Shown here one piece after another: positions 1-64,000 of a stretch of 64,000 bases of DNA. The notes beneath the pieces are model-generated. The model was not told the origin of the DNA. It was given only the letters and a program-made list of their open reading frames with translations, and made no database searches. This DNA comes from Candidatus Nanohaloarchaea archaeon. GTDB taxonomy: Archaea > Nanohalarchaeota > Nanosalinia > Nanosalinales > Nanosalinaceae. The stretch lies in NCBI GenBank assembly GCA_014297435.1, contig JACOQA010000003.1, positions 1 through 64,000 of the forward strand, written 5' to 3'. Both the position numbers and the translations under genes were made by a program. Position 1 is the first letter of the stretch; each line of letters starts with the position of its first letter.

Positions 1-1713
1 TCACTCGCCATAACAGTTGCCTTTGTCTACAGTATGGCAGCTTTATTCCTGGATACGCAGTCCAGCTTTTTCTGGGAGCTTGTCACCTTGATTGACATTA
101 TGCTTCTCGGACACTGGATAGAGATGCGTAGCGTCCGTCAAGCTTCCGGAGCTTTAGATGAACTCGCCCAGTTAATGCCTGATAAAGCCGAGAGGATACT
201 AGAGGATGGTTCAACGGAAGAAGTCAGAGTCAGCGAACTAGAGAAGGGAGACAAGGTTCTAGTAAGACCAGGAAGTTCTGTCCCTGCGGACGGAGAAATA
301 GTTGAAGGCGGATCCTCTGTAGATGAATCCATGATTACAGGAGAGTCGAAACCTGTCGAAAAAGAGGTAGGCGACGAAATTATAGGAGGTACCGTCAACA
401 AAGAAGGAAGTCTAAGAATAAAGATAACGGCTACAGGCGATGAAACAGCTCTCTCAGGCATAATGAATCTTGTGGAGGAAGCCCAGGAAAGCCAGTCCAA
501 GACCCAGATGCTGGCAGATAAAGCCGCAGGCTGGCTATTCTACATCGCACTTGGCTCAGGGATGATAACTGCATTAGCCTGGACGGTTGCAGCAGGATTC
601 AACGTAACCGTGATAGAGAGAATAGTTACAGTTCTTGTTATAGCCTGTCCGCACGCACTTGGACTTGCCGTACCTTTAGTAGTCGCAATAAACACTTCGA
701 TGGCGGCAAAGAACGGAATACTGGTTCGTGATAGAATAGCGATGGAAAAGGCAAGAGAACTCGACACTATAATTTTCGACAAGACTGGGACGCTTACAAA
801 GGGAGAAATGGGCGTAACGGAGATAGAGACATCAAATATTTCTAAGGCTGAATCTCTCTCACTACTTGCTGCAGTTGAATCCGATTCCGAACACGTTGTA
901 GCGAAAGCCATCAGAAACTCAGCAGAACAGAGAGATCTCGAAGTACCGGAAGCGGAAGGTTTCAAAGCGATCAAAGGCAAAGGAGTTAAAGCCCAAGTAA
1001 AAGGAGAAACAATCTTTGTTGGCGGACCTAACCTAGCAGAATCAGAAGACTTCACAATAAATCAGGAACTTGAAACATTTGCAGAAGACGCAGCTAAAAA
1101 CGCAGAAACCGCAGTCTATCTTTTCCGGGAGGGAGAAGCTGTTGCCGCCGTAGGTCTTGCAGATGTCATCAGGCATAAAAGCAGGGAAGCAGTTGAGAAA
1201 CTTCACAGCATGGATGTCGAGGTTGCGATGCTGACAGGAGACTCTGAAGAAGTAGCGGAAGCAGTAGCAACGGAACTGGATATAGACACTTTCTTTGCAG
1301 AAGTCCTTCCTGAAGACAAAGACGAGAAAGTACAGGAGCTTCAGAACGAGAACAAAAAGGTGGCTATGGTTGGTGACGGAGTTAACGATGCACCAGCTCT
1401 GGCACGTGCGGATGTAGGGATCGCGATAGGTTCAGGAACTGACGTGGCTGTAGAGTCTGCTGACATCATACTGGTCCAGAACAATCCCTTGGATATTGTG
1501 AAGCTGTTGAACCTGAGTAAAGCCAGTTACAGCAAGATGAAGCAGAATCTTTTCTGGGCTACAGGATACAATGCCCTCGCACTACCATTGGCAGCAGGAG
1601 TCCTCGCACCAATCGGAATCCTGTTATCGCCCGCAGTAGGTGCAGTTATAATGTCGCTATCAACAGTAATAGTAGCTGTAAACGCCCAACTGCTCAAGAA
1701 TATCGAATTATAG
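1..1713 (+). CDS. copB: Copper-transporting P1B-type ATPase (CopB-like), 5' end outside window
   Basis: Heavy-metal P-type ATPase that would export copper across the membrane using ATP. The reading frame is open from base 1, so the start and the first membrane helices lie upstream of the window. Visible hallmarks in order are the actuator TGES (337-348), the membrane metal motif CPH (646-654), the phosphorylated aspartate in DKTGT (778-792) and the hinge GDGVNDAP (1372-1395). The last two helices carry YN and MSLST, which with CPH rather than CPC fits the CopB (P1B-3) group. About 570 residues are present. No copper chaperone or regulator is adjacent. Family is certain; the exact metal ion is inferred. 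Confidence 0.93.
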
Positions 1714-1732
1714 AGGAGAGGTATAAAGAAAT

Positions 1733-1828
1733 ATAATGAGAATAAGTCGGTTTAAGTGAAGGCAATATAGGCAGCTTCGCTACCTTAATAGCCTTCTCAC
1801 CGCCTTTCCTTCAGAGATCTCTCATTAT
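1733..1828. other. Nested inverted repeats between convergent genes
   Basis: An outer pair ATAATGAGA (1733-1741) and TCTCATTAT (1820-1828) encloses an inner hairpin with arms GAAGGC (1758-1763) and GCCTTC (1791-1796), tipped by GGCAGC-TTC-GCTACC with one mismatch. The outer right arm runs into the stop codon of the alcohol dehydrogenase. The site lies between two convergent genes, so a bidirectional transcription terminator is the simple explanation. The length and nesting also allow a small structured RNA. Confidence 0.5.
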
Positions 1829-2874
1829 TCCTCGCCTACTTTCACCATTACTTTGATTGCCTCTCTGTTGTCCATTGCGTCGTAGCCTTCCGGAATTCCT
1901 TCAAGATCTACAACTTTATTCAGGACCGGTGAAGGATCAAGTGTTCCCTGCAGAACATCTTCCATCAGTTCTTCGAGATAGTTTCTGACAGGTGCGGGAC
2001 CTCCTTCAAACCTTACATTCTTGAAGAACATCTGGTTGACAAAGTCAGCGGACTCAAGGTGTGGAACACCTACGTAACCAATATTTCCGCCAGGTCTTAC
2101 AATCTGGGCTGCTGTGTTCAGAGCGGACTCAGCTCCAACACATTCCAGAACATGGTTTGCTCCTCCATTTGTAAGTTCCATCACTTCTTCCACTGCTTCT
2201 TCTCCCTTTGAAGAAACTACATCAGTTGCGCCCATTTCCTTAGCTACCTCGAGTCTGTCCTCGTGGTGACCTACTGCTATAATTCTTTCTGCTCCCAGCC
2301 TTTTGGATGCGGCTACAGCACAGAGACCTACTGCTCCATCTCCGATAACAACAGCTGTATCACCTTCTTCTACGTTGGCACAGACTGCTGCGTGATGTCC
2401 TGTCCCCATCACATCTGTGAGTGGAAGTAGTTTCTTCAGGACTTCTTCGTTGTCCTCATATCTTTCTGGGACTTTAACGAGAGTGCCGTCTGCCTGAGGG
2501 ATTCGAAGTTTTTCTGCCTGTGCGCCCCCTAATGTTCCGTTTGGACTGTAGAATTCGGATTTCTTACAGGAAGTATAGATTCCTTTACGGCAGAACTCAC
2601 ACTCTCCACAACTGGTTGAGAACGGCGAAATGACTCGATCACCTTCCTCCAGAGAGGTTACATCCTCTCCGACTTCTTCCACAATACCCATCGGCTCATG
2701 TCCTGTCTGGGAACCTTCCTCCGGGTCATCATACTCTCTGTAATACCAGAGATCCGATCCACAGATACATGTATGCGTTACACGGATAACGACATCTTCA
2801 GGATTTTCGATTTCAGGATCTTCAATATCTTCAACTCTAATATCGCCTTCGCCGTAATAAACTGCTGACTTCAT
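1825..2874 (-). CDS. Zinc-dependent alcohol dehydrogenase (MDR family)
   Basis: Medium-chain NAD(P)-dependent dehydrogenase of 349 residues, the normal family length. The N-terminal catalytic domain carries CICGSDLWYYR (first zinc ligand) and GHEPMG. A four-cysteine structural zinc loop follows (CGECEFCRKGIYTSC). The Rossmann domain has GDGAVG near residue 178. The substrate alcohol or aldehyde cannot be read from sequence. ATG start; a TATA-like TTTAAC lies about 30 bases upstream, fitting a leaderless or short-leader message. It stands alone between a convergent copper ATPase and the broken kinase-like gene. Confidence 0.9.
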   Translation of the reverse strand: MKSAVYYGEGDIRVEDIEDPEIENPEDVVIRVTHTCICGSDLWYYREYDDPEEGSQTGHEPMGIVEEVGEDVTSLEEGDRVISPFSTSCGECEFCRKGIYTSCKKSEFYSPNGTLGGAQAEKLRIPQADGTLVKVPERYEDNEEVLKKLLPLTDVMGTGHHAAVCANVEEGDTAVVIGDGAVGLCAVAASKRLGAERIIAVGHHEDRLEVAKEMGATDVVSSKGEEAVEEVMELTNGGANHVLECVGAESALNTAAQIVRPGGNIGYVGVPHLESADFVNQMFFKNVRFEGGPAPVRNYLEELMEDVLQGTLDPSPVLNKVVDLEGIPEGYDAMDNREAIKVMVKVGEE

Positions 2875-2962
2875 AGAATAATGAATTTTTTCTCAAAATG
2901 TTAAAGCTATCGAAACAAACCGCATTTAGAAAAATATTCACAGCATAGCCCCTTTCTGAGTC

Positions 2963-2995
2963 TTGAAGGATTACTTCAACATCTCACACTGAGAT
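2963..2995. repeat. Two tandem perfect short hairpins
   Basis: TTGAAG-gatta-CTTCAA (2963-2979) is followed at once by ATCTCA-cac-TGAGAT (2981-2995), each with six perfect pairs. They lie in the 171-base gap between the start of the alcohol dehydrogenase and the end of the kinase-like gene. Their place could serve as a terminator for the minus-strand kinase-like transcript or as protein-binding sites upstream of the dehydrogenase promoter. Confidence 0.4.
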
Positions 2996-3045
2996 TACGG
3001 TGAAAACCCCGAGAGGTATAATATCTGTTCGAGCAGACAAATTTT

Positions 3046-4049
3046 TTAGTTTCTACTGTGAAGATTGTCTAAAATTTCTCTTGTTCTGTTCTTGATTACT
3101 TCTTCAGTGTTCGGACTTTTCTCGGAATGAAAAGCCATTTCCAGAACCATAGGATATAGAAGATATAACCATCTTCTCTCCTCCCAACCATCTTCCAGCT
3201 CCCTTACATTCTCATACCCTTTATACAGCTCTCTCCTGTATTTTTCCCATACACTGTCTGTGCTGAAGCTGTGTGCTATCATTCTTCCTTCTGTTGTCAC
3301 CAGGTCAAATTCTCCGTGTCCAGCTACACAAGCCTCCCAGTCCAGAATCGCTGCAAGCTCGCCATCTTCAACAAGTATATTCTTCGTATCAACCTCCCTG
3401 TGAACCAAGACAGGTGTTTCAACATCTTCTATCAGGTTAAGATTGTTTCCAACGGCTTCCGTTATTTCAGAAACCAACTCATCGAACTGCCCTCCTTCAA
3501 CTTGGTCAATCCAGAATAAAATCATATTCCTGAATAACTTAGACCAACCATCAACTTTCTCAACTGTCAATTTCTCATTTTCAACTCTAACCTCTCCGAA
3601 ATCCTCGAACTGTATCTGATGGAGTTTTGAGATATTTTCTCCCACTTGATGCAAAATCCGTTTCTTCTTGTTTTCTCCTAAATTTCTAAATGCGGGTTTA
3701 GAAGAGCTTTCTGCAGGAGCGTAGCCTTTCATCTTTCGCAGTATGTGATAGTATTCGGGTATGGTAGACTTCGAAGTATCTCTTGCAACACATTCGGGAA
3801 CAGGAATGTCAGATTTCTGATAAATTAAATCCAGCACATAAGGCTCAGTTTCAAAGCGAGCATACCAGTCTTGGTTCTGCTTCTCAACTAAGTCAGCTAA
3901 ACCGTTATTTTCAATACAAAGCTCTCTTCTTCAAAATCTATAAAGAAGGTGTCGTGTGCAAAACCTCCTTCTGCAGGGTAAATATCTACATTTTCTCTAT
4001 TTGGAAACTTCTTCTTTGCAACTTTTTCAGCCATTTCCAAGGATTCCAT
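3046..4049 (-). pseudogene. Aminoglycoside phosphotransferase (APH)-family kinase, frameshifted
   Basis: The large downstream frame (3046-3837, read from an in-frame GTG) has the APH/choline-kinase signature: catalytic loop VHREVDTKNILVEDG and metal-binding ILDWEACVAGHGEFD. Upstream, an ATG at 4047-4049 opens another frame coding MESLEMAEKVAKKKFPNREN and GGFAHDTFFIDFEEESFVLKI, the N-lobe expected for the family, and stops at TAG around 3900. Shifting frame by one base in AATAACGG near 3908-3914 joins the pieces as VLKI-NGLADLVEKQ. The full protein would be about 334 residues. Either a real one-base deletion inactivated the gene or the assembly has an error. Substrate unknown; members phosphorylate small molecules or sugars. 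Confidence 0.8.
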
Positions 4050-4098
4050 AGACGTTAGTTTCTGTTGCAAAAATAAAAATTGAAAGTTAGGATTAGAA

Positions 4099-4113
4099 AG
4101 CCCATACCGGGCT
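4099..4113 (-). terminator. Hairpin downstream of tRNA-Thr
   Basis: AGCCC-atacc-GGGCT forms a five-pair hairpin 20 bases past the 3' end of tRNA-Thr. On the minus strand it is followed some 25 bases later by a T-rich stretch around 4064-4083. Its position suits termination of the tRNA transcript. Confidence 0.4.
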
Positions 4114-4133
4114 CTTGAAGCTATCCTTTATAA

Positions 4134-4208
4134 AGCCCCCGGAGGGATTTGAACCCTCGGCCTGCCCCTTACAAGGGGGCCGCTCTAGCCAGACTGAGCC
4201 ACGGAGGC
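4134..4208 (-). tRNA. tRNA-Thr(UGU)
   Basis: 75 nt. Acceptor GCCTCCG pairs with CGGGGGC (one G-U), the anticodon stem GCCCC/GGGGC closes a loop with TGT, and the T arm is GAGGG-TTCAAAT-CCCTC. No intron and no encoded CCA. A TATA-like TTTATAC sits about 15-25 bases upstream on the minus strand (around 4220). Confidence 0.96.
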
Positions 4209-4266
4209 ATTTCTCTGTATAAAATGATAGGCTGCCTAAACAGTTAAATAAAGGGATGCCGACTCC

Positions 4267-4725
4267 TCAGAAAAGAGACGAGATAAAACCTATTATACCT
4301 GAAAGTAACCCCTTAGGGTTTCCTTCGTCATTTTCTTCTGCTGTCTGGTTTCCAGTAGCAATTGATTCGGAATCATTCAAAGATACTTCACGGACAGTCC
4401 CTCCGTATTTCTCGGGGCTGATCTCGATTTCACCGTAAATTTCTGCGTCAGGATCTTCACATACCCAGGTATCTCTTCCGGAAGCCCTCATGAAGTTTCC
4501 ATCTTTCTCGTTACATGCTTCTCTAGGTGTTTTCTCCCAGCACTGGTCGCTGAACTTTTCTGCTTCTGCAGGACAGCTACAGCTCGAGTTAACTACCTCT
4601 CCGCCAGAGTTTTTGCATTCGGATTTCCAGGTTGTAAGCTCTCCCTCGTATTTTTGGAGCTGTGCGCCGGAAAAACTGGCTAAAAACAGCAAATAGAAAG
4701 CTAAAACTATCAAGGAATTCTTCAT
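4267..4725 (-). CDS. Small secreted cysteine-containing protein
   Basis: About 152 residues from the ATG at 4725; a TTG ten codons earlier is possible but the ATG opens directly into a signal peptide (MKNSLIVLAFYLLFLASFSG). The mature part has six cysteines in three clusters (ECKNSGG, SCSCP, QCWEKT / ACNEK / VCEDP), suggesting disulfides outside the cell. The C terminus is hydrophobic (GLLSGIIGFISSLF) and may anchor it. No family recognised. It diverges from the membrane protein at 4787 across a short shared promoter region. Confidence 0.65.
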   Translation of the reverse strand: MKNSLIVLAFYLLFLASFSGAQLQKYEGELTTWKSECKNSGGEVVNSSCSCPAEAEKFSDQCWEKTPREACNEKDGNFMRASGRDTWVCEDPDAEIYGEIEISPEKYGGTVREVSLNDSESIATGNQTAEENDEGNPKGLLSGIIGFISSLF

Positions 4726-4786
4726 AACGTTAGGATCGTTCTCCACTATTTTCAAGCTTTTCGGAACCCTGATTTTTTAGCCGAAA

Positions 4787-5668
4787 ATGTTTTCAAAATC
4801 TTTGAAACCTTTCTATACCATGGATAAGGCGGTGGTCGGCGGCCTGATCTTTGTATTCCTGATATTTCTGCTTCCTGTACTCTTGGTTTGGCAACCTGAC
4901 CTAGAGTCAGATAGACCTCAAGATACCGGAACCGAGCCGGTTCTACCCGGTGAAATCAGGAAGGCTTCGAACCAGGATGTAAGGATTACTTCTATGCAGT
5001 GGGTCAAGGTCCCTGCTGACTTCGAGACAGCTAACCTTGAAAGAAACACGAACTGGGCGGGGGAGAGACTTCTGGACAACAACTCCCGGTTAAACGTTAC
5101 GGTAAAGAATACGGGAGAACAATCTTTGGATCCTTACGGCGTTGAACCTGTCGATCAGGGCGAGTCATTTACCATTAGCTTTGTTAATGCAGGTCCCAGC
5201 GACGATCTTTTCGTTGATTATCAGGGCGGCGAGGAAAATAATCTGGAGTTTGAAGCCCCTGAGTTCAGGAAGAATCCGGGCGGTATTTCTTATACTGAGG
5301 GCTTTGTTAGAGTGCCCGTGCCGTGTGATTCGGACGGAGACCAAGACGAACAGGAGTATCATACTATGGTGGACGTGGATCTGGAAAGCTCTACAGGTAT
5401 TAAAACCAAGTTGGAAGGTTCCGGAAGTATTGATAACTCCGAGTTCAGTCTTTCGGCAGAAGTTATTTCGGCAAAGAGTGAGACCGAACACGTGCCAAGT
5501 CGGGGCGAGTTCACTGTCCAAGTGGCTTTAGACACGGTGTGTAAGAATGTTGATATGGGTGTGAGACGTGCTAACTTGAGTATGGATCTTGAGTACGCTG
5601 ACGGTGCTTATACGGATGTAAGAGTTCCTTTGGAGATTGGTTTTGGCGATATATTCTACGACTACTAG
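4787..5668 (+). CDS. Membrane-anchored extracellular protein of unknown function
   Basis: 293 residues. One N-terminal membrane segment (about residues 15-35, VVGGLIFVFLIFLLPVLLVW) is followed by an acidic extracellular domain rich in beta-type sequence. It has two cysteines (PVPCDSDGD, DTVCKN) that could form a disulfide. An internal ATG at 4820 is an alternative start. No family recognised; the architecture is of a surface-exposed, membrane-tethered protein. It heads a plus-strand group with the small cysteine protein at 5752 and the DUF502 protein at 5895. Confidence 0.7.
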   Translation: MFSKSLKPFYTMDKAVVGGLIFVFLIFLLPVLLVWQPDLESDRPQDTGTEPVLPGEIRKASNQDVRITSMQWVKVPADFETANLERNTNWAGERLLDNNSRLNVTVKNTGEQSLDPYGVEPVDQGESFTISFVNAGPSDDLFVDYQGGEENNLEFEAPEFRKNPGGISYTEGFVRVPVPCDSDGDQDEQEYHTMVDVDLESSTGIKTKLEGSGSIDNSEFSLSAEVISAKSETEHVPSRGEFTVQVALDTVCKNVDMGVRRANLSMDLEYADGAYTDVRVPLEIGFGDIFYDY

Positions 5669-5751
5669 CGGAACTTCCGGAACACCTCCTCGCTCGTTTT
5701 TAAACCGAGTGGAGTTGATTCTACGGTAAGGGGAGAGGGGGGATATACTAA

Positions 5752-5856
5752 ATGATCTGCTGCGAGCCGAAATGCCTTGAATACGCTAAAAGCAACAAAA
5801 TCTTCTGCGAACAACACTCAGAGGAAGAAACAGGGAAAGCTGTGGAGGTGGTATAA
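5752..5856 (+). CDS. 34-residue putative zinc-binding microprotein
   Basis: ATG ATC TGC TGC ... GTA TAA encodes a 34-residue protein with four cysteines and a histidine (C3, C4, C8, C19, H22). A purine-rich GGGGAGAGGGGGG lies 9 bases before the ATG, one of the strongest Shine-Dalgarno-like stretches in the window. A TATA-like TTTTTAAAC lies about 50 bases upstream. The C-x3-C...C-x2-H pattern suggests a small zinc knuckle, but no family is recognised. Coding status rests on the ribosome-binding site and the acidic, cysteine-rich composition. Confidence 0.5.
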   Translation: MICCEPKCLEYAKSNKIFCEQHSEEETGKAVEVV

Positions 5857-5894
5857 CCTGAGAGTTAAGAGGTTCCGGACATAATTGACTGTCC

Positions 5895-6665
5895 ATGGGC
5901 GAAAAGGAGGAGGAAGACTACCTCAGTGAGGGCAGGAAACACTTCGAGAAAGGAACAGAAGCCCTTCTAAAACACGGTATAGAGAAGAGTAAGAAGCAGA
6001 GGAAGAAGATAGACTACTACAGGCAGAACAGGAATGAACTCGTGAAAGCCATCTCCTCCATAGAGGCGAAAGAGCCTGCTGTCGCCGGAACTATTGTTGT
6101 CGCGCCTATACTGATTACTTTGCTTGTTGTGGACTGGCTTTTTTCCAAGATCGCCGAGATACCCGGCAACACCTACTTCGATATAACCAACTATTACTAC
6201 GTAAACCAGAGCTTCAAGCTCGGAATACTGCTTGTGTTTGGCGCAGTTCTTGTTACAGGCGTTGGAAGAGCTGTGAGAACTAGTAAAGGTTTCGAGACCG
6301 AAAAAATGGTTGACTCGGTTTTCGAGAAAATTCCTTTCCTCGGATCAGTCTACAATATTTCAAAGATTACTTTCGACACCGTTTTGAGTGGTGCAGAAGA
6401 GTTCAGGGAACCGGTTAAAATCGATTTAAACGGTTTAAGGGTTACCGGTTTCAAGACCGGTAACAAGACTGAGGATGACAGGAACGTGGTTTTTGTTCCT
6501 ACCGCTCCAAACATTACCTCCGGTTTTGTCGTAGAGCTTGACGAGGAAAGATTCAGCGAATCGGATGAGAACGCTGAACAGGCACTGACAAGGATTCTGA
6601 GCGCCGGTTTCGGTGAGCCCGATAAAGAAAAACCTCAGAGGAATAGAAAAGAAAAGGAAAACTAG
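5895..6665 (+). CDS. DUF502 family membrane protein
   Basis: 256 residues. Two membrane segments (near residues 63-85 and 115-135) are followed by the characteristic DUF502 soluble domain: IPFLGSVYNISKITFDTVL, then VVFVPTAPNITSGFVVEL. The N-terminal 45 residues are charged and likely cytosolic. The family is widespread but without known biochemical role. Translation probably follows the microprotein at 5752, 38 bases upstream. The stop codon overlaps the end of a minus-strand pseudogene fragment. Confidence 0.85.
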   Translation: MGEKEEEDYLSEGRKHFEKGTEALLKHGIEKSKKQRKKIDYYRQNRNELVKAISSIEAKEPAVAGTIVVAPILITLLVVDWLFSKIAEIPGNTYFDITNYYYVNQSFKLGILLVFGAVLVTGVGRAVRTSKGFETEKMVDSVFEKIPFLGSVYNISKITFDTVLSGAEEFREPVKIDLNGLRVTGFKTGNKTEDDRNVVFVPTAPNITSGFVVELDEERFSESDENAEQALTRILSAGFGEPDKEKPQRNRKEKEN

Positions 6666-6760
6666 AGCTGGTTGAAAGCTCTCTGAACCACTTCATTCAA
6701 AGCCGGATGGATATGAACCATGTCCTGCAAATCTTCAAGCGCCCTGGACCGCCGTTTAAA
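6662..6760 (-). pseudogene. C-terminal remnant of a pyridine nucleotide-disulfide oxidoreductase
   Basis: The minus strand reads RALEDLQDMVHIHPALNEVV followed by QRAFNQL and a TAG at 6662-6664. This is the C-terminal signature of the dimerisation domain of dihydrolipoamide/mercuric-reductase-type flavoproteins (HxHPxLxEVV with the catalytic His-Pro). No coherent frame continues upstream and no start is present, so only the last 30-35 codons survive. The adjacent intact flavoprotein at 6825 belongs to a different (NDH-2-like) group and already has its own C terminus. Confidence 0.6.
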
Positions 6761-6824
6761 ACGATTACACCATGCTCTTCCACAACAAAGGGCTGTTGAA
6801 ACGGTTAGAACATGAAGTCTCCAT

Positions 6825-7892
6825 CTAACGGAATAAGCTGAGAAGCTTAAGCTTCAACTTTTTCTTCCTCAAAATGTAATAGTATCTTATCCTTACCAGG
6901 TCTTTGAGTTTTCTGAACCATTTTGATCTGTACGCCTTTTCCCCGTACTCCAGCATTCCGTCTTCGCCCATAGAAATGAGTATTGCCGGGAACTTTTCCT
7001 CGAACCCTTCCAGGTTCTCTGCCTCACCTTTCTCAATGTTTTTAGCTATGGTTTCTGCCTGGTTCATAGCGTTGTGAGCCGTCTTCATCACATCGAGATC
7101 GGCACAGTCCCCCGCAGCGAAGACGTTCGAATATTTCTGGGAACAAAGCCCTTTGTTGACTTCTAACCCGTTTTTAACTGTTTCAAAGTCTCTCTGAACA
7201 AGTTTCGATGCCTGTATACCTGTTGTCCAGATTACTATATCGGCTTCTACTTTTCCGCCGTTCTCAAGAATGGCAGAATGTCGTTCAACAGTTTCAACGT
7301 TTTTGTCTCCTCGGAAAACAATATCGTTTTCGTTCATGTAGTCTAGGGCTATTTCCGAAGCACCTATATTAGCGTTTACCATAGGTCTTGTCGCTACATC
7401 AAGCACCTCGACCTCCAAGCCTTTTTCTCTGAGTTCGGAAGCCACTTCAAGACCTACATAACCTGAGCCGATTACTAGTGCGGATTCTGATTCTTCCAGT
7501 CTTTGGTCGATCCTTTTTGCATCGGACAATCTGTAACATGTCTCAACCTTTCCTATGTCTGTTCCGAAGGTGTTCGGTTCTCCGCCTAAACCTAGTACGA
7601 GGTAGTCGTAGTTGTAGGCGCTTGAGTCGGTTTCGACCCTGTCCTCTTCCGGGATAAACCCGGTTACCTTCTCATCTGAAAACTTTACAGAAGTGTCTTC
7701 CAAGAACTCTTCCAGGTTTAATTCTAGTTTCTGGCTTGAGACTCGATCGCGGAAGATGTCTATTAGTCCGGGGGTGTATTCATGTTGTTTTTCCTTGTCG
7801 AGAAGCTCTACTTCGTATCCTTTTGCGGCTAGTTTCAGTGCTGCGTTGAGTCCAAAGAATCCTGCACCCGTGATTACTACTTTCTCCGGCAT
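6825..7892 (-). CDS. NAD(P)/FAD-dependent oxidoreductase (NDH-2-like)
   Basis: 355 residues from the ATG at 7892 (a TTG one codon earlier is also in frame). The FAD-binding GAGFFGLNAALKLAAKG is N-terminal, a second Rossmann motif VIGSGYVGLEVASELREKG lies near residue 148 for NAD(P), and FAAGDCADLD closes the FAD site. The redox CxxC of disulfide reductases is absent, which fits type II NADH dehydrogenase or related quinone reductases. The C-terminal tail is basic and aromatic (VRIRYYYILRKKKLKLK), suitable for peripheral membrane attachment. Electron acceptor not determinable. Confidence 0.85.
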   Translation of the reverse strand: MPEKVVITGAGFFGLNAALKLAAKGYEVELLDKEKQHEYTPGLIDIFRDRVSSQKLELNLEEFLEDTSVKFSDEKVTGFIPEEDRVETDSSAYNYDYLVLGLGGEPNTFGTDIGKVETCYRLSDAKRIDQRLEESESALVIGSGYVGLEVASELREKGLEVEVLDVATRPMVNANIGASEIALDYMNENDIVFRGDKNVETVERHSAILENGGKVEADIVIWTTGIQASKLVQRDFETVKNGLEVNKGLCSQKYSNVFAAGDCADLDVMKTAHNAMNQAETIAKNIEKGEAENLEGFEEKFPAILISMGEDGMLEYGEKAYRSKWFRKLKDLVRIRYYYILRKKKLKLKLLSLFR

Positions 7893-8006
7893 CAACAGAG
7901 TTTTCGTTGAGTTGGGTTAAAAAATATCTGCCTCTATGGATTGGTTTAAAAGACTTGGAGAAAACCTGTTTCTATACGTACTCGAAAGCAGTTTTTGTTT
8001 CAGTTT

Positions 8007-8079
8007 GGCGGGATGGTGTAGTGGACTATCATCGGACCTTTGGGAGGTCTGGACCCCGGTTCAAATCCGGGTCCTGCCA
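8007..8079 (+). tRNA. tRNA-Pro(UGG)
   Basis: 73 nt. Acceptor GGCGGGA/TCCTGCC, anticodon stem GGACC/GGTCT with loop TTTGGGA (anticodon TGG, G37), T arm CCCGG-TTCAAAT-CCGGG. No intron, no encoded CCA. Confidence 0.97.
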
Positions 8080-8399
8080 TTCTACTAATGATTCAAAGGC
8101 ACCAAAAGATACACGGTGTATAATAAACAAAGTTCTCAGGAATACTTGCCAGTTTTCATAGAACAGATTTCGATTGCAGACCGTCTTTTTTGACCACTAT
8201 CAAGTAGACTTCTATTGGTTTGTGAGGATTACGTACTTTAAGATACGCTCACCTTTTTTAGATGGTTGAATAGTTGAAGTTCACCCTGTGAGATCATTAT
8301 TAGAAATGAAAGGAGAAGTTAAGAGGCGGTAAATAACGTGAAAACTCCGGATACGTGCAAAGAAGTGGTAAAAAAGTAAAAATACCTTAAAACTTATTC
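8080..8399. other. Gene-free 320-base stretch after tRNA-Pro
   Basis: No convincing reading frame. Two T runs (CTTTTTTG near 8185 and CCTTTTTTAG near 8254) could end the tRNA-Pro transcript. The stretch separates the tRNA from the accessory-looking genes at 8.4-9.8 kb. No duplicate of the tRNA 3' end was found nearby by eye. Confidence 0.5.
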
Positions 8400-8672
8400 T
8401 TATTCCTCTGTCAGGATATTTTTGATCCATGCCGCCTGCTTGCTTCCAAGTCCCTCGCCATGATCAGCCATTCCGTGCACGTATCCTAGGAATCCCCCTA
8501 TAAGAATTCCGACTGCCGCACCCTCCCCACCGGAGGCTGCGCCACCTATGGCTCCCCCCGCAGTTCCGTACTCCGCCATCAGTACAGGTTCGGCATATAC
8601 CGACGGCTCGGTTAATGGGTTTGTGTAAGTATCCGATTCATCTTGATTATAATCGTGGTTGCCTGCACTCAC
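8400..8672 (-). CDS. Glycine-zipper small membrane protein
   Basis: 90 residues from a GTG start. A TATA-like TTTAAGTA lies about 28 bases upstream, so the message is probably leaderless. The central part is a glycine/alanine zipper (GTAGGAIGGAASGGEGAAVG, then ILIGGFLGYVHG), a membrane-inserting pattern seen in class II bacteriocins and in glycine-zipper channel-forming or lipoprotein-like proteins. There is no classical signal peptide; the first 35 residues are acidic and polar. Similarity is to the pattern only, not to a recognised family. It diverges from the DNA-hypermodification-type gene at 8838. Confidence 0.6.
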   Translation of the reverse strand: MSAGNHDYNQDESDTYTNPLTEPSVYAEPVLMAEYGTAGGAIGGAASGGEGAAVGILIGGFLGYVHGMADHGEGLGSKQAAWIKNILTEE

Positions 8673-8768
8673 ATTATGTAGTTATTCAGCAGTACTTAAA
8701 ATAATTTTTGCCGGCCAAGGATCTAAGTTTTAAAGGAGTTTAGATACCGACACCCCCACAACACCATA

Positions 8769-8834
8769 AAAATATACTTAATAACTATATCGCCATCTAT
8801 CACCATGAATTATAATTCTATACATTCAAATTAA
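8769..8834 (+). promoter_or_regulatory. TATA box and nine-codon upstream ORF
   Basis: AAAATATACTTA (about 8769-8780) is a good archaeal TATA element. The base 25 downstream of it falls at an ATG (8805) opening a nine-codon frame that ends in TAA at 8832-8834, three bases before the ATG of the 8838 gene and in the same frame. A leaderless transcript would therefore start on this mini-ORF. Confidence 0.4.
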
Positions 8835-8837
8835 TTT

Positions 8838-9815
8838 ATGGCGTCTAAACAGTTCATGGATCTTGATTCAGATCCTGTAAACGAATTCTGGAACTTTATA
8901 GCAGAAAGACAGTCCATATGGCACAAACGAGTAATAGAACAACAGGACTACCCCTGGACCGATAATGAAATACTCAAAAATTACAGATTTACCAACGTCT
9001 ACCGAGAATTGGACCCAGGAACCCAGTACGCTATACAGAACATAATGATTAGAGATGAATCTAGAAAAGACAGAACATTCAACATCATGATATACCGCTT
9101 GCTCGGTAGAAAGGAAACTCACGAACGACTAGACTTCCGGAGTTCGGAGGATTTTGATCCTGAAGGCTTCGAGAGAGTATTGAAGAAACGGCGCGAGTCA
9201 GGAAAGCCTGTTTTTACCGGGGCTTACATGGTAAGCGGTTACAGCCAGTTTGATTCATCCGACAAAGTCGAAAATATTTCGGAGATCTTTAAAAGAATCT
9301 CCCAAGATTTCGATGAGACGTTTGAGACAATTGATTCCGCGCAAAGCCCCCAAGAAGTCTACAACATAATTAATTCGCTTCCAGGCTTCGGCAACTTCCT
9401 TTCCTACCAGGTATTAGTCGACCTACTTTACGATCTAGGCGAAGAACCTTCAGTCATAGAGTTCAACCATAACGAGTGGGCTAAGCCCGGACCGGGTGCG
9501 AAGAAAGGTCTCAAAGTTCTCGCAGAGAATCCGGGACCTGATGAACGTTTGGAGATTATGAGATGGCTTACAGAGAACCAAGAGTCCGAGTTTAGAGATA
9601 GAGGGATCGATTTCAACTACCTAAAAGATACCGAAGGACGTAGAAGGTTGCTTTCGCTGGCTGATATCCAGAACTGTCTCTGTGAGTTCTACAAGTTCCA
9701 CAAGATCAAGAACGACAAGGGACGGGCGAGAAGGAAGTTCAGGTCTTCCAACTCCAGAGGCAACTCCAACCTGAGAAAGATCTACAAAGAGGCGCCTAAA
9801 ATAAGTCTGAAATAG
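8838..9815 (+). CDS. 5-hmdU DNA kinase / glutamyl-putrescinyl thymine pyrophosphorylase family protein
   Basis: 325 residues with the signature of the helical family predicted to act on 5-hydroxymethyluracil in DNA, known mainly from phages with hypermodified thymine. Seen here: FWNFIAERQSIWHKR, PWTDNEILKNYRFTNVYREL, YMVSGYS, LPGFGNFLSYQVLVDLL and the conserved EWAKPGPGAKKGL. Family members are thought to activate hydroxymethyluracil bases for later substitution by amines or amino acids. No partner enzymes (hydroxymethylase, transferase) lie next to it; the neighbour is a glycine-zipper peptide. The basic C terminus (ARRKFRSSNSR) would suit DNA binding. Family assignment strong; a role in this cell is inference. 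Confidence 0.85.
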   Translation: MASKQFMDLDSDPVNEFWNFIAERQSIWHKRVIEQQDYPWTDNEILKNYRFTNVYRELDPGTQYAIQNIMIRDESRKDRTFNIMIYRLLGRKETHERLDFRSSEDFDPEGFERVLKKRRESGKPVFTGAYMVSGYSQFDSSDKVENISEIFKRISQDFDETFETIDSAQSPQEVYNIINSLPGFGNFLSYQVLVDLLYDLGEEPSVIEFNHNEWAKPGPGAKKGLKVLAENPGPDERLEIMRWLTENQESEFRDRGIDFNYLKDTEGRRRLLSLADIQNCLCEFYKFHKIKNDKGRARRKFRSSNSRGNSNLRKIYKEAPKISLK

Positions 9816-9863
9816 GTACCTGATCCGTCCAGTTGTCCCGAGTCCTGTTGAGATTAAAAAACT

Positions 9864-9880
9864 AGAACTCTTAGAGTTCT
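9864..9880. promoter_or_regulatory. Inverted repeat at transporter start, likely operator
   Basis: AGAACTC-tta-GAGTTCT is a perfect 7+3+7 inverted repeat ending three bases before the transporter ATG (9884). A TATA-like GATTAAAAAAC lies at 9852-9862, so the repeat covers the expected transcription start, where a repressor would bind. Confidence 0.5.
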
Positions 9881-9883
9881 TTC

Positions 9884-10660
9884 ATGGAGATGAAGCCCAC
9901 CCGTGACGTCCTGGAATCTATGATAGATAAAGGAAAGCACGAGCTGAATAGAGGTGGCGACGGACTCTTCCTATCAGGGCTTTCTGCCGGACTCGATATA
10001 GGTTTCGGTCCATTACTGATGGCTGTTATACTGACCCTTTCAACCGGTAGCTACAGCGACCTAGGAACAGAGCTGTTGCTCGCAAGCGCCTACTCGGTAG
10101 GTTTCATCTTCGTAATCCTCGGCCGATCTGAACTCTTCACAGAACATACTACATTAGCGGTGATGCCGGTTCTCGATGGTCAAGCGTCTATGAAGAAGCT
10201 CGGACGTCTCTAGAGCATCGTCTATGCAGGAAACATTCTGGGAGGTATATTCTTCGCAGGACTCGCAGTACTTCTCATGCCAGGACTTGAAGTTATAACA
10301 CCCGCCGCATTTGAGACTATCACATCCAAAATGGTGAGCCATGAACCCCTATGGCTACTTTTCGCTTCAGTTTTTGCAGGCTGGCTAATGGGACTTTTGG
10401 CATGGCTGATAAGCGCGGCGCAGGAAACTTTAAGCCGGATAGTCATTATCCTCTTGGTTACTGCCACTATAGGTATACTACACCTCCCACACTCCATAGC
10501 TGGTAACGTCGAAGTACTTTTCGGACTGTTCGCCTCATCCAGTATCTCAGTAGTTGACTACCTTTCCTTCCTTGCTCTGGCGACTGTAGGCAATGCATTC
10601 GGAGGAGCCATATTCGTAGGATTAATGAAGTACAGCCATGTAGTCCGTGGCGCCAGGTAG
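9884..10660 (+). pseudogene. Formate/nitrite transporter (FNT) family, interrupted by one TAG
   Basis: A continuous 258-codon frame, normal for the pentameric FNT channel family, carries a single in-frame TAG at 10211-10213. The first part (residues 1-109) has GGDGLFLSGLSAGLDIGFGP and the conserved SELFTEHTTLAVMP. After the TAG the same frame continues SIVYAGNILGGIFFAGL and ends normally at TAG 10658-10660. The stop falls where relatives have tryptophan in a RLWxxVYxGN-type motif, so a TGG-to-TAG change explains it. The product would move formate, nitrite or a similar small anion. It could be a recent nonsense mutation, an assembly error or readthrough. Confidence 0.85.
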
Positions 10661-10740
10661 GCTTAAATCACTCCAAAAGATTCAAAGCTGAAGCCACCCA
10701 AAGAGACTTTATAAACGCTTTTTAGGCAGTATAAACTAGA

Positions 10741-11220
10741 ATGGATGTCTCCCTGCGCCGAGGAAAATGCAGTATCGATGAAGAAGAGATATCTATAGAT
10801 TCAAGTATCGACCGTTACATGAGGAATATACTTAGGTCGTGGCACGGACCTGTATGGAGTCTCATCCTCGCGGTCTACGTCCTGCCCGAACTTTTCTTAG
10901 GCTTCAACTCTGGAGTCGAGGAGGCTCTCTTTGCGCTCCTCGAGGTTTCAGTCTCGTTCCTCATCTTCATTTTGGGAATGTACATATTACGGTTCAGGCA
11001 GTTCTCCAGATCGAAGAAGTACCTAATCAAGAAGGAAGATGTAAACAGGATCAGCTCCAAGGTCGCTTTGAACTCAGAGACATGGTTTGTCAGAGAGATG
11101 TTCGAGATCCACTACACCGAAGATGGAAAAGACAAAAGCGTGACCATCATGCCTCTGAAAGGCGAAAAAGAAAAGCTCTCAGAAGCTTTAAACCGGATGG
11201 AATATCCTCTGGAAGACTAA
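10741..11220 (+). CDS. Two-helix membrane protein with PH-like C-terminal domain
   Basis: 159 residues. Two membrane segments (about residues 37-55 and 66-88) are followed by a domain beginning RQFSRSKKYLIKKEDVNRIS that resembles bacterial/archaeal PH-like membrane proteins by pattern only. A TATA box CTTTATAAACG lies about 30 bases upstream. Function unknown. Convergent with the secreted acidic protein at 11249. Confidence 0.65.
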   Translation: MDVSLRRGKCSIDEEEISIDSSIDRYMRNILRSWHGPVWSLILAVYVLPELFLGFNSGVEEALFALLEVSVSFLIFILGMYILRFRQFSRSKKYLIKKEDVNRISSKVALNSETWFVREMFEIHYTEDGKDKSVTIMPLKGEKEKLSEALNRMEYPLED

Positions 11221-11248
11221 GTATCTAAAATAAAAAAATAAAGGGAAT

Positions 11249-12142
11249 TTAGCGGTTGATCTTCGCGACGAAGATTACTTCGGCGTGGTTATTGTCCTCA
11301 TCGGGTGTAACCGTAACTGTTCCATCAGAAAGCTCGTTCTCTCCGTAGGAACTGACCTGTCTGTTGAACGGGTCACCGCCGTCAGGTCTATCATCCCAGT
11401 ACTCGGTTACGCCTACAAATTCGACCTGTTCCGAGTCTTCACCTGAAACAGTCAAATTGCTGTATGTGTAGGTTCCGAACGGAAGATTATGGTACTCAGC
11501 GCATTCTGCATCGAGCATTCCATCACCTTCACGATACTCATCAGAAGTACCGATAAGATCGGCAACCTGATTCAAAGGCGTATCGAACCTGACCGGGTTA
11601 GAATCATCGTACTCCGAAACACCTTCGGAAATGTTAGTGTCGACAGAGAGCTCTACGTTGACTGATTCTCCTGTGATTACTTGATCTCTTTGGTTCAAAA
11701 GCACTGTACATACTTTGATGTCGCCGTGGTCGTTGATCGTGTCGTAGTTCAGGACATGGTCTCTCGGGTTCGGGTAAGAGATCCAGTTCTCTCCGACCGC
11801 TTCAGGTTCCGGTGCAGGTGTGACGTGTCTCTCTTCTATCTCTTCTTCAGACTGGTCTGTGTCTTCGGTTTCGTTGTCTCCATCATACTCTTCCGAGTTA
11901 CATGGACTGTCAACCCCTATGACACAGACTCCTGCTTCAGACTCGTTTTCGGGTTCCTCTTCTTCGGAGTCGTCGAAGAAGTCATCGTTCCAGAATTCTC
12001 CATCGTCCCAGAAATCGTCGTCTTCGGAATCAACCTGGTTCGATGAATCAAAATCACTGAAGTTGGAATCGAAGTTAATGAATGCAGAACTTGATGCAAT
12101 TAGACCTATTGTTGTAAGAGCCAATAATAGTTGTTTCTTCAA
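11249..12142 (-). CDS. Secreted acidic protein, paralogous leader with next gene
   Basis: 297 residues from a TTG start fixed by a strong GGAGGTG eight bases upstream. A signal peptide (MKKQLLLALTTIGLIASSSA) leads into a run of alternating acidic and aromatic residues (DDFWDDGEFWNDDFFDDSEE). A CVIGVDSPC pair follows, then a C-terminal beta-rich domain of about 150 residues that may form an Ig-like fold. No family recognised. The acidic-aromatic segment after the signal is shared with the protein at 12332. Likely secreted to the surface. Confidence 0.72.
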   Translation of the reverse strand: MKKQLLLALTTIGLIASSSAFINFDSNFSDFDSSNQVDSEDDDFWDDGEFWNDDFFDDSEEEEPENESEAGVCVIGVDSPCNSEEYDGDNETEDTDQSEEEIEERHVTPAPEPEAVGENWISYPNPRDHVLNYDTINDHGDIKVCTVLLNQRDQVITGESVNVELSVDTNISEGVSEYDDSNPVRFDTPLNQVADLIGTSDEYREGDGMLDAECAEYHNLPFGTYTYSNLTVSGEDSEQVEFVGVTEYWDDRPDGGDPFNRQVSSYGENELSDGTVTVTPDEDNNHAEVIFVAKINR

Positions 12143-12331
12143 AGTTTTTCACCTCCATTTGAACTTTTATAGGATTTTGGGGAAAGTACAATAAGTTCTG
12201 AAGCTTCCAGTGTTTAAACCGATTCTTTCAGAACCTAGATTCTCTCAAAAAACAAGGTTGAGAATTAAAACAAGCTTTGTATCCAGTAGAAGAAAATTTA
12301 AAGAAGGAAAGCCGGCATAAAACCAGCTCGA

Positions 12332-12763
12332 TTACTTTTCATCCTTATCTTCGTAATCGTCTTCCTTGCCCTCATTCTCATCCTCGTAGTCCTTCTCGTA
12401 GCTCTCTTCGTGTTTCTCATCTTCGTAGTCGTGTCCATCTTTACTGTAATCGGATTTCCTGTCAGAATCACTTTCATGTTTCTCAGATTTGTCGTAATCG
12501 CTGTCACTTGATTCCTTGTGGTACTCCTTGGAATCAGATTCCGAGTCTTTGTCGTAGCTGGAATAGCTGTAACTTGAGGACTTCTCATACTCTCCTTTAT
12601 CACTGGAGCTGTACCAGTTATCATCGAAGAAGTCATCTTCGAAGAAATCTCCCTCAAAGTCGCCATCAAAGAAGTCTCCCTCGAAATCGAAGTCTTTGGT
12701 CGATGCTGCGACAGTTCCTACCATGCCTACTGCGATAAGACCTATCAGTATCTTTCTTTTCAA
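12332..12763 (-). CDS. Secreted hyperacidic Asp/Ser/Tyr-rich low-complexity protein
   Basis: About 143 residues. The TTG at 12763 is preferred over the GTG at 12772 because GAGGAGGTG then lies at proper spacing, exactly as in the neighbour at 12142. Signal peptide MKRKILIGLIAVGMVGTVAA is followed by repeats of the type GDFFDGDFEGDFFEDDFFDD, then a Ser/Tyr/Lys/Asp-rich low-complexity tail with no globular domain. The composition could bind cations or form a matrix; no family is recognised. It is cotranscribable with the gene at 11249 (gap about 190 bases). Confidence 0.7.
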   Translation of the reverse strand: MKRKILIGLIAVGMVGTVAASTKDFDFEGDFFDGDFEGDFFEDDFFDDNWYSSSDKGEYEKSSSYSYSSYDKDSESDSKEYHKESSDSDYDKSEKHESDSDRKSDYSKDGHDYEDEKHEESYEKDYEDENEGKEDDYEDKDEK

Positions 12764-12962
12764 ATTGTTCACCTCCTCTATTTCCGGTTTTCCCGGCTCT
12801 ACTTCAGGTTTTGGTCAAAGTGGAGAACATGACGAGAAGGTGCTGCCTTACTTAAACGGTTTGTTTTAGGTCTTTAGAACCCTTAAACTCTGAAGAAAGG
12901 AAGAACAGAGAATCATTCTATTGAAAACAACCTATTTGAATGAAACTGGAAAACGCTTAGTC

Positions 12963-13640
12963 ATGAAACGTAAAATCGTAGCAGGCTTTATCGCAATATT
13001 ATGTTTGATAGCGCTTCCAGCTTTCCTTGAGCACTACTTGGCTTTGATGACAGGCAGAGTCAAAAACCTGGTAATAATACAGAGGCGCTGGGATCTAGTT
13101 GCTTTGAGCATAATAGGCTTTTTACTGTTCCTAATACCTTTAAGGTACAGACATAAAACCGACTGGAGCTCTTTCGGGATTTACACCGCATTTATAGTAT
13201 CTCTGTTTGTCGAAATGTATGGGATTCCCTTAACGCTCTACCTTACCTCTGGTCTGGGATCTACAACTCAGACGCCGGCATACATCTTCGAGTTCACAGC
13301 GCTTGGAATCTACTTCGGCCTAAACCTCTGGATGCTTATAGGACTTGGTATAACAGCCTTAGGAGCATTTATAGTTTCGATAGGATGGTACCAGCTCTAC
13401 ACAAGCGAAGAGAAACTCGTAACTTCAGGAGTTTACGCTTATTCTAGACATCCACAGTACATAGGTATTTCACTTATCGTTATAGGCTGGTTTATAGGCT
13501 GGCCTACACTTCTGACAACCCTGATGCTTCCGATACTACTGTTCGTTTATTATAGAGCAGCTTTGAAGGAAGAGGAAGAAGTCAAAAAGGAGGTAGAGGG
13601 CTATGAAGAGTACATGAATGAAGTTCCAAGATTCATCTAA
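12963..13640 (+). CDS. ICMT/PEMT-type membrane methyltransferase
   Basis: About 225 residues from the ATG at 12963; a TTG at 12921 in the same frame is possible. Five or so membrane helices precede the C-terminal signature YSRHPQYIGISLIVIG and KEEEEVKKEVEGYEEYMNEV. This is the SAM-binding pattern of isoprenylcysteine carboxyl methyltransferase and phospholipid N-methyltransferase relatives. It probably methylates a lipid or prenylated substrate in the membrane; which one cannot be told. Convergent with the channel-like gene at 13662. Confidence 0.82.
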   Translation: MKRKIVAGFIAILCLIALPAFLEHYLALMTGRVKNLVIIQRRWDLVALSIIGFLLFLIPLRYRHKTDWSSFGIYTAFIVSLFVEMYGIPLTLYLTSGLGSTTQTPAYIFEFTALGIYFGLNLWMLIGLGITALGAFIVSIGWYQLYTSEEKLVTSGVYAYSRHPQYIGISLIVIGWFIGWPTLLTTLMLPILLFVYYRAALKEEEEVKKEVEGYEEYMNEVPRFI

Positions 13641-13661
13641 GAATGAAAGAAAAAGGATTTT

Positions 13662-14387
13662 TTAGGATCCGGAAGTCCTTTCTCTTGCTTTGGAGCTCCA
13701 TCTCTCAATGTTCTCCGAGATGTAGTCCTTCGAACCCCAACCGAACCCTATGCCTAAAGCAAGCGCAATTCCGAGCGCCACGCCCCATGAAACTGCTCTG
13801 CCGAAGATGTAGAGAATTGTCACATCTACCGCCATAGTGTCGAGCCCTATCACTATCGCTGTGAAGTAGAGGAAGACTCTCACACCATCGGCGATAAACT
13901 CTGTATAACCAGTTCTTGTAGCGGTATCAGTTCTTTCGATTGCATCCCCTATCCAGTCAGCTAGGACAAAACCTAGGACGATAACCAGTACTCCTCCTAT
14001 AAATGCTGGGAGGTAAGTGAGCGCTACCGAGATCCACTGGGAAAGTAGTGGGATCGCCAACAAGTTTGCGGCGGCGAGGAAAGCCAAGCCGTAAATGAAC
14101 CATTTTACGAGTTTGCCGAAGAATCCGGCAACAGATGCTTCTGTACCGCCCATCTTATCACCTAATGGTGTCCCTAGAAGCTGTCTGTCCAGCTGGAATC
14201 GATCAACCATCTGTCTTACTATTCCTCCAACAAATCTTCCTACAACCCATCCGATTACAAGGATGATAAGTGCTCCAATAAGCTCGGGCAGGAAGCCTAA
14301 AGTCGTTGATACCGGTTCCTGTAACCAGGTCGGCAAGTCAGTTTCAAGACCGGCTCCCTGCTGCGCGACAAGATTTCTTAGAGCCAT
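13662..14387 (-). CDS. Mechanosensitive-channel-related membrane protein (conserved TM-helix repeat)
   Basis: 241 residues with about five helices. Two repeat units of the conserved TM-helix type are visible: FLPELIGALIILVIGWVVGR and YLPAFIGGVLVIVLGFVLAD, each followed by an amphipathic segment. A final glycine/alanine helix (ALGIALALGIGFGWGSKDY) resembles the pore-lining TM3 of MscS. The MscS beta domain is absent, so it may be a short osmotic channel or a scaffold. ATG start. Confidence 0.78.
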   Translation of the reverse strand: MALRNLVAQQGAGLETDLPTWLQEPVSTTLGFLPELIGALIILVIGWVVGRFVGGIVRQMVDRFQLDRQLLGTPLGDKMGGTEASVAGFFGKLVKWFIYGLAFLAAANLLAIPLLSQWISVALTYLPAFIGGVLVIVLGFVLADWIGDAIERTDTATRTGYTEFIADGVRVFLYFTAIVIGLDTMAVDVTILYIFGRAVSWGVALGIALALGIGFGWGSKDYISENIERWSSKARERTSGS

Positions 14388-14517
14388 GGATCGATCTTCA
14401 CCTCAAGCAAACCCTAGCTGATTACTTGTTAAAACCAAAACCATTCTAGAACACCAGTTTTCTACCACAGATCTGTTTTTAGCAACCATATGAGTAACGC
14501 TTAGAGGAGGTGGAAAA

Positions 14518-14778
14518 ATGGAACCAATAAAAATCGTGACCGAAGATCATTATCACCACATAATATTTAATGACCCTGATAAATTCGATACGATTAGAAC
14601 ACCCAAATGGGCAGATAACGCCTCCGACTCAGTTATAGAAGGAAGCGAAGTAAGAACCGGAAAGATGAAAGGAAGTGACGAATGGCAGACCGAGTCAGTA
14701 CTTGTTCCGAAAGATAAAGTGGACCAAGATAAGGCGGTCAATTTAGCAAAACAGATAGTTGAGAAGATTGAAAGTTGA
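14518..14778 (+). CDS. Small acidic protein of unknown function
   Basis: 86 residues with an excellent GGAGGTGG six bases before the ATG. The sequence starts MEPIKIVTEDHYHHIIFNDP and looks globular with a C-terminal helix; no family recognised. Its TGA stop (14776-14778) abuts the 3' end of the oppositely oriented tRNA-Ser with no spacer. Confidence 0.68.
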   Translation: MEPIKIVTEDHYHHIIFNDPDKFDTIRTPKWADNASDSVIEGSEVRTGKMKGSDEWQTESVLVPKDKVDQDKAVNLAKQIVEKIES

Positions 14779-14867
14779 CGCCGGCGCTCGGATTTGAACC
14801 GAGGAGGCCGCGTATGGGCCAGCAGATCTCGAATCTGCCGCGTTCAACCAGACTCTGCCACGCCGGC
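14779..14867 (-). tRNA. tRNA-Ser(CGA)
   Basis: 89 nt class II tRNA. Acceptor GCCGGCG/CGCCGGC, anticodon stem GCAGA/TCTGC with loop TTCGAGA (anticodon CGA), a long variable arm, T arm CTCGG-TTCAAAT-CCGAG, discriminator G. No intron. Confidence 0.96.
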
Positions 14868-14930
14868 AAACCTCTATAAAATGAAACTCAGGGAAAGCTT
14901 ATAATCATTCATCTCGGCCTTTCTTGTTGA

Positions 14931-15581
14931 ATGGGTTACGACGCAGTTATTTTCGACAAGGACGGAGTCCTTCTTGACTCAGGCGACTTCAAATGGGCTG
15001 ACAAGATCCGTGTTAAAACAGCAGAAGAACACGGCAAAGATATCTCTCTCGAACAGGCCCGAAAGCTTGTGAAGATAGACTCAATGAAACAGCTCGACCG
15101 TTTTACCAAGAAGACCGGTTTGAATACTGATGAGATAATCGAGATGGAGAGCAGGATCGCCGAGAGAAAGATAGAGATGATGAAGACAGGCGAGATCGGA
15201 CTCTGCAGACATGCAAAAAACGTTCTTGAATCTTTGAATCAAAAGAAAGCTGTGGCGTCAAACGCACCGAGAAAAGCAACAAAATTTACACTCGAACATT
15301 TTAGTATCGGAAACTATTTCAGCCATATTGAATCGCCTAGACTTTCCAGTCTTGACAACTACGTCTCTAAGAAGAAGCCTAGTCCGGTAATGATTAGAAA
15401 AACGATCAAAGAACTAGAAGCCGACAACCCGGTAATGGTAGGAGACTCCGAGGACGATATTGAAGCAGCGGAGAACGCAGGAATAGATTCTATACACGTC
15501 GACTACAACGGTTACTCAGATACAAATCCAACGTACGAGGCTGAGGAACTCGATGAAGTTGTAGATATAATCAAGTCCTGA
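14931..15581 (+). CDS. HAD-superfamily phosphatase (phosphoglycolate phosphatase/phosphoglucomutase-like)
   Basis: 216 residues. HAD motif I is IFDKDGVLLDS (residues 6-16), motif II is ASNAPRKA, motif III lysine is in KKKPSPVMI, and motif IV is VMVGDSEDDIEAAENAG. A helical cap sits between motifs I and II, as in phosphoglycolate phosphatase and beta-phosphoglucomutase. Substrate unknown. ATG start just after a TATA-like element; followed by ncsA after 28 bases. Confidence 0.9.
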   Translation: MGYDAVIFDKDGVLLDSGDFKWADKIRVKTAEEHGKDISLEQARKLVKIDSMKQLDRFTKKTGLNTDEIIEMESRIAERKIEMMKTGEIGLCRHAKNVLESLNQKKAVASNAPRKATKFTLEHFSIGNYFSHIESPRLSSLDNYVSKKKPSPVMIRKTIKELEADNPVMVGDSEDDIEAAENAGIDSIHVDYNGYSDTNPTYEAEELDEVVDIIKS

Positions 15582-15609
15582 CTTAAAACTTCAGCAGAAT
15601 CACTTCATT

Positions 15610-16554
15610 ATGACCGAAGAGCAAACCTGTGCAAAGTGTGACAGAGACACTGTAATCTTCCGTGAGTATGAGGGAAGAGGGCTTTGCGAGGAGCATTTTT
15701 CTATTGATGTCAACAAGAAGATCAAGAGAACTATCAGAAAGAATGATATGGTCAAGTCCGGCGACACTATTGCCGTTGGACTTTCTGGCGGGAAAGACTC
15801 TGCAGTCATGCTTCAACAACTCGTAGAAATTTTTGGCGACCGTCCTGACATCGAGATCGTTGCTGTAGCAGTACATGAAGGTATTGATCCTTACAGGAAC
15901 GAGTCAATTTCAGCTGCGGAGGAGATGTGCGAGAAAATGGACGTGGAGCTTGAGATCGGACGTTACGAGGATTACTACGACTTGAGGATGGAGAATGTTG
16001 TCGACAGACTCGAGAAGTCGAATTGTACTTACTGCGGTATTATGCGCCGTGATCTTTTGAACAAGCTTTCCCGAGAGGTTGGTGCGGATAAGATCGCGAT
16101 TGGACACAACCTGGATGACGAGGCCCAGGCGATCATGATGAATCATGTGAAGGGCGATATGAAGCGACTTGCCCGTATTTCAGGTTCCGATCCTGTCGAC
16201 CATGACAAGTTTGTTGAACGTATCAAACCGTTGAAGGATTTAATGGAAAGAGAGATCGCTCTGTATTCTAAGTTACATGATCTTGGTGTTATCGATCGTT
16301 GTCCTCACGTAGAAGAAGGTTCTCTAAGACCTATCATGAAGAGTTTCTTGAACCGTTTAGAGTCGGAGATGCCGGGGATCAAGCACTCTATCGTTTCTCA
16401 AGGAAGGGAACTTTCCGATATTGTCAACGAAAATAAGGACTTTGACTCCGAGGAGAATCAGTTGAGAGAGTGTGAACGTTGTGGTGAGCCCTGTTCTTCG
16501 AAAGTCTGTCGTAAGTGTCAGTTGTTGGAGGAAGTCGAGAAAGCAAAGGAGTAG
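15610..16554 (+). CDS. ncsA: tRNA 2-thiolation adenylyltransferase NcsA (Ncs6/TtcA family)
   Basis: 314 residues. PP-loop ATP pyrophosphatase that adenylates U34 of Lys/Glu/Gln tRNAs before sulfur transfer. An N-terminal zinc site (CAKCD...C-x2-H), the PP-loop VGLSGGKDSA near residue 58, the catalytic CTYC around residue 140, GHNLDDEAQ, and a C-terminal zinc ribbon (CERCGEPCSSKVCRKC) are all present. Full length and intact. A SAMP/ThiS-type sulfur carrier would be its partner but is not in the window; ThiI at 26706 is the other tRNA thiolation enzyme seen. Confidence 0.93.
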   Translation: MTEEQTCAKCDRDTVIFREYEGRGLCEEHFSIDVNKKIKRTIRKNDMVKSGDTIAVGLSGGKDSAVMLQQLVEIFGDRPDIEIVAVAVHEGIDPYRNESISAAEEMCEKMDVELEIGRYEDYYDLRMENVVDRLEKSNCTYCGIMRRDLLNKLSREVGADKIAIGHNLDDEAQAIMMNHVKGDMKRLARISGSDPVDHDKFVERIKPLKDLMEREIALYSKLHDLGVIDRCPHVEEGSLRPIMKSFLNRLESEMPGIKHSIVSQGRELSDIVNENKDFDSEENQLRECERCGEPCSSKVCRKCQLLEEVEKAKE

Positions 16555-16611
16555 TAGGACAGTTTTGTTTCTCCGAACCGAATAAAAACCTCCGAAGTAA
16601 TACATCGTAAT

Positions 16612-17580
16612 ATGAAAGCAGTTGTTTTGGCGGGAGGACACGCCACCCGACTCTGGCCTATCACCAAACACAGGGCCAAACCCCTTCTACCACTAGGAGA
16701 AAAACCAATAATCGACTACATAATCGAAGACCTTGAGGACATAGACGAAGTAATAATCTCCACAAACAGGAAGTTTGCCGGAGACTTCGAGGACTACGCC
16801 GAAGAATACAATCGAGAAAACGTAACGGTCGCAATCGAAGAACAGGGAAGCGAAGAAGAAAAACCTGGAACAATCGGCGCCATCATAAAGATGCTTGACC
16901 GGGAAGACCTGGATCTCGACGACGACCTGGTTGTTATCGGCGGAGACAACTTCTACAGCTTCGACACTTCCGAGTTCCTAGAATTCTGTAAAGAGAAGGA
17001 CGCTCCTGCTAACGTAACATACGATGTGAAGGATGAGAAGCTGGCGACAAGCTTCGGAATCGTGGATACTGAAGGAGACCGTATCGCCGGATTTGTTGAA
17101 AAACCGGAAGAACCACCTTCAACTTTAGCTTCTATCGCAGTCTACTACTTCCCTAAAGACAAAGTTTCTCTCTTCCACGACTACGAGACACATTTCAAAC
17201 AGACTGATGTTCCTGCTGAACAGTATCTGGATGAGCCAGGACGTTTAATCGAGTGGGCGCATCAGAAAACCCCTATGTTTGCTTTCTCGTTTGATGGAGA
17301 CTGGTTCGATGTGGGTACACCGAGAGGCTACCTTGAAGCCACCGAAAAAGTGGTTGACGGCAACATAGTTAGGGGAGAAACAGAGAACGCCGAATTAGGC
17401 GAAAACGTAGTTGTTATGGACGGCGCCGAAGTGAAAGAGTCTAGGCTTGAAAACTCGATTATCTTCCCTCAAGCAAGTATCGTTGATTCAGAGGTCAGAG
17501 ATTCGCTTGTCGACCAGGAAGCAGAAGTAGAGAATAAAGACCTTGAAGGCGCGATCATCGGGGAGCACTCCTCCCTATAA
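16612..17580 (+). CDS. Sugar-1-phosphate nucleotidyltransferase
   Basis: 322 residues. NTP-transfer signature LAGGHATRLWPITKHRAKPL at residues 6-25, GGDNFYS for the metal site, FVEKPEEPPS and WFDVGTPRGYLEA for sugar binding. After about residue 235 a short left-handed beta-helix-like repeat tail follows (GENVVVMDGAEVKES, then SIIFPQASIVDS). It makes an NDP-sugar such as dTDP- or UDP-glucose for surface glycans, plausibly feeding N-glycosylation of the surface proteins seen at 57-64 kb. Convergent with 17588 with only seven bases between them. Confidence 0.9.
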   Translation: MKAVVLAGGHATRLWPITKHRAKPLLPLGEKPIIDYIIEDLEDIDEVIISTNRKFAGDFEDYAEEYNRENVTVAIEEQGSEEEKPGTIGAIIKMLDREDLDLDDDLVVIGGDNFYSFDTSEFLEFCKEKDAPANVTYDVKDEKLATSFGIVDTEGDRIAGFVEKPEEPPSTLASIAVYYFPKDKVSLFHDYETHFKQTDVPAEQYLDEPGRLIEWAHQKTPMFAFSFDGDWFDVGTPRGYLEATEKVVDGNIVRGETENAELGENVVVMDGAEVKESRLENSIIFPQASIVDSEVRDSLVDQEAEVENKDLEGAIIGEHSSL

Positions 17581-17587
17581 ATTTCTC

Positions 17588-18403
17588 TTAAACTTCAGCC
17601 GGCTGCAAACCTAGTGTTTCAGAGTCTTCCATAGATACCGAACCATCTAACAGTTCCTCTTTATATTCTTGCTCTTCCGGACTGTATCCTTCGGCCTCAA
17701 TACCGTAGCTCTCAGCTATATCCTCAACAAAGTTATCCGCCATCTCTTCACCGTAGATCTCAGCGTTATCTCCGAACGCTATTACACCATACTCATGGTC
17801 TCCGATCGACCCTGCCTCAAAGTAAAGGTTGTCGGTCGAGAACCGTGCGTAGACCTCCCTGTAATCATCGACAAGATCCATCTTGGTATCCTGAATATCT
17901 TCTGCAAGCTCCGACTCTAGATCAATTCCTTCCTGCTCAAGGTAATCTTCAACCATTTGAGTTTCGTATGGGTAAGCATAGTTGCTTCCGCCATTAGGAT
18001 CTAAAGCGTTAGAAACAGCCTGTATAGTACCCTCCTCTACTTCCAGCGGTCCATCAGTTAATCTATCAATACGATTTGATACCTCAGGATCAACTCCTAT
18101 AGATTCAAGCTCTTCGTCTAGCATTCCTTTGTGGTCAAGACCGTGAAGACCTTCATGTATTGAAGCATTCAGTATCTCGGACTCCGAAAGAGTCTTCTCA
18201 ATATCGTAGTCTAATTGTAGTTCTGTTTTAGCCCCTTTCAAGCCGTACTTTGTTCTTGTGGCAGCAGGAACGTTCTCCGGCAATCTTGTCCGTTTCACGG
18301 AGTCAAATGCATCTGTAAAGTTGAGACCTGTCACATCCTCTGCTTGCTCCAGATGGTCCCACTCACCGTTTTGCTGAAGGTTTAGTGGCGGCATCGCGCT
18401 CAT
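17588..18403 (-). CDS. Putative zinc metallopeptidase coupled to htpX
   Basis: 271 residues, very acidic. The motif ASIHEGLHGLDH near residue 92 reads HExxHxxxH, a plausible zinc-peptidase core, with further acidic residues downstream (DEELE). No signal peptide or membrane helix. Start ATG overlaps the htpX stop by ATGA, so the two are translationally coupled. The rest of the sequence matches no family I recognise. The protease call rests on the motif and on its partner being HtpX. Confidence 0.6.
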   Translation of the reverse strand: MSAMPPLNLQQNGEWDHLEQAEDVTGLNFTDAFDSVKRTRLPENVPAATRTKYGLKGAKTELQLDYDIEKTLSESEILNASIHEGLHGLDHKGMLDEELESIGVDPEVSNRIDRLTDGPLEVEEGTIQAVSNALDPNGGSNYAYPYETQMVEDYLEQEGIDLESELAEDIQDTKMDLVDDYREVYARFSTDNLYFEAGSIGDHEYGVIAFGDNAEIYGEEMADNFVEDIAESYGIEAEGYSPEEQEYKEELLDGSVSMEDSETLGLQPAEV

Positions 18404-19263
18404 AGATTCGTGGCCTCAATATTTGAGATCCTGTCATCAAGCTTTGGATGGGTTGAGAACCATTTTGTCAGTTTGTCTGAAGCAAACGGATTATCGATAA
18501 ACAGGTTTGCGCCCGCTTCCTGCGATTTTGAGACGTGCTTGGTTGGTTTCTTCTTCGCCTCTTCATGGATCTTCGTGAGTGCTGAGCTTAATCCTTCTTT
18601 CTGGCCGTGTATTTGAACGGCGTTAGAATCTGCTCTATACTCCATCTTTCTGGAGATCGCCATCCTGATGATTGTCGCGATTATAGGCGTGATGATCATA
18701 AATGCGAGTGCAGAGACCATCTCTGCCCCGTCTTCTTCTCCTCCGAACATGGCGCCCCAGAAAGCCATCTCTGCAAGTATAGATATCGCTCCTGCAATAG
18801 TGGCTACTGAAGCATTAATCAGGGTATCCCTGTTCTTTATGTGAGCGAGTTCGTGAGCTATTACAGCGTCAACCTCGTCATCATCCAGATTATTAACTAG
18901 TCCATCGGTTACACAGACAACTCCTTTTTCCGGGTTTCTTCCTGTGGCGAAAGCATTAGGAACATCCATGGAAGATTTGTACAGCCTTGGTTTCGGTATT
19001 CCTGCGTTTTCGGCCAGTTTTTCGAGTCTATTGTGGAGCCCCGGGTTTTGCTCTTCGGTAATTTGTTCGGCGCCGTACATTTTCAGGACGAGTTTGTCAG
19101 AGAACCAGTAGGACGCGAAGTTCATCAAACCGGCAAATACAAGTCCGATTATCATCCCTCCGGTTCCTGCTAAAGCGTATCCTACACCTATGAATATACC
19201 TGTTAGTATTGTTAGAAGTCCGAAGATCTTCAAGTTGGCCTTGAGTCCGGAAGCGGTAACCAT
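18400..19263 (-). CDS. htpX: HtpX-like membrane metalloprotease (M48)
   Basis: 287 residues. Two N-terminal helices (about residues 13-55), the zinc motif VIAHELAHIKNRD near residue 137, two further helices with an intervening acidic loop, and the third ligand region SRKMEYRADSNAV. C-terminal STHPKLDDRI is typical of HtpX. It degrades misfolded membrane proteins from the cytosolic side. First gene of a two-gene operon with the putative peptidase at 17588. Confidence 0.93.
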   Translation of the reverse strand: MVTASGLKANLKIFGLLTILTGIFIGVGYALAGTGGMIIGLVFAGLMNFASYWFSDKLVLKMYGAEQITEEQNPGLHNRLEKLAENAGIPKPRLYKSSMDVPNAFATGRNPEKGVVCVTDGLVNNLDDDEVDAVIAHELAHIKNRDTLINASVATIAGAISILAEMAFWGAMFGGEEDGAEMVSALAFMIITPIIATIIRMAISRKMEYRADSNAVQIHGQKEGLSSALTKIHEEAKKKPTKHVSKSQEAGANLFIDNPFASDKLTKWFSTHPKLDDRISNIEATNL

Positions 19264-19325
19264 ACTTAGCTAGTTGTTTCGAAGATATTAACTAGTTATC
19301 GTTATTTGGAATAATAAAGAAAGAA

Positions 19326-20336
19326 TTATTCTACGGAGAGAGCTTCCCCGAGAGATGGGTCTCCATCCTCATTACTCAAATACCTTCTTACGTCGACAGC
19401 GATTTCATTTACCTTTTCTAAAAGATCTTCATCGCCGCCACCTTGTACCAATTGTCTTCTTAGCTCTGAAACTGCCTCATAATCATTTTCATCCAAATCA
19501 TGCTGTTCCTGGTACTCTTCAACCGTATTTAAATCGTATATTTGTTCAAAACCGCCTTTTTGGTTGTAGAGCCACCCGACTATGTTTTCTTCTGCTTTAA
19601 TTTTGATCCCCTCGGTGACAACTACAATAAAACACGAATCTTTATATTTCTTACTCCTGAAAGGTCGTAATCGCTATACAGCCCCATCAAGAAAGTACAT
19701 AGCATCACCAAGAGTCTCTATATCTCTTTTAATTTGTCTCTTCTCCTTACCAGTATTAAGAAGATAAATAGTATCTGCTCCAGCTGCTTTAAACCTGTCA
19801 GACATCGAATTAAAGTATTTGAACGCTTTACCGCCCGATCTACCTCTTGGGTCGACTACGAGCGTATCAACATCATCCACAAGATAAACAGTATCCCTTT
19901 TAGAAGGAAGATCAAGCAGATCATATCTCTCACCCAGCTCTCCAAACGCTATAGCTCTACCAGTTAAGTCTCCCGGGTTATCTACATACTCATGCTGTTC
20001 ACTGTAGAGAACATTTTTTCTTCCCAAAACAAGCTCATCAAGCTCTCTCTGCTCTGACTCCGCAAGAGAATCAGTCATTCCCAGTTTAGTCCTGACACTC
20101 CAGAAATTTTCCTCCGCCATCCCAATACCATAGCCTTCATCCATGATATGTCTAGGTATCTCAGGGATAGATCTGCTCTGGAAAACATCTGCGAAAACTT
20201 CAGAGTTATCCGGCAAGTATTTCAGCGCGTCCTCAAGCCCCTGAGTTGCATCCTTGTACAGAAGCATGTTTTGGGGTTCAGAACATTTCAGGAATTCCTC
20301 CATCTTATCTGTATTAAGTTCCTCTATGTCGGACAT
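19326..20336 (-). pseudogene. Degenerate RecA/KaiC-like protein interrupted by an in-frame TAG
   Basis: One frame of 337 codons with a single TAG at 19674-19676. The first 220 residues include DTVYLVDDVDTLVVDPRGRS (Walker-B-like strand) and a RecA-type alternation of strands and helices, but no Walker A P-loop is visible. The part before the stop ends MYFLDGAV. After it RLRPFRSKKYKDSCFIVVVT then EGIKI continue the strand order that closes KaiC/Rad55-type domains. About 90 acidic residues follow to a TAA at 19326-19328. The downstream part has no ATG, GTG or TTG of its own (an ATT at 19599-19601 follows GAGGGG), supporting one interrupted gene. ATG start at 20336. Confidence 0.6.
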
Positions 20337-20420
20337 CAAACAGTCGAGCGCCGAGAAACCTTAAATACAGAGTTTGTTGTACTCAACCATGTAGTTATTG
20401 AAAAGGTGTGGGAAAAATAG

Positions 20421-20535
20421 TCTGGCAGCGTCCTGAATCTCCCGCCTGTAAGGCAGTACCGGTCAGATCGCTGAAGGACTTTGCTTCCGTGTTCGGGATG
20501 GGTACGGGCGTTGCCCCTTCGCTTTGGCCGCCAGT
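20421..20535 (-). rRNA. rrf: 5S ribosomal RNA
   Basis: The minus strand carries the conserved CCCGTACCCATCCCGAACACGG followed by the loop-E/helix-IV region, and terminal stem CTGGCGG/CTGCCAG. Length is about 115 nt. A T run just past the 3' end (20412-20418) suits termination, and TATA-like sequence (TTTATAAG) lies upstream near 20560. It is not linked to 16S or 23S genes in this window. Confidence 0.95.
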
Positions 20536-20577
20536 ATAGAATAACTCAAAGTTAAAACTTATAAACCAAACGAGACC

Positions 20578-21030
20578 TTAGTCTTCGAGCACACCTGCAA
20601 GTTCATTTCCACGACCTTTAGGTACACGGGAAGAAACCTTTTCGCCCTTGTAAAAACCGCAGCCGACAACCCGTCCGTCATACTCTAGAGCCACGTAACC
20701 TTCCTCACTCATCTCTCTAGAAATCATCTCCTCTCTTTTTAGCAGCTTCAGTAACTCATCTCTATCGAGCTCAACAATATTTTTCTCTATCCTTCCATCG
20801 AGGAACTGGAGAGCATAAGTAGTTGGTTTAAGCCCTCTACCTGTTGTTCTGAGAAGCCTGAAGCCGTATGTCTCGACCTCAAGATCTGTTTCCATCTGTT
20901 TCGAGGTTAGCCAGTAGTCGCCGGAATTCGGAACTATTCTGAACTCCTGCATCCTCTCCCTGTCTACTCCAAACCTGTTTTCAAGGTAGTTCCATGCCTC
21001 TTCGACGTTATTTTCTGAACTTGGCAACAT
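20578..21030 (-). CDS. PUA/NIP7-like RNA-binding companion of the m5C methyltransferase
   Basis: 150 residues. Its start lies inside the end of the methyltransferase gene (23-base overlap), so both are translated together. The C-terminal half (GYVALEYDGRVVGCGFYKG then RVPKGRGNEL) resembles the PUA-like RNA-binding domain that is fused to NSUN-type methyltransferases elsewhere, and to separate haloarchaeal companion proteins. It probably presents the tRNA or rRNA substrate. Family call moderate, partnership strong from the overlap. Confidence 0.7.
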   Translation of the reverse strand: MLPSSENNVEEAWNYLENRFGVDRERMQEFRIVPNSGDYWLTSKQMETDLEVETYGFRLLRTTGRGLKPTTYALQFLDGRIEKNIVELDRDELLKLLKREEMISREMSEEGYVALEYDGRVVGCGFYKGEKVSSRVPKGRGNELAGVLED

Positions 21031-21883
21031 AGATCACCCCCGACTGTTGATGGTGTGGATAAACCCTAACGGTTTTCCTCATCTCCTCTCCATACTCGTT
21101 TTCCTGGAAGGAGGTTACACCTCTCCGGTGTTCTGCCTCAAGCTCTATATTTTCCAATTCAAGCCCAGTGTTCTCAACAAGGTGTTGAACAACTTCTTCG
21201 TTCTCTTCTGGCGCTAGGGTACAGGTAGAGTAAACCATTTTTCCGTCCTTTTCGAGCATTCTCGCTGCTTTCTCACCCAGCTGTTTCTGTAGGTTTGATA
21301 GTGATTCGCGCTCTCCTTTATCCGCAGCTGTGAAGTTTCTCCTAGCCTTATCACCTTCTCCCGAGCACGGTGCATCAAGCAAAATTTTATTGTATTCCTC
21401 GTCTTCGGGAAGGTTCCTCGCATCGTAGTTTGTTGCGGCTACACACGCGCTGCCTGTGCGGTAGATGTTGGCGTGCAGAGACTTCATTCTTTGACCGGAT
21501 ACGTCGTTGGCAATAACCTTTCCCTTGTTCTCAAGCTTCGATGCGATCTGTGTTGTTTTCCCGCCTGGTGCGGCAGCCATGTCAAGCACTTTGTCGCCTT
21601 TCCGTGGATCAAGAACTTCAACCGGTACAATCGCACTTTCCTCCTGTACGTAGTATTCTCCCATCCAGTGAAGCATCGACTTACCTGGTTTTTCCGTTTC
21701 AGGAAGACGGAAGACCTCGTTGTTCCAGTTTGCCTGCTCTACTTCCGGAAAGCTTTCTCTTAATTCTTCTTCGAAATTCTCTCTGGCTTTGATCCTGTTC
21801 TTCCTTACAGCGGATAAGGCTGGCTTGCTGACAGCTTCCTTGAAGCCTTTCCAGTCATCTATCAGAGTTTTGTAACGTTCCAT
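21008..21883 (-). CDS. NOP2/Sun (RsmB-like) RNA cytosine-5 methyltransferase
   Basis: 291 residues. SAM site KVLDMAAAPGGKTTQIASKL near residue 100, catalytic LDAPCSGEGDKARRN near 170 and the nucleophile motif MVYSTCTLAPEENEEVV near 225 are all intact. The two cysteines (PCSG and STCT) identify an m5C RNA methyltransferase. tRNA or rRNA target cannot be fixed. It is shorter than bacterial RsmB because the RNA-binding N-terminal domain is absent; the coupled protein at 20578 may supply it. Confidence 0.92.
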   Translation of the reverse strand: MERYKTLIDDWKGFKEAVSKPALSAVRKNRIKARENFEEELRESFPEVEQANWNNEVFRLPETEKPGKSMLHWMGEYYVQEESAIVPVEVLDPRKGDKVLDMAAAPGGKTTQIASKLENKGKVIANDVSGQRMKSLHANIYRTGSACVAATNYDARNLPEDEEYNKILLDAPCSGEGDKARRNFTAADKGERESLSNLQKQLGEKAARMLEKDGKMVYSTCTLAPEENEEVVQHLVENTGLELENIELEAEHRRGVTSFQENEYGEEMRKTVRVYPHHQQSGVIYVAKFRK

Positions 21884-21949
21884 GCCTATGAATCGGAGTC
21901 AAATCTTTATTATGATTCAAAAAAGTAAGAGCTAAATTGATGGTTTGTA

Positions 21950-22306
21950 ATGAGTCAGAAACAAAACGAAGCGTTCATCGATTCGCACGGTTTCGGACGC
22001 AGTCGGTATTTTGAGACAAAGAGAGACTTCGTGTTAGAAGACGAAACAACCCGCGAAGTAGTAGACCTATTTTATGAAGATGAGGACAAGACGCACTCAG
22101 AATACGGAATAGTTGACGAAATCGATTCTTCAGGTAGTAACCTACAGAAGGAACTTGAGATGCTCGACGGCAATACAAGGTTGGAATTTCTTGTTGACGA
22201 GGGATTTTTGGATAGGGAAATCAGAGACCACAACTCCGCTACAGGTTATGTGAAACAGTATCAGTTCGGCGGACTTCCTGACTACATGGAAGAATCCGAC
22301 CTTTGA
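21950..22306 (+). CDS. Small acidic protein, unknown
   Basis: 118 residues. Pattern of short helices (TTREVVDLFYEDEDKTHSEY; LQKELEMLDGNTRLEFLVDEGFLDRE) could be a winged-helix fold, with LEFLVDEGFLDRE as a recognition-helix-like stretch, but no family is recognised. Monocistronic, diverging from the methyltransferase operon. Confidence 0.55.
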   Translation: MSQKQNEAFIDSHGFGRSRYFETKRDFVLEDETTREVVDLFYEDEDKTHSEYGIVDEIDSSGSNLQKELEMLDGNTRLEFLVDEGFLDREIRDHNSATGYVKQYQFGGLPDYMEESDL

Positions 22307-22330
22307 GAACTATCAAAACCCTTATAAGGA

Positions 22331-22352
22331 AACGTATTACAACGTATTACGT
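22331..22352. promoter_or_regulatory. Tandem 10-bp repeat with internal palindrome
   Basis: AACGTATTAC occurs twice in a row (22331-22340 and 22341-22350). The second copy with the following GT makes the perfect palindrome ACGTATTACGT (22342-22352). It sits between the TATA-like CTTATAAGG and the ATG of the Nudix gene at 22358, the expected place for a repressor. Confidence 0.5.
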
Positions 22353-22357
22353 TACGG

Positions 22358-22924
22358 ATGTCTATGCCACAGGAAACCAGAGAAGAGAGAATTAGACTAG
22401 CGGAAGAGAATAGCGATTCTGAGGTAGCACCAAGATCCGAATGCTGTGGCAGTAATCCAAAGATGAACTGGTCTGTTGTGGTCCTAACATATGAGACAGA
22501 AGAACAGAACAACATACTGGTTCAGCAGCGTTCAGATGATAAAGACAGGAAGCCGGGCTACCATGAACTCACTGCAGGACATGTAGTTGACTCGGACAGA
22601 AAACTAGAAGACGCCGCAGTAAGAGAATACGCCGAAGAACTTCATGACACCTACCCTGAACAGATAGGTCTTAGTACGGACGACTTCAAATATTTAGGAA
22701 CCTTAGAGAAAGAGTCTGAAGACAATCCAGAGATGCTTGCGGTGTACACCACAACAAGAGATAGTCTTGGAGAAGCAGCAGATTATGCTCCCGGATTATC
22801 CAATGAAGTTGAGTCGGTCTGGTTCGAACCTGTAAACCGTGTTCTGGAGCGAAAAGATGAGGCAAGACCTTACGAATTCACAGATTCTGCCAAACAGGTT
22901 CTTGAAATGGTCTACGAACAGTAA
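22358..22924 (+). CDS. Nudix hydrolase-like protein (IDI/NUDIX fold)
   Basis: 188 residues. The Nudix region reads GYHELTAGHVVDSDRKLEDA then AVREYAEEL; the REYAEEL half is canonical while the first half has an insertion as in isopentenyl-diphosphate-isomerase-like Nudix proteins. Expected to hydrolyse a nucleoside diphosphate linked to another moiety; substrate unknown. Two ATGs, two codons apart, can start it. Convergent with the UDG gene with two bases between stop codons. Confidence 0.75.
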   Translation: MSMPQETREERIRLAEENSDSEVAPRSECCGSNPKMNWSVVVLTYETEEQNNILVQQRSDDKDRKPGYHELTAGHVVDSDRKLEDAAVREYAEELHDTYPEQIGLSTDDFKYLGTLEKESEDNPEMLAVYTTTRDSLGEAADYAPGLSNEVESVWFEPVNRVLERKDEARPYEFTDSAKQVLEMVYEQ

Positions 22925-22926
22925 AT

Positions 22927-23493
22927 TCAGATATCTTTCAGACTTTGCTGACCCGAATTCTTCTTCCCGAAAGCTTTTCTCAGATCCTCTTCAAGTTTCG
23001 GTCCTTTAGACCTGTCATAAAGTGTTGCTGCAGGATGGAAAACGGGCATGATCTTTCTGCCGTTTCTCTGGAACATCTTTCCATGAATAGAGGTTATACC
23101 TTTCGAGGTATCAAGCATCTGTTTTGAAGCAAAGTTTCCTAAAGTCAGTACAACATCCGGATCGACTTTCTCAAGTTCTTTTTCGAGTAGTGGAGCCCAC
23201 GCTTTGATTTCATCCGATTTTGGATCACGGTTTTCAGGAGGTCTTATCTTTACTAGATTAGTGATGTATAGATCAGATCTTTCTACCCCTATATCATGAA
23301 GAATTTCATTCATTCTTTCCCCAGCTCTTCCAACAAATGGTTCGCCTTCTTCGACCTCATTAGCTCCTGGTGCCTCACCCACAAGCACGACTTTTGCGTC
23401 TTCAGGACCCACTGCCGGAACAAAACGTTCCTCGTTGAAGTATTCGTCGTCAAGCTGTTCGAAGAAACCGCTGTACTTTTGTTTGAAACACAT
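22927..23493 (-). CDS. Family-4-type uracil-DNA glycosylase lacking Fe-S cysteines
   Basis: 188 residues. Motif A VLVGEAPGANEVEEGEPFVG is that of family 4 UDG, followed by LVKIRPPENRDP and the C-terminal HPA motif (MPVFHPAATL). Family 4 enzymes normally hold a 4Fe-4S cluster with four cysteines, including VKCRPPNNR and a cysteine about 16 residues later. Here these are isoleucine and alanine, and only one cysteine (residue 2) exists in the protein. It should remove uracil from DNA after cytosine deamination. No upstream extension restores the cysteines. Confidence 0.85.
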   Translation of the reverse strand: MCFKQKYSGFFEQLDDEYFNEERFVPAVGPEDAKVVLVGEAPGANEVEEGEPFVGRAGERMNEILHDIGVERSDLYITNLVKIRPPENRDPKSDEIKAWAPLLEKELEKVDPDVVLTLGNFASKQMLDTSKGITSIHGKMFQRNGRKIMPVFHPAATLYDRSKGPKLEEDLRKAFGKKNSGQQSLKDI

Positions 23494-23552
23494 GTTTTCC
23501 GGAGCGGGTTTCAGGCTTTAATATTTAGTCTTCACGCCCACAAGAAATACTT

Positions 23553-23744
23553 ATGGACTTGAAAGAGTTGGATAGAAAACAGTGGTTAGGGATCTTAGGT
23601 GTTGCAGCTGCTGTAACCGGTCTTTTGGTTGTGCCCCCACTACTCCAGAAACTTTACGACATAAGCGCAATCACAACAACATTCGTGATAATCATAATCT
23701 ACTTCGCTGCATCAAAGTACATGCAGTACAGAACTGAGAACTGA
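23553..23744 (+). CDS. Small two-helix membrane protein
   Basis: 63 residues with helices at about 11-30 and 40-56 and charged ends (MDLKELDRKQW, SKYMQYRTEN). No family recognised. TATA-like TTTAATATTTAG lies upstream. Confidence 0.6.
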   Translation: MDLKELDRKQWLGILGVAAAVTGLLVVPPLLQKLYDISAITTTFVIIIIYFAASKYMQYRTEN

Positions 23745-23796
23745 GTACAAAAATAAAAACTTAGGTTGGAGCTGGTCTCCCAGACTTCCTTTAAAT

Positions 23797-23997
23797 TTAA
23801 GCTTCCGTTACGTTAACGGCTTTTGGACCTCTGTCTCCTTCTTCCTGTTCGAATTCGACATCTGTTCCTTCTTCGACTGTAAGTCCGTCTTCGAGCTCTT
23901 CGTTATGGAAGAATACATCGTCGTCCATCTCGTCAGTCTCGATAAAACCGTAGTTCTTCTGATCATGGAAGAACTTTACTGTTCCTTTCAAAATCAT
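23797..23997 (-). CDS. cspA: Cold-shock domain protein
   Basis: 66 residues. Single OB-fold with RNP1 KNYGFIE and RNP2 VFFHNEEL, typical of CspA, with an acidic halophilic surface. It binds single-stranded RNA/DNA as a chaperone. A clear GGAGGTGT precedes the ATG. Confidence 0.95.
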   Translation of the reverse strand: MILKGTVKFFHDQKNYGFIETDEMDDDVFFHNEELEDGLTVEEGTDVEFEQEEGDRGPKAVNVTEA

Positions 23998-24100
23998 ACA
24001 CCTCCTTAATAGAAAGTAATTGAGTGCGTAACCTTATAACAGCGAAAATATTTCGGCTTGCCTAACAGATATGATAAAGCAAGGTGTCCAATAAAATAAT

Positions 24101-24301
24101 ATGGAGAAGGTAAACGATTTCGAGTTCGATCCCGGATACCCAAAACAGTTGAACGAAGTAGTAGTGACTAACGAGGAGTTCGAAAAGATCGAGGAAAAGG
24201 TAGATCTTGATGAAAACGTAAGGTTCGGAGACAGAGGCTGGGATGCACCTCCCGGAAAAGTAAAAATCTGGGTCAGAAAAGATGATGAAGAGGAAGACTA
24301 A
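24101..24301 (+). CDS. Small acidic protein, unknown
   Basis: 66 residues beginning MEKVNDFEFDPGYPKQLNEV and ending in an acidic tail DDEEED. Looks like a compact alpha/beta fold (GKVKIWVRKD strand). No family recognised. TATA-like CAATAAAATAA just upstream suggests a leaderless message. Confidence 0.55.
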   Translation: MEKVNDFEFDPGYPKQLNEVVVTNEEFEKIEEKVDLDENVRFGDRGWDAPPGKVKIWVRKDDEEED

Positions 24302-24405
24302 TTTACGTCTTTAACTTCTTATCTCTATTTTTGACTCTTTAAATCTAGCTATACGTTCAACAGAGCGAAAAGTTTTTAACAATTGTAGAATTTTGTTACT
24401 ATATA

Positions 24406-24780
24406 ATGAATAAAACTGCTTATGGCGCAGAAGATGAACAACCATTTGAGAATTCCGAAGAAGTAGAAAGAAAAGTTGATTATATTCTTGAAGCCGAAGA
24501 GAGTCAAGGAAAAGAAGGATTTCTAGATTCAGTAAGAGGCTTACTAAGTAATGTAGGTTCCGGCGCGAAGAACAGACCGTACGAAGCTATTATAGCTGGA
24601 GGTATAGCGTATACAGCATCTCACTGGAACGAAGCTATAGAAATGACAGGAGAACTAGCAGCACAGACCAGCACGCCAGAAGGTCAAGCTATTACTGCAG
24701 CAGTAGGCGGAGGATTTGCATCAGTTTACTTAACAAGCAGATATTTCGAAAACAAAACTGATGTTTCTGACGTTGAGTAG
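24406..24780 (+). CDS. Small membrane protein, unknown
   Basis: 124 residues. The acidic N-terminal half is probably cytosolic; two weakly hydrophobic glycine/alanine-rich segments follow (EAIIAGGIAYTASHW and GQAITAAVGGGFASVYLTSR), possibly two helices. The A-T content is higher than in its neighbours. No family recognised; ends 12 bases before the 3' end of the opposing tRNA-Tyr. Confidence 0.55.
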   Translation: MNKTAYGAEDEQPFENSEEVERKVDYILEAEESQGKEGFLDSVRGLLSNVGSGAKNRPYEAIIAGGIAYTASHWNEAIEMTGELAAQTSTPEGQAITAAVGGGFASVYLTSRYFENKTDVSDVE

Positions 24781-24792
24781 AGAATAAGAGGT

Positions 24793-24866
24793 TCCCGGCT
24801 CCAGGATTTGAACCTGGGACAAGTCGATCTACAGTCGACCGCTCTGCCAGACTGAGCTAAGCCGGG
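24793..24866 (-). tRNA. tRNA-Tyr(GUA)
   Basis: 74 nt. Acceptor CCCGGCT/AGCCGGG with the C1-G72 pair that marks archaeal tRNA-Tyr, anticodon stem GTCGA/TCGAC with loop CTGTAGA (anticodon GTA), T arm CCAGG-TTCAAAT-CCTGG, discriminator A. No intron. Confidence 0.97.
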
Positions 24867-24919
24867 TTATCAACTTCTTCAACATCTTTGAGTTAGAGGG
24901 TAATGCTTTAAAACATGTT

Positions 24920-26284
24920 TCAGGGTCGGAACTCTGTAGACACTTCCCCGGATTCAGCAACTTTCTCATCCTCCACCACTATTTCTGCCGATGGAAGATT
25001 AACACCGCCCTCGACCTCATAAAGAGGTTCTATAGTGTATTCAAGAACTCTTTCTTCCCCTGGAGAAAGATCCTCTAGCTCCCATGCTAATCTTGTGCCG
25101 CGATTGGTTTTCCGGATAACAGGCTCTGAAATTTCAAAATCCCTTTTTACCGAAGCTATATCCGGCACGAAATCCTTTACTTCGAGAGACTCTATCTCTG
25201 AACCTGAAGAGTTCAAAGTCCTGATTCTTACCTTGAGACCGTTCTCCTTCTTAACAACCTCCTTAGATACAGAAACAGAGCTCTGAACTTTTCTGATTAC
25301 TAGGAGACCTACAACTATAACAGATATCAGAACAAGAGGAGGCCAGTAACGTGTTGTATAAACTACTTGTTTTGTCTCCCCGCTATTCAAGTCAAAGCTC
25401 CAGTAGTATGTCGTCTCTCCACCCCCCGTCTTACTTGTGTTAGGGTCTTGGCTAAATGAGGTTAAGGACTCGAGGTAGGACGGAATTGTTGTGTTAAGCC
25501 TGACTTTTTTGGGCGCGTTGCCCAAATTTTCGGCACTGAGAGTCCTCTGGTTGACCAGTATCCTATTATCCATTTTGGATGTTTTCCTGATCTCAGTTAC
25601 CTCTCCCACAGTTACAGACTGAGTTATGTTTTCGATAGAATGTCCGTTCCTTAGTATAGAAAGGTGAAGTTTCTTGTCTCCTGGAGAAACATTAACAGGT
25701 AAATTGAGTTCGAGTCTTTGAGATAATTTGGCGCCAGGCGGAAGCTGGAAACCGGATCTAGAGGTTTTTTCCCCCAGTAGACTAGCCTCGAAGCCAACAT
25801 CTCTAACAGGTTCTGAAGCTGTATTTATTATAGTTAAGTTGGATGAAACAGTCTCACCGGGAAGAAACGAACCAGATTCGGTCGAGTAAGATGTTATAGC
25901 AAGATCTGTGTCCGAATCAACTGTGAAATAGCCCGTTCTTGATTCAAGATTGTCGCCTTGAACGGTTCTAGTATTTATTGTAAAGCCGTAGTTGCCCTGG
26001 ATGGCGTTTTCGGGAGCTGTAATATTTAGTTTGAGAGAGAAGTTTTCTCCTGATTTTACTTTTACAGGGTTGGAGTAGCTGAACCAGTTTGAGGCCTTGG
26101 GAACCGTTTGTATGCTGCTTATCCTGAAGCTGCGGTTTTGTGGCAGGTTATTTGTTCCTTGGAGCGTGAACTGTGCTGGTTTAGTGTCTATAGTGGTTCT
26201 TTCATTTACTTCTAGATTTAGCGGAAAACCTGAAACTAGCTGAACCGTGAATAAGACCAGAAGTACCAGAACGGTTTTCCTCAT
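24920..26284 (-). CDS. Membrane-anchored surface protein with Ig-like domains
   Basis: 454 residues from the ATG at 26284. Signal peptide (MRKTVLVLLVLFTVQLVSG), then about 290 residues of beta-rich extracellular sequence resembling NEW3/CARDB-type repeats (ENFSLKLNITAPENAIQGNY, PGETVSSNLTIINTASEPV) with many N-glycosylation sequons. A membrane helix (PPLVLISVIVVGLLVI) follows near residue 320, then a 110-residue cytosolic domain (KVRIRTLNSSGSEIESLEV... DLSPGEERVLEYTIEPLYEV). The layout resembles the proteins at 57-63 kb. Function unknown. Confidence 0.75.
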   Translation of the reverse strand: MRKTVLVLLVLFTVQLVSGFPLNLEVNERTTIDTKPAQFTLQGTNNLPQNRSFRISSIQTVPKASNWFSYSNPVKVKSGENFSLKLNITAPENAIQGNYGFTINTRTVQGDNLESRTGYFTVDSDTDLAITSYSTESGSFLPGETVSSNLTIINTASEPVRDVGFEASLLGEKTSRSGFQLPPGAKLSQRLELNLPVNVSPGDKKLHLSILRNGHSIENITQSVTVGEVTEIRKTSKMDNRILVNQRTLSAENLGNAPKKVRLNTTIPSYLESLTSFSQDPNTSKTGGGETTYYWSFDLNSGETKQVVYTTRYWPPLVLISVIVVGLLVIRKVQSSVSVSKEVVKKENGLKVRIRTLNSSGSEIESLEVKDFVPDIASVKRDFEISEPVIRKTNRGTRLAWELEDLSPGEERVLEYTIEPLYEVEGGVNLPSAEIVVEDEKVAESGEVSTEFRP

Positions 26285-26333
26285 AACCAATTATTAATCT
26301 GTTCAGGTATAAATAAAGCCGGAATAATGAGGT

Positions 26334-26663
26334 CTAGAAAGGCGGTTCGTCCGGACCGCCTGCGTCAGGACCTCCAGGCGGTGCTCCGCCAGGACCCATT
26401 CCGCCCATGTCGTCCTCTGGTCCCATCATGGGATCATCCTGCATAGCATCCTCCTGAACTTCGTCCATAAGCTCCCTTACCTCTACAATTAGATCATCTA
26501 GAGCTTTTTCATCTTCCGGATCTTGAATTTCGTTTTCAAGTTCAGAAAGCTTGGTCTCAAGCTTCTTTGCTTTACCTGTTCTTGGTTCCGGAACTGTTTC
26601 CAACACCATCTCCGCCGAGTCAAGTACTGCCTCGGCCTCCTCCCGCTTCTCTTGTATACTCAT
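26334..26663 (-). CDS. Hsp70-lid-like helical protein with Gly/Pro/Met-rich tail
   Basis: 109 residues. The helical part (REEAEAVLDSAEMVLETV ... KKLETKLSELENEIQ ... LDDLIVEVRELMDEVQEDAM) and the tail MGGMGPGGAPPGGPDAGGPD look like the C-terminal lid and flexible tail of DnaK, without nucleotide- or peptide-binding domains. It could be a free-standing helper protein or chance convergence. ATG start; same strand as thiI but separated by 42 bases. Confidence 0.6.
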   Translation of the reverse strand: MSIQEKREEAEAVLDSAEMVLETVPEPRTGKAKKLETKLSELENEIQDPEDEKALDDLIVEVRELMDEVQEDAMQDDPMMGPEDDMGGMGPGGAPPGGPDAGGPDEPPF

Positions 26664-26705
26664 ATGGCTTTACCGTCACTCCAGAGTATAAAACTTTAAC
26701 GGTAT

Positions 26706-27830
26706 TTAAACGATCTCTTTCTCAGCAGACTCAACCGCCTTCTCTACCAGAGCCTCATAACCTACTTTTCTCCTTAGCGAATCCATCTCCGACTCTTTCA
26801 TACGTGTCCTCGGGTTATCCGGAGCCATCGTCTGACATGCAGAATTAATCTTGGCTTCCTCGAAAGTTCCAAGCTCCCTGGCTTTTGATGTTATCTCAGA
26901 CTTTGAACGAGTCAATAGAGGTCTATGTACCGGAATGTCTGGAGCGGTTATACGCAGGTTTCTAGGCGTTTGAGAAGACTTTTGTCCAATCGCCTCTCCT
27001 GTAACCAAGCCCTCCAGGTTTTCCTGTTCAGCTATTCTTTCGGCTACTTCAAGCATGATCTTCCTGTGTAGAACCATTCTGCCCCTATCAACATCCATCA
27101 ATTTCTCGTTAACCTCTTTCATGTCGACGATAATTGCTTCCCAGTCTTTCGAAGGATGAAATCTCTTCAGTTTATTTACAACTGCATTAAACCTCATCTT
27201 GTGATCTTCAGCAGCGATAGGACGATTGAAGAAGTAGATTGGGGTTATACTGGAACCTCTTGTCATGGCTTCGTAGGCAGCTACTGGAGAATCGATACCT
27301 CCCGAAATTAGGGCGCCTAGCTTGCCTTCAGAACCGACAGGGAATCCGTCAGGACCTTCTATTTTTTGTCCAAAGACAAAGGCGCCTTCCTGCCTTAAAT
27401 CAATTCTTAACCAGGTATCCGGATTATCGAGATCTACCTGAGCTCCAGTTTTACCTTCTACATGTGCTCCAAGTTCGACCTCTAAATCCCTAGAATTGTA
27501 TTTTCGATCTCCTGCGACGTTAGCTCTTACACCAAATGTTTCTCCAACTTCGATCTCATCTATCTGTTGTTTTATTTTCTCGAGGTTGTTCTCGACCTTT
27601 TTAGCTGGTGAAGCAGATGAAACTCCCGGAACCTTGGATATCAGTTTTGCGGCTTCATCGGAGCTTTTTGTTTCAACTAGAATACGACCCTCTATCGTTC
27701 TTGCCTTTGCGTCAATGTCTTCATAATCCAGGATGTCTTGAACTCTTTGCCTGAGAATTTTAGCCATCTTTCCTCTAACCTGGTTGGACTTGGCGCCCAT
27801 CTCGCCGAATCTTACGAGAACGCAGTTCAT
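26706..27830 (-). CDS. thiI: tRNA 4-thiouridine synthase ThiI
   Basis: 374 residues. Ferredoxin-like/THUMP region (residues about 60-165), then PP-loop ALISGGIDSPVAAYEAMTRG near residue 190 and the catalytic-cysteine region INSACQTMAPDNPRTRM near 335. It adenylates U8 of tRNA for sulfur insertion. No rhodanese domain, as usual in archaea. The ATG overlaps the stop of the upstream gene by ATGA. Confidence 0.93.
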   Translation of the reverse strand: MNCVLVRFGEMGAKSNQVRGKMAKILRQRVQDILDYEDIDAKARTIEGRILVETKSSDEAAKLISKVPGVSSASPAKKVENNLEKIKQQIDEIEVGETFGVRANVAGDRKYNSRDLEVELGAHVEGKTGAQVDLDNPDTWLRIDLRQEGAFVFGQKIEGPDGFPVGSEGKLGALISGGIDSPVAAYEAMTRGSSITPIYFFNRPIAAEDHKMRFNAVVNKLKRFHPSKDWEAIIVDMKEVNEKLMDVDRGRMVLHRKIMLEVAERIAEQENLEGLVTGEAIGQKSSQTPRNLRITAPDIPVHRPLLTRSKSEITSKARELGTFEEAKINSACQTMAPDNPRTRMKESEMDSLRRKVGYEALVEKAVESAEKEIV

Positions 27831-28378
27831 ACGCGTCTACCTGTCTTCTCTTCAGGTTTATACTGTCTTGGAAGCTGTTTTCTCATATACTCATCCGTAA
27901 TTTGTGTTGAGTTCTCGGTATCAAGTATTATGAGGAAGTCATCTCCCTGCTTTATCTCATTAGACAGGTTTGCTTCTTCTCCGTTAAGCACAATCTTTCC
28001 TGAACCACACCAAGTTCTATCATAGACATCCAGACACATTTCAGAGGCGTTAGATTTCCTTATCGAGGTGTTAATCGTATTCAGAAAGTTTTTCCAGTTA
28101 ACACCATCAGCGTGAGTATGGACTATGTTAGACTCGTTGTTCTCTAAATGTACATATTGAGAGTTTAATTGGAATCTTTTGGCTGTAAGATCTAGCTCGG
28201 ATCCATTTACTACTATATGGAATAGTGCGTGCCGATGCTTGGGCTCCTCGACCGCATCCTTTATATCGCTCTTAACCTCCCCTATTTTAGCTCCTTCGAG
28301 CATGGCAGGCTGTGTAGCTATCAGAAAACCTGCTGCGACCGAAATAGCTATTACGGTTATTGGAATTAGTCGGTTCAT
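27827..28378 (-). CDS. Membrane-anchored histidine-rich extracellular domain protein
   Basis: 183 residues. An N-terminal helix (residues 4-22) tethers a domain with HRHALFHIVVNGSELDL and YVHLENNESNIVHTHADGVN. Two cysteines (EMCLDVYDRTWCG) probably form a disulfide. Proteins with this histidine-rich layout occur in many archaeal and DPANN genomes with no known role; the clustered histidines suggest metal binding. It precedes thiI by translational coupling. Confidence 0.7.
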   Translation of the reverse strand: MNRLIPITVIAISVAAGFLIATQPAMLEGAKIGEVKSDIKDAVEEPKHRHALFHIVVNGSELDLTAKRFQLNSQYVHLENNESNIVHTHADGVNWKNFLNTINTSIRKSNASEMCLDVYDRTWCGSGKIVLNGEEANLSNEIKQGDDFLIILDTENSTQITDEYMRKQLPRQYKPEEKTGRRV

Positions 28379-28409
28379 GTAAGAAGAAAGAGGTGGGAAA
28401 CGATAAAAG

Positions 28410-28796
28410 TTACTGGATTTCGGCGAAAGCGAACTTTCTGCCGACCGAGGTAACTTCGACGTCGTATGTTTCGTCTACTTCTCCGCCAGGTACGAAGATT
28501 ACGAAGCCATCAATCCTTGCGATTCCGTCGCCTTTCGAGCCTAGATCTTCGATCTCGACTTCTACAATATCTCCTTCTTCTACAGGCTTGTCGAAGTCTT
28601 CATCGTCGTCGTTCGAGGCGTCCTGTGAATCTTCTTGTTCCTGAGAGTCTTCTTCGTCAAACTCTTGGTCGTCGAATGATTCTTCTTCCTCGAAGTCGTC
28701 TTCAAACTGTTCGTTTTCTTCTTCGAAATCGTCTTCGAATTCTTCTTCGTTTTCGTCTTCAAACTGGTCGTCAAACTGAGAATCGAAATCGGACAT
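28410..28796 (-). CDS. TRAM-domain RNA-binding protein with long acidic N-terminus
   Basis: 128 residues. The last 60 are a TRAM domain (EEGDIVEVEIEDLGSKGDGI then VPGGEVDETYDVEVTSVGRK), proposed to be an RNA chaperone in archaea. The first 65 residues are almost only Asp, Glu, Phe, Gln and Ser, with repeats of the type FEDDFEEE. Such an acidic arm could autoregulate nucleic-acid binding. ATG start. Confidence 0.88.
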   Translation of the reverse strand: MSDFDSQFDDQFEDENEEEFEDDFEEENEQFEDDFEEEESFDDQEFDEEDSQEQEDSQDASNDDDEDFDKPVEEGDIVEVEIEDLGSKGDGIARIDGFVIFVPGGEVDETYDVEVTSVGRKFAFAEIQ

Positions 28797-28900
28797 GCTT
28801 ATTACACCTTATCTGTATTGAATACTCTCTGTTTGAACCTTTAAAAATCAGTTAGCTTTTGACCCCTTAGACTAAAAACCGGGCGCATCAAGTTGTTTCT

Positions 28901-29485
28901 ATGCCTCCGGGACAGGGAGACCAGTGTATATACTGCCAGTTGATCGACAACCCTCAACAATTAAATTTGGTTGGGGAGACAGAGAACTTCTATGCATGGC
29001 TGGAGGTTCAGCCAAGAGCTAAAGGTCATACTCAGATCGTCCCAAAAGAACATACAGAATCCGTTATGGAACTCGGTCCGTCGGAGTACCACGAAGCGAT
29101 GGGCCTAGTCAGAGAAGTTATGGAGAAAGCTATCGACGGACTTGGAGCTGACGGTGCATCGATAACTATGAACGTTAAGGAAGCGGGAGGGCAGATGATG
29201 CCGCACATGTATATTTCGGTTTTCCCAAGGTTCGAGGAGGATGAGAACGCGGGGACTCCTACAGGAGCGATCTTCCAGCACCGGGAAGATTTACAGGACG
29301 AATCCAAGTTACACGAGATAAAGGAATCCATGAAGTCTGTAACAGTTGATTTCGAGGAAGAAACTATCGAACCGGATCCAGAATCACAGAAGTTCAAGGA
29401 GAAAAGCGTAAGTTCTGAGGAAAACGGAGATGAGGAAGATGAGCGTTTAACAAGTTCGGACAGAGAAAGCTTCGAGTGGGTCTAA
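28901..29485 (+). CDS. HIT-family protein with degenerate active site
   Basis: 194 residues. N-terminal zinc-type CIYCQLI, FYAWLEVQPRAKGHTQIVPK and KEHTESV show the HIT fold. The catalytic histidine triad, normally HxHxHxx, reads PHMYISVFPR, so the nucleophilic second His is Tyr and the third is Ser. A 55-residue acidic C-terminal extension follows. It probably binds nucleotides without hydrolysing them, or has a changed chemistry. Confidence 0.82.
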   Translation: MPPGQGDQCIYCQLIDNPQQLNLVGETENFYAWLEVQPRAKGHTQIVPKEHTESVMELGPSEYHEAMGLVREVMEKAIDGLGADGASITMNVKEAGGQMMPHMYISVFPRFEEDENAGTPTGAIFQHREDLQDESKLHEIKESMKSVTVDFEEETIEPDPESQKFKEKSVSSEENGDEEDERLTSSDRESFEWV

Positions 29486-29582
29486 TCTCTCAGTTTTACC
29501 AATATTGCTAGAAAGGTTTTCACATGAAGAGCGGAATTGCTACTGAACAATTCTTTTAACTTTCAACTCCGCTCCTGAGGTT

Positions 29583-32500
29583 ATGACAGACTACAATCCG
29601 GAAAAAGTTGAGTCCAAAGTTAAGAAGAACTGGAAACAGGATAACACGAGAAGAAAAGCCCTAGAGAAGAATAAGGGCGGAGAGATTTTCTACTTCTTGG
29701 ACGGTCCTCCTTACCCAACAGGATCGATGCATATGGGTACAGCAATGGGTAAAATACTGAAGGACTACTTTATCCGGTTCCACAGAATGAACGGCTACTA
29801 TGTACACGCGCAGCCCGGTTACGATACTCACGGACTGCCTATCGAAAACAAAGTCGAGGAACAGGAAGGATTCGAGAACAAACAGGATATTGAAGACTTC
29901 GGTGTTGCGAACTTCATCGATGAATGCAAGGACTTCGCCACAGAGTACATTGACGACATGAACCAAGACTTTAAGGAGATGGGTGTCTGGATGGACTGGG
30001 AGAACCCTTACCTGACACTTCACAACTACTATATTGAAGGGGCTTGGGAGACGTTCGAGCAGGCGTACAAGAAAGGATTCCTGTACGAAGACTCCTACCC
30101 TGTCCATGTCTGCACTCGTTGTGAGACAGCTGTAGCTTATAACGAAGTCGAGTACATGAAGAAAGAGGATCCAGAGGTCTACGTCACTCTACCAGTCAAA
30201 GACAGGGACGAAGAGTTGATGATCTGGACCACGACTCCTTGGACGATACCTTCCAACACAGGAGTTATGGTTCACCCGGAGTTTGAGTATTCGCTTGTCG
30301 AGTTTGATGGTAGAAAGATCTGGATGGCTTCTGAACTGCTTGAGGACATAATGAATAAGCTCGGTTACGAGGAAGACGAATACAAAATTGTCGAGATTGT
30401 CAAGGGCGAAGAGCTTGAAGATACTGAGTACGAGCATCCTTTAGAAGAGGAGGTACCTGCCCAAGAAAATGTTCAGGGAAGAGTAGTTCTATCTGAACGC
30501 TACGTTGATCTTTCAGGCGGCACAGGACTTGTGCACTCTGCTCCAGGTCACGGTAAAGAGGACTACGAGATAGGGCAGGAGAACGATCTTCCGCAGATCT
30601 CACCTGTCGACCTTAAAGGACACTACACCTCCGAAGCCGGCAAATACGAAGAAATGTTTGTCAAGGACGCAGATGAACAGATCAAGAAAGATCTGAAAGA
30701 GAAAGGAAACCTGATTTTCTCAGACAGTATAAGACACGAGTATCCCAAGTGCTGGAGATGTGATACGCCATTGTTGCAGCTTTCGATCCCTCAGTGGTTC
30801 TTCGGAGCAACCAAGTTCCGTGACAAGCTGCTTGATGAGAACGATAAGGTTAACTGGGTTCCTGACTGGGCTGGAGACAAGTTCGACGAATGGCTTGAAC
30901 AGCTCGGCGACTGGCCAGTTTCAAGACAGCGTTACTGGGGAATCCCTCTTCCTATCTGGGAATGCAACGACTGCGACCATACTCACGTAGTTGGTTCACG
31001 AGACGAACTTCCAGCCGACCTTGATGATCTCCACAGACCTTATATTGATGAGGTAGAGCTTGAATGTGATGACTGCGGAGGAACTATGACACGTATTCCC
31101 GACGTCCTGGATGTCTGGTTCGACTCTGGTGTCGCGCCATGGGCTTCTTTGAAGCATCCTGACGTAGACTTTACTTTCGAGGAAGAAGGACCTGTCGACC
31201 TGGAGGAAGAAGGCTTCGACCAGATAAGAGGATGGTGGAACAGCCAGTTTATCACCTCGATCATGACCCACGACACAAGACCTTTCGACAATGTTATCTA
31301 CCACGGAAAGGTCAAGCTCGAAGGAAAAGAGATGTCTAAGTCGAAAGGCATAATTGTCAGACCTGAAGAAGTGATCGAGAAGTACGGTCGGGACCTCCTA
31401 AGATACTACATCTTAACAAAAGATGTTTCAGAGGACTGGAGCTGGGAATGGGACGAAGTCGAAGAAAGCTTTGACTTCATGAACCTGCTCTGGAACACCT
31501 ACGAGTACAAGGACACTTACACCTCCGAAGTCGAAAAACCGGAGAACCTGGAGCTTGAGGATCGATGGATTCTATCCCGCTTGAACACGATGATAGAGAA
31601 CGTCCAGAAGTACTCTTCCGAACCAAAGTTCACCGCGTTTAAGGCAGTGAATCATATAGAGGAGTTTGCGGCAAACGATCTTTCGAGAACATACATCAAG
31701 ATGATCCGTGAACGGTTAAAACCAGGTTATGAAGGCGATGATAGACAGGCAGCGGAATGGACCCTAAGAAAGGTTACAGACCAGTTATTGAAAGTCTTGG
31801 CGCCTTTCACACCTTACTTTGCCGACTACCACTGGAACGGAAATAACTCGATCCACTTAGAGGACTATGCTGACGTTAACGACGAACAGAAAGATGAGAA
31901 ACTTGAGAGAGACGTCGCTATCTTCCAGGATGTACAGGAAGCGGTCGCAAGGCTTAGACAGGAGAAAGGTATCAGCTTGAGACATCCTGTAAAAGAAGTA
32001 ACCGTTTCAGGATCTAATGAAGTGGAGAGCGCTGTAGGGAACCTGAAAGAGCTTTTCGAGGAAAGATTAAACACGAAGAACGTTCAGTTCGAGAATGTAG
32101 AGCTTGACTACGAGGTCAAACTTGAGTATTCGAAGGCAGGACCGGTACTTGGAGGCGATGTCGGCGAGGTAGAATCAGCTTTAGCCGACAGAGACTATAC
32201 CAAGATCGCGGAAAAGATTGATGCAGGTAAAGCTGTTGAGATAGCTGGCTACGAGCTTGAACCCAAGATGTTCGATGTTAGAACTCACGTTCCCGAAGAT
32301 ATGGATGGAGAGGAGTTCTCAGAAGGAACAGTCTACTTGGACGATGAGATGACCGAAGATCTTCTGGATGAAGCATTTGTCGCAGAAATCGTGAGAGCGA
32401 TCCAGCAGAAGAGAAAGGAAGCTGAGCTTGAAGTCGAAGACAGAGTAAACCTTTCGTTCTCAGGCGACACACAACCCGTTGAAGTCCATTTAGAGGAGGT

Positions 32501-32618
32501 CAAGGATCGTGTGAACGTCAAGGATGTCGATTTTGGTGAATCCGATTATGAATACGTTGGCGTGGTCGAGTTCGAGGGACGTGAAATCGAGTTCAGCTTC
32601 TCGGAGCCGGTGGCTTGA
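29583..32618 (+). CDS. ileS: Isoleucyl-tRNA synthetase
   Basis: 1011 residues, class Ia. HIGH-type motif PYPTGSMHMGTAMGK near residue 50, editing domain with WTTTPWTIPSNTG near 220, zinc-type CDDCGG cluster and DVWFDSG, KMSKS-type EGKEMSKSKG near 585, and a tRNA-binding C-terminal region. Charges Ile tRNAs in the cytosol. Full length for the archaeal type; acidic throughout. ATG start after a short AT-rich leader. Confidence 0.96.
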   Translation: MTDYNPEKVESKVKKNWKQDNTRRKALEKNKGGEIFYFLDGPPYPTGSMHMGTAMGKILKDYFIRFHRMNGYYVHAQPGYDTHGLPIENKVEEQEGFENKQDIEDFGVANFIDECKDFATEYIDDMNQDFKEMGVWMDWENPYLTLHNYYIEGAWETFEQAYKKGFLYEDSYPVHVCTRCETAVAYNEVEYMKKEDPEVYVTLPVKDRDEELMIWTTTPWTIPSNTGVMVHPEFEYSLVEFDGRKIWMASELLEDIMNKLGYEEDEYKIVEIVKGEELEDTEYEHPLEEEVPAQENVQGRVVLSERYVDLSGGTGLVHSAPGHGKEDYEIGQENDLPQISPVDLKGHYTSEAGKYEEMFVKDADEQIKKDLKEKGNLIFSDSIRHEYPKCWRCDTPLLQLSIPQWFFGATKFRDKLLDENDKVNWVPDWAGDKFDEWLEQLGDWPVSRQRYWGIPLPIWECNDCDHTHVVGSRDELPADLDDLHRPYIDEVELECDDCGGTMTRIPDVLDVWFDSGVAPWASLKHPDVDFTFEEEGPVDLEEEGFDQIRGWWNSQFITSIMTHDTRPFDNVIYHGKVKLEGKEMSKSKGIIVRPEEVIEKYGRDLLRYYILTKDVSEDWSWEWDEVEESFDFMNLLWNTYEYKDTYTSEVEKPENLELEDRWILSRLNTMIENVQKYSSEPKFTAFKAVNHIEEFAANDLSRTYIKMIRERLKPGYEGDDRQAAEWTLRKVTDQLLKVLAPFTPYFADYHWNGNNSIHLEDYADVNDEQKDEKLERDVAIFQDVQEAVARLRQEKGISLRHPVKEVTVSGSNEVESAVGNLKELFEERLNTKNVQFENVELDYEVKLEYSKAGPVLGGDVGEVESALADRDYTKIAEKIDAGKAVEIAGYELEPKMFDVRTHVPEDMDGEEFSEGTVYLDDEMTEDLLDEAFVAEIVRAIQQKRKEAELEVEDRVNLSFSGDTQPVEVHLEEVKDRVNVKDVDFGESDYEYVGVVEFEGREIEFSFSEPVA

Positions 32619-32644
32619 AAAGCTTCTTAGGAGGTTAGAGAAGT

Positions 32645-33739
32645 ATGAAGACCGAAAAGTTAGAACCGGCAATGAGTTACCTTGAAAACGTAGATGAAAA
32701 CGATAGAGTGGTTATTGTACACCACTGGGATATGGACGGCATTTCCTCCAGCGCCATCATTTCGAAAATACTTGAAGAGTTGAGAGGTAGCCCAGCAGAA
32801 GAAGTGACGATACCGGCTCAGCGGTCATACCACTTGACAGAGAAAGACCACGAGCTTATTGACGACGCGGACAAGCTAATCGTCTTAGATTTCAATCTTG
32901 AGGCTGATGAGCTCGAAGAGCTGAACGAACAACTCGATGTACTTGTGGTCGACCACCACTCGTTCGACAGGAAGCCTGAAGTCGCATTTGTTAATCCAAG
33001 AGATGAAAACGAGGACGTCTACGTTCCCTGTTCGAAAATCTGTCTTGATATAGCTGCCGAGTACGACCTTGAGGAAGAGCTTAGATGGATCGCAGGTCTA
33101 GGAGTTATACAGGACTTCGGTGTTGATTCCTGCCCTGAACTGTTTGAGAGGCTTTACGAGAACTATGAACAATATCTTCCAAAAGAGCTTTCGCAGGAGG
33201 AGCTCGCAAAGAACTGTGAGTACGGACGATATTCTTCTGTGCTTAATATTAAGCCTTACCGTGATTCAAAGCATTACGCCAAGCTAGCTTACGAGGCCTT
33301 AATGAGTTCTGAGGATCTTCTAGAGCTTGAAGCACAGGAAGAGTACAGAAAGGTCTATGAAGTCTATCTTGAGATGCAGGATGAATTTAACGATGCGGTA
33401 GAGGATTACGAGGAGGAAAGAGAGATCGATAGGCAGAAGATGATCATCTTCTTCGAGCTTGAATCCGACTTCCACATAACCTCAAGTATAGCTACCAACA
33501 TGTCCACCAAGACGCCTGAATGGATTCACCTAGTTATCCAGCGGGATGAAAATGAGATTAATGTTTCAGCTCGGTGTCAGTCCGGAAGAGTGGACTTAGG
33601 CGACTTAATGCAGAAAGCTTTACCTGAAGGCTCTCGAGAAGAAGGAGCTGAGGCCGGAGGACACAAGAAGGCTGCGGGGGCATCAATGAAACCTGAGTAC
33701 CTTGAGGAGTTCAAAGAGAACTTCACAGAGCTTGTGTAG
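32645..33739 (+). CDS. DHH-family phosphoesterase (RecJ/GAN-like)
   Basis: 364 residues. Metal motifs VIVHHWDMDGISSSA (residues 23-37), VLDFNLE, and LVVDHHSFDR, with the C-terminal DHHA1 motif GGHKKAAGASM. These are single-strand nuclease or nucleotide phosphodiesterase families; archaeal relatives include the GINS-associated nuclease. It follows ileS by 26 bases and is probably cotranscribed. Confidence 0.9.
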   Translation: MKTEKLEPAMSYLENVDENDRVVIVHHWDMDGISSSAIISKILEELRGSPAEEVTIPAQRSYHLTEKDHELIDDADKLIVLDFNLEADELEELNEQLDVLVVDHHSFDRKPEVAFVNPRDENEDVYVPCSKICLDIAAEYDLEEELRWIAGLGVIQDFGVDSCPELFERLYENYEQYLPKELSQEELAKNCEYGRYSSVLNIKPYRDSKHYAKLAYEALMSSEDLLELEAQEEYRKVYEVYLEMQDEFNDAVEDYEEEREIDRQKMIIFFELESDFHITSSIATNMSTKTPEWIHLVIQRDENEINVSARCQSGRVDLGDLMQKALPEGSREEGAEAGGHKKAAGASMKPEYLEEFKENFTELV

Positions 33740-33782
33740 GAAAACCTGTTTAAAACCCGAGAAGAACATGATATACAGTACT

Positions 33783-33929
33783 ATGAGCAAAGACAAGGCC
33801 GAAAAACAGAAGCAGAAAGCCAAAGAAATGCTCGGTATCGATGACGACCGAGCGGAAGAAATCTTCCAGGAACAACCAGACAGGAAACAGCAGAAGAAGA
33901 AAGAGCTAGAGGAGAAACGGAAAGACTAA
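33783..33929 (+). CDS. 48-residue lysine/glutamate-rich small protein
   Basis: From the ATG at 33783 the protein is MSKDKAEKQKQKAKEMLGID followed by a charged helical stretch ending EEKRKD. TTTAAAAC about 30 bases upstream fits a leaderless start; a longer frame from 33702 would begin inside dhh coding. Unknown function; probably one long charged helix. Its stop overlaps the stop of the opposing gene by four bases. Confidence 0.55.
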   Translation: MSKDKAEKQKQKAKEMLGIDDDRAEEIFQEQPDRKQQKKKELEEKRKD

Positions 33930-34537
33930 CAGTTTTCTCTCCACAACTTTTCCACTTTTTCCTTCGTAAGTTTTTCCTCCATACTATCGACAGCATACTT
34001 CCTGAGTGACCTGGAAATATCCTCATTTAAGCTTCTCTTATTTTCCCAGCGCTTTTCTTCTATAGCTTCTAAGACCTTCTTTTTGTCGAACACAACCTCT
34101 CCGAAATCAAGCTGAACCATACGTCCTTCATCATCATATCCGTTGTTGAGCGTGAAGTTATAGATAGTGTCACCAATACCGTAGCTCCAGAGAGTTTCCA
34201 GAAGATCAACATAATCATCTATAATCTGTTTCTTCTCTTCTAGATCACTGAGAGATTCTAGTTTATTGTGTACCGGAACAAGCCTGTCCTGATAAACAGT
34301 ACCGTCGTCTATCCGAATATTCCCGAAGATAAAACTTGGCAGATCCTTTTCCTGGATTCTTTCTAGGGATCTTGACCTTCTTTCAATCGCCATATCTACG
34401 TTTTCCTCAGCCTTTGCCCTGGAGTCGTACCAGTTGGTAGCCATCTCTATCATTTCTTCTCTAGACTTGGGCTCTTTCCGAACCCAGTCTCCTTCAGCAT
34501 AAACTTTGTACTGAAGTCCTTCACCAATCAGCACCAT
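33926..34537 (-). CDS. Protein-kinase-like fold protein, probably inactive
   Basis: 203 residues. The N-terminus IGEGLQYKVYAEGDWVRKEP looks like a kinase glycine loop and lysine, and VQLDFGEVVFDK carries a DFG motif. The catalytic HRDxxxxN loop is not present where expected (GIGDTIYNFTLNNG). It may be a small pseudokinase or sugar-kinase relative. Cotranscribed in tail position with cysS (three-base gap). Confidence 0.5.
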   Translation of the reverse strand: MVLIGEGLQYKVYAEGDWVRKEPKSREEMIEMATNWYDSRAKAEENVDMAIERRSRSLERIQEKDLPSFIFGNIRIDDGTVYQDRLVPVHNKLESLSDLEEKKQIIDDYVDLLETLWSYGIGDTIYNFTLNNGYDDEGRMVQLDFGEVVFDKKKVLEAIEEKRWENKRSLNEDISRSLRKYAVDSMEEKLTKEKVEKLWRENC

Positions 34538-34540
34538 TTT

Positions 34541-35968
34541 CTAGCTCTCTACCCAGATCGCGCCTTCATCCGTATCTTCTATCTCGAAACCTATTTCTCC
34601 CAGTCTATCACGGATGAAGTCCGATGTCTCATAGTCCTCATTTTCTCTCGCACTCTCTCTTAACTCCAGTAAGGTTTCGACCAGTTCCGATTCCTCCTTG
34701 TCCTCCCTAAGTTCTACCCCGAGGATCTCGAAAAGCTCTTCTAAAACCTGTTTGGCTTCTCCGGTGTTGGCGTCCGAGTTCTGGTCAAGAGCAGCGTTAA
34801 CCGAGTTGATATACTCCATCAGTTCCTGTTTAGCGTTCGCGGTATTAAGGTCATCATCCATCTCTTCCTCAAACCTTTTCCTCAGTTTTTCTGTCTCCTC
34901 TTCTAGGACGTTTTCTCCTTCCTGACCGCTTTTCTCTACACGTTTCAGAGTTCTCTTCAGTTTCTTCAGTTCTTTTTCTGCTTTCTCAAAACCTTCACGT
35001 GAGAAGTTGGTCTCGGATCTGTAGTGTGAAGAAACAAGATACAGTCTTAGTGCGTTTCCACTGTATCCTTCATCTAGCAGATCTCTTACCGTGACAAAGT
35101 TTCCTTTGGATTTACTCATTTTCTCTCCTTCCCACTGGATGAACTCGTTGTGAAGCCAGTACCTTGCCTGTCCTTCTCCGGTGGCTGCGAAGCACTGCGC
35201 TCTCTCGTTCGGATGGTGCGGGAAGATATGGTCTTTTCCGCCCGCGTGGATATCGAACTCATCTCCCAGGTATTTCTGCCCCATAACTGAGCATTCAAGG
35301 TGCCATCCCGGGTATCCGGTTGACCATGGACTCTCCCATTTCATGAGGTGACCTGTACCTTCCGCATTTAACCAAAGGGCAAAGTCGTACTGGTTCTTCT
35401 TTTTACTGTCCTCTTCAACCCTTGATTCTGCTTCTTTTTTCAGTTGTTCAAGATCTTTCTTCGCCATCTCCCCATACGGATAGTCTTTGACGAAAGCATC
35501 GATATCGAAATAGACGTTGCCCTCTCTTTCGTAGGCATAACCGTTTTCAATTATTTTTTCGATGTAGTTGATCATCTCGTTTAGGTGACCTGTGGCTCTA
35601 GGAACAATATCCTGCCTTTCAACGTTGATTGCTTGAGTGTCCTCGAAGTAGCGTTCGATCTGATCCTCTACTAGCTCCATAGGTTCAAGTCCGAGTTCTT
35701 TAGCTCTTTTCTCGACCTTGTCCTCTCCCTGATCGCCATCGTCCGTTAAGTGTCCAACATCAGTAATGTTCTGGACGTGTCTTACCGTGAAGCCTTTCCA
35801 TTCAAGGTAACGCCTTAACGTGTCCCATACAGCGTAGGGTCTTGCGTTTCCTATGTGCAGATCATCGTAGATTGTCTGTCCACAGCTGTAGAACTTTACC
35901 TTTCCTTCTTCTTTCGGTTCGAACTCTTCTTTCTCACGGGTCAAAGTGTTGAATAGTTTGAGTGGCAT
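34541..35968 (-). CDS. cysS: Cysteinyl-tRNA synthetase
   Basis: 475 residues, class Ia. Zinc-cysteine and HIGH motif YSCGQTIYDDLHIGNARPY at residues 27-45, GWHLECS and GGKDHIFPHHPNE for zinc and binding, KMSKS as GEKMSKSKGN. The C-terminal tRNA-binding helices are present. So this cell charges tRNA-Cys directly; the tRNA-Cys gene lies at 39098. Confidence 0.96.
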   Translation of the reverse strand: MPLKLFNTLTREKEEFEPKEEGKVKFYSCGQTIYDDLHIGNARPYAVWDTLRRYLEWKGFTVRHVQNITDVGHLTDDGDQGEDKVEKRAKELGLEPMELVEDQIERYFEDTQAINVERQDIVPRATGHLNEMINYIEKIIENGYAYEREGNVYFDIDAFVKDYPYGEMAKKDLEQLKKEAESRVEEDSKKKNQYDFALWLNAEGTGHLMKWESPWSTGYPGWHLECSVMGQKYLGDEFDIHAGGKDHIFPHHPNERAQCFAATGEGQARYWLHNEFIQWEGEKMSKSKGNFVTVRDLLDEGYSGNALRLYLVSSHYRSETNFSREGFEKAEKELKKLKRTLKRVEKSGQEGENVLEEETEKLRKRFEEEMDDDLNTANAKQELMEYINSVNAALDQNSDANTGEAKQVLEELFEILGVELREDKEESELVETLLELRESARENEDYETSDFIRDRLGEIGFEIEDTDEGAIWVES

Positions 35969-36052
35969 TCTTGATCAGCTGCGATTAATAGAAAGTGAGG
36001 TTGTGAAAGTTAAAAGATTTCCAGAAATTGCTTGATCTTTTTTCCGCTCATA

Positions 36053-36070
36053 TGATTGAAATTTCAATCA
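36053..36070. promoter_or_regulatory. Perfect 18-bp palindrome
   Basis: TGATTGAAATTTCAATCA is a perfect palindrome in the gap upstream of cysS and of the Cas6-like fragment. A dimeric regulator site is the simple reading. The half-site ATTGAAA also ends many type I CRISPR repeats, but no array is present. Confidence 0.5.
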
Positions 36071-36116
36071 GTTCCAGCAATATCCAACACGATTAAAAGA
36101 ACATATTATCCAAATA

Positions 36117-36221
36117 ATGACCTTGAGGATTCTTCTAAGACTTGATTCTCTGAAAGATCAGACCTATAATCCTTCTTATCACGTTGATCTACCTCGTGCT
36201 TGTCTTTCAATTGAACTTTAG
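36117..36221 (+). pseudogene. Possible Cas6 N-terminal remnant
   Basis: A 34-codon frame, MTLRILLRLDSLKDQTYNPS then YHVDLPRACLSIEL, ends in TAG at 36219-36221. The pattern hydrophobic-R-L-x-(8)-Y-x3-YHxxL is that of the first 25 residues of Cas6, the CRISPR RNA endonuclease. A TATA-like GATTAAAAG lies about 25 bases upstream, so the old start looks intact. The rest of the protein is missing; the opposing Nudix gene ends at 36275. Short similarity, so only suggestive. Confidence 0.35.
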
Positions 36222-36274
36222 AAGTATTAGAACTACTAAGATTTCTGAGAAAAACCTTATATCTTTTAATTTAA

Positions 36275-36724
36275 TCAGAAAGAAGGCATCTTCTCCAGTT
36301 TTTCCAGAAACTTCCCGATTCTCTCACTACCTTCCATGTATCCCTTGTCAATCTTTCCAACTTCCTCTTCTACTTCGGAAGGTTCAACCCATTTAACTTC
36401 CTTAAGATCTTCCTCAGGTTCTGCATCATCTGAGTCCGCTTCCATATGGTAGAGAACTCTGACTAGGTTGTCAGGGCCTTGATCGACCTGACTCGACGAG
36501 TTTACCTCAACCAATTGAAATATTTCACCTTCTAAACCGGTTTCCTCTTCTACTTCACGTTTTGCGGCTTCTTCCGGATCTTCTCCTTCTTCTATGTGTC
36601 CTCCGGGGAAGTGCCACTGGTCCGACATAGGATGATCTTCTTTCTCGATCTTTTTCCCTAGCAGAACCTTTCCGTTGTAGGTTACTATTGCGCCGGCTGC
36701 GACCATGAAGTTTTCTCTTGACAT
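36275..36724 (-). CDS. Nudix hydrolase
   Basis: 149 residues. Complete Nudix box GGHIEEGEDPEEAAKREVEE then ETGL near residue 42, preceded by QWHFPGG. MutT-like nucleotide pool or cofactor hydrolase; substrate unknown. First of a run of four Nudix domains on this strand (36275, 37458, 37844 with two). Confidence 0.92.
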   Translation of the reverse strand: MSRENFMVAAGAIVTYNGKVLLGKKIEKEDHPMSDQWHFPGGHIEEGEDPEEAAKREVEEETGLEGEIFQLVEVNSSSQVDQGPDNLVRVLYHMEADSDDAEPEEDLKEVKWVEPSEVEEEVGKIDKGYMEGSERIGKFLEKLEKMPSF

Positions 36725-36762
36725 ATTTTAGAATAAGAAGGGAAGGGATTTGAAGCCTGTTG

Positions 36763-37419
36763 CTAGAAAACAGCCAGACTGTTCTCTACTTCTTGTCTTA
36801 GTGCGTCTTCCCCCTGCTCAGCCGTCCCAACCATGTCATCAATATGTGTCTCTGGGTTACGGTGACCATAGTTTACCGAAGCTCTTCCGGCTTCTTCGCC
36901 TTCAACTGCGACGGAGACCTGGCTTATAACATCGCCTTCTACAGGTTGATCGGAGTAGCCAGAAATTGTCTCGTCCCCAAGCTCGTCGTTGAATCCCATT
37001 AGCACATTTGTGATGTAGTCAACGGCTGTTCCTCTTCCTTCTTCATCCAGAGTGTGGTCGAATTCGGATAGTTCTCCTGTGGCGTCAATAGATATGTTGA
37101 TTCCGTATCTGTCCTGTTTGACGTATTCTGATCTATGTTTACTTACGCTTGCGACCCCTTTGTTTGTTACCTCTACATCAGGTTCTTCAAGCATACTGTA
37201 GTTGTTAGTTATCCTATTTAGTTCTGATTCAAGCTCTGAGACTTCGTCATCATACGGATGATCGATACTACTTGTTCTCGAACCCGAATTTGCGGCATTC
37301 ACCCCATTTTTGGTTTGTTGTGTTTTCTGTTTTCCGTCAGAGGCGCATCCTGCTGCTCCGGCAGTAAGTGCTGCGCCGATTCCGCCTAAAATCTTTCTCC
37401 GGGAAAACTTCTTGGTCAT
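36763..37419 (-). CDS. Tat-exported lipoprotein, unknown
   Basis: 218 residues. The N-terminus MTKKFSRRKILGGIGAALTA ends in a lipobox AAGC, so it is a twin-arginine-type secreted lipoprotein, the usual route in haloarchaea. The mature part (from about residue 40) is acidic with mixed strands and helices; no family recognised. Sits among the Nudix genes. Confidence 0.75.
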   Translation of the reverse strand: MTKKFSRRKILGGIGAALTAGAAGCASDGKQKTQQTKNGVNAANSGSRTSSIDHPYDDEVSELESELNRITNNYSMLEEPDVEVTNKGVASVSKHRSEYVKQDRYGINISIDATGELSEFDHTLDEEGRGTAVDYITNVLMGFNDELGDETISGYSDQPVEGDVISQVSVAVEGEEAGRASVNYGHRNPETHIDDMVGTAEQGEDALRQEVENSLAVF

Positions 37420-37457
37420 ATTTGTTACTAGAAGGTCAATACATAAAAATGTTTTGG

Positions 37458-37847
37458 TTATACGCCCAAGACTCTCATATCCTTCTCAAGCTGAGGCACC
37501 GTTTCAAAACCATCGATCTGATCTCTCTTTACCCACTCGAACTTATCATGTTCTCGAGTCAGCTCAACTTCATCGCTCTCAACTATGACAAGCACGGGAT
37601 GGATTGTGAAGTGGTATTCTCCAGATTCAACGGTAAAAGGTTCCGCAGTTTTGATTGTCTTTCCTATCAGACCTGTTTCCTCTTCAAGTTCACGTAGAGC
37701 GCCCTCCCTCTCTGTTTCATCCTCCAGAAAACCAGAGGGAAACTCCCACTCTCCCGGGTAACGGTCTCTAGATTCAGCTCTCTTTACCAAAAGAAACTTC
37801 TCTATCTCAGGATTGTAGGTTACGGCCACCACAACATCGTGGTTCAT
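37458..37847 (-). CDS. Nudix hydrolase
   Basis: 129 residues. EFPSGFLEDETEREGALREL then EEETGL is a good Nudix box. Its start overlaps the stop of the double-Nudix gene by ATGA, so the two are coupled. Substrate unknown. Confidence 0.9.
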   Translation of the reverse strand: MNHDVVVAVTYNPEIEKFLLVKRAESRDRYPGEWEFPSGFLEDETEREGALRELEEETGLIGKTIKTAEPFTVESGEYHFTIHPVLVIVESDEVELTREHDKFEWVKRDQIDGFETVPQLEKDMRVLGV

Positions 37848-38623
37848 AGATCTAGTCTTTCAATAGATTCCATTTCTCCAAGGGTTTTCAGGCCATCAAG
37901 TTCGCCCAGACTAACTAGCTTAGCCTTGTCGTGTTCATGATTAAGCTCCACCTCTCCTTCTGCTTCGACAAGGAACGGGTGCAGCCTCCAAACACCTAGT
38001 TCTCCACGATTCAAGTACGGTTTTCCGGATCTAACCGCTTGGCCTTCAAGCCCTGTCTCCTCTTTTAGCTCTCTAAGCGCAGCTTCTTTTTTCGTTTCAC
38101 CTTCCTCTATTCTTCCTCCCGGAAAGTTCCAGTAGCCTGAGCTCGAGGTCTGCTCCGAACGCCTGAGAACAACATATTTCCCGTTTTTTCTGGGTACTGA
38201 GGTTGCGACCTCGCCCTCAACCAGTCCAAGCTGCTTGATAGCCTTGAACTGGCCTATACTTTCGTACTCGTAGAAATTAGTTAGATCGATCCATTCGAAA
38301 CTGTCATGTTCCTCAGAAAGAACATTCTCTGAAATCTCATCTGCTTTTTCTGGATCGAGTTCGATTAGTACGGGGTAAAGATTGTATTTCGGATTATCTT
38401 CGCTAGGATACGGATCGGCGACTTTCTCTATACTGTAATCGTTTTCTTTCCACTTAAGCTGTATTTCTTCTTTTAGCTCGCGTACTGCCGCTTCTTCTAT
38501 CGCTTCATTCTCTTTTCTTTTCCCGCCTATCCACTCCCAGTAGTTGTCCTTCGTTCTCCGTGCCAGGAAGTATTTTTCCTGCGATCTTATCACTAGCTGG
38601 GCTACGTCTTTTGTGTCGGCCAT
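37844..38623 (-). CDS. Tandem double-Nudix protein
   Basis: 259 residues made of two Nudix domains. The first box is GGKRKENEAIEEAAVRELKE then EIQL (near residue 33), the second GGRIEEGETKKEAALRELKE then ETGL (near residue 168). Both halves have the usual pattern and length. Likely arose by gene duplication and fusion; translationally coupled to the single-domain Nudix at 37458. Substrate unknown. Confidence 0.9.
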   Translation of the reverse strand: MADTKDVAQLVIRSQEKYFLARRTKDNYWEWIGGKRKENEAIEEAAVRELKEEIQLKWKENDYSIEKVADPYPSEDNPKYNLYPVLIELDPEKADEISENVLSEEHDSFEWIDLTNFYEYESIGQFKAIKQLGLVEGEVATSVPRKNGKYVVLRRSEQTSSSGYWNFPGGRIEEGETKKEAALRELKEETGLEGQAVRSGKPYLNRGELGVWRLHPFLVEAEGEVELNHEHDKAKLVSLGELDGLKTLGEMESIERLDL

Positions 38624-38662
38624 AGATTTGTTTTAGACCTCAGAGATTATTATTGGCTATTA

Positions 38663-39055
38663 TCAGAACTCTATTTCGTCAACCGAGATCAGATCCCAGT
38701 CTGCGTAAGGCTCATCTTTGTCCTCGTATGATTCTTTAACGTCCTCAGGATCGCCTCTTACCTGCATAAAGTAGAAATCTTCGTCTATTCTCCCGACTTC
38801 AACCCCGAGAGTCTCCCTCACGGTTTCATACAAAGTGGTGTAGACCTGCTCTATCTCATTTGAGCCAACTTTTCCTACAGGGGAGCTTAGATTGGATTCC
38901 TGAACCTTTTCGAGATCTACAGCTGCCGAAAACGCATAAATATCGTCATGCGCCTCATCCAGAATACCTTCTATAGTTGCATCATTCTGCTTAGGATCAT
39001 CATCCAGCGTTTCATCTATAGACTGTTTCAAAGCCCTACCCCATCCTTCTCGCAT
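38663..39055 (-). CDS. Acidic protein, unknown
   Basis: 130 residues from the ATG at 39055 (MREGWGRALKQSIDETLDDD). A longer open frame runs into the tRNA-Cys and is not credible. The sequence mixes helices with a strand-rich C terminus (DFYFMQVRGDPEDVKESYED). No family recognised. Confidence 0.65.
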   Translation of the reverse strand: MREGWGRALKQSIDETLDDDPKQNDATIEGILDEAHDDIYAFSAAVDLEKVQESNLSSPVGKVGSNEIEQVYTTLYETVRETLGVEVGRIDEDFYFMQVRGDPEDVKESYEDKDEPYADWDLISVDEIEF

Positions 39056-39097
39056 AAGTAATCGAAATTTAGGGAGAACTTTTTGTATATGAAGGAT

Positions 39098-39168
39098 AGC
39101 CGGGACGGGGATTTGCACCCCGGTAGGCGGCTTTGCAGGCCGCTGCATAGCTCCTCTGCCATCCCGGC
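39098..39168 (-). tRNA. tRNA-Cys(GCA)
   Basis: 71 nt. Acceptor GCCGGGA/TCCCGGC, anticodon stem GCGGC/GCCGC with loop CTGCAAA (anticodon GCA), discriminator U. The T loop reads TGCAAAT rather than TTCAAAT, so the nearly invariant U55 is G. TATA-like GTTAAAAG lies just upstream. Confidence 0.95.
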
Positions 39169-39217
39169 AAACAGATTCTTTTAACTAAACAGTCGGTGAG
39201 AAACCTTAAAACCGCTT

Positions 39218-39310
39218 TCAGTCGTTGCACGGACAGCCTTCGCCGCATCCGCACCCTTTCTCTTCCTCGCCTTCACCAGTTTCAACGTCTTTACTTCCTT
39301 TTTCTGGCAT
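39218..39310 (-). CDS. 30-residue CxC metallothionein-like peptide
   Basis: ATG CCA GAA ... GAC TGA encodes MPEKGSKDVETGEGEEEKGC followed by GCGEGCPCND. Four cysteines in CxC-x3-CxC would chelate metal. A TATA-like CTAATAAAAAC about 25 bases upstream fits a leaderless start. Divergently placed 74 bases from a PqqB-like gene. Could be a metal buffer or a precursor peptide; too short for certainty. Confidence 0.45.
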   Translation of the reverse strand: MPEKGSKDVETGEGEEEKGCGCGEGCPCND

Positions 39311-39383
39311 ATACAACGGTTTATGGAAAGGGTTTTTATTAGTCAAGGATTATCTGACGTATCAACGGAGGCAGATATTCTAT

Positions 39384-40190
39384 ATGAAGATCGAGGTTCT
39401 CGGCACGGTCCAGGATGGAGGAGTACCACACATGGATTGTAGCTGCCGGGTATGCGAGGAAGCTAGACAAGACTGTTCAAAACAAAGATACGTACACGCC
39501 GTCATGCTGAAGGAGAATGACGATGAAAACTCGATCCGGTATCTGATCGGAGCCAGCCCTGATATTAGAAACCAGATAAAGGGAGAGTTCCTCGACGGAG
39601 TATTCGTGTCGGACGACCACCTCGGAGATATTACAGGACTACTATTCCTAGGAGAGTCTTCTATGGATGCCTCCGGAGTACCTGTCTACTGCGCAGAAGG
39701 AGTAAAGGACTTCATAATGAAAAACGATCCGTACAGGTACATGGTCGACCGCGGAAATATTGAAACAGAAGTCGTAGACGAAGGAGAAGAAGTTGAGGTG
39801 CAGGGAGGTCATGTAGAACCTCGAGAAGTAATTCATAGAGGAGATTACGCTGACGCATTAAGCTTCATGATCCACGGAGAGGACAAAAAACTTTACTACG
39901 TCTCAGACCTCGACAAATGGACTGAAGACGCTATCGAATCGGTTAAAGAAGCTGATATTGCGATTGTCGATGGCTGCTTCTGGACGAAAGAGGAGCTGGA
40001 CAGGTTCGAGGAGGTTCCACACCCTCCGATCAAGGAGTCGATGGAAACGTTTTCGGACGTTGATACAGAGATCTACTTCACCCACATGAACCACACCAAC
40101 CCGGTACTGCTGGAGGACTCAGATGAGAGAAAGGAGATGGAGGAGAAAGGCTTCCAGATAGTTGAGAGAGGCATGGAGTTCGAGATCTAA
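39384..40190 (+). CDS. PqqB-like metallo-beta-lactamase-fold protein
   Basis: 268 residues from the ATG at 39384. It shows the PqqB layout: VLGTVQDGGVPHMDCSCRVC (with the CxCxxC zinc site), VSDDHLGDITGLLFLG in place of the canonical HxHxDH, LYYVSDLDKW and IYFTHMNHTNPVLL. PqqB oxidises the diglutamate-tyrosine intermediate in PQQ synthesis; no other pqq gene is present here, so the role is probably another oxidation or hydrolysis. A 30-residue cysteine peptide lies divergently at 39218. Confidence 0.85.
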   Translation: MKIEVLGTVQDGGVPHMDCSCRVCEEARQDCSKQRYVHAVMLKENDDENSIRYLIGASPDIRNQIKGEFLDGVFVSDDHLGDITGLLFLGESSMDASGVPVYCAEGVKDFIMKNDPYRYMVDRGNIETEVVDEGEEVEVQGGHVEPREVIHRGDYADALSFMIHGEDKKLYYVSDLDKWTEDAIESVKEADIAIVDGCFWTKEELDRFEEVPHPPIKESMETFSDVDTEIYFTHMNHTNPVLLEDSDERKEMEEKGFQIVERGMEFEI

Positions 40191-40309
40191 AGGCAGGAAC
40201 ACTAGATTCGGACCCTTAAAACCTCTCGTATATAAAGTTTTCTTCTTATTTGCTATCTACAGGGCAGTCAAAACGCTCAACGAATTCTTACACCAAACTC
40301 TGATCCGTC

Positions 40310-40477
40310 ATGATCAAAAAATTCAACCTTCTGAAAGCATTCCTTACCTCGGTAACCACCGCACTAGTTTTACGTTCCGGAAACCACCTCAAAATGTTCT
40401 CACTGGTTGCAGGATTGATGACAGTAGGCGGGAGTCTGACATTAGAAATAGAAGATCAGATCAAAAGAAACATTTAG
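40310..40477 (+). CDS. 55-residue small hydrophobic protein
   Basis: ATG at 40310, TAG at 40475-40477, encoding MIKKFNLLKAFLTSVTTALV then an amphipathic membrane-like stretch. A TATA-like GTATATAAAG near 40230 would give a leader of about 50 bases. No ribosome-binding site; no family recognised. Confidence 0.4.
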   Translation: MIKKFNLLKAFLTSVTTALVLRSGNHLKMFSLVAGLMTVGGSLTLEIEDQIKRNI

Positions 40478-40490
40478 AGACCGATAACTA

Positions 40491-40877
40491 ATGTCTGCTA
40501 GTAAAGTTCCTGATATTTTCAAAGGCGAAATATCTAAGGAAGATAAAAAATTTCTATTAGAGCATGCTTGGAGTAAAAGAAGCCATTATAGAAGGAACTC
40601 TAGTTTTCTCCTAAGCCTACTAGTATCAACAACAGCTGTTTTTATTGCTTTCATAAATTACTATCTGAAAACCGCTGAATCATTAGGCGATTTTCTAGTA
40701 TTCTCACTGGTTTCTATTCTTTTCTCTTGTCTAATAATCATATTCGGATATAGTAGTTATTCCGCCTTCAAGACCTCAAACCATTACCAATCTATGTACT
40801 CAAGCTACTTAGAAACTTACTTTGAGGACTTAAGCGAAGAACTGATTGAGGATTATAAGGAGGACAAATTACTCTAG
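40491..40877 (+). CDS. Two-helix membrane protein, AT-rich
   Basis: 128 residues with membrane segments near 39-58 and 70-90, flanked by charged termini. The coding sequence is more AT-rich and less acidic than its neighbours, which may indicate recent acquisition. It lies just ahead of the SRP RNA promoter. Confidence 0.6.
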   Translation: MSASKVPDIFKGEISKEDKKFLLEHAWSKRSHYRRNSSFLLSLLVSTTAVFIAFINYYLKTAESLGDFLVFSLVSILFSCLIIIFGYSSYSAFKTSNHYQSMYSSYLETYFEDLSEELIEDYKEDKLL

Positions 40878-40912
40878 ATAACCGTCCGACTTTTAACTTT
40901 CCCACCCCCAAT

Positions 40913-41181
40913 CTCGGGTATGGCAGGCCGGGCGGCTTGGGGTCGCCTCTGTCCGGAAATCCTCGTGATGCCGGAGCCGTCAACCAGGGAGCGGCGTCTC
41001 CTCTGAGGTTTCCAGCCCTCTTCGGTTCGCTGAGGGTCCGTCCTCCGGGATACTCTTGGTCGTGAACCGGGTCAGGCCTTGACGGGAGCAGCCCTAAGCG
41101 GTCAGGCGTATGTTCGGAGGGTGGCGGACCTGAGACCTGAGGAGGTTTACTGGGTCTCGAGGAACGTCCATCCCCGGGAGC
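40913..41181 (+). ncRNA. Signal recognition particle (7S) RNA
   Basis: About 269 nt, GC-rich unlike its surroundings. Helix 1 pairs CTCGGGTATGG (40913-40923) with CCATCCCCGGGAG (41169-41181). The Alu part has GGCG-loop-CGCC and TCCGG/CCGGA (helices 3 and 4). The S domain shows the helix-8 hallmark GTCAGG (41071-41076) and GAGCAGCCC (41086-41094). A TATA box TTTTAACT (40891-40898) is about 22 bases upstream. The apical loop of helix 8 reads UGAC where GGAA is normal. Confidence 0.88.
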
Positions 41182-41653
41182 CACCAGTTTTCCACAACTT
41201 TTCTACAAGGAGAGCTGAAACCGTTCCAATCAAAGCCCCAACCAGTACATCGGACGGATAGTGGAGCCCCAGATATACTCTTGAGAACCCGACTAGTCCG
41301 GCGACCAGAAACAGATAGTGTGTCTTGAAGCGTGTGTAGAGTATTGTTGCTAGTACGAATGCTGTTGCTGTATGTCCGGATGGAAATGAGTGCTGAGTAA
41401 AAGCAGTTCCAAGCGATTCTACTGTGGGCCTAGGTCTAGCAAAACCGAACTTGAGCCCATAAACAATTAGTCCTGTAAGAGAGAATCCTAGTAGTGTTTT
41501 GTTAGCTAGCTTCTTTTCCCGAGTGTAGAGGAAGCCTATTAGAACTGCTGCAAACGCTGTGCTTCCTAATGCTGTTAGACCCTGGAAGAACTCGTTGACT
41601 ATCGGCGTTCTTAGCGAGAGTATAAGTTCCATTACCTGTTTTTCGAGAGCCAT
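41147..41653 (-). CDS. PAP2-family membrane phosphatase
   Basis: 168 residues, about five helices. Phosphatase motifs KFGFARPRP, FPSGH and SRVYLGLHYPSD are intact, as in undecaprenyl-diphosphate and phosphatidic-acid phosphatases. It probably dephosphorylates a polyprenyl or glycerolipid carrier. The last 12 codons overlap the 3' arm of the SRP RNA on the other strand. Confidence 0.88.
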   Translation of the reverse strand: MALEKQVMELILSLRTPIVNEFFQGLTALGSTAFAAVLIGFLYTREKKLANKTLLGFSLTGLIVYGLKFGFARPRPTVESLGTAFTQHSFPSGHTATAFVLATILYTRFKTHYLFLVAGLVGFSRVYLGLHYPSDVLVGALIGTVSALLVEKLWKTGGSRGWTFLETQ

Positions 41654-41725
41654 ACTGCTGTCTTTTCTGTGCTAGGACTATAGTTTTTACGGAAAACCGT
41701 ATTACAATAGCCCATAAATAGCATT

Positions 41726-42445
41726 TTGAACCGATATCTGTATTACAAACGGTCATCTGCAGATGATTTTACAACATTTGGCATCCAAGACTTCGGTGTG
41801 ATACACGTCTACGGCACCTCCCACGTTTCCAACGAAAGCCTCGACCTGATTGAGGAGAAGATCGATGAGCACGACCCCGAGATTGTCGCGCTTGAACTCG
41901 ACTTTGCACGTTTAAACGCTTTGCTAAGCGACCAGGATCATTCTTCAAACGGCGGCCCGGCATTCATCAGAATGATCAAAGCCTTCCAGGACTTTGCTGG
42001 AGGTAAGACAGGTGTTATGCCCGGGGAAGAAATGCTTCACGCATACAATAAATCGATGGAAGAAAGCAGGGAAGTCGCACTGATAGACCAGGAGATACAG
42101 GCAACCGTAGGCAAACTCAAATCTATTAAGTTGAGAGAAAAAGTAAAGGCGTTCGCACAACTAGTTGTAGGCTTTATCGGTTCCGGAGGCTTCGACTTCA
42201 ACGATATACCGGAAGAGGAATTGATCGACCAGCTCTTGTTTGAGATGAAGTTCAAGTTCCCTGACATGTACCGTGTTTTAGTTGAGGAGAGAAACGAGCA
42301 CATGAGAAGAGCTTTACTTAAGCTTCAAGAAAACAATCCTGACTCCGATATCGTGGCCTTTGTAGGTGCAGCACACAGGAAAGAACTCGAGAAACAGTTG
42401 AACGGAAAAGAGGTTAAGACTTCTCAGCAAACTCTCGAATTATGA
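41726..42445 (+). CDS. TraB/PrgY-family protein (short form)
   Basis: 239 residues from a TTG; a GTG at 41798 would remove an unconserved 24-residue extension. VIHVYGTSHVSNESLDLIEE and PEIVALELDFARL are TraB signatures, with FVGAAHRKELEKQLNG at the end. The usual C-terminal membrane part of archaeal TraB is absent. Function of archaeal members is unclear; bacterial ones inhibit pheromone peptides. Overlaps the next start by ATGA. Confidence 0.8.
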   Translation: MNRYLYYKRSSADDFTTFGIQDFGVIHVYGTSHVSNESLDLIEEKIDEHDPEIVALELDFARLNALLSDQDHSSNGGPAFIRMIKAFQDFAGGKTGVMPGEEMLHAYNKSMEESREVALIDQEIQATVGKLKSIKLREKVKAFAQLVVGFIGSGGFDFNDIPEEELIDQLLFEMKFKFPDMYRVLVEERNEHMRRALLKLQENNPDSDIVAFVGAAHRKELEKQLNGKEVKTSQQTLEL

Positions 42446-43155
42446 AGTCGATAGTTAAAATCTCGTGGGGTTCTGGAAAACCGGTTCTAAAGCTAGCAAC
42501 TGAAAACGGCTTCGAGTACCTTGAGCTGGAGAAAGGGAAGAAGCTTGAATACGAACTTACAACGGATAGAAGGTGTACCGGCCATTTTGAGTCCCGGGGA
42601 AACCATGTTGCTTGCCCGGATTTTAAGCAGATTGATAGCGGCGACCAGTGCCAGGAGTGTAGAAGAAAGGATATCTACACCGACTGGCGTGAAGGAAACT
42701 CAACACCTTACGATGCGGATTACTCTGTTTATCTCGTGCAGTCGAGCAATAATGTGAAAGTTGGTGTTACAAAGACTTCAAGACTTCAAGAACGCTGGCT
42801 GGAGCAGGGTGCAGAGTACGCAGCCGAGATAATATCCGAAGTAAGTGGCGATACTGCTTTAGAAAAGGAGAAAGAGATATCAGAGGAAGGCGTTAGTGAA
42901 AGAATAAGCAAGTCTACGAAATCAGGTGAAGCCGATGTTACGCGTTTAAAGTCTACTTTGGAGAAGCTTGGTTTTGATGCCGAGATCCAGAATATTGCGG
43001 AGTCTATAAACTGCGAGCTTAAACGGAAAGGCCGTTTTCCTTCACCTGTCGAAAAAGTTAAGGGTCAGATTATTTCTAACGGGCGTTACGGATTGATACT
43101 AGACTCTGGAAAGGTCTTGAAGAAACCAGAGCAGAGAGGACTAGCTGACTACTAA
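42442..43155 (+). CDS. DUF2797 family protein
   Basis: 237 residues. Cysteine cluster CTGHFES...CPDF...CQECRRK for zinc, then VYLVQSSNNVKVGVTKTSRL and RWLEQGAEYAAEI, diagnostic for DUF2797, with a GIY-YIG-like core. Cellular role unknown, possibly nucleic acid. Translationally coupled to TraB. Confidence 0.85.
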   Translation: MKSIVKISWGSGKPVLKLATENGFEYLELEKGKKLEYELTTDRRCTGHFESRGNHVACPDFKQIDSGDQCQECRRKDIYTDWREGNSTPYDADYSVYLVQSSNNVKVGVTKTSRLQERWLEQGAEYAAEIISEVSGDTALEKEKEISEEGVSERISKSTKSGEADVTRLKSTLEKLGFDAEIQNIAESINCELKRKGRFPSPVEKVKGQIISNGRYGLILDSGKVLKKPEQRGLADY

Positions 43156-43190
43156 ATGTTTTAAATCGAAAATGCTCTAATCCCGATTTG

Positions 43191-43343
43191 ATGAGTCGTT
43201 TAGTTAATTTATTCGTGATTTCAAGCCTGTTGCTTGTTCCATTTATCGGTTTTATCGAGTTAATGATCGGAAACTACTACTTTGCTTCTTCGGCGTTTAT
43301 CTCGTCTATCATGGTTCTGTGGATTTTCTGGGACTTCGGGTAA
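43191..43343 (+). CDS. 50-residue membrane protein
   Basis: ATG at 43191 to TAA at 43341-43343; MSRLVNLFVISSLLLVPFIG then two helices in all, ending MVLWIFWDFG. A TATA-like GTTTTAAAT 25-30 bases upstream makes a leaderless gene plausible. No family recognised. Confidence 0.5.
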   Translation: MSRLVNLFVISSLLLVPFIGFIELMIGNYYFASSAFISSIMVLWIFWDFG

Positions 43344-43377
43344 CGATCTTTAAACAGTACGATAACAAGTATTAGGT

Positions 43378-43857
43378 ATGACTGATTTCGAGCGAGCGCT
43401 CGTAAACTCTTTCAACGACTTTTTCGAGGAAGAAAGTTTGGAAGGTATCGCGCATAGAAAGAAGCAGCACCGTTTCTCATCCCAGTTATGCGATGTATTG
43501 GTTGACTCGCCTCATGAAATGTTTTACCTAGCGATAGAGAACAAATCAGTCAAGACTTCAAGCACGAACAAGCTCTACTTCTCTCAGCATTTTTCGGTTA
43601 GTGATGACGGTCATCAGGTTGAGAGGATAAGTGATTTTGTTGATCGATCCGGTAGAACAGGTTTTCTTGCTGTTGAACTGAAGAGAGGGAGAGGTAAGTC
43701 CCGGAAAGCCTACATGGTTCCATGGGAGGCAGTGAGAGAAGCCTACACTAATGATGAGACCGGACTTCATATCGATGAGATCAAGCAGTACCCGGAGATC
43801 TTCCGTTCGAGCGAGTCCTATTCTATTGCGGAGATCTGCCAGGAGATGAAGATATAG
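43378..43857 (+). CDS. Putative Hjc/RecU-like PD-(D/E)XK nuclease
   Basis: 159 residues. QLCDVLVDSPHEMFYLAIEN then KSV fits the D-x(n)-ExK active site (with N between E and K), followed by SDFVDRSGRTGFLAVELKRG, matching the strand-helix order of Holliday-junction resolvase Hjc. It may resolve recombination intermediates, compatible with hef at 47003. Family call from pattern only. Confidence 0.6.
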   Translation: MTDFERALVNSFNDFFEEESLEGIAHRKKQHRFSSQLCDVLVDSPHEMFYLAIENKSVKTSSTNKLYFSQHFSVSDDGHQVERISDFVDRSGRTGFLAVELKRGRGKSRKAYMVPWEAVREAYTNDETGLHIDEIKQYPEIFRSSESYSIAEICQEMKI

Positions 43858-43895
43858 GCAGAGACTTTATAGGTCTCAGAAACTGAAATTTCTGT

Positions 43896-44501
43896 GTGCC
43901 GAACCGTTTCAAACCCTCGATCGAAGAAGTAAACGCATTTGTTGCTGCGACTGTTGCAATTACGGCAGCCTTTACAGCTTTCAAAGGCAACATCACTGTC
44001 AGATCTGTAGTTTTTTACGGCGCTGTCTCCGGACTAATACTTTTGTCGAGGGAGATAGGTCAGAGAACTATCGCCCAGTGGATGGAAGCTGACGTAGAAC
44101 TCAAGCTTTCTCCTGAAGGAACCGTTCTAACCCTTTTAGGAGCAGGAATGAGCTTTTTGAGTTCTATACCCGTGATAATGCTTTTCCCTATAACTTCAAA
44201 CTTTTCGATCACAAGCTACGAACACTGGGGCAAAGGTGTTGATGCGATGTGGATAAAGAGAGAACAGTGGTTTGTCAACGCAGGGTTGGTTGCTTTAAGC
44301 ATTCTGTGGCTTGGATTTTACTCTCTAGGAATTAGTAATGGTGCTGAAGCGGTTTCATTCTTCGCATTATTCCAATTACTGCCTTTCGACTACTCCGGTA
44401 TACCTACAGGGAGGCTGGATGGCGCAGTAATTCTGAAGCATAACGGTTTTAGGTGGATTCTCTGGTTTGCCTTAGCCTGGATCTCAGTAGTTCCACTTTA
44501 G
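43896..44501 (+). CDS. M50/S2P-like membrane protein without zinc motif
   Basis: 201 residues from a GTG start, about five helices. The position of the HExxH zinc motif of site-2 proteases reads SREIGQRTI, so both histidines are lost. The second motif FQLLPFDYSGIPTGRLDG resembles LLPxxPLDGG with the Asp kept. Likely an inactive rhomboid/S2P relative or scaffold. Confidence 0.6.
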   Translation: MPNRFKPSIEEVNAFVAATVAITAAFTAFKGNITVRSVVFYGAVSGLILLSREIGQRTIAQWMEADVELKLSPEGTVLTLLGAGMSFLSSIPVIMLFPITSNFSITSYEHWGKGVDAMWIKREQWFVNAGLVALSILWLGFYSLGISNGAEAVSFFALFQLLPFDYSGIPTGRLDGAVILKHNGFRWILWFALAWISVVPL

Positions 44502-44535
44502 TACATATTTAAATTAGAGAACAATAACAAATTCT

Positions 44536-44958
44536 GTGAAAAAGGGAATATCTCCAATAATTTCAGCAGTAGTTCTAATCGCCTTTTTAATGACTGTAGC
44601 AGGTTTAGCTGGACCTTACTTTACAGATGTCTTCGAAAATACTTCAGACGAAGCAACTAATCAGCAAGAAGACCTTGTCGAATCTTCAAAGGGTGAACTA
44701 GAGATTAAGGAGATGAGTTACGACTCTGGAAAAGGGTCCTACATGGTTGAGATCAAGAACACAGGAACTACAAACATCAAGAATCTTACTATAACAATTA
44801 CTGGAGATAAACCGGTTCAGAAGAGAGCAAGCAGTAGCTTGGCTCCCGGAGAGATAAGACAGATAAGTGTATCATCCACCTCAAGAGAAGGCGAGCTACA
44901 GATAACGAGTGCAGACGCAAACATGGATATATACAGAGATTTGAACCAGACAAGTTAA
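44536..44958 (+). CDS. Archaeal type IV pilin precursor
   Basis: 140 residues from a GTG start. Class III signal peptide KKGISPIISAVVLIAFLMTV is cleaved by the prepilin peptidase before ISP; the soluble domain (KGELEIKEMSYDSGKGSYMV...) is beta-rich. Packed into a surface pilus or a pseudopilin. The next gene codes for a HerA-like ATPase; its peptidase is at 51901. Confidence 0.85.
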   Translation: MKKGISPIISAVVLIAFLMTVAGLAGPYFTDVFENTSDEATNQQEDLVESSKGELEIKEMSYDSGKGSYMVEIKNTGTTNIKNLTITITGDKPVQKRASSSLAPGEIRQISVSSTSREGELQITSADANMDIYRDLNQTS

Positions 44959-45095
44959 GAAGAAACAAGTGATAGAACTTGAGACCTGGAAGAAACTAAT
45001 AATCTAAGTTAAAAGCCAAATGCTTAGCCTAATTAGAATGAGAGAAACTCTAATCCTCGGGTTGTGCACGTTTCAATTTTGAAATAAAAGATGAT

Positions 45096-45125
45096 AATCG
45101 GAGACCATGAGCCAAGTCTCTGATT
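45096..45125. terminator. Ten-pair hairpin before HerA-like gene
   Basis: AATCGGAGAC-catgagccaa-GTCTCTGATT, ten pairs including one G-T, followed by TTTAG. It lies in the 216-base gap after the pilin gene. Likely terminates the pilin transcript; the ATGATAA/CTGA bases within it do not make a convincing C/D-box RNA. Confidence 0.4.
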
Positions 45126-45174
45126 TTAGTAGGTCAGGAGTGACTTTATATTCAGGCGCACTTCTAACAAGAAT

Positions 45175-46437
45175 ATGCCGAAGATCAGTGTTGGAAGAGA
45201 TCAAGAGGATAGAGACGAGCACGGTCTGAAAGGAACCGGCATAATTGGTAAACACCTGGTAGGCGAGAACGAGGAAGCTCACAAAGCTAACCCGATCTAC
45301 TTCGATCTCGCAAGACCTCACGTCATGGGAATCTTCGGTAAAAGAGGTACAGGCAAATCATACTCGATGGGCACCATAGCTGAGGAGATACAGTCCTCTG
45401 ATGTAGCAGATAATCTTTCTACCGTTATAATCGATTCTATGGGCATCTACTGGTCGATGAAACACCCTAACAACCGTTCAATTTCTATTCTTGAGGACTG
45501 GGATATTGAACCCAAAGGCTACGACGCAAACGTATACATTCCGGAAGGGAAGACTAGGGAGTTCGAGAAGAAGGAGATGCCTTACGACGGCACCTTTACA
45601 CTGAACCCCGGAGAGTTTACAGCCCAAGAATGGGCGATGGCGTTCGACTTCGATCTAAGTTCCCAACAAGGTATTCTGCTCGAAAGAGTTATCTCCAAAC
45701 TAAAGGAGAAGAGAGGTTCGGATTACACTCTAGAAGATATTGTACAGGCCGCAAAAAAGTTCGACTTCCCGAAAGAGATCGAAGAAGGATTGGTAAACAG
45801 GTTCAGAGCTGCGGAGGATTGGGGAGTGTTCGGCGAAGAGTCAACTATTGAAAAGTTCACCGAAAGAGCTGAGATGTCAATAGTTGACGTATCAGTCTTC
45901 GGAGAGCTCTCCTCAGGATGGTCGGTAAGATCTCTTATTGTCGGTTTAATGGCGAAAAGAATACTTAAGAAGCGGATGACGGCGAGAAGGATAGAGGAGA
46001 TAGAAGAAATGGACAACATCTCCCAGAACGAGATGCCTATCACTTGGATGTTTATAGACGAAGCACACGAGTTCCTGCCAGCAAAGGGAAAAACTCCTGC
46101 AACAGACCCACTACTGAAATGGGTAAAGATCGGTAGAGAACCAGGGGTTTCCCTGGTTTTAGCCACCCAGCAACCTGCAAAACTTCATCCTAACGCGCTT
46201 TCACAGTGCGATATAATTCTCTCCCACCGTTTGACTGCTAAACAGGATATTAATGCTTTAGGAGAGATCATGCAGACGTACATGCGTCACGATATCGGAC
46301 ATTATATCGATGCTTTGCCCGATCAGCCAGGAACCGGTTTAATACTGGATGACAACTCAGAAAGAATTTACCCGATCCAGATGAGACCTAGAAAGTCGTG
46401 GCACGCTGGAGGAACACCTGACGCATTCGAGGACTGA
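45175..46437 (+). CDS. HerA-like hexameric ATPase
   Basis: 420 residues. P-loop FGKRGTGKSYSMG near residue 55, Walker B MFIDEAHEF near 290, arginine-rich IGREPGVSLVLATQQPAKLH near 325 with the sensor Q. FtsK/HerA-type translocases pump DNA or drive secretion. No partner nuclease NurA is next to it; instead a pilin precedes and a membrane protein follows by six bases. An unusual arrangement. Confidence 0.88.
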   Translation: MPKISVGRDQEDRDEHGLKGTGIIGKHLVGENEEAHKANPIYFDLARPHVMGIFGKRGTGKSYSMGTIAEEIQSSDVADNLSTVIIDSMGIYWSMKHPNNRSISILEDWDIEPKGYDANVYIPEGKTREFEKKEMPYDGTFTLNPGEFTAQEWAMAFDFDLSSQQGILLERVISKLKEKRGSDYTLEDIVQAAKKFDFPKEIEEGLVNRFRAAEDWGVFGEESTIEKFTERAEMSIVDVSVFGELSSGWSVRSLIVGLMAKRILKKRMTARRIEEIEEMDNISQNEMPITWMFIDEAHEFLPAKGKTPATDPLLKWVKIGREPGVSLVLATQQPAKLHPNALSQCDIILSHRLTAKQDINALGEIMQTYMRHDIGHYIDALPDQPGTGLILDDNSERIYPIQMRPRKSWHAGGTPDAFED

Positions 46438-46443
46438 TAAATA

Positions 46444-46953
46444 ATGGTTTTCGACGCTTTAACAGTTCAGGAAGTTCTGAAACGTTTTGTAATGGCTCCA
46501 ACCAACTACGAACTTCTACCTTCGCTACTACCTATTATCGGAGGCGCGCTTGTAATAGAGCTTTACTTCGGCAAACACGAATCAGAGAGTCTAGGTTGGA
46601 ACACATCTGTCGGGAACGCGGTTATTTGGGTTACAACCGGCATCTCACTCTTGATAACTTCGGAGCTTGGTCAGATGGAGAGATATGCGTCTTACTTCCT
46701 TGTAGTAGTCGGATCTCTGGTCGGCTACATGAACTTCTATCATAAATGGTCCGAATCTGTTGCTTTCATAATTTCATCAGCAGGTATAGTTTACTCACTC
46801 GCCTACGTAACCGTAGTACTGGTTAAAACGGATATACCGGTTAACAACACGGTTTTGAAGGCCTCACTAATATTTATCGTTGCGACTAATCTAGGTTTCA
46901 AGATCCTTCAGATGTTTGAAACTCCAGCAAATGACGGCTTCGGCATGAGGTAA
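46444..46953 (+). CDS. Membrane protein cotranscribed with the HerA-like ATPase
   Basis: 169 residues with about five membrane helices (near 22-38, 54-70, 78-95, 100-120, 138-155). No family recognised. Start only six bases after the ATPase stop indicates a shared transcript, so it might anchor the ATPase. Confidence 0.68.
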   Translation: MVFDALTVQEVLKRFVMAPTNYELLPSLLPIIGGALVIELYFGKHESESLGWNTSVGNAVIWVTTGISLLITSELGQMERYASYFLVVVGSLVGYMNFYHKWSESVAFIISSAGIVYSLAYVTVVLVKTDIPVNNTVLKASLIFIVATNLGFKILQMFETPANDGFGMR

Positions 46954-47002
46954 ACCCATCCATCAAAACCGGTTTAACTCTTCCCTACACGATTTAAGCT
47001 AG

Positions 47003-49165
47003 ATGGATCTGCTTGAATCCGACAAGATTGAGTCCCGTACATACCAGGAAGTTATCGCTGCCTCGGCAATAGACCAGAACACGCTTGTTGTTCTACCTAC
47101 AGGACTAGGTAAAACTGTTATAGCTGCTATGGTTGCGGCAGAGAAGCTTGAAACCGGCAAAGTACTTTTCATGGCTCCAACAAAGCCTTTAGCCGAACAA
47201 CATCTCTCAAGCTTCAAAGACTTTATTGACATCGATGAAGATGAAATGGCAGTCATGACAGGCAAAACTAGACCCGATGAACGCTATGATCTGTGGGAGA
47301 ATAAAAGAGCTTTCTTTGCAACTCCACAGGTAGTTGAAAACGATCTAATATCCGGAGAAGTGCCTGTAAAGGATTTCTCGCTCGTTATATTTGACGAGGC
47401 GCATAGAGCTACAGGAGAGTACAGCTATGTATTCATAAATGATAGGATGCGCGTGCATAAGATGGCTTTGACCGCTTCTCCCGGCGGAAGCAAGGAAAAG
47501 ATCATGGAAGTTGCAGAAAACCTTGATATCGAGAACTTCGAGGTAAGAACCGAAGACGACCCGGACGTCGAACCCTACATACAGGAGAGAGAAGTCGAGT
47601 GGCAGAAAGTGAGCCTTGATGATAGATTCAAAGCCGCAAAGAGAAACCTTGAGGAGTCTCAGAGAGACCAGCTTAAAGAACTGAAAAAACTAGGACACAT
47701 AAGTTCGACTTCGAACGTACACAAAGGAGACCTTCTAAAGTTGAGAGGTAAGATCAGCTCGAAGCTTTCCAGTTCTGATGATCCAAAACTGTACAAAGCA
47801 ATTTCACTGGTTGCAACAGCTCTCAAGATTTCACAGGCTTCCGAACTACTCGAGACACAGGGAATTACACAGTGCTACAGGTACATAGATGGACTGGAGA
47901 CGGATGACTCTAAAGCCGCGAAGAGAGCACTAAATAACGACCAGTTCAAGAGAGCGAAGAACCTTGTTAAACATTTGAAGAAGAAAGGAGAAGAACACCC
48001 CAAGTTAGACAAACTGAGAGAGATTTTATCTGATATGAACGATGATGAGAAAGCTCTTGTCTTCACCGAGTACCGGGACTCGACCGAGATGATCACTGAG
48101 GAGCTGGAGACTGAGGGACTAGATACAACCACGTTTATTGGTCAGCAAGGAGAGAAAGGAATGAGCCAGACACAGCAGAAGGAAGTGCTGGAAGACTTTA
48201 GAGACGATGAATATGATGTTGTGGTTTCGACAAGTATCGGAGAAGAAGGTCTCGATATTCCGAGCGTCGACTACGTAATTTTTTACGAACCTGTGGCTTC
48301 CGGTATTAGAGACATCCAACGTTCTGGACGTACAGGAAGGCAGGAATCCGGAAAGGTCTATGTTTTGATGGCGGAGAACACTAGAGATGAAGGTCATTAC
48401 TGGAGCGCCCACCACAAGAAAAACAACATGAACAGCGTCCTTCAGGAGTTAAAAGAGGAGGAACTGGAGACAGAAGATCACAAGACCCTTGACAGCTTCG
48501 AGGGAGAAGAAGAGAACCAAGAAAAAGAGGATAATAAGATAGAGATTGTTGCGGACGACCGGGAGAACAAGATACTCAAGAAGCTTGCCAAACTGGATAT
48601 TGAAGTCAATCAGGAACGTCTAGATGTAGCAGACTTTCTTGTATCAGACAGAACCGCGGTCGAGAGGAAACAAACCGAAGACTTTGTTGACTCGCTTGTA
48701 GACCAGAGGCTTTTCTCCCAACTTCCCGAACTTCAGCAGTTCGAGAAACCGGTACTACTAATAGAAGGAGAAGAGCTTTACTCCCACAGAAAGATTCATC
48801 CGAACGCCATCAGAGGTGCTTTAGCCTCTATAGCTGTAGATCATGGTATTCCGGTTCTTTGGGCGGATGACCAGGAAGAGACATCCGAAATGTTGAAGGC
48901 GTTGGCTAAAAGAGAACAGGAGGATCAGGACAGAGATGTAGCAGTTAGAGGCTCGAAATCAGGGACTACGGAGAGACAGCATCAGGAATTTGTCGTAGCC
49001 GGACTTCCTTCGGTAAACACGAAGCTTGCGAAAAGATTGCTTGAAGAGTTCGGTTCGATCCAGAAAGTATTTTCGGCTTCGGAAGATGAGTTGAAAGAGG
49101 TGGAGGGTATTGGCGAGAAAAAAGCCTCATCGATCCGTAGTTTGGTGGAGAAAGAGTATGAGTAA
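47003..49165 (+). CDS. hef: Hef-type XPF/MPH1 helicase-nuclease
   Basis: 720 residues. SF2 helicase: LPTGLGKTVIAA (residues 31-42), VIFDEAHRATG, TASPG, and QRSGRTGRQ in motif VI. XPF nuclease with VSDRTAVERKQTEDFVDSLV near residue 545, and two helix-hairpin-helix units at the end (LPSVNTKLAKRLLEEFGS; VEGIGEKKASSI). Acts at stalled replication forks, cutting or unwinding forked DNA. Full length for archaea. Overlaps the next start. Confidence 0.95.
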   Translation: MDLLESDKIESRTYQEVIAASAIDQNTLVVLPTGLGKTVIAAMVAAEKLETGKVLFMAPTKPLAEQHLSSFKDFIDIDEDEMAVMTGKTRPDERYDLWENKRAFFATPQVVENDLISGEVPVKDFSLVIFDEAHRATGEYSYVFINDRMRVHKMALTASPGGSKEKIMEVAENLDIENFEVRTEDDPDVEPYIQEREVEWQKVSLDDRFKAAKRNLEESQRDQLKELKKLGHISSTSNVHKGDLLKLRGKISSKLSSSDDPKLYKAISLVATALKISQASELLETQGITQCYRYIDGLETDDSKAAKRALNNDQFKRAKNLVKHLKKKGEEHPKLDKLREILSDMNDDEKALVFTEYRDSTEMITEELETEGLDTTTFIGQQGEKGMSQTQQKEVLEDFRDDEYDVVVSTSIGEEGLDIPSVDYVIFYEPVASGIRDIQRSGRTGRQESGKVYVLMAENTRDEGHYWSAHHKKNNMNSVLQELKEEELETEDHKTLDSFEGEEENQEKEDNKIEIVADDRENKILKKLAKLDIEVNQERLDVADFLVSDRTAVERKQTEDFVDSLVDQRLFSQLPELQQFEKPVLLIEGEELYSHRKIHPNAIRGALASIAVDHGIPVLWADDQEETSEMLKALAKREQEDQDRDVAVRGSKSGTTERQHQEFVVAGLPSVNTKLAKRLLEEFGSIQKVFSASEDELKEVEGIGEKKASSIRSLVEKEYE

Positions 49166-49595
49166 AAGACCTCTAATAGTAGGTATAGATCCCGGTAATA
49201 CTTCTGCAGTTGCAGCCTTGGATCTTGAAGGTGAGCTAGTTTTCCTCGAAAGCAGACTGGAGTTTTCAAGGTCAGAGATTATTCAGAAAATTATAGAAGT
49301 GGGACATCCTGTAGTTGTGAGCTGCGATAAAGCTGATATGCCTTCTAACGTCGAGAAAATAGCTTCCTCGCTTGGGGCGAACAGGTTCGAACCTGAGGAA
49401 GATCTTCCAAAACAGAGGAAAGAAGAGCTTGGTAGAGGCGATAATTCTCATGAGAAGGATGCTCATGCCTCTGCTTTGCATGCATATAAGTCTTTGAGAA
49501 AGCAGTTCCGGAAGATTAACAAGCGATCCAGAGAAAATGATCTTAGAAAGTGGGATGTGGCGAAGGATTACTTCTCTCAAAGAGGAGATGTTTGA
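49158..49595 (+). CDS. DUF460-type RNase H-fold protein (N-terminal domain only)
   Basis: 145 residues from the ATG at 49158, overlapping the hef stop by eight bases. VGIDPGNTSAVAALDLEGEL is the DUF460 RNase-H-like strand, with a conserved DKADMPSNVEKIA and NSHEKDAHASALHAYKS. Archaeal DUF460 proteins are usually several times longer; only this domain is present. Possibly a nuclease working with Hef. Confidence 0.78.
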   Translation: MSKRPLIVGIDPGNTSAVAALDLEGELVFLESRLEFSRSEIIQKIIEVGHPVVVSCDKADMPSNVEKIASSLGANRFEPEEDLPKQRKEELGRGDNSHEKDAHASALHAYKSLRKQFRKINKRSRENDLRKWDVAKDYFSQRGDV

Positions 49596-50079
49596 ACCAG
49601 AGAATGAGAAGCAGAGAAAGCTTCTAGAGACCTCGAAGTTTATAGGTAAGCTTGTTCTGGCCGGAATCATATTTCAAATACTGCTGTTTTTGGGAGTGGA
49701 TCTTGAGCCGTTCCAGGAACTCCTTGCCCATATAACGTCCAGTTTGTTGAGTTTTCTGGGAATTGATTTCACAGTACAGGGCTATCTTTTGGTTGGTGAG
49801 ACCGTTGATTATCTAATAACAAGAGACTGTACGGGCTGGAAGTCCGTAGCCGCTTTTACAGGTCTAATGTTCGCCTCAGAAGGTCACAGAAACTGGAAAT
49901 ATCTGGCATCAGGAGTCTTATTGATACAGCTGGTAAATGTCTTGAGAATAGTGACAACGGTATATCTTAGTTATACTGGTATAATCTCTTTCGACATTAT
50001 CCACTCGATTTTCTGGAGGTGGGGATTGACATTCGTAGTGCTTGTTCTGTGGGGGCTATGGTTGTTTGAAAGCCGTTAA
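49588..50079 (+). CDS. Archaeosortase/exosortase family protein
   Basis: 163 residues from the ATG at 49588, with GAGGAG just upstream and an eight-base overlap with the previous gene. Five or six helices carry the family's catalytic residues: Cys in TRDCTGWKSVAAF, Arg in NVLRIVTTVYLSY, and His in IHSIFWRWG. Archaeosortases cut and lipid-attach proteins with a C-terminal tripartite signal. No such signal is obvious in the window; a type IV pilin follows after 43 bases. Confidence 0.87.
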   Translation: MFEPENEKQRKLLETSKFIGKLVLAGIIFQILLFLGVDLEPFQELLAHITSSLLSFLGIDFTVQGYLLVGETVDYLITRDCTGWKSVAAFTGLMFASEGHRNWKYLASGVLLIQLVNVLRIVTTVYLSYTGIISFDIIHSIFWRWGLTFVVLVLWGLWLFESR

Positions 50080-50122
50080 GGGCTTGGGAAGCTTTAAATA
50101 CAAGTGTTTATAACTGGATTCT

Positions 50123-50560
50123 ATGAGAAGAAAAGGTATTTCTCCTTTGATCGCTGCAGTCCTTCTTATTGCTTTCACAATGGCTGTGGCATCTCTATTT
50201 GCCCAGTGGGCACCTCAGCTGATGAAGAACGTTCAGGGAGACACCAGTGACAGAGCTGGAGACATCCCAGGTTGTTCGACAATCAGCCTTTCACTGTCCA
50301 ACTATAATGAGTCCGCTGTTACAGTACAGCAGGAAAAAGGACAAGAACCAGCTGGCAACGTCTCAGTGACATGGCAGTTTGATGGTCAATCGCCGGCACA
50401 GGAGTACATCCAATTATCGGATGGACCTACTGACATCGAGGTTGCTTACAACAACGCTTCTGGAGAAGTCAACGAAGGTACCGTCACAGAGATCTCGGCT
50501 ACGCCGATCGAATGTGAGGGTGCTGGTAGTTCCACTTGGACAAACCAATCCTCGAGTTAG
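50123..50560 (+). CDS. Archaeal type IV pilin precursor
   Basis: 145 residues. Class III signal MRRKGISPLIAAVLLIAFTM, then a beta-rich acidic domain with sequons (NYNESA, NVS, NNAS, NQSS) and two cysteines (GCSTIS, ECEGAG). Resembles the pilin at 44536. Located between an archaeosortase and the coiled-coil gene. Confidence 0.87.
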   Translation: MRRKGISPLIAAVLLIAFTMAVASLFAQWAPQLMKNVQGDTSDRAGDIPGCSTISLSLSNYNESAVTVQQEKGQEPAGNVSVTWQFDGQSPAQEYIQLSDGPTDIEVAYNNASGEVNEGTVTEISATPIECEGAGSSTWTNQSSS

Positions 50561-50633
50561 GGCAAATAGTTATTTTCCCAAATTTTTTTCTCAAACTACT
50601 GGCTTTTTATTCCAGCCTCTATAATACAGAGGT

Positions 50634-51911
50634 ATGTCAAATGGAGTCTCGGACGATGTGAGCAGGGAAAAGCTCGAAAACGAGCTCAAAGGTATTGAAA
50701 CTTCTATTGAGGAGCTCCAAGAGCGTATAAGTGATATTGAAGACCGAGACATGATGGCTCAACTCGAATCTCTTTCTATTGAAGACGAAGTAAATGAGAT
50801 AGAGGAAATGCTCAATCACATGGACAAGGAAGAGCTAGAAAAACGGCTCAACATGGTTGAACAGATTAAAGAGGAATATCAAGAAGGAAAAGTACACGAG
50901 AAACTGGAGTACCTCTATGAGCAGATAAAAGAGATGAGAGAGAAAGAGTTTGAAGCACCTGAAATAGGTGAGGAGTTTGAAGAAAGATTAGAGGAAGTCG
51001 AACAGAAGGTGGAAAATGTTGAATCAGACTCTTCTATGCCAGAAAAATACAGAAAAGCTGTAAGATCTAACTATGAACAGATTAAGAATCTTAAACAGGA
51101 TGTTACAGAAGAAGGTTCCGGATCAGTAAGCCAGGAGAAACTTGAAAGAATAGAATCGAAGCTACAAGAATTAGAGCGGATGAAGGCAGGCTCTCAAGAA
51201 ACAGTAACTGTCGAAGAACCTGAAAGTAACCAGAACATGTCCGCTATAGAGTTCGATCTTAAGTCGATCAAATCCCGACTAGCGGAGGTAGAGAAACACG
51301 GCGCAGGCTCTAAAATCGACGAAGCCAATATAACCGAACTGAGGAAGAAAGTCAAAAGGCTCGAGAAAAGATTAGATCAACAGAACATCACTGAAGAAGA
51401 TCTTAACGATAGAACTGAGATTTTAAGACATGAGATGGATGATAAGTTAAGACGGATCGAATCCGAGCTTGAAAGAGCAGAGAGAAACGGAAAAGAAAGA
51501 ATAGAAAGCATGGAGCAACTTCTGCAGGAAAAAGTTCTTGATGAGTTTGAAGGTGAGGATGAGCTAGGCTCCAAGCTCGATAATTTAACAGAAGTTATCT
51601 CGGAAAACCAAGAATATATTGAGAAGCTGGAACAAAAGATTGCGGAATTAGAGAAGGAAAGATCTGAACTAGTTGAGCGAGAATCCGAGGTTGAGTCTGA
51701 AAAAGTAAAAGCGATGAGAGAAAGAATCGAAGAGCTAGAAAAGCGTACAGAAGAAGAACGGAGTCCTGACAGAGAGCCTAAAACCCTTGAAGAGAAGATA
51801 GACAACCTCGCAGAACATGTACTAAGGAATCAGGAGAAGATACACGATCTTGAGATGAAGATGGAATCAGATTCTGGCACCAGCCAAAGCGATGTAACAA
51901 TTATAAGCTGA
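50634..51911 (+). CDS. Long coiled-coil protein
   Basis: 425 residues, nearly all heptad-repeat helix (for example LEKRLNMVEQIKEEYQEGKV; KKVKRLEKRLDQQNITEEDL; IEKLEQKIAELEKERSELVE). No head domain, signal or membrane segment. Could be a structural, spacer or SMC-like accessory protein. Its end overlaps the prepilin peptidase end by 11 bases on the other strand. Confidence 0.75.
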   Translation: MSNGVSDDVSREKLENELKGIETSIEELQERISDIEDRDMMAQLESLSIEDEVNEIEEMLNHMDKEELEKRLNMVEQIKEEYQEGKVHEKLEYLYEQIKEMREKEFEAPEIGEEFEERLEEVEQKVENVESDSSMPEKYRKAVRSNYEQIKNLKQDVTEEGSGSVSQEKLERIESKLQELERMKAGSQETVTVEEPESNQNMSAIEFDLKSIKSRLAEVEKHGAGSKIDEANITELRKKVKRLEKRLDQQNITEEDLNDRTEILRHEMDDKLRRIESELERAERNGKERIESMEQLLQEKVLDEFEGEDELGSKLDNLTEVISENQEYIEKLEQKIAELEKERSELVERESEVESEKVKAMRERIEELEKRTEEERSPDREPKTLEEKIDNLAEHVLRNQEKIHDLEMKMESDSGTSQSDVTIIS

Positions 51912-52800
51912 GTATAAACGCGATTACTGAAAGACCGCCTATACCAAGTTCTGTTAGGAGAAGTGCGGCAGGGAACACCGGTATAAACCTTACACCTGTC
52001 TTTATACGGACCTTGTCTTTGTCTATAGAATTAATTTGTTCCTCCGTAATGCCTTTCACCTTTCCTCCCTGCTCCTCTGTATCGTCGAGAACATCTCCAG
52101 GCTCCAGATCTGAAACAGGTATCTTCTTTGTCATCAAGTCATCCTGTATAACTTTGAGATATCTGTAGAGAAATATCAGACCGAGTAAAATACCGAAGTA
52201 AAGAAGACTGACATAAAATCCTGTGACAGACATAAAGGCGGAGAGCAGCCCTGCGAACATTATCTCCATTGATATTCTTTTTTCCTGGGTTCTTACCGTC
52301 TTCCAGGTCTTCGAGAGAGCGTTGTTGCCTGTTGAAATATAGAATGCGTACCCTAAGCTGTAGATCATCCCAAGGAATAGTATGTTCAGAAATATGCTGA
52401 TTCCGAAAGATATTCCTGTACCCGAAATTGCGTAAGGTGTTCCAAAGCCGATCACGCTCATCGCAAATGCGTCAGCGCCACCCCACATACCTAAGAAGTA
52501 TAGTCCCCAGCCGTAAACCGAAAATGCTGCTCCGGCTCCGATCGACCAGAGAAGTGGGTCTCCAAGCGCCTGAAACCATATCAAAGGATCAGATAAAAGA
52601 GTAGCAAGGTTTGTTAATACAGCAAAATCCATGTGAGGGATTGAAGCCGTCAAATGCAGTCCTAGACCAGCTAAAACACCAACTATTGAGACTGTATCCG
52701 GGACTTCTGTGGTTTTCAGGTCGAACACCGCAGCCACTGAAAGCACAATAAACGCTATAGTATGGGACGCGGCTATGTACATACTAGTCTTTAAGTTCAC
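51901..52800 (-). CDS. Prepilin peptidase (A24, FlaK/PibD type)
   Basis: 299 residues, about seven helices. The two active aspartates are in VFDLKTTEVPD (near residue 28) and GGADAFAM (near 110), the latter replacing GxGD. A C-terminal soluble part follows with SDLEPGDVLDDTEEQGGKVK, then a final helix. It processes the class III signals of the pilins at 44536 and 50123. Confidence 0.88.
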   Translation of the reverse strand: MNLKTSMYIAASHTIAFIVLSVAAVFDLKTTEVPDTVSIVGVLAGLGLHLTASIPHMDFAVLTNLATLLSDPLIWFQALGDPLLWSIGAGAAFSVYGWGLYFLGMWGGADAFAMSVIGFGTPYAISGTGISFGISIFLNILFLGMIYSLGYAFYISTGNNALSKTWKTVRTQEKRISMEIMFAGLLSAFMSVTGFYVSLLYFGILLGLIFLYRYLKVIQDDLMTKKIPVSDLEPGDVLDDTEEQGGKVKGITEEQINSIDKDKVRIKTGVRFIPVFPAALLLTELGIGGLSVIAFILSL

Positions 52801-52822
52801 TCGGAGTTATAAACTGTACAGT

Positions 52823-53281
52823 ATGAGGGATGTAGAGCTTCTTATTGACCCTGTCGCCGGGACTATCGTTGAGTCGGTTGACTCAGGTTCAGAAAATGTT
52901 GAAGTATTGTCAGATAAGCTGGGTGTAAGCGAAAAACGTCTTAGAAAAGCTGTAGACAGTCTGACAAGAGAAGGATTACTGAAAAGATCTGGCGACAACC
53001 TGGAGCTTAATGATGCCCAGATTAAGAAATTAAATCAGTATCTTTCCGAAGAGATTGACAAGGAACAGAGATTTATTGAGGAAAAATTTCTTGGAGGCTC
53101 AATAGACTTGGAAGAGTACAGATCTATGAACACGGATCTTGATTTTTCAGCAGTCGAGTTTCTTGAAAACGAAGAGAGTTCATCGGAAGCAATATCTGAA
53201 AACAATGACTCATCAGTGAATCACGAGTTTAGAGCAAAGAAGAAGGCTTTTGATACGACTGAACAGCTTCTTAATTCCTGA
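52823..53281 (+). CDS. Winged-helix DNA-binding protein
   Basis: 152 residues from the ATG at 52823. An ArsR/MarR-like wHTH is visible at residues 20-65: VEVLSDKLGVSEKRLRKAVD then SLTREGLLKRSGDNLEL. A charged helical extension follows. TATA-like GTTATAAAC lies ahead. Candidate regulator of the surrounding surface genes. Confidence 0.7.
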   Translation: MRDVELLIDPVAGTIVESVDSGSENVEVLSDKLGVSEKRLRKAVDSLTREGLLKRSGDNLELNDAQIKKLNQYLSEEIDKEQRFIEEKFLGGSIDLEEYRSMNTDLDFSAVEFLENEESSSEAISENNDSSVNHEFRAKKKAFDTTEQLLNS

Positions 53282-53346
53282 AAAAGGTTTTTCCACTTCT
53301 AAATCACAACGCTCTTTTTAAATGGAAGCCTGAAGAAATCGTAGAC

Positions 53347-55875
53347 ATGAACAACGTGCTCTGGTTCGATGAGATCGATTCCGACGACACCGCAAAGGTC
53401 GGAGGTAAAAGCGCAAACCTGGGAGAACTCAGCAACAACGTCAACGTACCTGTACTTCCGGGCTTCGCGACAACCGCTGACGCATACGATACCTTCATCA
53501 AGGAAACCGGACTGAAGGAAAAGATCGAAAGACTGATCGATGGAATGGACATAGATGACATTAACAGCCTTCAGAGAACAGGAAAACAGATCAGAGCACA
53601 TATCAAAGAAGCAGAGATGCCGGAATCCCTCAGAAAAGACTTCATTAAATCATACGAAGAACTCGAGGAGGATTTAGGAGTAGAAAATCCGGAAGTTGCA
53701 GTAAGATCTTCAGCAACAGCCGAAGACCTGCCCGGAGCTTCGTTTGCAGGTCAACAGGAAACCTATCTAAACGTTTCCGGCAAACAAGACCTAATTAAAA
53801 GAATTAAGGACTGTTTCGCCTCCCTCTTCACAAATCGAGCGATTTCATACAGAGAGGACAAGGGATTCTCACACTTCGACGTCAAGCTTTCTGCAGTAGT
53901 ACAGAAAATGGGTCGTTCAGATATTGGAGCAGCAGGAGTCATGTTCACACTCGACCCTGACTCAGGATTCGAAAACGTAGTAACTATCAACGGTAGCTAC
54001 GGTCTCGGAGAATACGTTGTACTGGGAGAGGTCAACCCAGACGAGTTCACAGTATTCAAGGAGAACATGGGAATAATCGAAAGAAAACTGGGTGATAAAG
54101 AAGTCAAACTTGTCAGAAACGAAGATCATGAGAAAGGTGACAACCAGGAGAACGTCGAGAAAAACGTTCCGATGAACGACAGAGAAAAGTTCTGCATAAC
54201 CGATAACCAGGTGAAGGAGCTTGCTAACTATGCCGTAGAGATTGAAGAACACTACGGAAAGCCTATGGATATTGAATGGGTTTACGATGGTCAGACAAAA
54301 GAGCTTTACATTGTCCAGGCAAGACCTGAAACTGTTCAGGCAGAGAAAGATGAAAACGTAATCGAAGACTACAAGTTGAAGGAGGAATCAGAAGTCTTGC
54401 TTGAAGGAGAAGCCATCGGATCAAAGATCGGTTCCGGCAAGGCTCACGTCCTTGACAGCCCGAAGCAGATCGACCAGTTCGAGGAAGGCGAAGTGTTAGT
54501 TACTGACATGACCGACCCTGACTGGGAACCGATCATGAAGAAGGCTGGCGCAATTATAACCAACAAAGGTGGAAGAACTTCTCACGCTGCAATTGTTTCG
54601 AGAGAGATCGGGGTTCCCGCAGTTATTGGTACGGAGAACGCAACATCTCAGTTGAAGGACGATCAATCAGTAACCGTTGACTGTTCTAGTTCTACTGGAA
54701 AAGTTTGGGAGAAAGAGTTAGAGTTCGAGGTCCAGGAACACCATATCGACAGTATTCCGGAGACAGAGACCGATGTGCAGCTGAATATTGGGGAGCCAAG
54801 TGAAGCTTTCCATTTGGCACAGTTGCCTGTCGACGGTGTTGGACTCGCTAGAGAGGAGTTCATAATTTCCTCCCACGTCGGAGAGCATCCTCTCAAACTT
54901 ATTGAGGAGGATCGTGAGGAGGAATATACTCAAGCTCTTAGATCCGGTATCGGAAAGATCGCGGCAGCATTCTATCCGGACCAGGTTGTCGTACGTTTGA
55001 GCGATTTCAAGTCGGACGAGTACGCACAGCTTGAAGGCGGAGAAGATTACGAACCTGACGAAGCCAACCCTATGATAGGGTTTAGAGGCGCCTCACGTTA
55101 CTATGATGAGCAGTTCGCTAGGGCGTTCGAACTCGAATGTAAAGCACTGCGAAAATGTGTTGATGAGTTAGATCTGGATAACCTTACTGTGATGGTGCCT
55201 TTCTGCCGCACAGTACAGGAAGGAAAGAACGTCCGTGCCAAGATGAAGGAGTACGGACTGGATCAAGGCGACATCAACGTGTATGTCATGGCTGAGATAC
55301 CTGCAAACATCATCAGAGCCGAAGAGTTTGCCCAGGTGTTCGATGGTTTCTCGATCGGTACAAACGACCTGACCCAGTTAACTCTAGGAGTTGATAGGAA
55401 TTCGGATAAACTGGCAGAACTATTTGATGAAAGAGATCCTGCAGTTAAAGAATCTGTCAGAAAGCTTATTGGAAAAGCTCATTCCGAGAACGCACACGTG
55501 GGAATCTGTGGAGATGCACCTTCGACACACGAAGGATACGCAGAGTTCCTTGTCGGACAGGGAATCGACGCAGTCTCGGTATCTCCGGACGTGGCACTCG
55601 AAACAGTCATGAAGGTTGCCGAAGCTGAAGAAGATCTGGATGACGAAATCAGTTACGAGTTTTCGGTGGATGCGATGATCGGTACACCTGCTGGAAACGT
55701 CTATGAGACTTTGAAGAGTCATGGAACAGCTTCTGCTGAGAAGCTTATGGATTATACTTCGAAGAAGGTTGATGGAAAAAGTTTGAACCAGGCATTAGGT
55801 TGGCTGGCGAAAGAAGGAAAGGTAAAGGCGGAGAACCACGACGGCAAAGTGGTTTACCGGCTCGATGAGAGCTAG
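53347..55875 (+). CDS. ppsA: Phosphoenolpyruvate synthase with C-terminal winged helix
   Basis: 842 residues. N-terminal ATP-binding part (VGGKSANLGEL; VAVRSSATAEDLPGASFAGQ), swivelling His domain with GGRTSHAAIVSREIGVPAVI, then the PEP/pyruvate barrel (IGFRGASRYY; FSIGTNDLTQLTLGVDRNSD; VGICGDAPSTH). It makes PEP from pyruvate for gluconeogenesis. After the normal end (about residue 770) 64 extra residues (nt 55681-55872) look like a DUF2582-type winged helix (VYETLKSHGTASAEKLMDYT; QALGWLAKEGKV). Confidence 0.93.
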   Translation: MNNVLWFDEIDSDDTAKVGGKSANLGELSNNVNVPVLPGFATTADAYDTFIKETGLKEKIERLIDGMDIDDINSLQRTGKQIRAHIKEAEMPESLRKDFIKSYEELEEDLGVENPEVAVRSSATAEDLPGASFAGQQETYLNVSGKQDLIKRIKDCFASLFTNRAISYREDKGFSHFDVKLSAVVQKMGRSDIGAAGVMFTLDPDSGFENVVTINGSYGLGEYVVLGEVNPDEFTVFKENMGIIERKLGDKEVKLVRNEDHEKGDNQENVEKNVPMNDREKFCITDNQVKELANYAVEIEEHYGKPMDIEWVYDGQTKELYIVQARPETVQAEKDENVIEDYKLKEESEVLLEGEAIGSKIGSGKAHVLDSPKQIDQFEEGEVLVTDMTDPDWEPIMKKAGAIITNKGGRTSHAAIVSREIGVPAVIGTENATSQLKDDQSVTVDCSSSTGKVWEKELEFEVQEHHIDSIPETETDVQLNIGEPSEAFHLAQLPVDGVGLAREEFIISSHVGEHPLKLIEEDREEEYTQALRSGIGKIAAAFYPDQVVVRLSDFKSDEYAQLEGGEDYEPDEANPMIGFRGASRYYDEQFARAFELECKALRKCVDELDLDNLTVMVPFCRTVQEGKNVRAKMKEYGLDQGDINVYVMAEIPANIIRAEEFAQVFDGFSIGTNDLTQLTLGVDRNSDKLAELFDERDPAVKESVRKLIGKAHSENAHVGICGDAPSTHEGYAEFLVGQGIDAVSVSPDVALETVMKVAEAEEDLDDEISYEFSVDAMIGTPAGNVYETLKSHGTASAEKLMDYTSKKVDGKSLNQALGWLAKEGKVKAENHDGKVVYRLDES

Positions 55876-56285
55876 CGGAGTGTTACTATTCTTCTTTCCG
55901 CTACTTCTCCATCATGTACAACTGAGAGAATGTAGTTGCCAGGTCCAGGCTTGCTATCAGTTTCTACATCGTAGACTACTGATGCCAGGCAGTTATAGTA
56001 GAAGCTCTCTGGTTCTTCTACGTCACTAACGTCAACCTCTAAAGTTATTCTGTTGCTGCTTACTGAGTACGAGACCTTTGGTTCTTGTTGAATATTGTTT
56101 ACTGGGAAGTTTCCGGAAAACCTCAGGCTGTCCGCCTTTATATCTACTGTCTGACCAGGACTGTTTCTGTACTGGCATTCTGTTTCGAGATCTTTCACAT
56201 TCATGCTTGTACCGTTGCCGGCGAATAGCACCATTATTACTCCGATCACGAAAACTGATGTTACCACGATCCAGAACTTATCCAT
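55872..56285 (-). CDS. Membrane-anchored extracellular protein, unknown
   Basis: 137 residues from the ATG at 56285. One N-terminal membrane helix (IVVTSVFVIGVIMVLFAG) and a beta-rich extracellular domain with two cysteines (ETECQYRNS, YNCLASVV). No family recognised. Its stop overlaps the ppsA stop by four bases. Confidence 0.65.
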   Translation of the reverse strand: MDKFWIVVTSVFVIGVIMVLFAGNGTSMNVKDLETECQYRNSPGQTVDIKADSLRFSGNFPVNNIQQEPKVSYSVSSNRITLEVDVSDVEEPESFYYNCLASVVYDVETDSKPGPGNYILSVVHDGEVAERRIVTLR

Positions 56286-56391
56286 AATTACTGCTTGTTG
56301 GTAAAGAATTATATAGATGGCTGGAAAACAGCGTAAGAAACCCTTCAAACAGCACTTGATTTATTAACAGGCTCGCACAATTGTTCCGTAT

Positions 56392-57174
56392 ATGGACAGA
56401 GGTCGTGTAATCGGACTGATCTCCGGAAAAGGCGGAGTAGGAAAGACCAGCCTAGGAGTCAACCTGGGAATAGGCCTCTCAGAGTTCGGACAGGAAGTAA
56501 CAGTAGTCGACGCAGACTTCTCAGCATCAAACCTGGGAGTACACCTAGGAAAGTACGAACATCCTGTCAAAGTACAACACGTTCTTGACGGAAACTCAGA
56601 TCCAGAAAACGCAATATTCAGACACCCCAGCGGAATAAAGGCAGCGGTATCTTCTAACGAAATACATCATGTAGAACCCGAAGCCGGTAACCTCGCGCAC
56701 CTATTGAACGAGGCAGCACAGAATTCAGACTATGTGATTGTGGACTGCCCGCCAGGACTAAACTCGACGGTTGAGAAAGTTATGGAGTCATGCGATGAGC
56801 TCATCATAATCACGATGCCGACACAGACCTCAGGTATTAATGCGGCGCAGATAATAGAAAAGGCCAAACAGATGCGGCAGCCAATCCTGGGGACAGTGAT
56901 CAACATGTCAGAAGGTGAGCCCGACAGAGAACTTATCCAGAGAGAAGTCGAGATGATGACCGAATCGGATACAATTGCCGAGATACCATACGATGAGAAG
57001 GTGAAGGAAAGCCTTTTCCAGAACACTCCGCTTCTAAAGCACGAACCCTTATCTGAGGCATCGATCGAGATCAAAAAGCTGGCTGCAGCACTGGAAGGAG
57101 TCCAGTATGAAGAACCTAGGTTTGCAGGTTTGAAAAGAAAGCTGAATAACATTACCGATACTCTGAAGAAATAG
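56392..57174 (+). CDS. minD: MinD/ParA-family ATPase
   Basis: 260 residues. Deviant Walker A ISGKGGVGKTSLGVNLGIGL (residues 10-29), VVDADFSASNLGVHLG, and VIVDCPPGLNSTVE for the switch and Walker B. Positions division, pili or other complexes at the membrane. Many MinD homologues exist in archaea, so the exact role is unclear; adjacency to surface genes is noted. Confidence 0.9.
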   Translation: MDRGRVIGLISGKGGVGKTSLGVNLGIGLSEFGQEVTVVDADFSASNLGVHLGKYEHPVKVQHVLDGNSDPENAIFRHPSGIKAAVSSNEIHHVEPEAGNLAHLLNEAAQNSDYVIVDCPPGLNSTVEKVMESCDELIIITMPTQTSGINAAQIIEKAKQMRQPILGTVINMSEGEPDRELIQREVEMMTESDTIAEIPYDEKVKESLFQNTPLLKHEPLSEASIEIKKLAAALEGVQYEEPRFAGLKRKLNNITDTLKK

Positions 57175-57284
57175 ACTTCTTGCCTTCTATAAACAATAAT
57201 TAACCTACTATAGTTATGGTAATCGAAGAAGCACGAAAATTATAGAGCTAAAAATTTACAGTAACATAATTTTCACCAACTTAA

Positions 57285-57305
57285 TCAACTAACATCTATA
57301 GTTGA
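57285..57305. terminator. Seven-pair hairpin between convergent genes
   Basis: TCAACTA-acatcta-TAGTTGA is a perfect stem in an AT-rich 140-base gap between minD and the surface operon, both of which end here. Bidirectional terminator is the likely role. Confidence 0.45.
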
Positions 57306-57314
57306 CTAGAAAGA

Positions 57315-60176
57315 TTATTCGTCTTCGTGCATCATCTGTTCGTGAAGCTTCCGCCCCGACTCCGTATCAAACTCTTTACCACACTCAGGACACACAGTTT
57401 CATCCGCGCCATCTTCTTCACCTTCCTCGTCTTCATTCTCTACAGGATCCTGGTCATCTTCAATCTGTTCTGTTTCTTCCATCTCTTCTTCCTCATTTTC
57501 ATCTTCGTCCTCGAGTTCTGCGATCTCTTCTATCTTCTGATCAACCTCATCGTCTTCAATATCGCTCATCTGTTCTATCGCTTCATCGATCTCATCCTCC
57601 TCTGGTTCAGAACCACTGAGATCAGGTCTCTGAATCTTAGGTCTGCCGCCGCTTCTCGAACCTCTCTGTTCTCTATCGGACCCCGAATCATTCTTTTTCT
57701 TCTTCACAGCTCCCGCAAAAACCATCATCCCAAGCATTACGAGACCGAGAATCAAGTTAGTTGAGGAAACATTCGCCGCTCCTGTTGCTTCACCTATGAT
57801 TCTATTGACTTCGGAAGTCAATCCCTGACCTGTATTATCGTTGCTATCTTCTTCGGATTCATCAGATGAAGCATTCACAGTTCTTGAAGGAACGACCTGT
57901 GTCTGAATCTCCTTCTCTTCCTCAACACTTGTTTCGTCCGAGTTTCCTGATATCTTGACTGTGAAAGAAGGATAGTCCGAACATCCGTTAGTACAGAATC
58001 CGGAAGGTATCTCGATGTTTGCGGTTAATTCTGCTGATTCTCCGGTCGAAAGTTCTGCAATCGATGTCCCGGATAGATCGACGTTATCGTAACCTTCTGT
58101 GGAGAGCTCAATGTTCTCTACTTTTCTCTGTCCGGGATTGCTTATTGTTAAAGTTAGATTGTTTGATTCGCCTTCGTCCACCCTGATTGAATCCATCGAT
58201 TCGATAGATAATGCTCTCTCAACGTAGACATCTACTTTCTTTTCAAACGTCCTTTCGATCGACTGGTAAGGGCTTTTTGATGCCTCTACTTTGATTGAGT
58301 AATTGCCTTTCTCTTCAGGTACCGGTTCGTTGATTGAGAACTTTCCATCTATATCGGTTTCTGTTGAGTATGTTTCGACCGTTCTGCTTCCCTCGACATA
58401 GCTAACGTCTACATTTGCCGAGTTTACGAATTCATCTTTCGCGTTAACTATTCTTCCGCTTACCTCTACTTTCTCTCCTCCGGCTGCCTTGCCGCCGACA
58501 CTACCTGAAATTCTGATACCGTTATTTAGAGATAGTCCAGAATTGGTACCTACAACATAGGCGTTCATCAAAGTCTTTTTCTCCGAACCCCCTACGTCTT
58601 CCGAGACCTCGTGAAGTTCAAGATCTTCGATATTTACTTCGTTGCTGTAGAGGTTGACCGACACCTGATCATCATCCATCTTCGACCAGCCTCCGACACA
58701 GTCTCTTTTCTCGAAGTTCCAGAAACTGCACTCGTATACCTGTGCCTCATCATAGTTCAGCCTTGCAGGATCATACTTCATTGATGCCGAAGCTGATCCG
58801 CCAACATCGTAAGCGAAACTGATAGACATCATATTCACAGGTTTAACCCCGGAAATATCAACTGAGGGGTTTGTCCAGTACTGAAAGCTGATCGGTCTTG
58901 AAGTAACCGAAGTGGAACCATCCGAAAGATCAGCATCACCAATCATGAAGTTTGCGTCGGGACTTGCCTTACCTCTATCGTAGAAGCTCATATTCAGATC
59001 GTACTCTGAATCCGGTTCAACGAATGTCCTGTACTTCCCGTTGCTTCCTGTCGAAACCGAGTAACTTGTATCATCCGTATTCAGAATCATGTCAGTCTGT
59101 ATAACGTTTCCTTTCGAATCCCTGATCGTTCCCGAGAAATCAATCTTTTTATCTACTCTTGTCTCACCTATCTTGAATTTCTTGAAGTCTTCATCTCCAT
59201 ATTCTATGTACGTGCTGAACTCGTAGCTCCCTATTGGCAGTTCATCTGGGAACTGATTCAGTCTTATCTCGTATTCTCCATCCTGAGCAGTGTCATCAAG
59301 CTCAAACCAATGCTTTTCCTCCACCGAGTAATCCTCCTCAGACTCTATATCCTCAATACTTATGACGAAATTTTCTGAACTTATTGAGACCGCTTCATTG
59401 GAATCCTGACTTATGTCCATTCGGTAAGAGAAATCTCTCTTTACCTCACTAAAATCCATATTACCTGGAGGATTTTCGTAGATGTTCGAAATCTGGATTT
59501 TGTGAACTGTAGTGTTCAAATCAATTTTGTGGATTCTCTTTCCCGTGTCCTTATCTGTAATATAGAGGTAGTTTTCTTGTCCGGGCAGGATATATTCGTT
59601 TACCAGAGGATTAAGAATGGCTTTCATCTTAGATCCAGGACTTATAGTTTCAAGATCTTTCTCCTCATCTTCTAAAGATAGCTCTTTTCCTGGTCTTGGA
59701 GAATCGAATTCAAACCCTACATCCTGAGAACTAATTTCCTGTGAATCACTTGATTCTATTTCTAATCCGTCAACAACAATAGGTCTTGTAAATTTTTTCT
59801 TACCGATTTTAGAGCCTACAAAGCCCTCACCATGTCTTTTGGTATCATATTTAACTTCCTTCAATTCAAAAGATCCTTCAGAACTGCTGGCATTAGAGCA
59901 CTTTACCTCGTACTCACCTACGTCTAATCCTTCACTTATTGCATCTGTCGTTAGATTCTTTCCTACCTCTGAATAGCTGGATGCACCCTTAGCTTTGTAC
60001 TCGAGATTTTCTCCACCACATGAACCTACTGCTATTTTTTCAACTGTGCCATTCCAGTAACCGTTTTTCCATACTGTTTCATGTTGGATAGTCAAACCAG
60101 CGGATCCGAGACCTACAAACGTGAAGAAGGCGAGTGCAAGAAGCAAGGTTTTTCTGGATCCGTCTATCAGGTCCAT
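57315..60176 (-). CDS. Large surface protein with membrane helix and cytosolic C2H2 finger
   Basis: 953 residues, last gene of a five-gene operon. Signal-like N-terminal hydrophobic helix (LLLALAFFTFVGLGSAG). About 740 extracellular residues follow in beta-type domains, including carboxypeptidase-regulatory/Ig-like repeats (FSGTIRDSKGNVIQTDMILN; VSGRIVNAKDEFVNSANVDV; NLTLTISNPGQRKVENIELS). A membrane helix TNLILGLVMLGMMVFAGAV leads to a 130-residue very acidic cytosolic tail ending in CPECGKEFDTESGRKLHEQM then MHEDE, a C-x2-C-x12-H-x4-H zinc finger (57318-57395). The finger on the inside of a surface protein is unusual. Confidence 0.78.
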   Translation of the reverse strand: MDLIDGSRKTLLLALAFFTFVGLGSAGLTIQHETVWKNGYWNGTVEKIAVGSCGGENLEYKAKGASSYSEVGKNLTTDAISEGLDVGEYEVKCSNASSSEGSFELKEVKYDTKRHGEGFVGSKIGKKKFTRPIVVDGLEIESSDSQEISSQDVGFEFDSPRPGKELSLEDEEKDLETISPGSKMKAILNPLVNEYILPGQENYLYITDKDTGKRIHKIDLNTTVHKIQISNIYENPPGNMDFSEVKRDFSYRMDISQDSNEAVSISSENFVISIEDIESEEDYSVEEKHWFELDDTAQDGEYEIRLNQFPDELPIGSYEFSTYIEYGDEDFKKFKIGETRVDKKIDFSGTIRDSKGNVIQTDMILNTDDTSYSVSTGSNGKYRTFVEPDSEYDLNMSFYDRGKASPDANFMIGDADLSDGSTSVTSRPISFQYWTNPSVDISGVKPVNMMSISFAYDVGGSASASMKYDPARLNYDEAQVYECSFWNFEKRDCVGGWSKMDDDQVSVNLYSNEVNIEDLELHEVSEDVGGSEKKTLMNAYVVGTNSGLSLNNGIRISGSVGGKAAGGEKVEVSGRIVNAKDEFVNSANVDVSYVEGSRTVETYSTETDIDGKFSINEPVPEEKGNYSIKVEASKSPYQSIERTFEKKVDVYVERALSIESMDSIRVDEGESNNLTLTISNPGQRKVENIELSTEGYDNVDLSGTSIAELSTGESAELTANIEIPSGFCTNGCSDYPSFTVKISGNSDETSVEEEKEIQTQVVPSRTVNASSDESEEDSNDNTGQGLTSEVNRIIGEATGAANVSSTNLILGLVMLGMMVFAGAVKKKKNDSGSDREQRGSRSGGRPKIQRPDLSGSEPEEDEIDEAIEQMSDIEDDEVDQKIEEIAELEDEDENEEEEMEETEQIEDDQDPVENEDEEGEEDGADETVCPECGKEFDTESGRKLHEQMMHEDE

Positions 60177-60211
60177 CTTTAACCATAAATTCGTTTTAAC
60201 CGTTTAAAACT

Positions 60212-60970
60212 TTACTTTCTAGACCTGAGGACCAGCAGTATTAGAATTAGGTTCAGAAGTACTGAAACCGCTAAACCTATTCCAAGCTGGCTTTTCGTAA
60301 ACCTGTCAAGAACCGTCTCTTTTTTCCAGAGGCTAACTTGGTAGTAATCAGTCTCTCCATCCGAGTAAACTGCGTAGGTCAGGTTGGTTCCTTCTCTAAA
60401 GATCGGTGCTTCATACTCTATCTCTGCAGTTCCATTAACTATTCTTGAAGGACCTGGCTTCCATTTCGCAGGAGAATCAACGGGAACCATGATTCCCTCC
60501 TCTCTGTCCATTTCTAACTTGGCGGAAGTGTTAGTGACTTGTTCAGCTACAACTTTGGTTTCGTTCTCAGGAAGTACTCTTTCGTCTATCTGAACGCTGA
60601 AGTTATCGATATTCTTCTCCTTCCCACAGTACATTATACTTAGATTTCCGTTTATCTCACCGGTATAATTTGTAGGCATCATTCTTAGCTCTAGATCTGT
60701 AGTGGTTCCTGGCCAGAGAGCTTTCTCATTTGAGAAGGATTCCTCCGTCCTATTACTGAAGCTGTAGTAACCTTTCATCCTGTAACTACATCCTAAAGAA
60801 CCTGTATTGGTTACAGTGGTTGAAGCGGAAGGCGGGAAAGAACTGTTTACATTAGTATTGTGTGTGGATACCTCTGTCTTCGTATCAACTGAAACATCAA
60901 AAGTTAGCGCAGATACTCCTCCTAACAGAATTAAAAATGCTGAGGTAATTATCAAGGTCTTCTTTTTCAT
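60212..60970 (-). CDS. Secreted protein with C-terminal membrane anchor
   Basis: 252 residues. Signal peptide (TLIITSAFLILLGGVSA), beta-rich extracellular part with many sequons (NSSF, NRTE, NYTG, NGNLS) and two cysteines, then a C-terminal helix LGIGLAVSVLLNLILILLVL and a basic end. Fourth gene of the operon. Function unknown. Confidence 0.72.
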   Translation of the reverse strand: MKKKTLIITSAFLILLGGVSALTFDVSVDTKTEVSTHNTNVNSSFPPSASTTVTNTGSLGCSYRMKGYYSFSNRTEESFSNEKALWPGTTTDLELRMMPTNYTGEINGNLSIMYCGKEKNIDNFSVQIDERVLPENETKVVAEQVTNTSAKLEMDREEGIMVPVDSPAKWKPGPSRIVNGTAEIEYEAPIFREGTNLTYAVYSDGETDYYQVSLWKKETVLDRFTKSQLGIGLAVSVLLNLILILLVLRSRK

Positions 60971-61281
60971 AGATATCTCGCTCCTATTATTCCCAGTATT
61001 ATCTCGACCGGTATTAATAGTGTCGGAAGACTGAAGTTGAGGGTAAGCAGTATAGCTGCGGAAGTTAAAACCAGCGATGAAACGATCATTGGATCTATAT
61101 CATAATTAAGCATCACGACCGCGATGAAAATGATCGAAAGAATCAAAGGATAGAACGGTATCGATATTTCCTGCCATCCGGGAACTGACTTTATCTTAAC
61201 CGCATCGCCTAAGATCGGGAGAGCGTAACCTTGGGACATAAAGAAGATAATAGAAAGTAGTGAAAGGGTTTTCAGCCTCAT
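60967..61281 (-). CDS. Small polytopic membrane protein
   Basis: 104 residues, about four helices (LLSIIFFMSQGYALPILG; FYPLILSIIFIAVVMLNYDI; SSLVLTSAAILLTLNFSLPT; IPVEIILGIIGA). No family recognised. Third gene of the operon, ATGA overlap with the next. Confidence 0.65.
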   Translation of the reverse strand: MRLKTLSLLSIIFFMSQGYALPILGDAVKIKSVPGWQEISIPFYPLILSIIFIAVVMLNYDIDPMIVSSLVLTSAAILLTLNFSLPTLLIPVEIILGIIGARYL

Positions 61282-61283
61282 CC

Positions 61284-61754
61284 TTACAGACCGATTGAGG
61301 TCTTAAATTTGTGCCAAGCTTCTCCTAGGCTGCCTTCCGGCATTTTTATCTTTAGTCCAAGCTGACCTGTGTAGTTACCTGTTTCTGTTGATTTGTAGTG
61401 AAGCCTTAGCTGTTCTTGACCCTCAAGTTTCATGTTCTTTTTGTACTCAAGACCATCGCTTATGTTGCCGGTAACGTCTACGTTTAGGTACGCCGTGTTT
61501 CCCCCAGTGTCAAGATTAACAAACTTCGTTATGTTTGTTCCTAGCTGAGTTCTACCGAAGTCAAGATTGGGGTCAGCGTTTACTCCAACCGATGTATTTT
61601 CTGATCCAGATTCCACAACATTAATCGACATGTTCATCTGTTTGTTCTGAGTTTCTATCTGGGACTCTGCTGTGATCGCAACTGCCGCAGAAGCTAAAAA
61701 GGTTATAATTAGGAATCCTACGCCGACTTTTTTCCGGTCAATATTGAAATCCAT
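61284..61754 (-). CDS. Secreted protein, unknown
   Basis: 156 residues from the ATG at 61754; a GTG four codons earlier overlaps the previous stop. N-terminal helix (VGVGFLIITFLASAAVAI) and a beta-rich extracellular domain (SVGVNADPNLDFGRTQLGTN; GNYTGQLGLKIKMPEGSLGE) with sequons. Second gene of the operon. Confidence 0.7.
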   Translation of the reverse strand: MDFNIDRKKVGVGFLIITFLASAAVAITAESQIETQNKQMNMSINVVESGSENTSVGVNADPNLDFGRTQLGTNITKFVNLDTGGNTAYLNVDVTGNISDGLEYKKNMKLEGQEQLRLHYKSTETGNYTGQLGLKIKMPEGSLGEAWHKFKTSIGL

Positions 61755-61758
61755 TATA

Positions 61759-62844
61759 CTATACACCGTAATATGTTATTGAGGCTACAGTTGTTATAAG
61801 GACTGCGGCTATTGGCAGAGATACAACTGACTGGATAAACAGCAAAGTAACCCCAAGACTCCCTAAAATACCAAATATCCAGACTGCTCTAAGCTCAAAC
61901 GCGTAGAGCATAGAGGCTAAAGCCGCAAAGACTAGGGCATACATCCAAACAGGCAGACCTGGCTCAGAATTCTCACCCGTCTCTGCCGGATCTTCCACCT
62001 CAACCTTTTCCTGTATGATATCGGTAAAACTAATATCGCCCTCAATATATGCATCAGAGGTCCTATAGTCGGCCATCCCCTCAATTTCATAATTACCTCC
62101 TTCAATATTACCTCTCCAGATACCTGTAATCTCTCCAAACTCGCCCGGCTCCAACTTGACTTCATTAAAGTTTATTACCCCCTCCCTTCGTCCATTTTCA
62201 ACAACTGTGGCGTTCCCTTCCGTGATCGATGTTGTAACAGTACCTGTATTCCTCATCTGTGCGATTACTTGAACTTCATTCTCCCCTATTCTAATCCCTC
62301 TGAGATCAGCAAGTTTCACCTCTCTTTCTGCATTACCGTCCACCCTAAACACAAATCTAGGCACGGTAAGTCCAAGTGTTGAAGTCCCATAACCAGAACC
62401 TGTCGCTCTATCCAGTCGCGGGTTAAGATTGACTGTTCCAACGTGGTAGCCAGGTTCAGCATCATTTGGGATATTGAGACTGAATGTCATCTTGCCCTGC
62501 GCGTTAATTGTACCTCCCGAGTAACTGTACTCCTTGGTAGTGTTGGGGTTTATACTATAATCTTGCTGGAAATCTGCCCACGATTCAAAGTCTTCCTCCG
62601 ATACTTCATCCGGTTCAGTAAACTGTCCCGAAAATATATCCGAGACCATGGGCTTTCCCAAATTTGGTTGTAAATTGAATACGTCATCCACGTCACTCGT
62701 GACAACATAGAATGTAATGTCGAGACTTTGGCCGGGTTCAACATTACCTAAGTCTTTGAAGCCGGGAGCCACCCCAACTGAAACCGATGCTACTGTTGAG
62801 ACCATAAAGACCAATAACAGGATTACTGAAAGCTTTCTTCTCAT
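61759..62844 (-). CDS. Secreted protein with Ig-like domains and C-terminal helices
   Basis: 361 residues. The ATG at 62844 opens the signal peptide MRRKLSVILLLVFMVSTVAS and lies about 27 bases after a TATA-like CTATTTAATTG; a TTG nine codons upstream is less likely. Two extracellular Ig-like domains (PGFKDLGNVEPGQSLDITFY; ... PNDAEPGYHVGTVNLN) precede three or four C-terminal helices (WMYALVFAALASMLYAF; RAVWIFGILGSLGVTLLFI). First gene of the operon, divergent from the S-layer-like gene. Confidence 0.74.
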   Translation of the reverse strand: MRRKLSVILLLVFMVSTVASVSVGVAPGFKDLGNVEPGQSLDITFYVVTSDVDDVFNLQPNLGKPMVSDIFSGQFTEPDEVSEEDFESWADFQQDYSINPNTTKEYSYSGGTINAQGKMTFSLNIPNDAEPGYHVGTVNLNPRLDRATGSGYGTSTLGLTVPRFVFRVDGNAEREVKLADLRGIRIGENEVQVIAQMRNTGTVTTSITEGNATVVENGRREGVINFNEVKLEPGEFGEITGIWRGNIEGGNYEIEGMADYRTSDAYIEGDISFTDIIQEKVEVEDPAETGENSEPGLPVWMYALVFAALASMLYAFELRAVWIFGILGSLGVTLLFIQSVVSLPIAAVLITTVASITYYGV

Positions 62845-62932
62845 CACTGTCCAAAAATAAGAATCACCCAATTAAATAGGTTTGATCTAGTTTCCAGCAA
62901 TTTGACGTCAACCCTTGTCATCCCCACCAACC

Positions 62933-63170
62933 TTTTTATACAAGCCCCGGGAATTCAGCTCTAGGGGAGTTTTAGCATGGGGAGAAAAACTCAAAGTGGT
63001 TGAAACATGTCAAGAAGCAAAGTAAATCGAAGAGAACTCTTCCCAGTATACAGTACCCCTAGATATTTCTCTTTTCATCCAGCTGAAGGGTTAGCTGATC
63101 AGTGTGAACCCGATTCTAGACCCTATAGGGCTGGACTCAAAACCCCCAAAAACAAAATAGAGGTGATTAA
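62933..63170 (+). promoter_or_regulatory. Promoter and long leader of the S-layer-like gene
   Basis: TATA box TTTTTATAC (62933-62941) predicts transcription from about 62965, leaving roughly 205 untranslated bases before the ATG at 63171, unlike the near-leaderless genes elsewhere. The leader holds CCCTATAGGG (63121-63130), other short self-complementary stretches (AGTTTT...AAAACT near 62970-63000), and the ribosome site GAGGTGATTAA. A 55-codon frame (63007-63174) overlapping the start is basic in composition and is not counted as a gene. Confidence 0.6.
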
Positions 63171-64000
63171 ATGAACAAGAAAGTGCTTACAGCACTAGCA
63201 GTTCTTTCACTCGTAGCCATGTCTGGCTCCGCAGCTGCACAGGGAAACGAGTCATCAACAGTTGATGTTTCAGTTTCCAGCAAAGTAGCAGTTGACGTCA
63301 AGCCAGCAAGCCTAACCTACTCAGACATAGGCGTAGGAACCCAGTCAACCGCTTCAGACAGAAATTTCAAAGCTGTAGAAGTAGAGAACATCGGATCTGA
63401 GTACGTTGACAGAGTATGGGTAAACTCGACAAGTCCTAGCGATTCTCCTTTCGGATCCGGATCAGCAAGTCAGTACGATGCAGGTAACTTCCTACAGGTC
63501 AAACCTGCAAACTACTCAACTAAGTTGAGCGGAGACGATAAGGACTTCCACTACGTTAACAGGAAGGAATTTATCGCAAACGAAGATAACAACGCACAAG
63601 TACCTTCCTACATTCAGACAGACGGACAGTGGACGCTAGCAGGATCCGCAAGTACAACAGATCCAACAAACGTTTGGGTCGGCAGAATGAGGATGGGAGA
63701 CAGTAACTACTTCTTCGCAATCGGATCGGCATCCAGTAGTTGTGATACAGACAACACAGGAACACCGGTTATGAGAATTGCGAACACTCCTCAGGACGAT
63801 GACCAGATTGGTACAGTCGACTTCTCCAACAGTGGAGATGACTGGACACAGTACAACATTACGTCATCGACCACCGATTACGGTCTGACTGGTTCAGGTC
63901 CTACCGACATCAACGGAGTTAATCTATCACTTGGCACAGGAGCCAGTGAAGTCAACAGGACTTACGACGTCTTGACAGACTGTGATGACAGCAACCCACA
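63171..64000 (+). CDS. S-layer-like secreted surface protein, 3' end outside window
   Basis: 277 codons to the window edge, no stop. Strong GAGGTG ribosome site 8 bases before ATG and signal peptide MNKKVLTALAVLSLVAMSGS ending AAAQ. The mature part is acidic, Ser/Thr-rich and has at least six N-glycosylation sequons (NES, NST, NYS, NIT, NLS, NRT) and two cysteines so far (SSCDTD, LTDCDD). Probably the S-layer or another abundant cell-surface glycoprotein. Confidence 0.75.
   Translation, partial: MNKKVLTALAVLSLVAMSGSAAAQGNESSTVDVSVSSKVAVDVKPASLTYSDIGVGTQSTASDRNFKAVEVENIGSEYVDRVWVNSTSPSDSPFGSGSASQYDAGNFLQVKPANYSTKLSGDDKDFHYVNRKEFIANEDNNAQVPSYIQTDGQWTLAGSASTTDPTNVWVGRMRMGDSNYFFAIGSASSSCDTDNTGTPVMRIANTPQDDDQIGTVDFSNSGDDWTQYNITSSTTDYGLTGSGPTDINGVNLSLGTGASEVNRTYDVLTDCDDSNP

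Follow-up and report, generated by a model that had tools for sequence, protein, structure and literature searches.

The HMUDK_hel domain in phages and in cells

The domain that Pfam names HMUDK_hel ('5-hmdU DNA kinase, helical domain'; PF18723), and which some annotators label 'aGPT-Pplase1', is plentiful in phages, with relatives in 421 phage records. Among the closest described systems are those of the thymine-hypermodifying phages SP10, SBSphiC, Pam3 and Sonora, in which the domain is fused to, or encoded directly after, a P-loop kinase and is found mostly in a hypermodification-type cassette. SBSphiC has a protein of 636 aa with a P-loop in its first half and this domain as its second, while in Pam3 and Sonora its gene lies directly after a separate gene for an HMUDK-type kinase. 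The domains newly validated in defence systems tested in E. coli also include a thymidylate synthase and a 5-hydroxymethyluracil kinase domain (PMC13092281); these 5-hmdU kinase-containing systems possess the same or a same-named domain, the text of that study not separating the kinase from the helical part.

A comparison of the genes surrounding the domain reveals one domain with two lives. The viral copies are accompanied by genes for a kinase and a ThyA-like enzyme, in cassettes of the hypermodification type: in 59 viral loci there were 51 with a ThyA-like gene, 31 with an HMUDK kinase, 17 with aGPT-Pplase2 and none with TIR or Nmad2. The corresponding figures for 24 cellular loci were TIR 10, Nmad2 9, MazG 6, ThyA-like at least 6 and HMUDK kinase 0. 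Sequence patterns guided the choice of loci, and of the ten TIR cases three come from closely related haloarchaea, but the contrast is still wide. The viral genes thus belong to thymine-decorating pathways, whereas the cellular neighbours (ThsB-type TIR, SLATT, MazG, Nmad2, ThyA-like, XRE/ImmA-IrrE and peptidase genes) are of kinds typical of defence, and to judge from this gene content the cellular cassettes look antiviral. Among the cellular copies, two occur in longer reading frames that may represent domain fusions, one of 559 aa in the Myxococcales (L013:7308-8987) and one of 660 aa in the Verrucomicrobiales (L019:7935-9917).

The gene at 8838-9815

The window analysed here is a 64,000-nt stretch of a nanohaloarchaeal genome whose assembly comprises 998,768 nt in 15 contigs, the 28 genomes of the phylum spanning 0.5-1.2 Mb, and whose proteome is acidic (median pI 4.74). 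At 8838-9815 (+) it carries an intact gene for a protein of 325 aa that matches PF18723 over residues 14-293 with an E value of 1.7e-67, the 228 bits comparing with a curated cut-off of 25 bits and the match covering positions 4-277 of the 281 in the profile. It also matches the phage family PHROG 2396 (phrog_2396; E 3.5e-60). An earlier, sequence-only reading of this DNA had assigned the protein to a 5-hmdU kinase/thymine pyrophosphorylase group and had proposed a search with a PF18723-type profile. That search was positive and the family assignment stands, but the kinase does not: the protein contains no Walker A (P-loop) motif and therefore represents the helical partner of a kinase rather than the kinase itself, and no HMUDK-type kinase was detected in the readable contigs of the genome. 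The term 'kinase' comes from the fused phage enzyme, of which the 8838 protein corresponds to the helical domain only.

The reading frame is full length with typical coding statistics, and in an alignment of 43 sequences, the 8838 protein among them, it retains 16 of 16 invariant residues, the conserved set including R24, F51, N53, R56, D59, K143, D195, the GPG at 218-220, C282-E283 and K286. An AlphaFold2 model of the protein (pLDDT 90.6, pTM 0.90) has as its closest predicted-fold match the 5-hmdU DNA kinase of phage SP10 (TMq 0.83). The protein therefore resembles the copies of the thymine-hypermodifying phages both in its nearly full-length match to the profile and in predicted fold, but has neither the fused or preceding P-loop kinase nor the surrounding cassette. 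The nearest solved structure is the phage 5-PmdU glycinyltransferase gp46/PUGT (8z2n; E 6.8e-3, probability 1.0), and helix-hairpin-helix (HhH) DNA glycosylases are also among the closest PDB folds, so that a DNA-engaging, glycosylase-like fold is likely for the model. The relation to these solved folds would be a distant, superfamily-level one, as the PDB matches have E values of 7e-3 or weaker, TM-scores of only 0.3-0.5 and no more than 14% identity.

Affinity, origin and genomic setting

Among the 28 genomes of the phylum PF18723 was found solely in this one, and when a sample of 60 related genomes was searched with the 8838 protein, none but its own gave a match. In collections of genome contigs and viral contigs a single-sequence query gave nothing, and an alignment of three sequences gave matches. 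The five nearest relatives are all haloarchaeal, full-length and co-linear, with identities of 52-55%: they comprise plasmid copies from Haloarcula marina (55%) and Natronomonas gomsonensis (54%) and copies from Haloarchaeobius FL176, Haloferax gibbonsii and H. elongans (55%). A tree built from 56 sequences makes the 8838 protein sister to these five with support of 100/99, and the enclosing branch of 33 rows takes in all of the cellular copies together with just two viral rows, placing the protein within the cellular branch of the family and not a viral one. The best phage match has 34% identity and no viral contig exceeds 31%.

The gene lies, as had been noted from the sequence, close to a tRNA-Pro (TGG) gene at 8006-8080 (+). 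The latter adjoins a gene for an NDH-2-like FAD/NAD oxidoreductase at 6825-7895 (-), and this arrangement is common to four relatives. The relative G004 keeps the whole frame, in which NDH-2 and tRNA-Pro are followed by 5.8 kb of other genes and then by tRNA-Ser and the HAD and TtuA-like genes. The right border in the window is the conserved tRNA-Ser (CGA) gene at 14777-14868 (-). The interval between the two tRNA genes (8081-14776) is thus variable, since within the same borders G004 has a P-type ATPase and small genes and lacks HMUDK_hel.

It had also been suggested that the gene is a domesticated viral one, which would make it a thymine-hypermodification gene left behind by an integrated virus. 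The many phage relatives would accord with such an origin, as would the position beside a tRNA gene, a common site of integration, but the protein falls in a cellular, haloarchaeal clade with strong support, its closest viral sequence is far more distant than the haloarchaeal copies, and the 8081-14776 interval showed no integrase, no direct repeat of the tRNA-Pro end (which was specifically searched for) and no gene that could be recognised as viral. A viral origin is therefore improbable. It is probable instead that HMUDK_hel was gained laterally from a haloarchaeal-type donor into the variable interval, a direction of transfer that we infer. The haloarchaea are the group in which the hosts of nanohaloarchaeal symbionts are expected, and the copy in the window suggests that such a symbiont took one component of a cassette from them. 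The use of GC content as a means of dating the transfer was rejected: that of the gene is 44%, equal to that of the host genome, but in Haloarcula, too, the gene stands at only 42%, so that composition cannot date the event.

Several other features of the interval deserve mention. The next gene, at 9884-10660 (+), would encode a formate/nitrite transporter (PF01226, E 5.7e-48 when read through) and contains an in-frame TAG at 10211-10213, which may be a nonsense mutation, a sequencing error or a recoded stop. The neighbouring genes at 11252-12142 (-) and 12335-12772 (-) encode secreted-type, highly acidic proteins rich in D, E and S, without family match, which have in common a 35-nt repeat (80%) and are possibly paralogues. 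A PADLOC scan of 33 proteins from the window matched three families.

Cassettes of the cellular relatives

In four haloarchaeal loci (H. gibbonsii, H. elongans, Haloarchaeobius FL176 and the N. gomsonensis plasmid) a fixed operon lies divergent to HMUDK_hel and encodes a Zn-ribbon protein, a 191-aa protein here termed u191, a DUF4231/SLATT membrane protein with two helices, and a TIR protein of the ThsB type. The Haloarcula marina plasmid has a different set, in which HMUDK_hel is found with XRE, ImmA/IrrE and C1-peptidase genes and u191 and is followed by a dTMP-kinase-like gene, and a set resembling that of Haloarcula, with a dCTP-deaminase-like gene, is found in Rhizobium ruizarguesonis. 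The 8838 protein is like the HMUDK_hel products of the haloarchaeal cassettes in sequence, length and position in the tree, but its readable genome yielded none of their partners except a housekeeping dTMP kinase. Bacterial cassettes with ThsB-TIR, Nmad2, MazG or thymidylate synthase present the same domain in a cellular, defence-like context, but they are more distant, at about 30% identity, and have operonic partners, whereas the 8838 gene is solitary.

Partner genes and the question of hypermodification

Partner genes were sought with the partner proteins as queries in all readable contigs, about 4 kb of the assembly, spread over seven short contigs, being masked as N. None of TIR, SLATT, u191, Zn-ribbon, Nmad2/3, MazG/MazG_C, HMUDK kinase or aGPT-Pplase2 was found in the readable contigs, and of the divergent Zn-ribbon - u191 - SLATT - ThsB-TIR operon none of the four genes was detected there. 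The readable contigs have a single dTMP kinase and a single thymidylate synthase, both on contig C13. These were considered as a dedicated kinase and hydroxymethylase and rejected, as together with DHFR and GlyA they make up a housekeeping cluster. The same contig carries, at 2009-5659 (-) of locus L144, an ORF of 1216 aa for a Hel308-like helicase that, judged by eye, appears to hold an intein, the helicase being interrupted by sequence of splicing and homing-endonuclease type.

The sequence-only reading had called the gene one of hypermodification type and had proposed a scan for thymidylate hydroxymethylase and transferases. Neither was found in the readable contigs, and as a 5-hmdU kinase, a transferase and a second thymidylate synthase are all missing there, no phage-type pathway of dUMP hydroxymethylase, kinase and transferase is evident. 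That the 8838 protein helps to convert thymine in the archaeon's own DNA, as the fusion or proximity of the phage versions to a 5-hmdU DNA kinase might lead one to propose, is consequently extremely improbable. The proposal of a defence or competition module fares better, though in part: the cassettes of the cellular relatives support it for the family, but the lone gene is without partners, and because no partner gene is present in the readable contigs its role in defence is only a candidate one.

It must also be asked whether the gene is simply a vestige, left over from a cassette of several genes and now without function. Every typical partner is missing and the next gene carries an in-frame stop, both of which would fit such a reading, but the full-length frame, the complete set of invariant residues and the typical coding statistics do not, and a vestige is considered unlikely though by no means negligible. 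Somewhat better than evenly balanced, in our estimation, is the case for a gene that is intact but orphaned, derives from a defence cassette of haloarchaeal type, belongs to the cellular lineage of PF18723 and was laterally acquired.

The divergent glycine-rich peptide

Divergent from HMUDK_hel, at 8400-8672 (-), lies an ORF for an acidic, glycine-rich peptide of 90 aa that had been read as a bacteriocin-like membrane peptide. Its orientation is as described and it is coding by a dicodon test, with a score of 0.97 bits/codon against a maximum of 0.50 in 405 overlapping non-gene ORFs of the same genome. The family and the membrane character were not borne out: there is a glycine-zipper-like stretch, but the best Pfam scores, of about 14 bits, are below the cut-offs of 24-29, no homologue supports membership of a bacteriocin or glycine-zipper family, and the best hydropathy window is marginal with weak transmembrane propensity. 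No homologue was found in the 28 genomes of the phylum, in plasmids, in phage records or beside the haloarchaeal copies of HMUDK_hel, and since the peptide has none anywhere searched, its pairing with HMUDK_hel is unsupported; the two genes do not co-occur in relatives, an outcome that had been named beforehand as one that would refute the earlier reading.

The two genes could nevertheless be envisaged as a minimal unit in which HMUDK_hel is the sensor and the peptide a membrane effector. The divergent layout resembles that of the haloarchaeal HMUDK_hel/SLATT-TIR cassettes and the peptide passes the coding test, but neither a homologue nor a conserved pairing was found for it and its hydrophobicity is only marginal, and the existence of such a unit is very doubtful. 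Scarcely less doubtful is the fuller form of the proposal, that in a symbiont with a reduced genome this sensor of modified DNA and its membrane effector are a stripped-down version of the haloarchaeal five-gene cassette, the cassette in turn serving, on this view, to defend against viruses whose thymidine is modified.

A proposed role for HMUDK_hel

If the 8838 gene is an orphaned cassette component, a sequence of events may be proposed in which an HMUDK_hel lineage enters the variable tRNA-Pro/tRNA-Ser interval by lateral transfer from a haloarchaeal-type donor. The relatives of the protein are each one part of antiviral-looking cassettes in which the modification of nucleotides or bases is central. 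Three features point to recognition of a 5-hydroxymethyl-type thymidine: a fold like that of glycosylases, the association with a kinase in phages, and cellular partners from pyrimidine metabolism. HMUDK_hel would most likely be a DNA-binding protein of glycosylase fold that either recognises such modified thymidine in invading DNA or presents it to a P-loop NMP kinase during phosphorylation, the downstream response being carried out by partner (effector) proteins. As the partners are missing here, the 8838 protein may work unaided or make use of the housekeeping dTMP kinase, or it may be a retained fragment of a cassette.

The haloarchaeal cassette is a more interesting lead than the orphan gene itself. 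As a candidate defence system it is compact and open to test, and Haloferax is genetically tractable. The conserved five genes are found at L011:5413-8969 and also in L009, L010 and L004, and when compared with PADLOC the TIR protein matches the ThsB model and the SLATT protein the 2TM model, while u191 and the Zn-ribbon protein match nothing. The possibility that u191 is MazG-like was considered and is not supported (hhalign probability 0.2%, no Pfam match, and a poor AlphaFold2 model with pLDDT 44). Members of the u191 family at plasmid loci (L130, L191, L192, L193, L194 and L003) likewise have no Pfam or PADLOC match; HMUDK_hel is nearby in five of the seven plasmid records with u191, and in the other two a uracil-DNA glycosylase gene adjoins u191.
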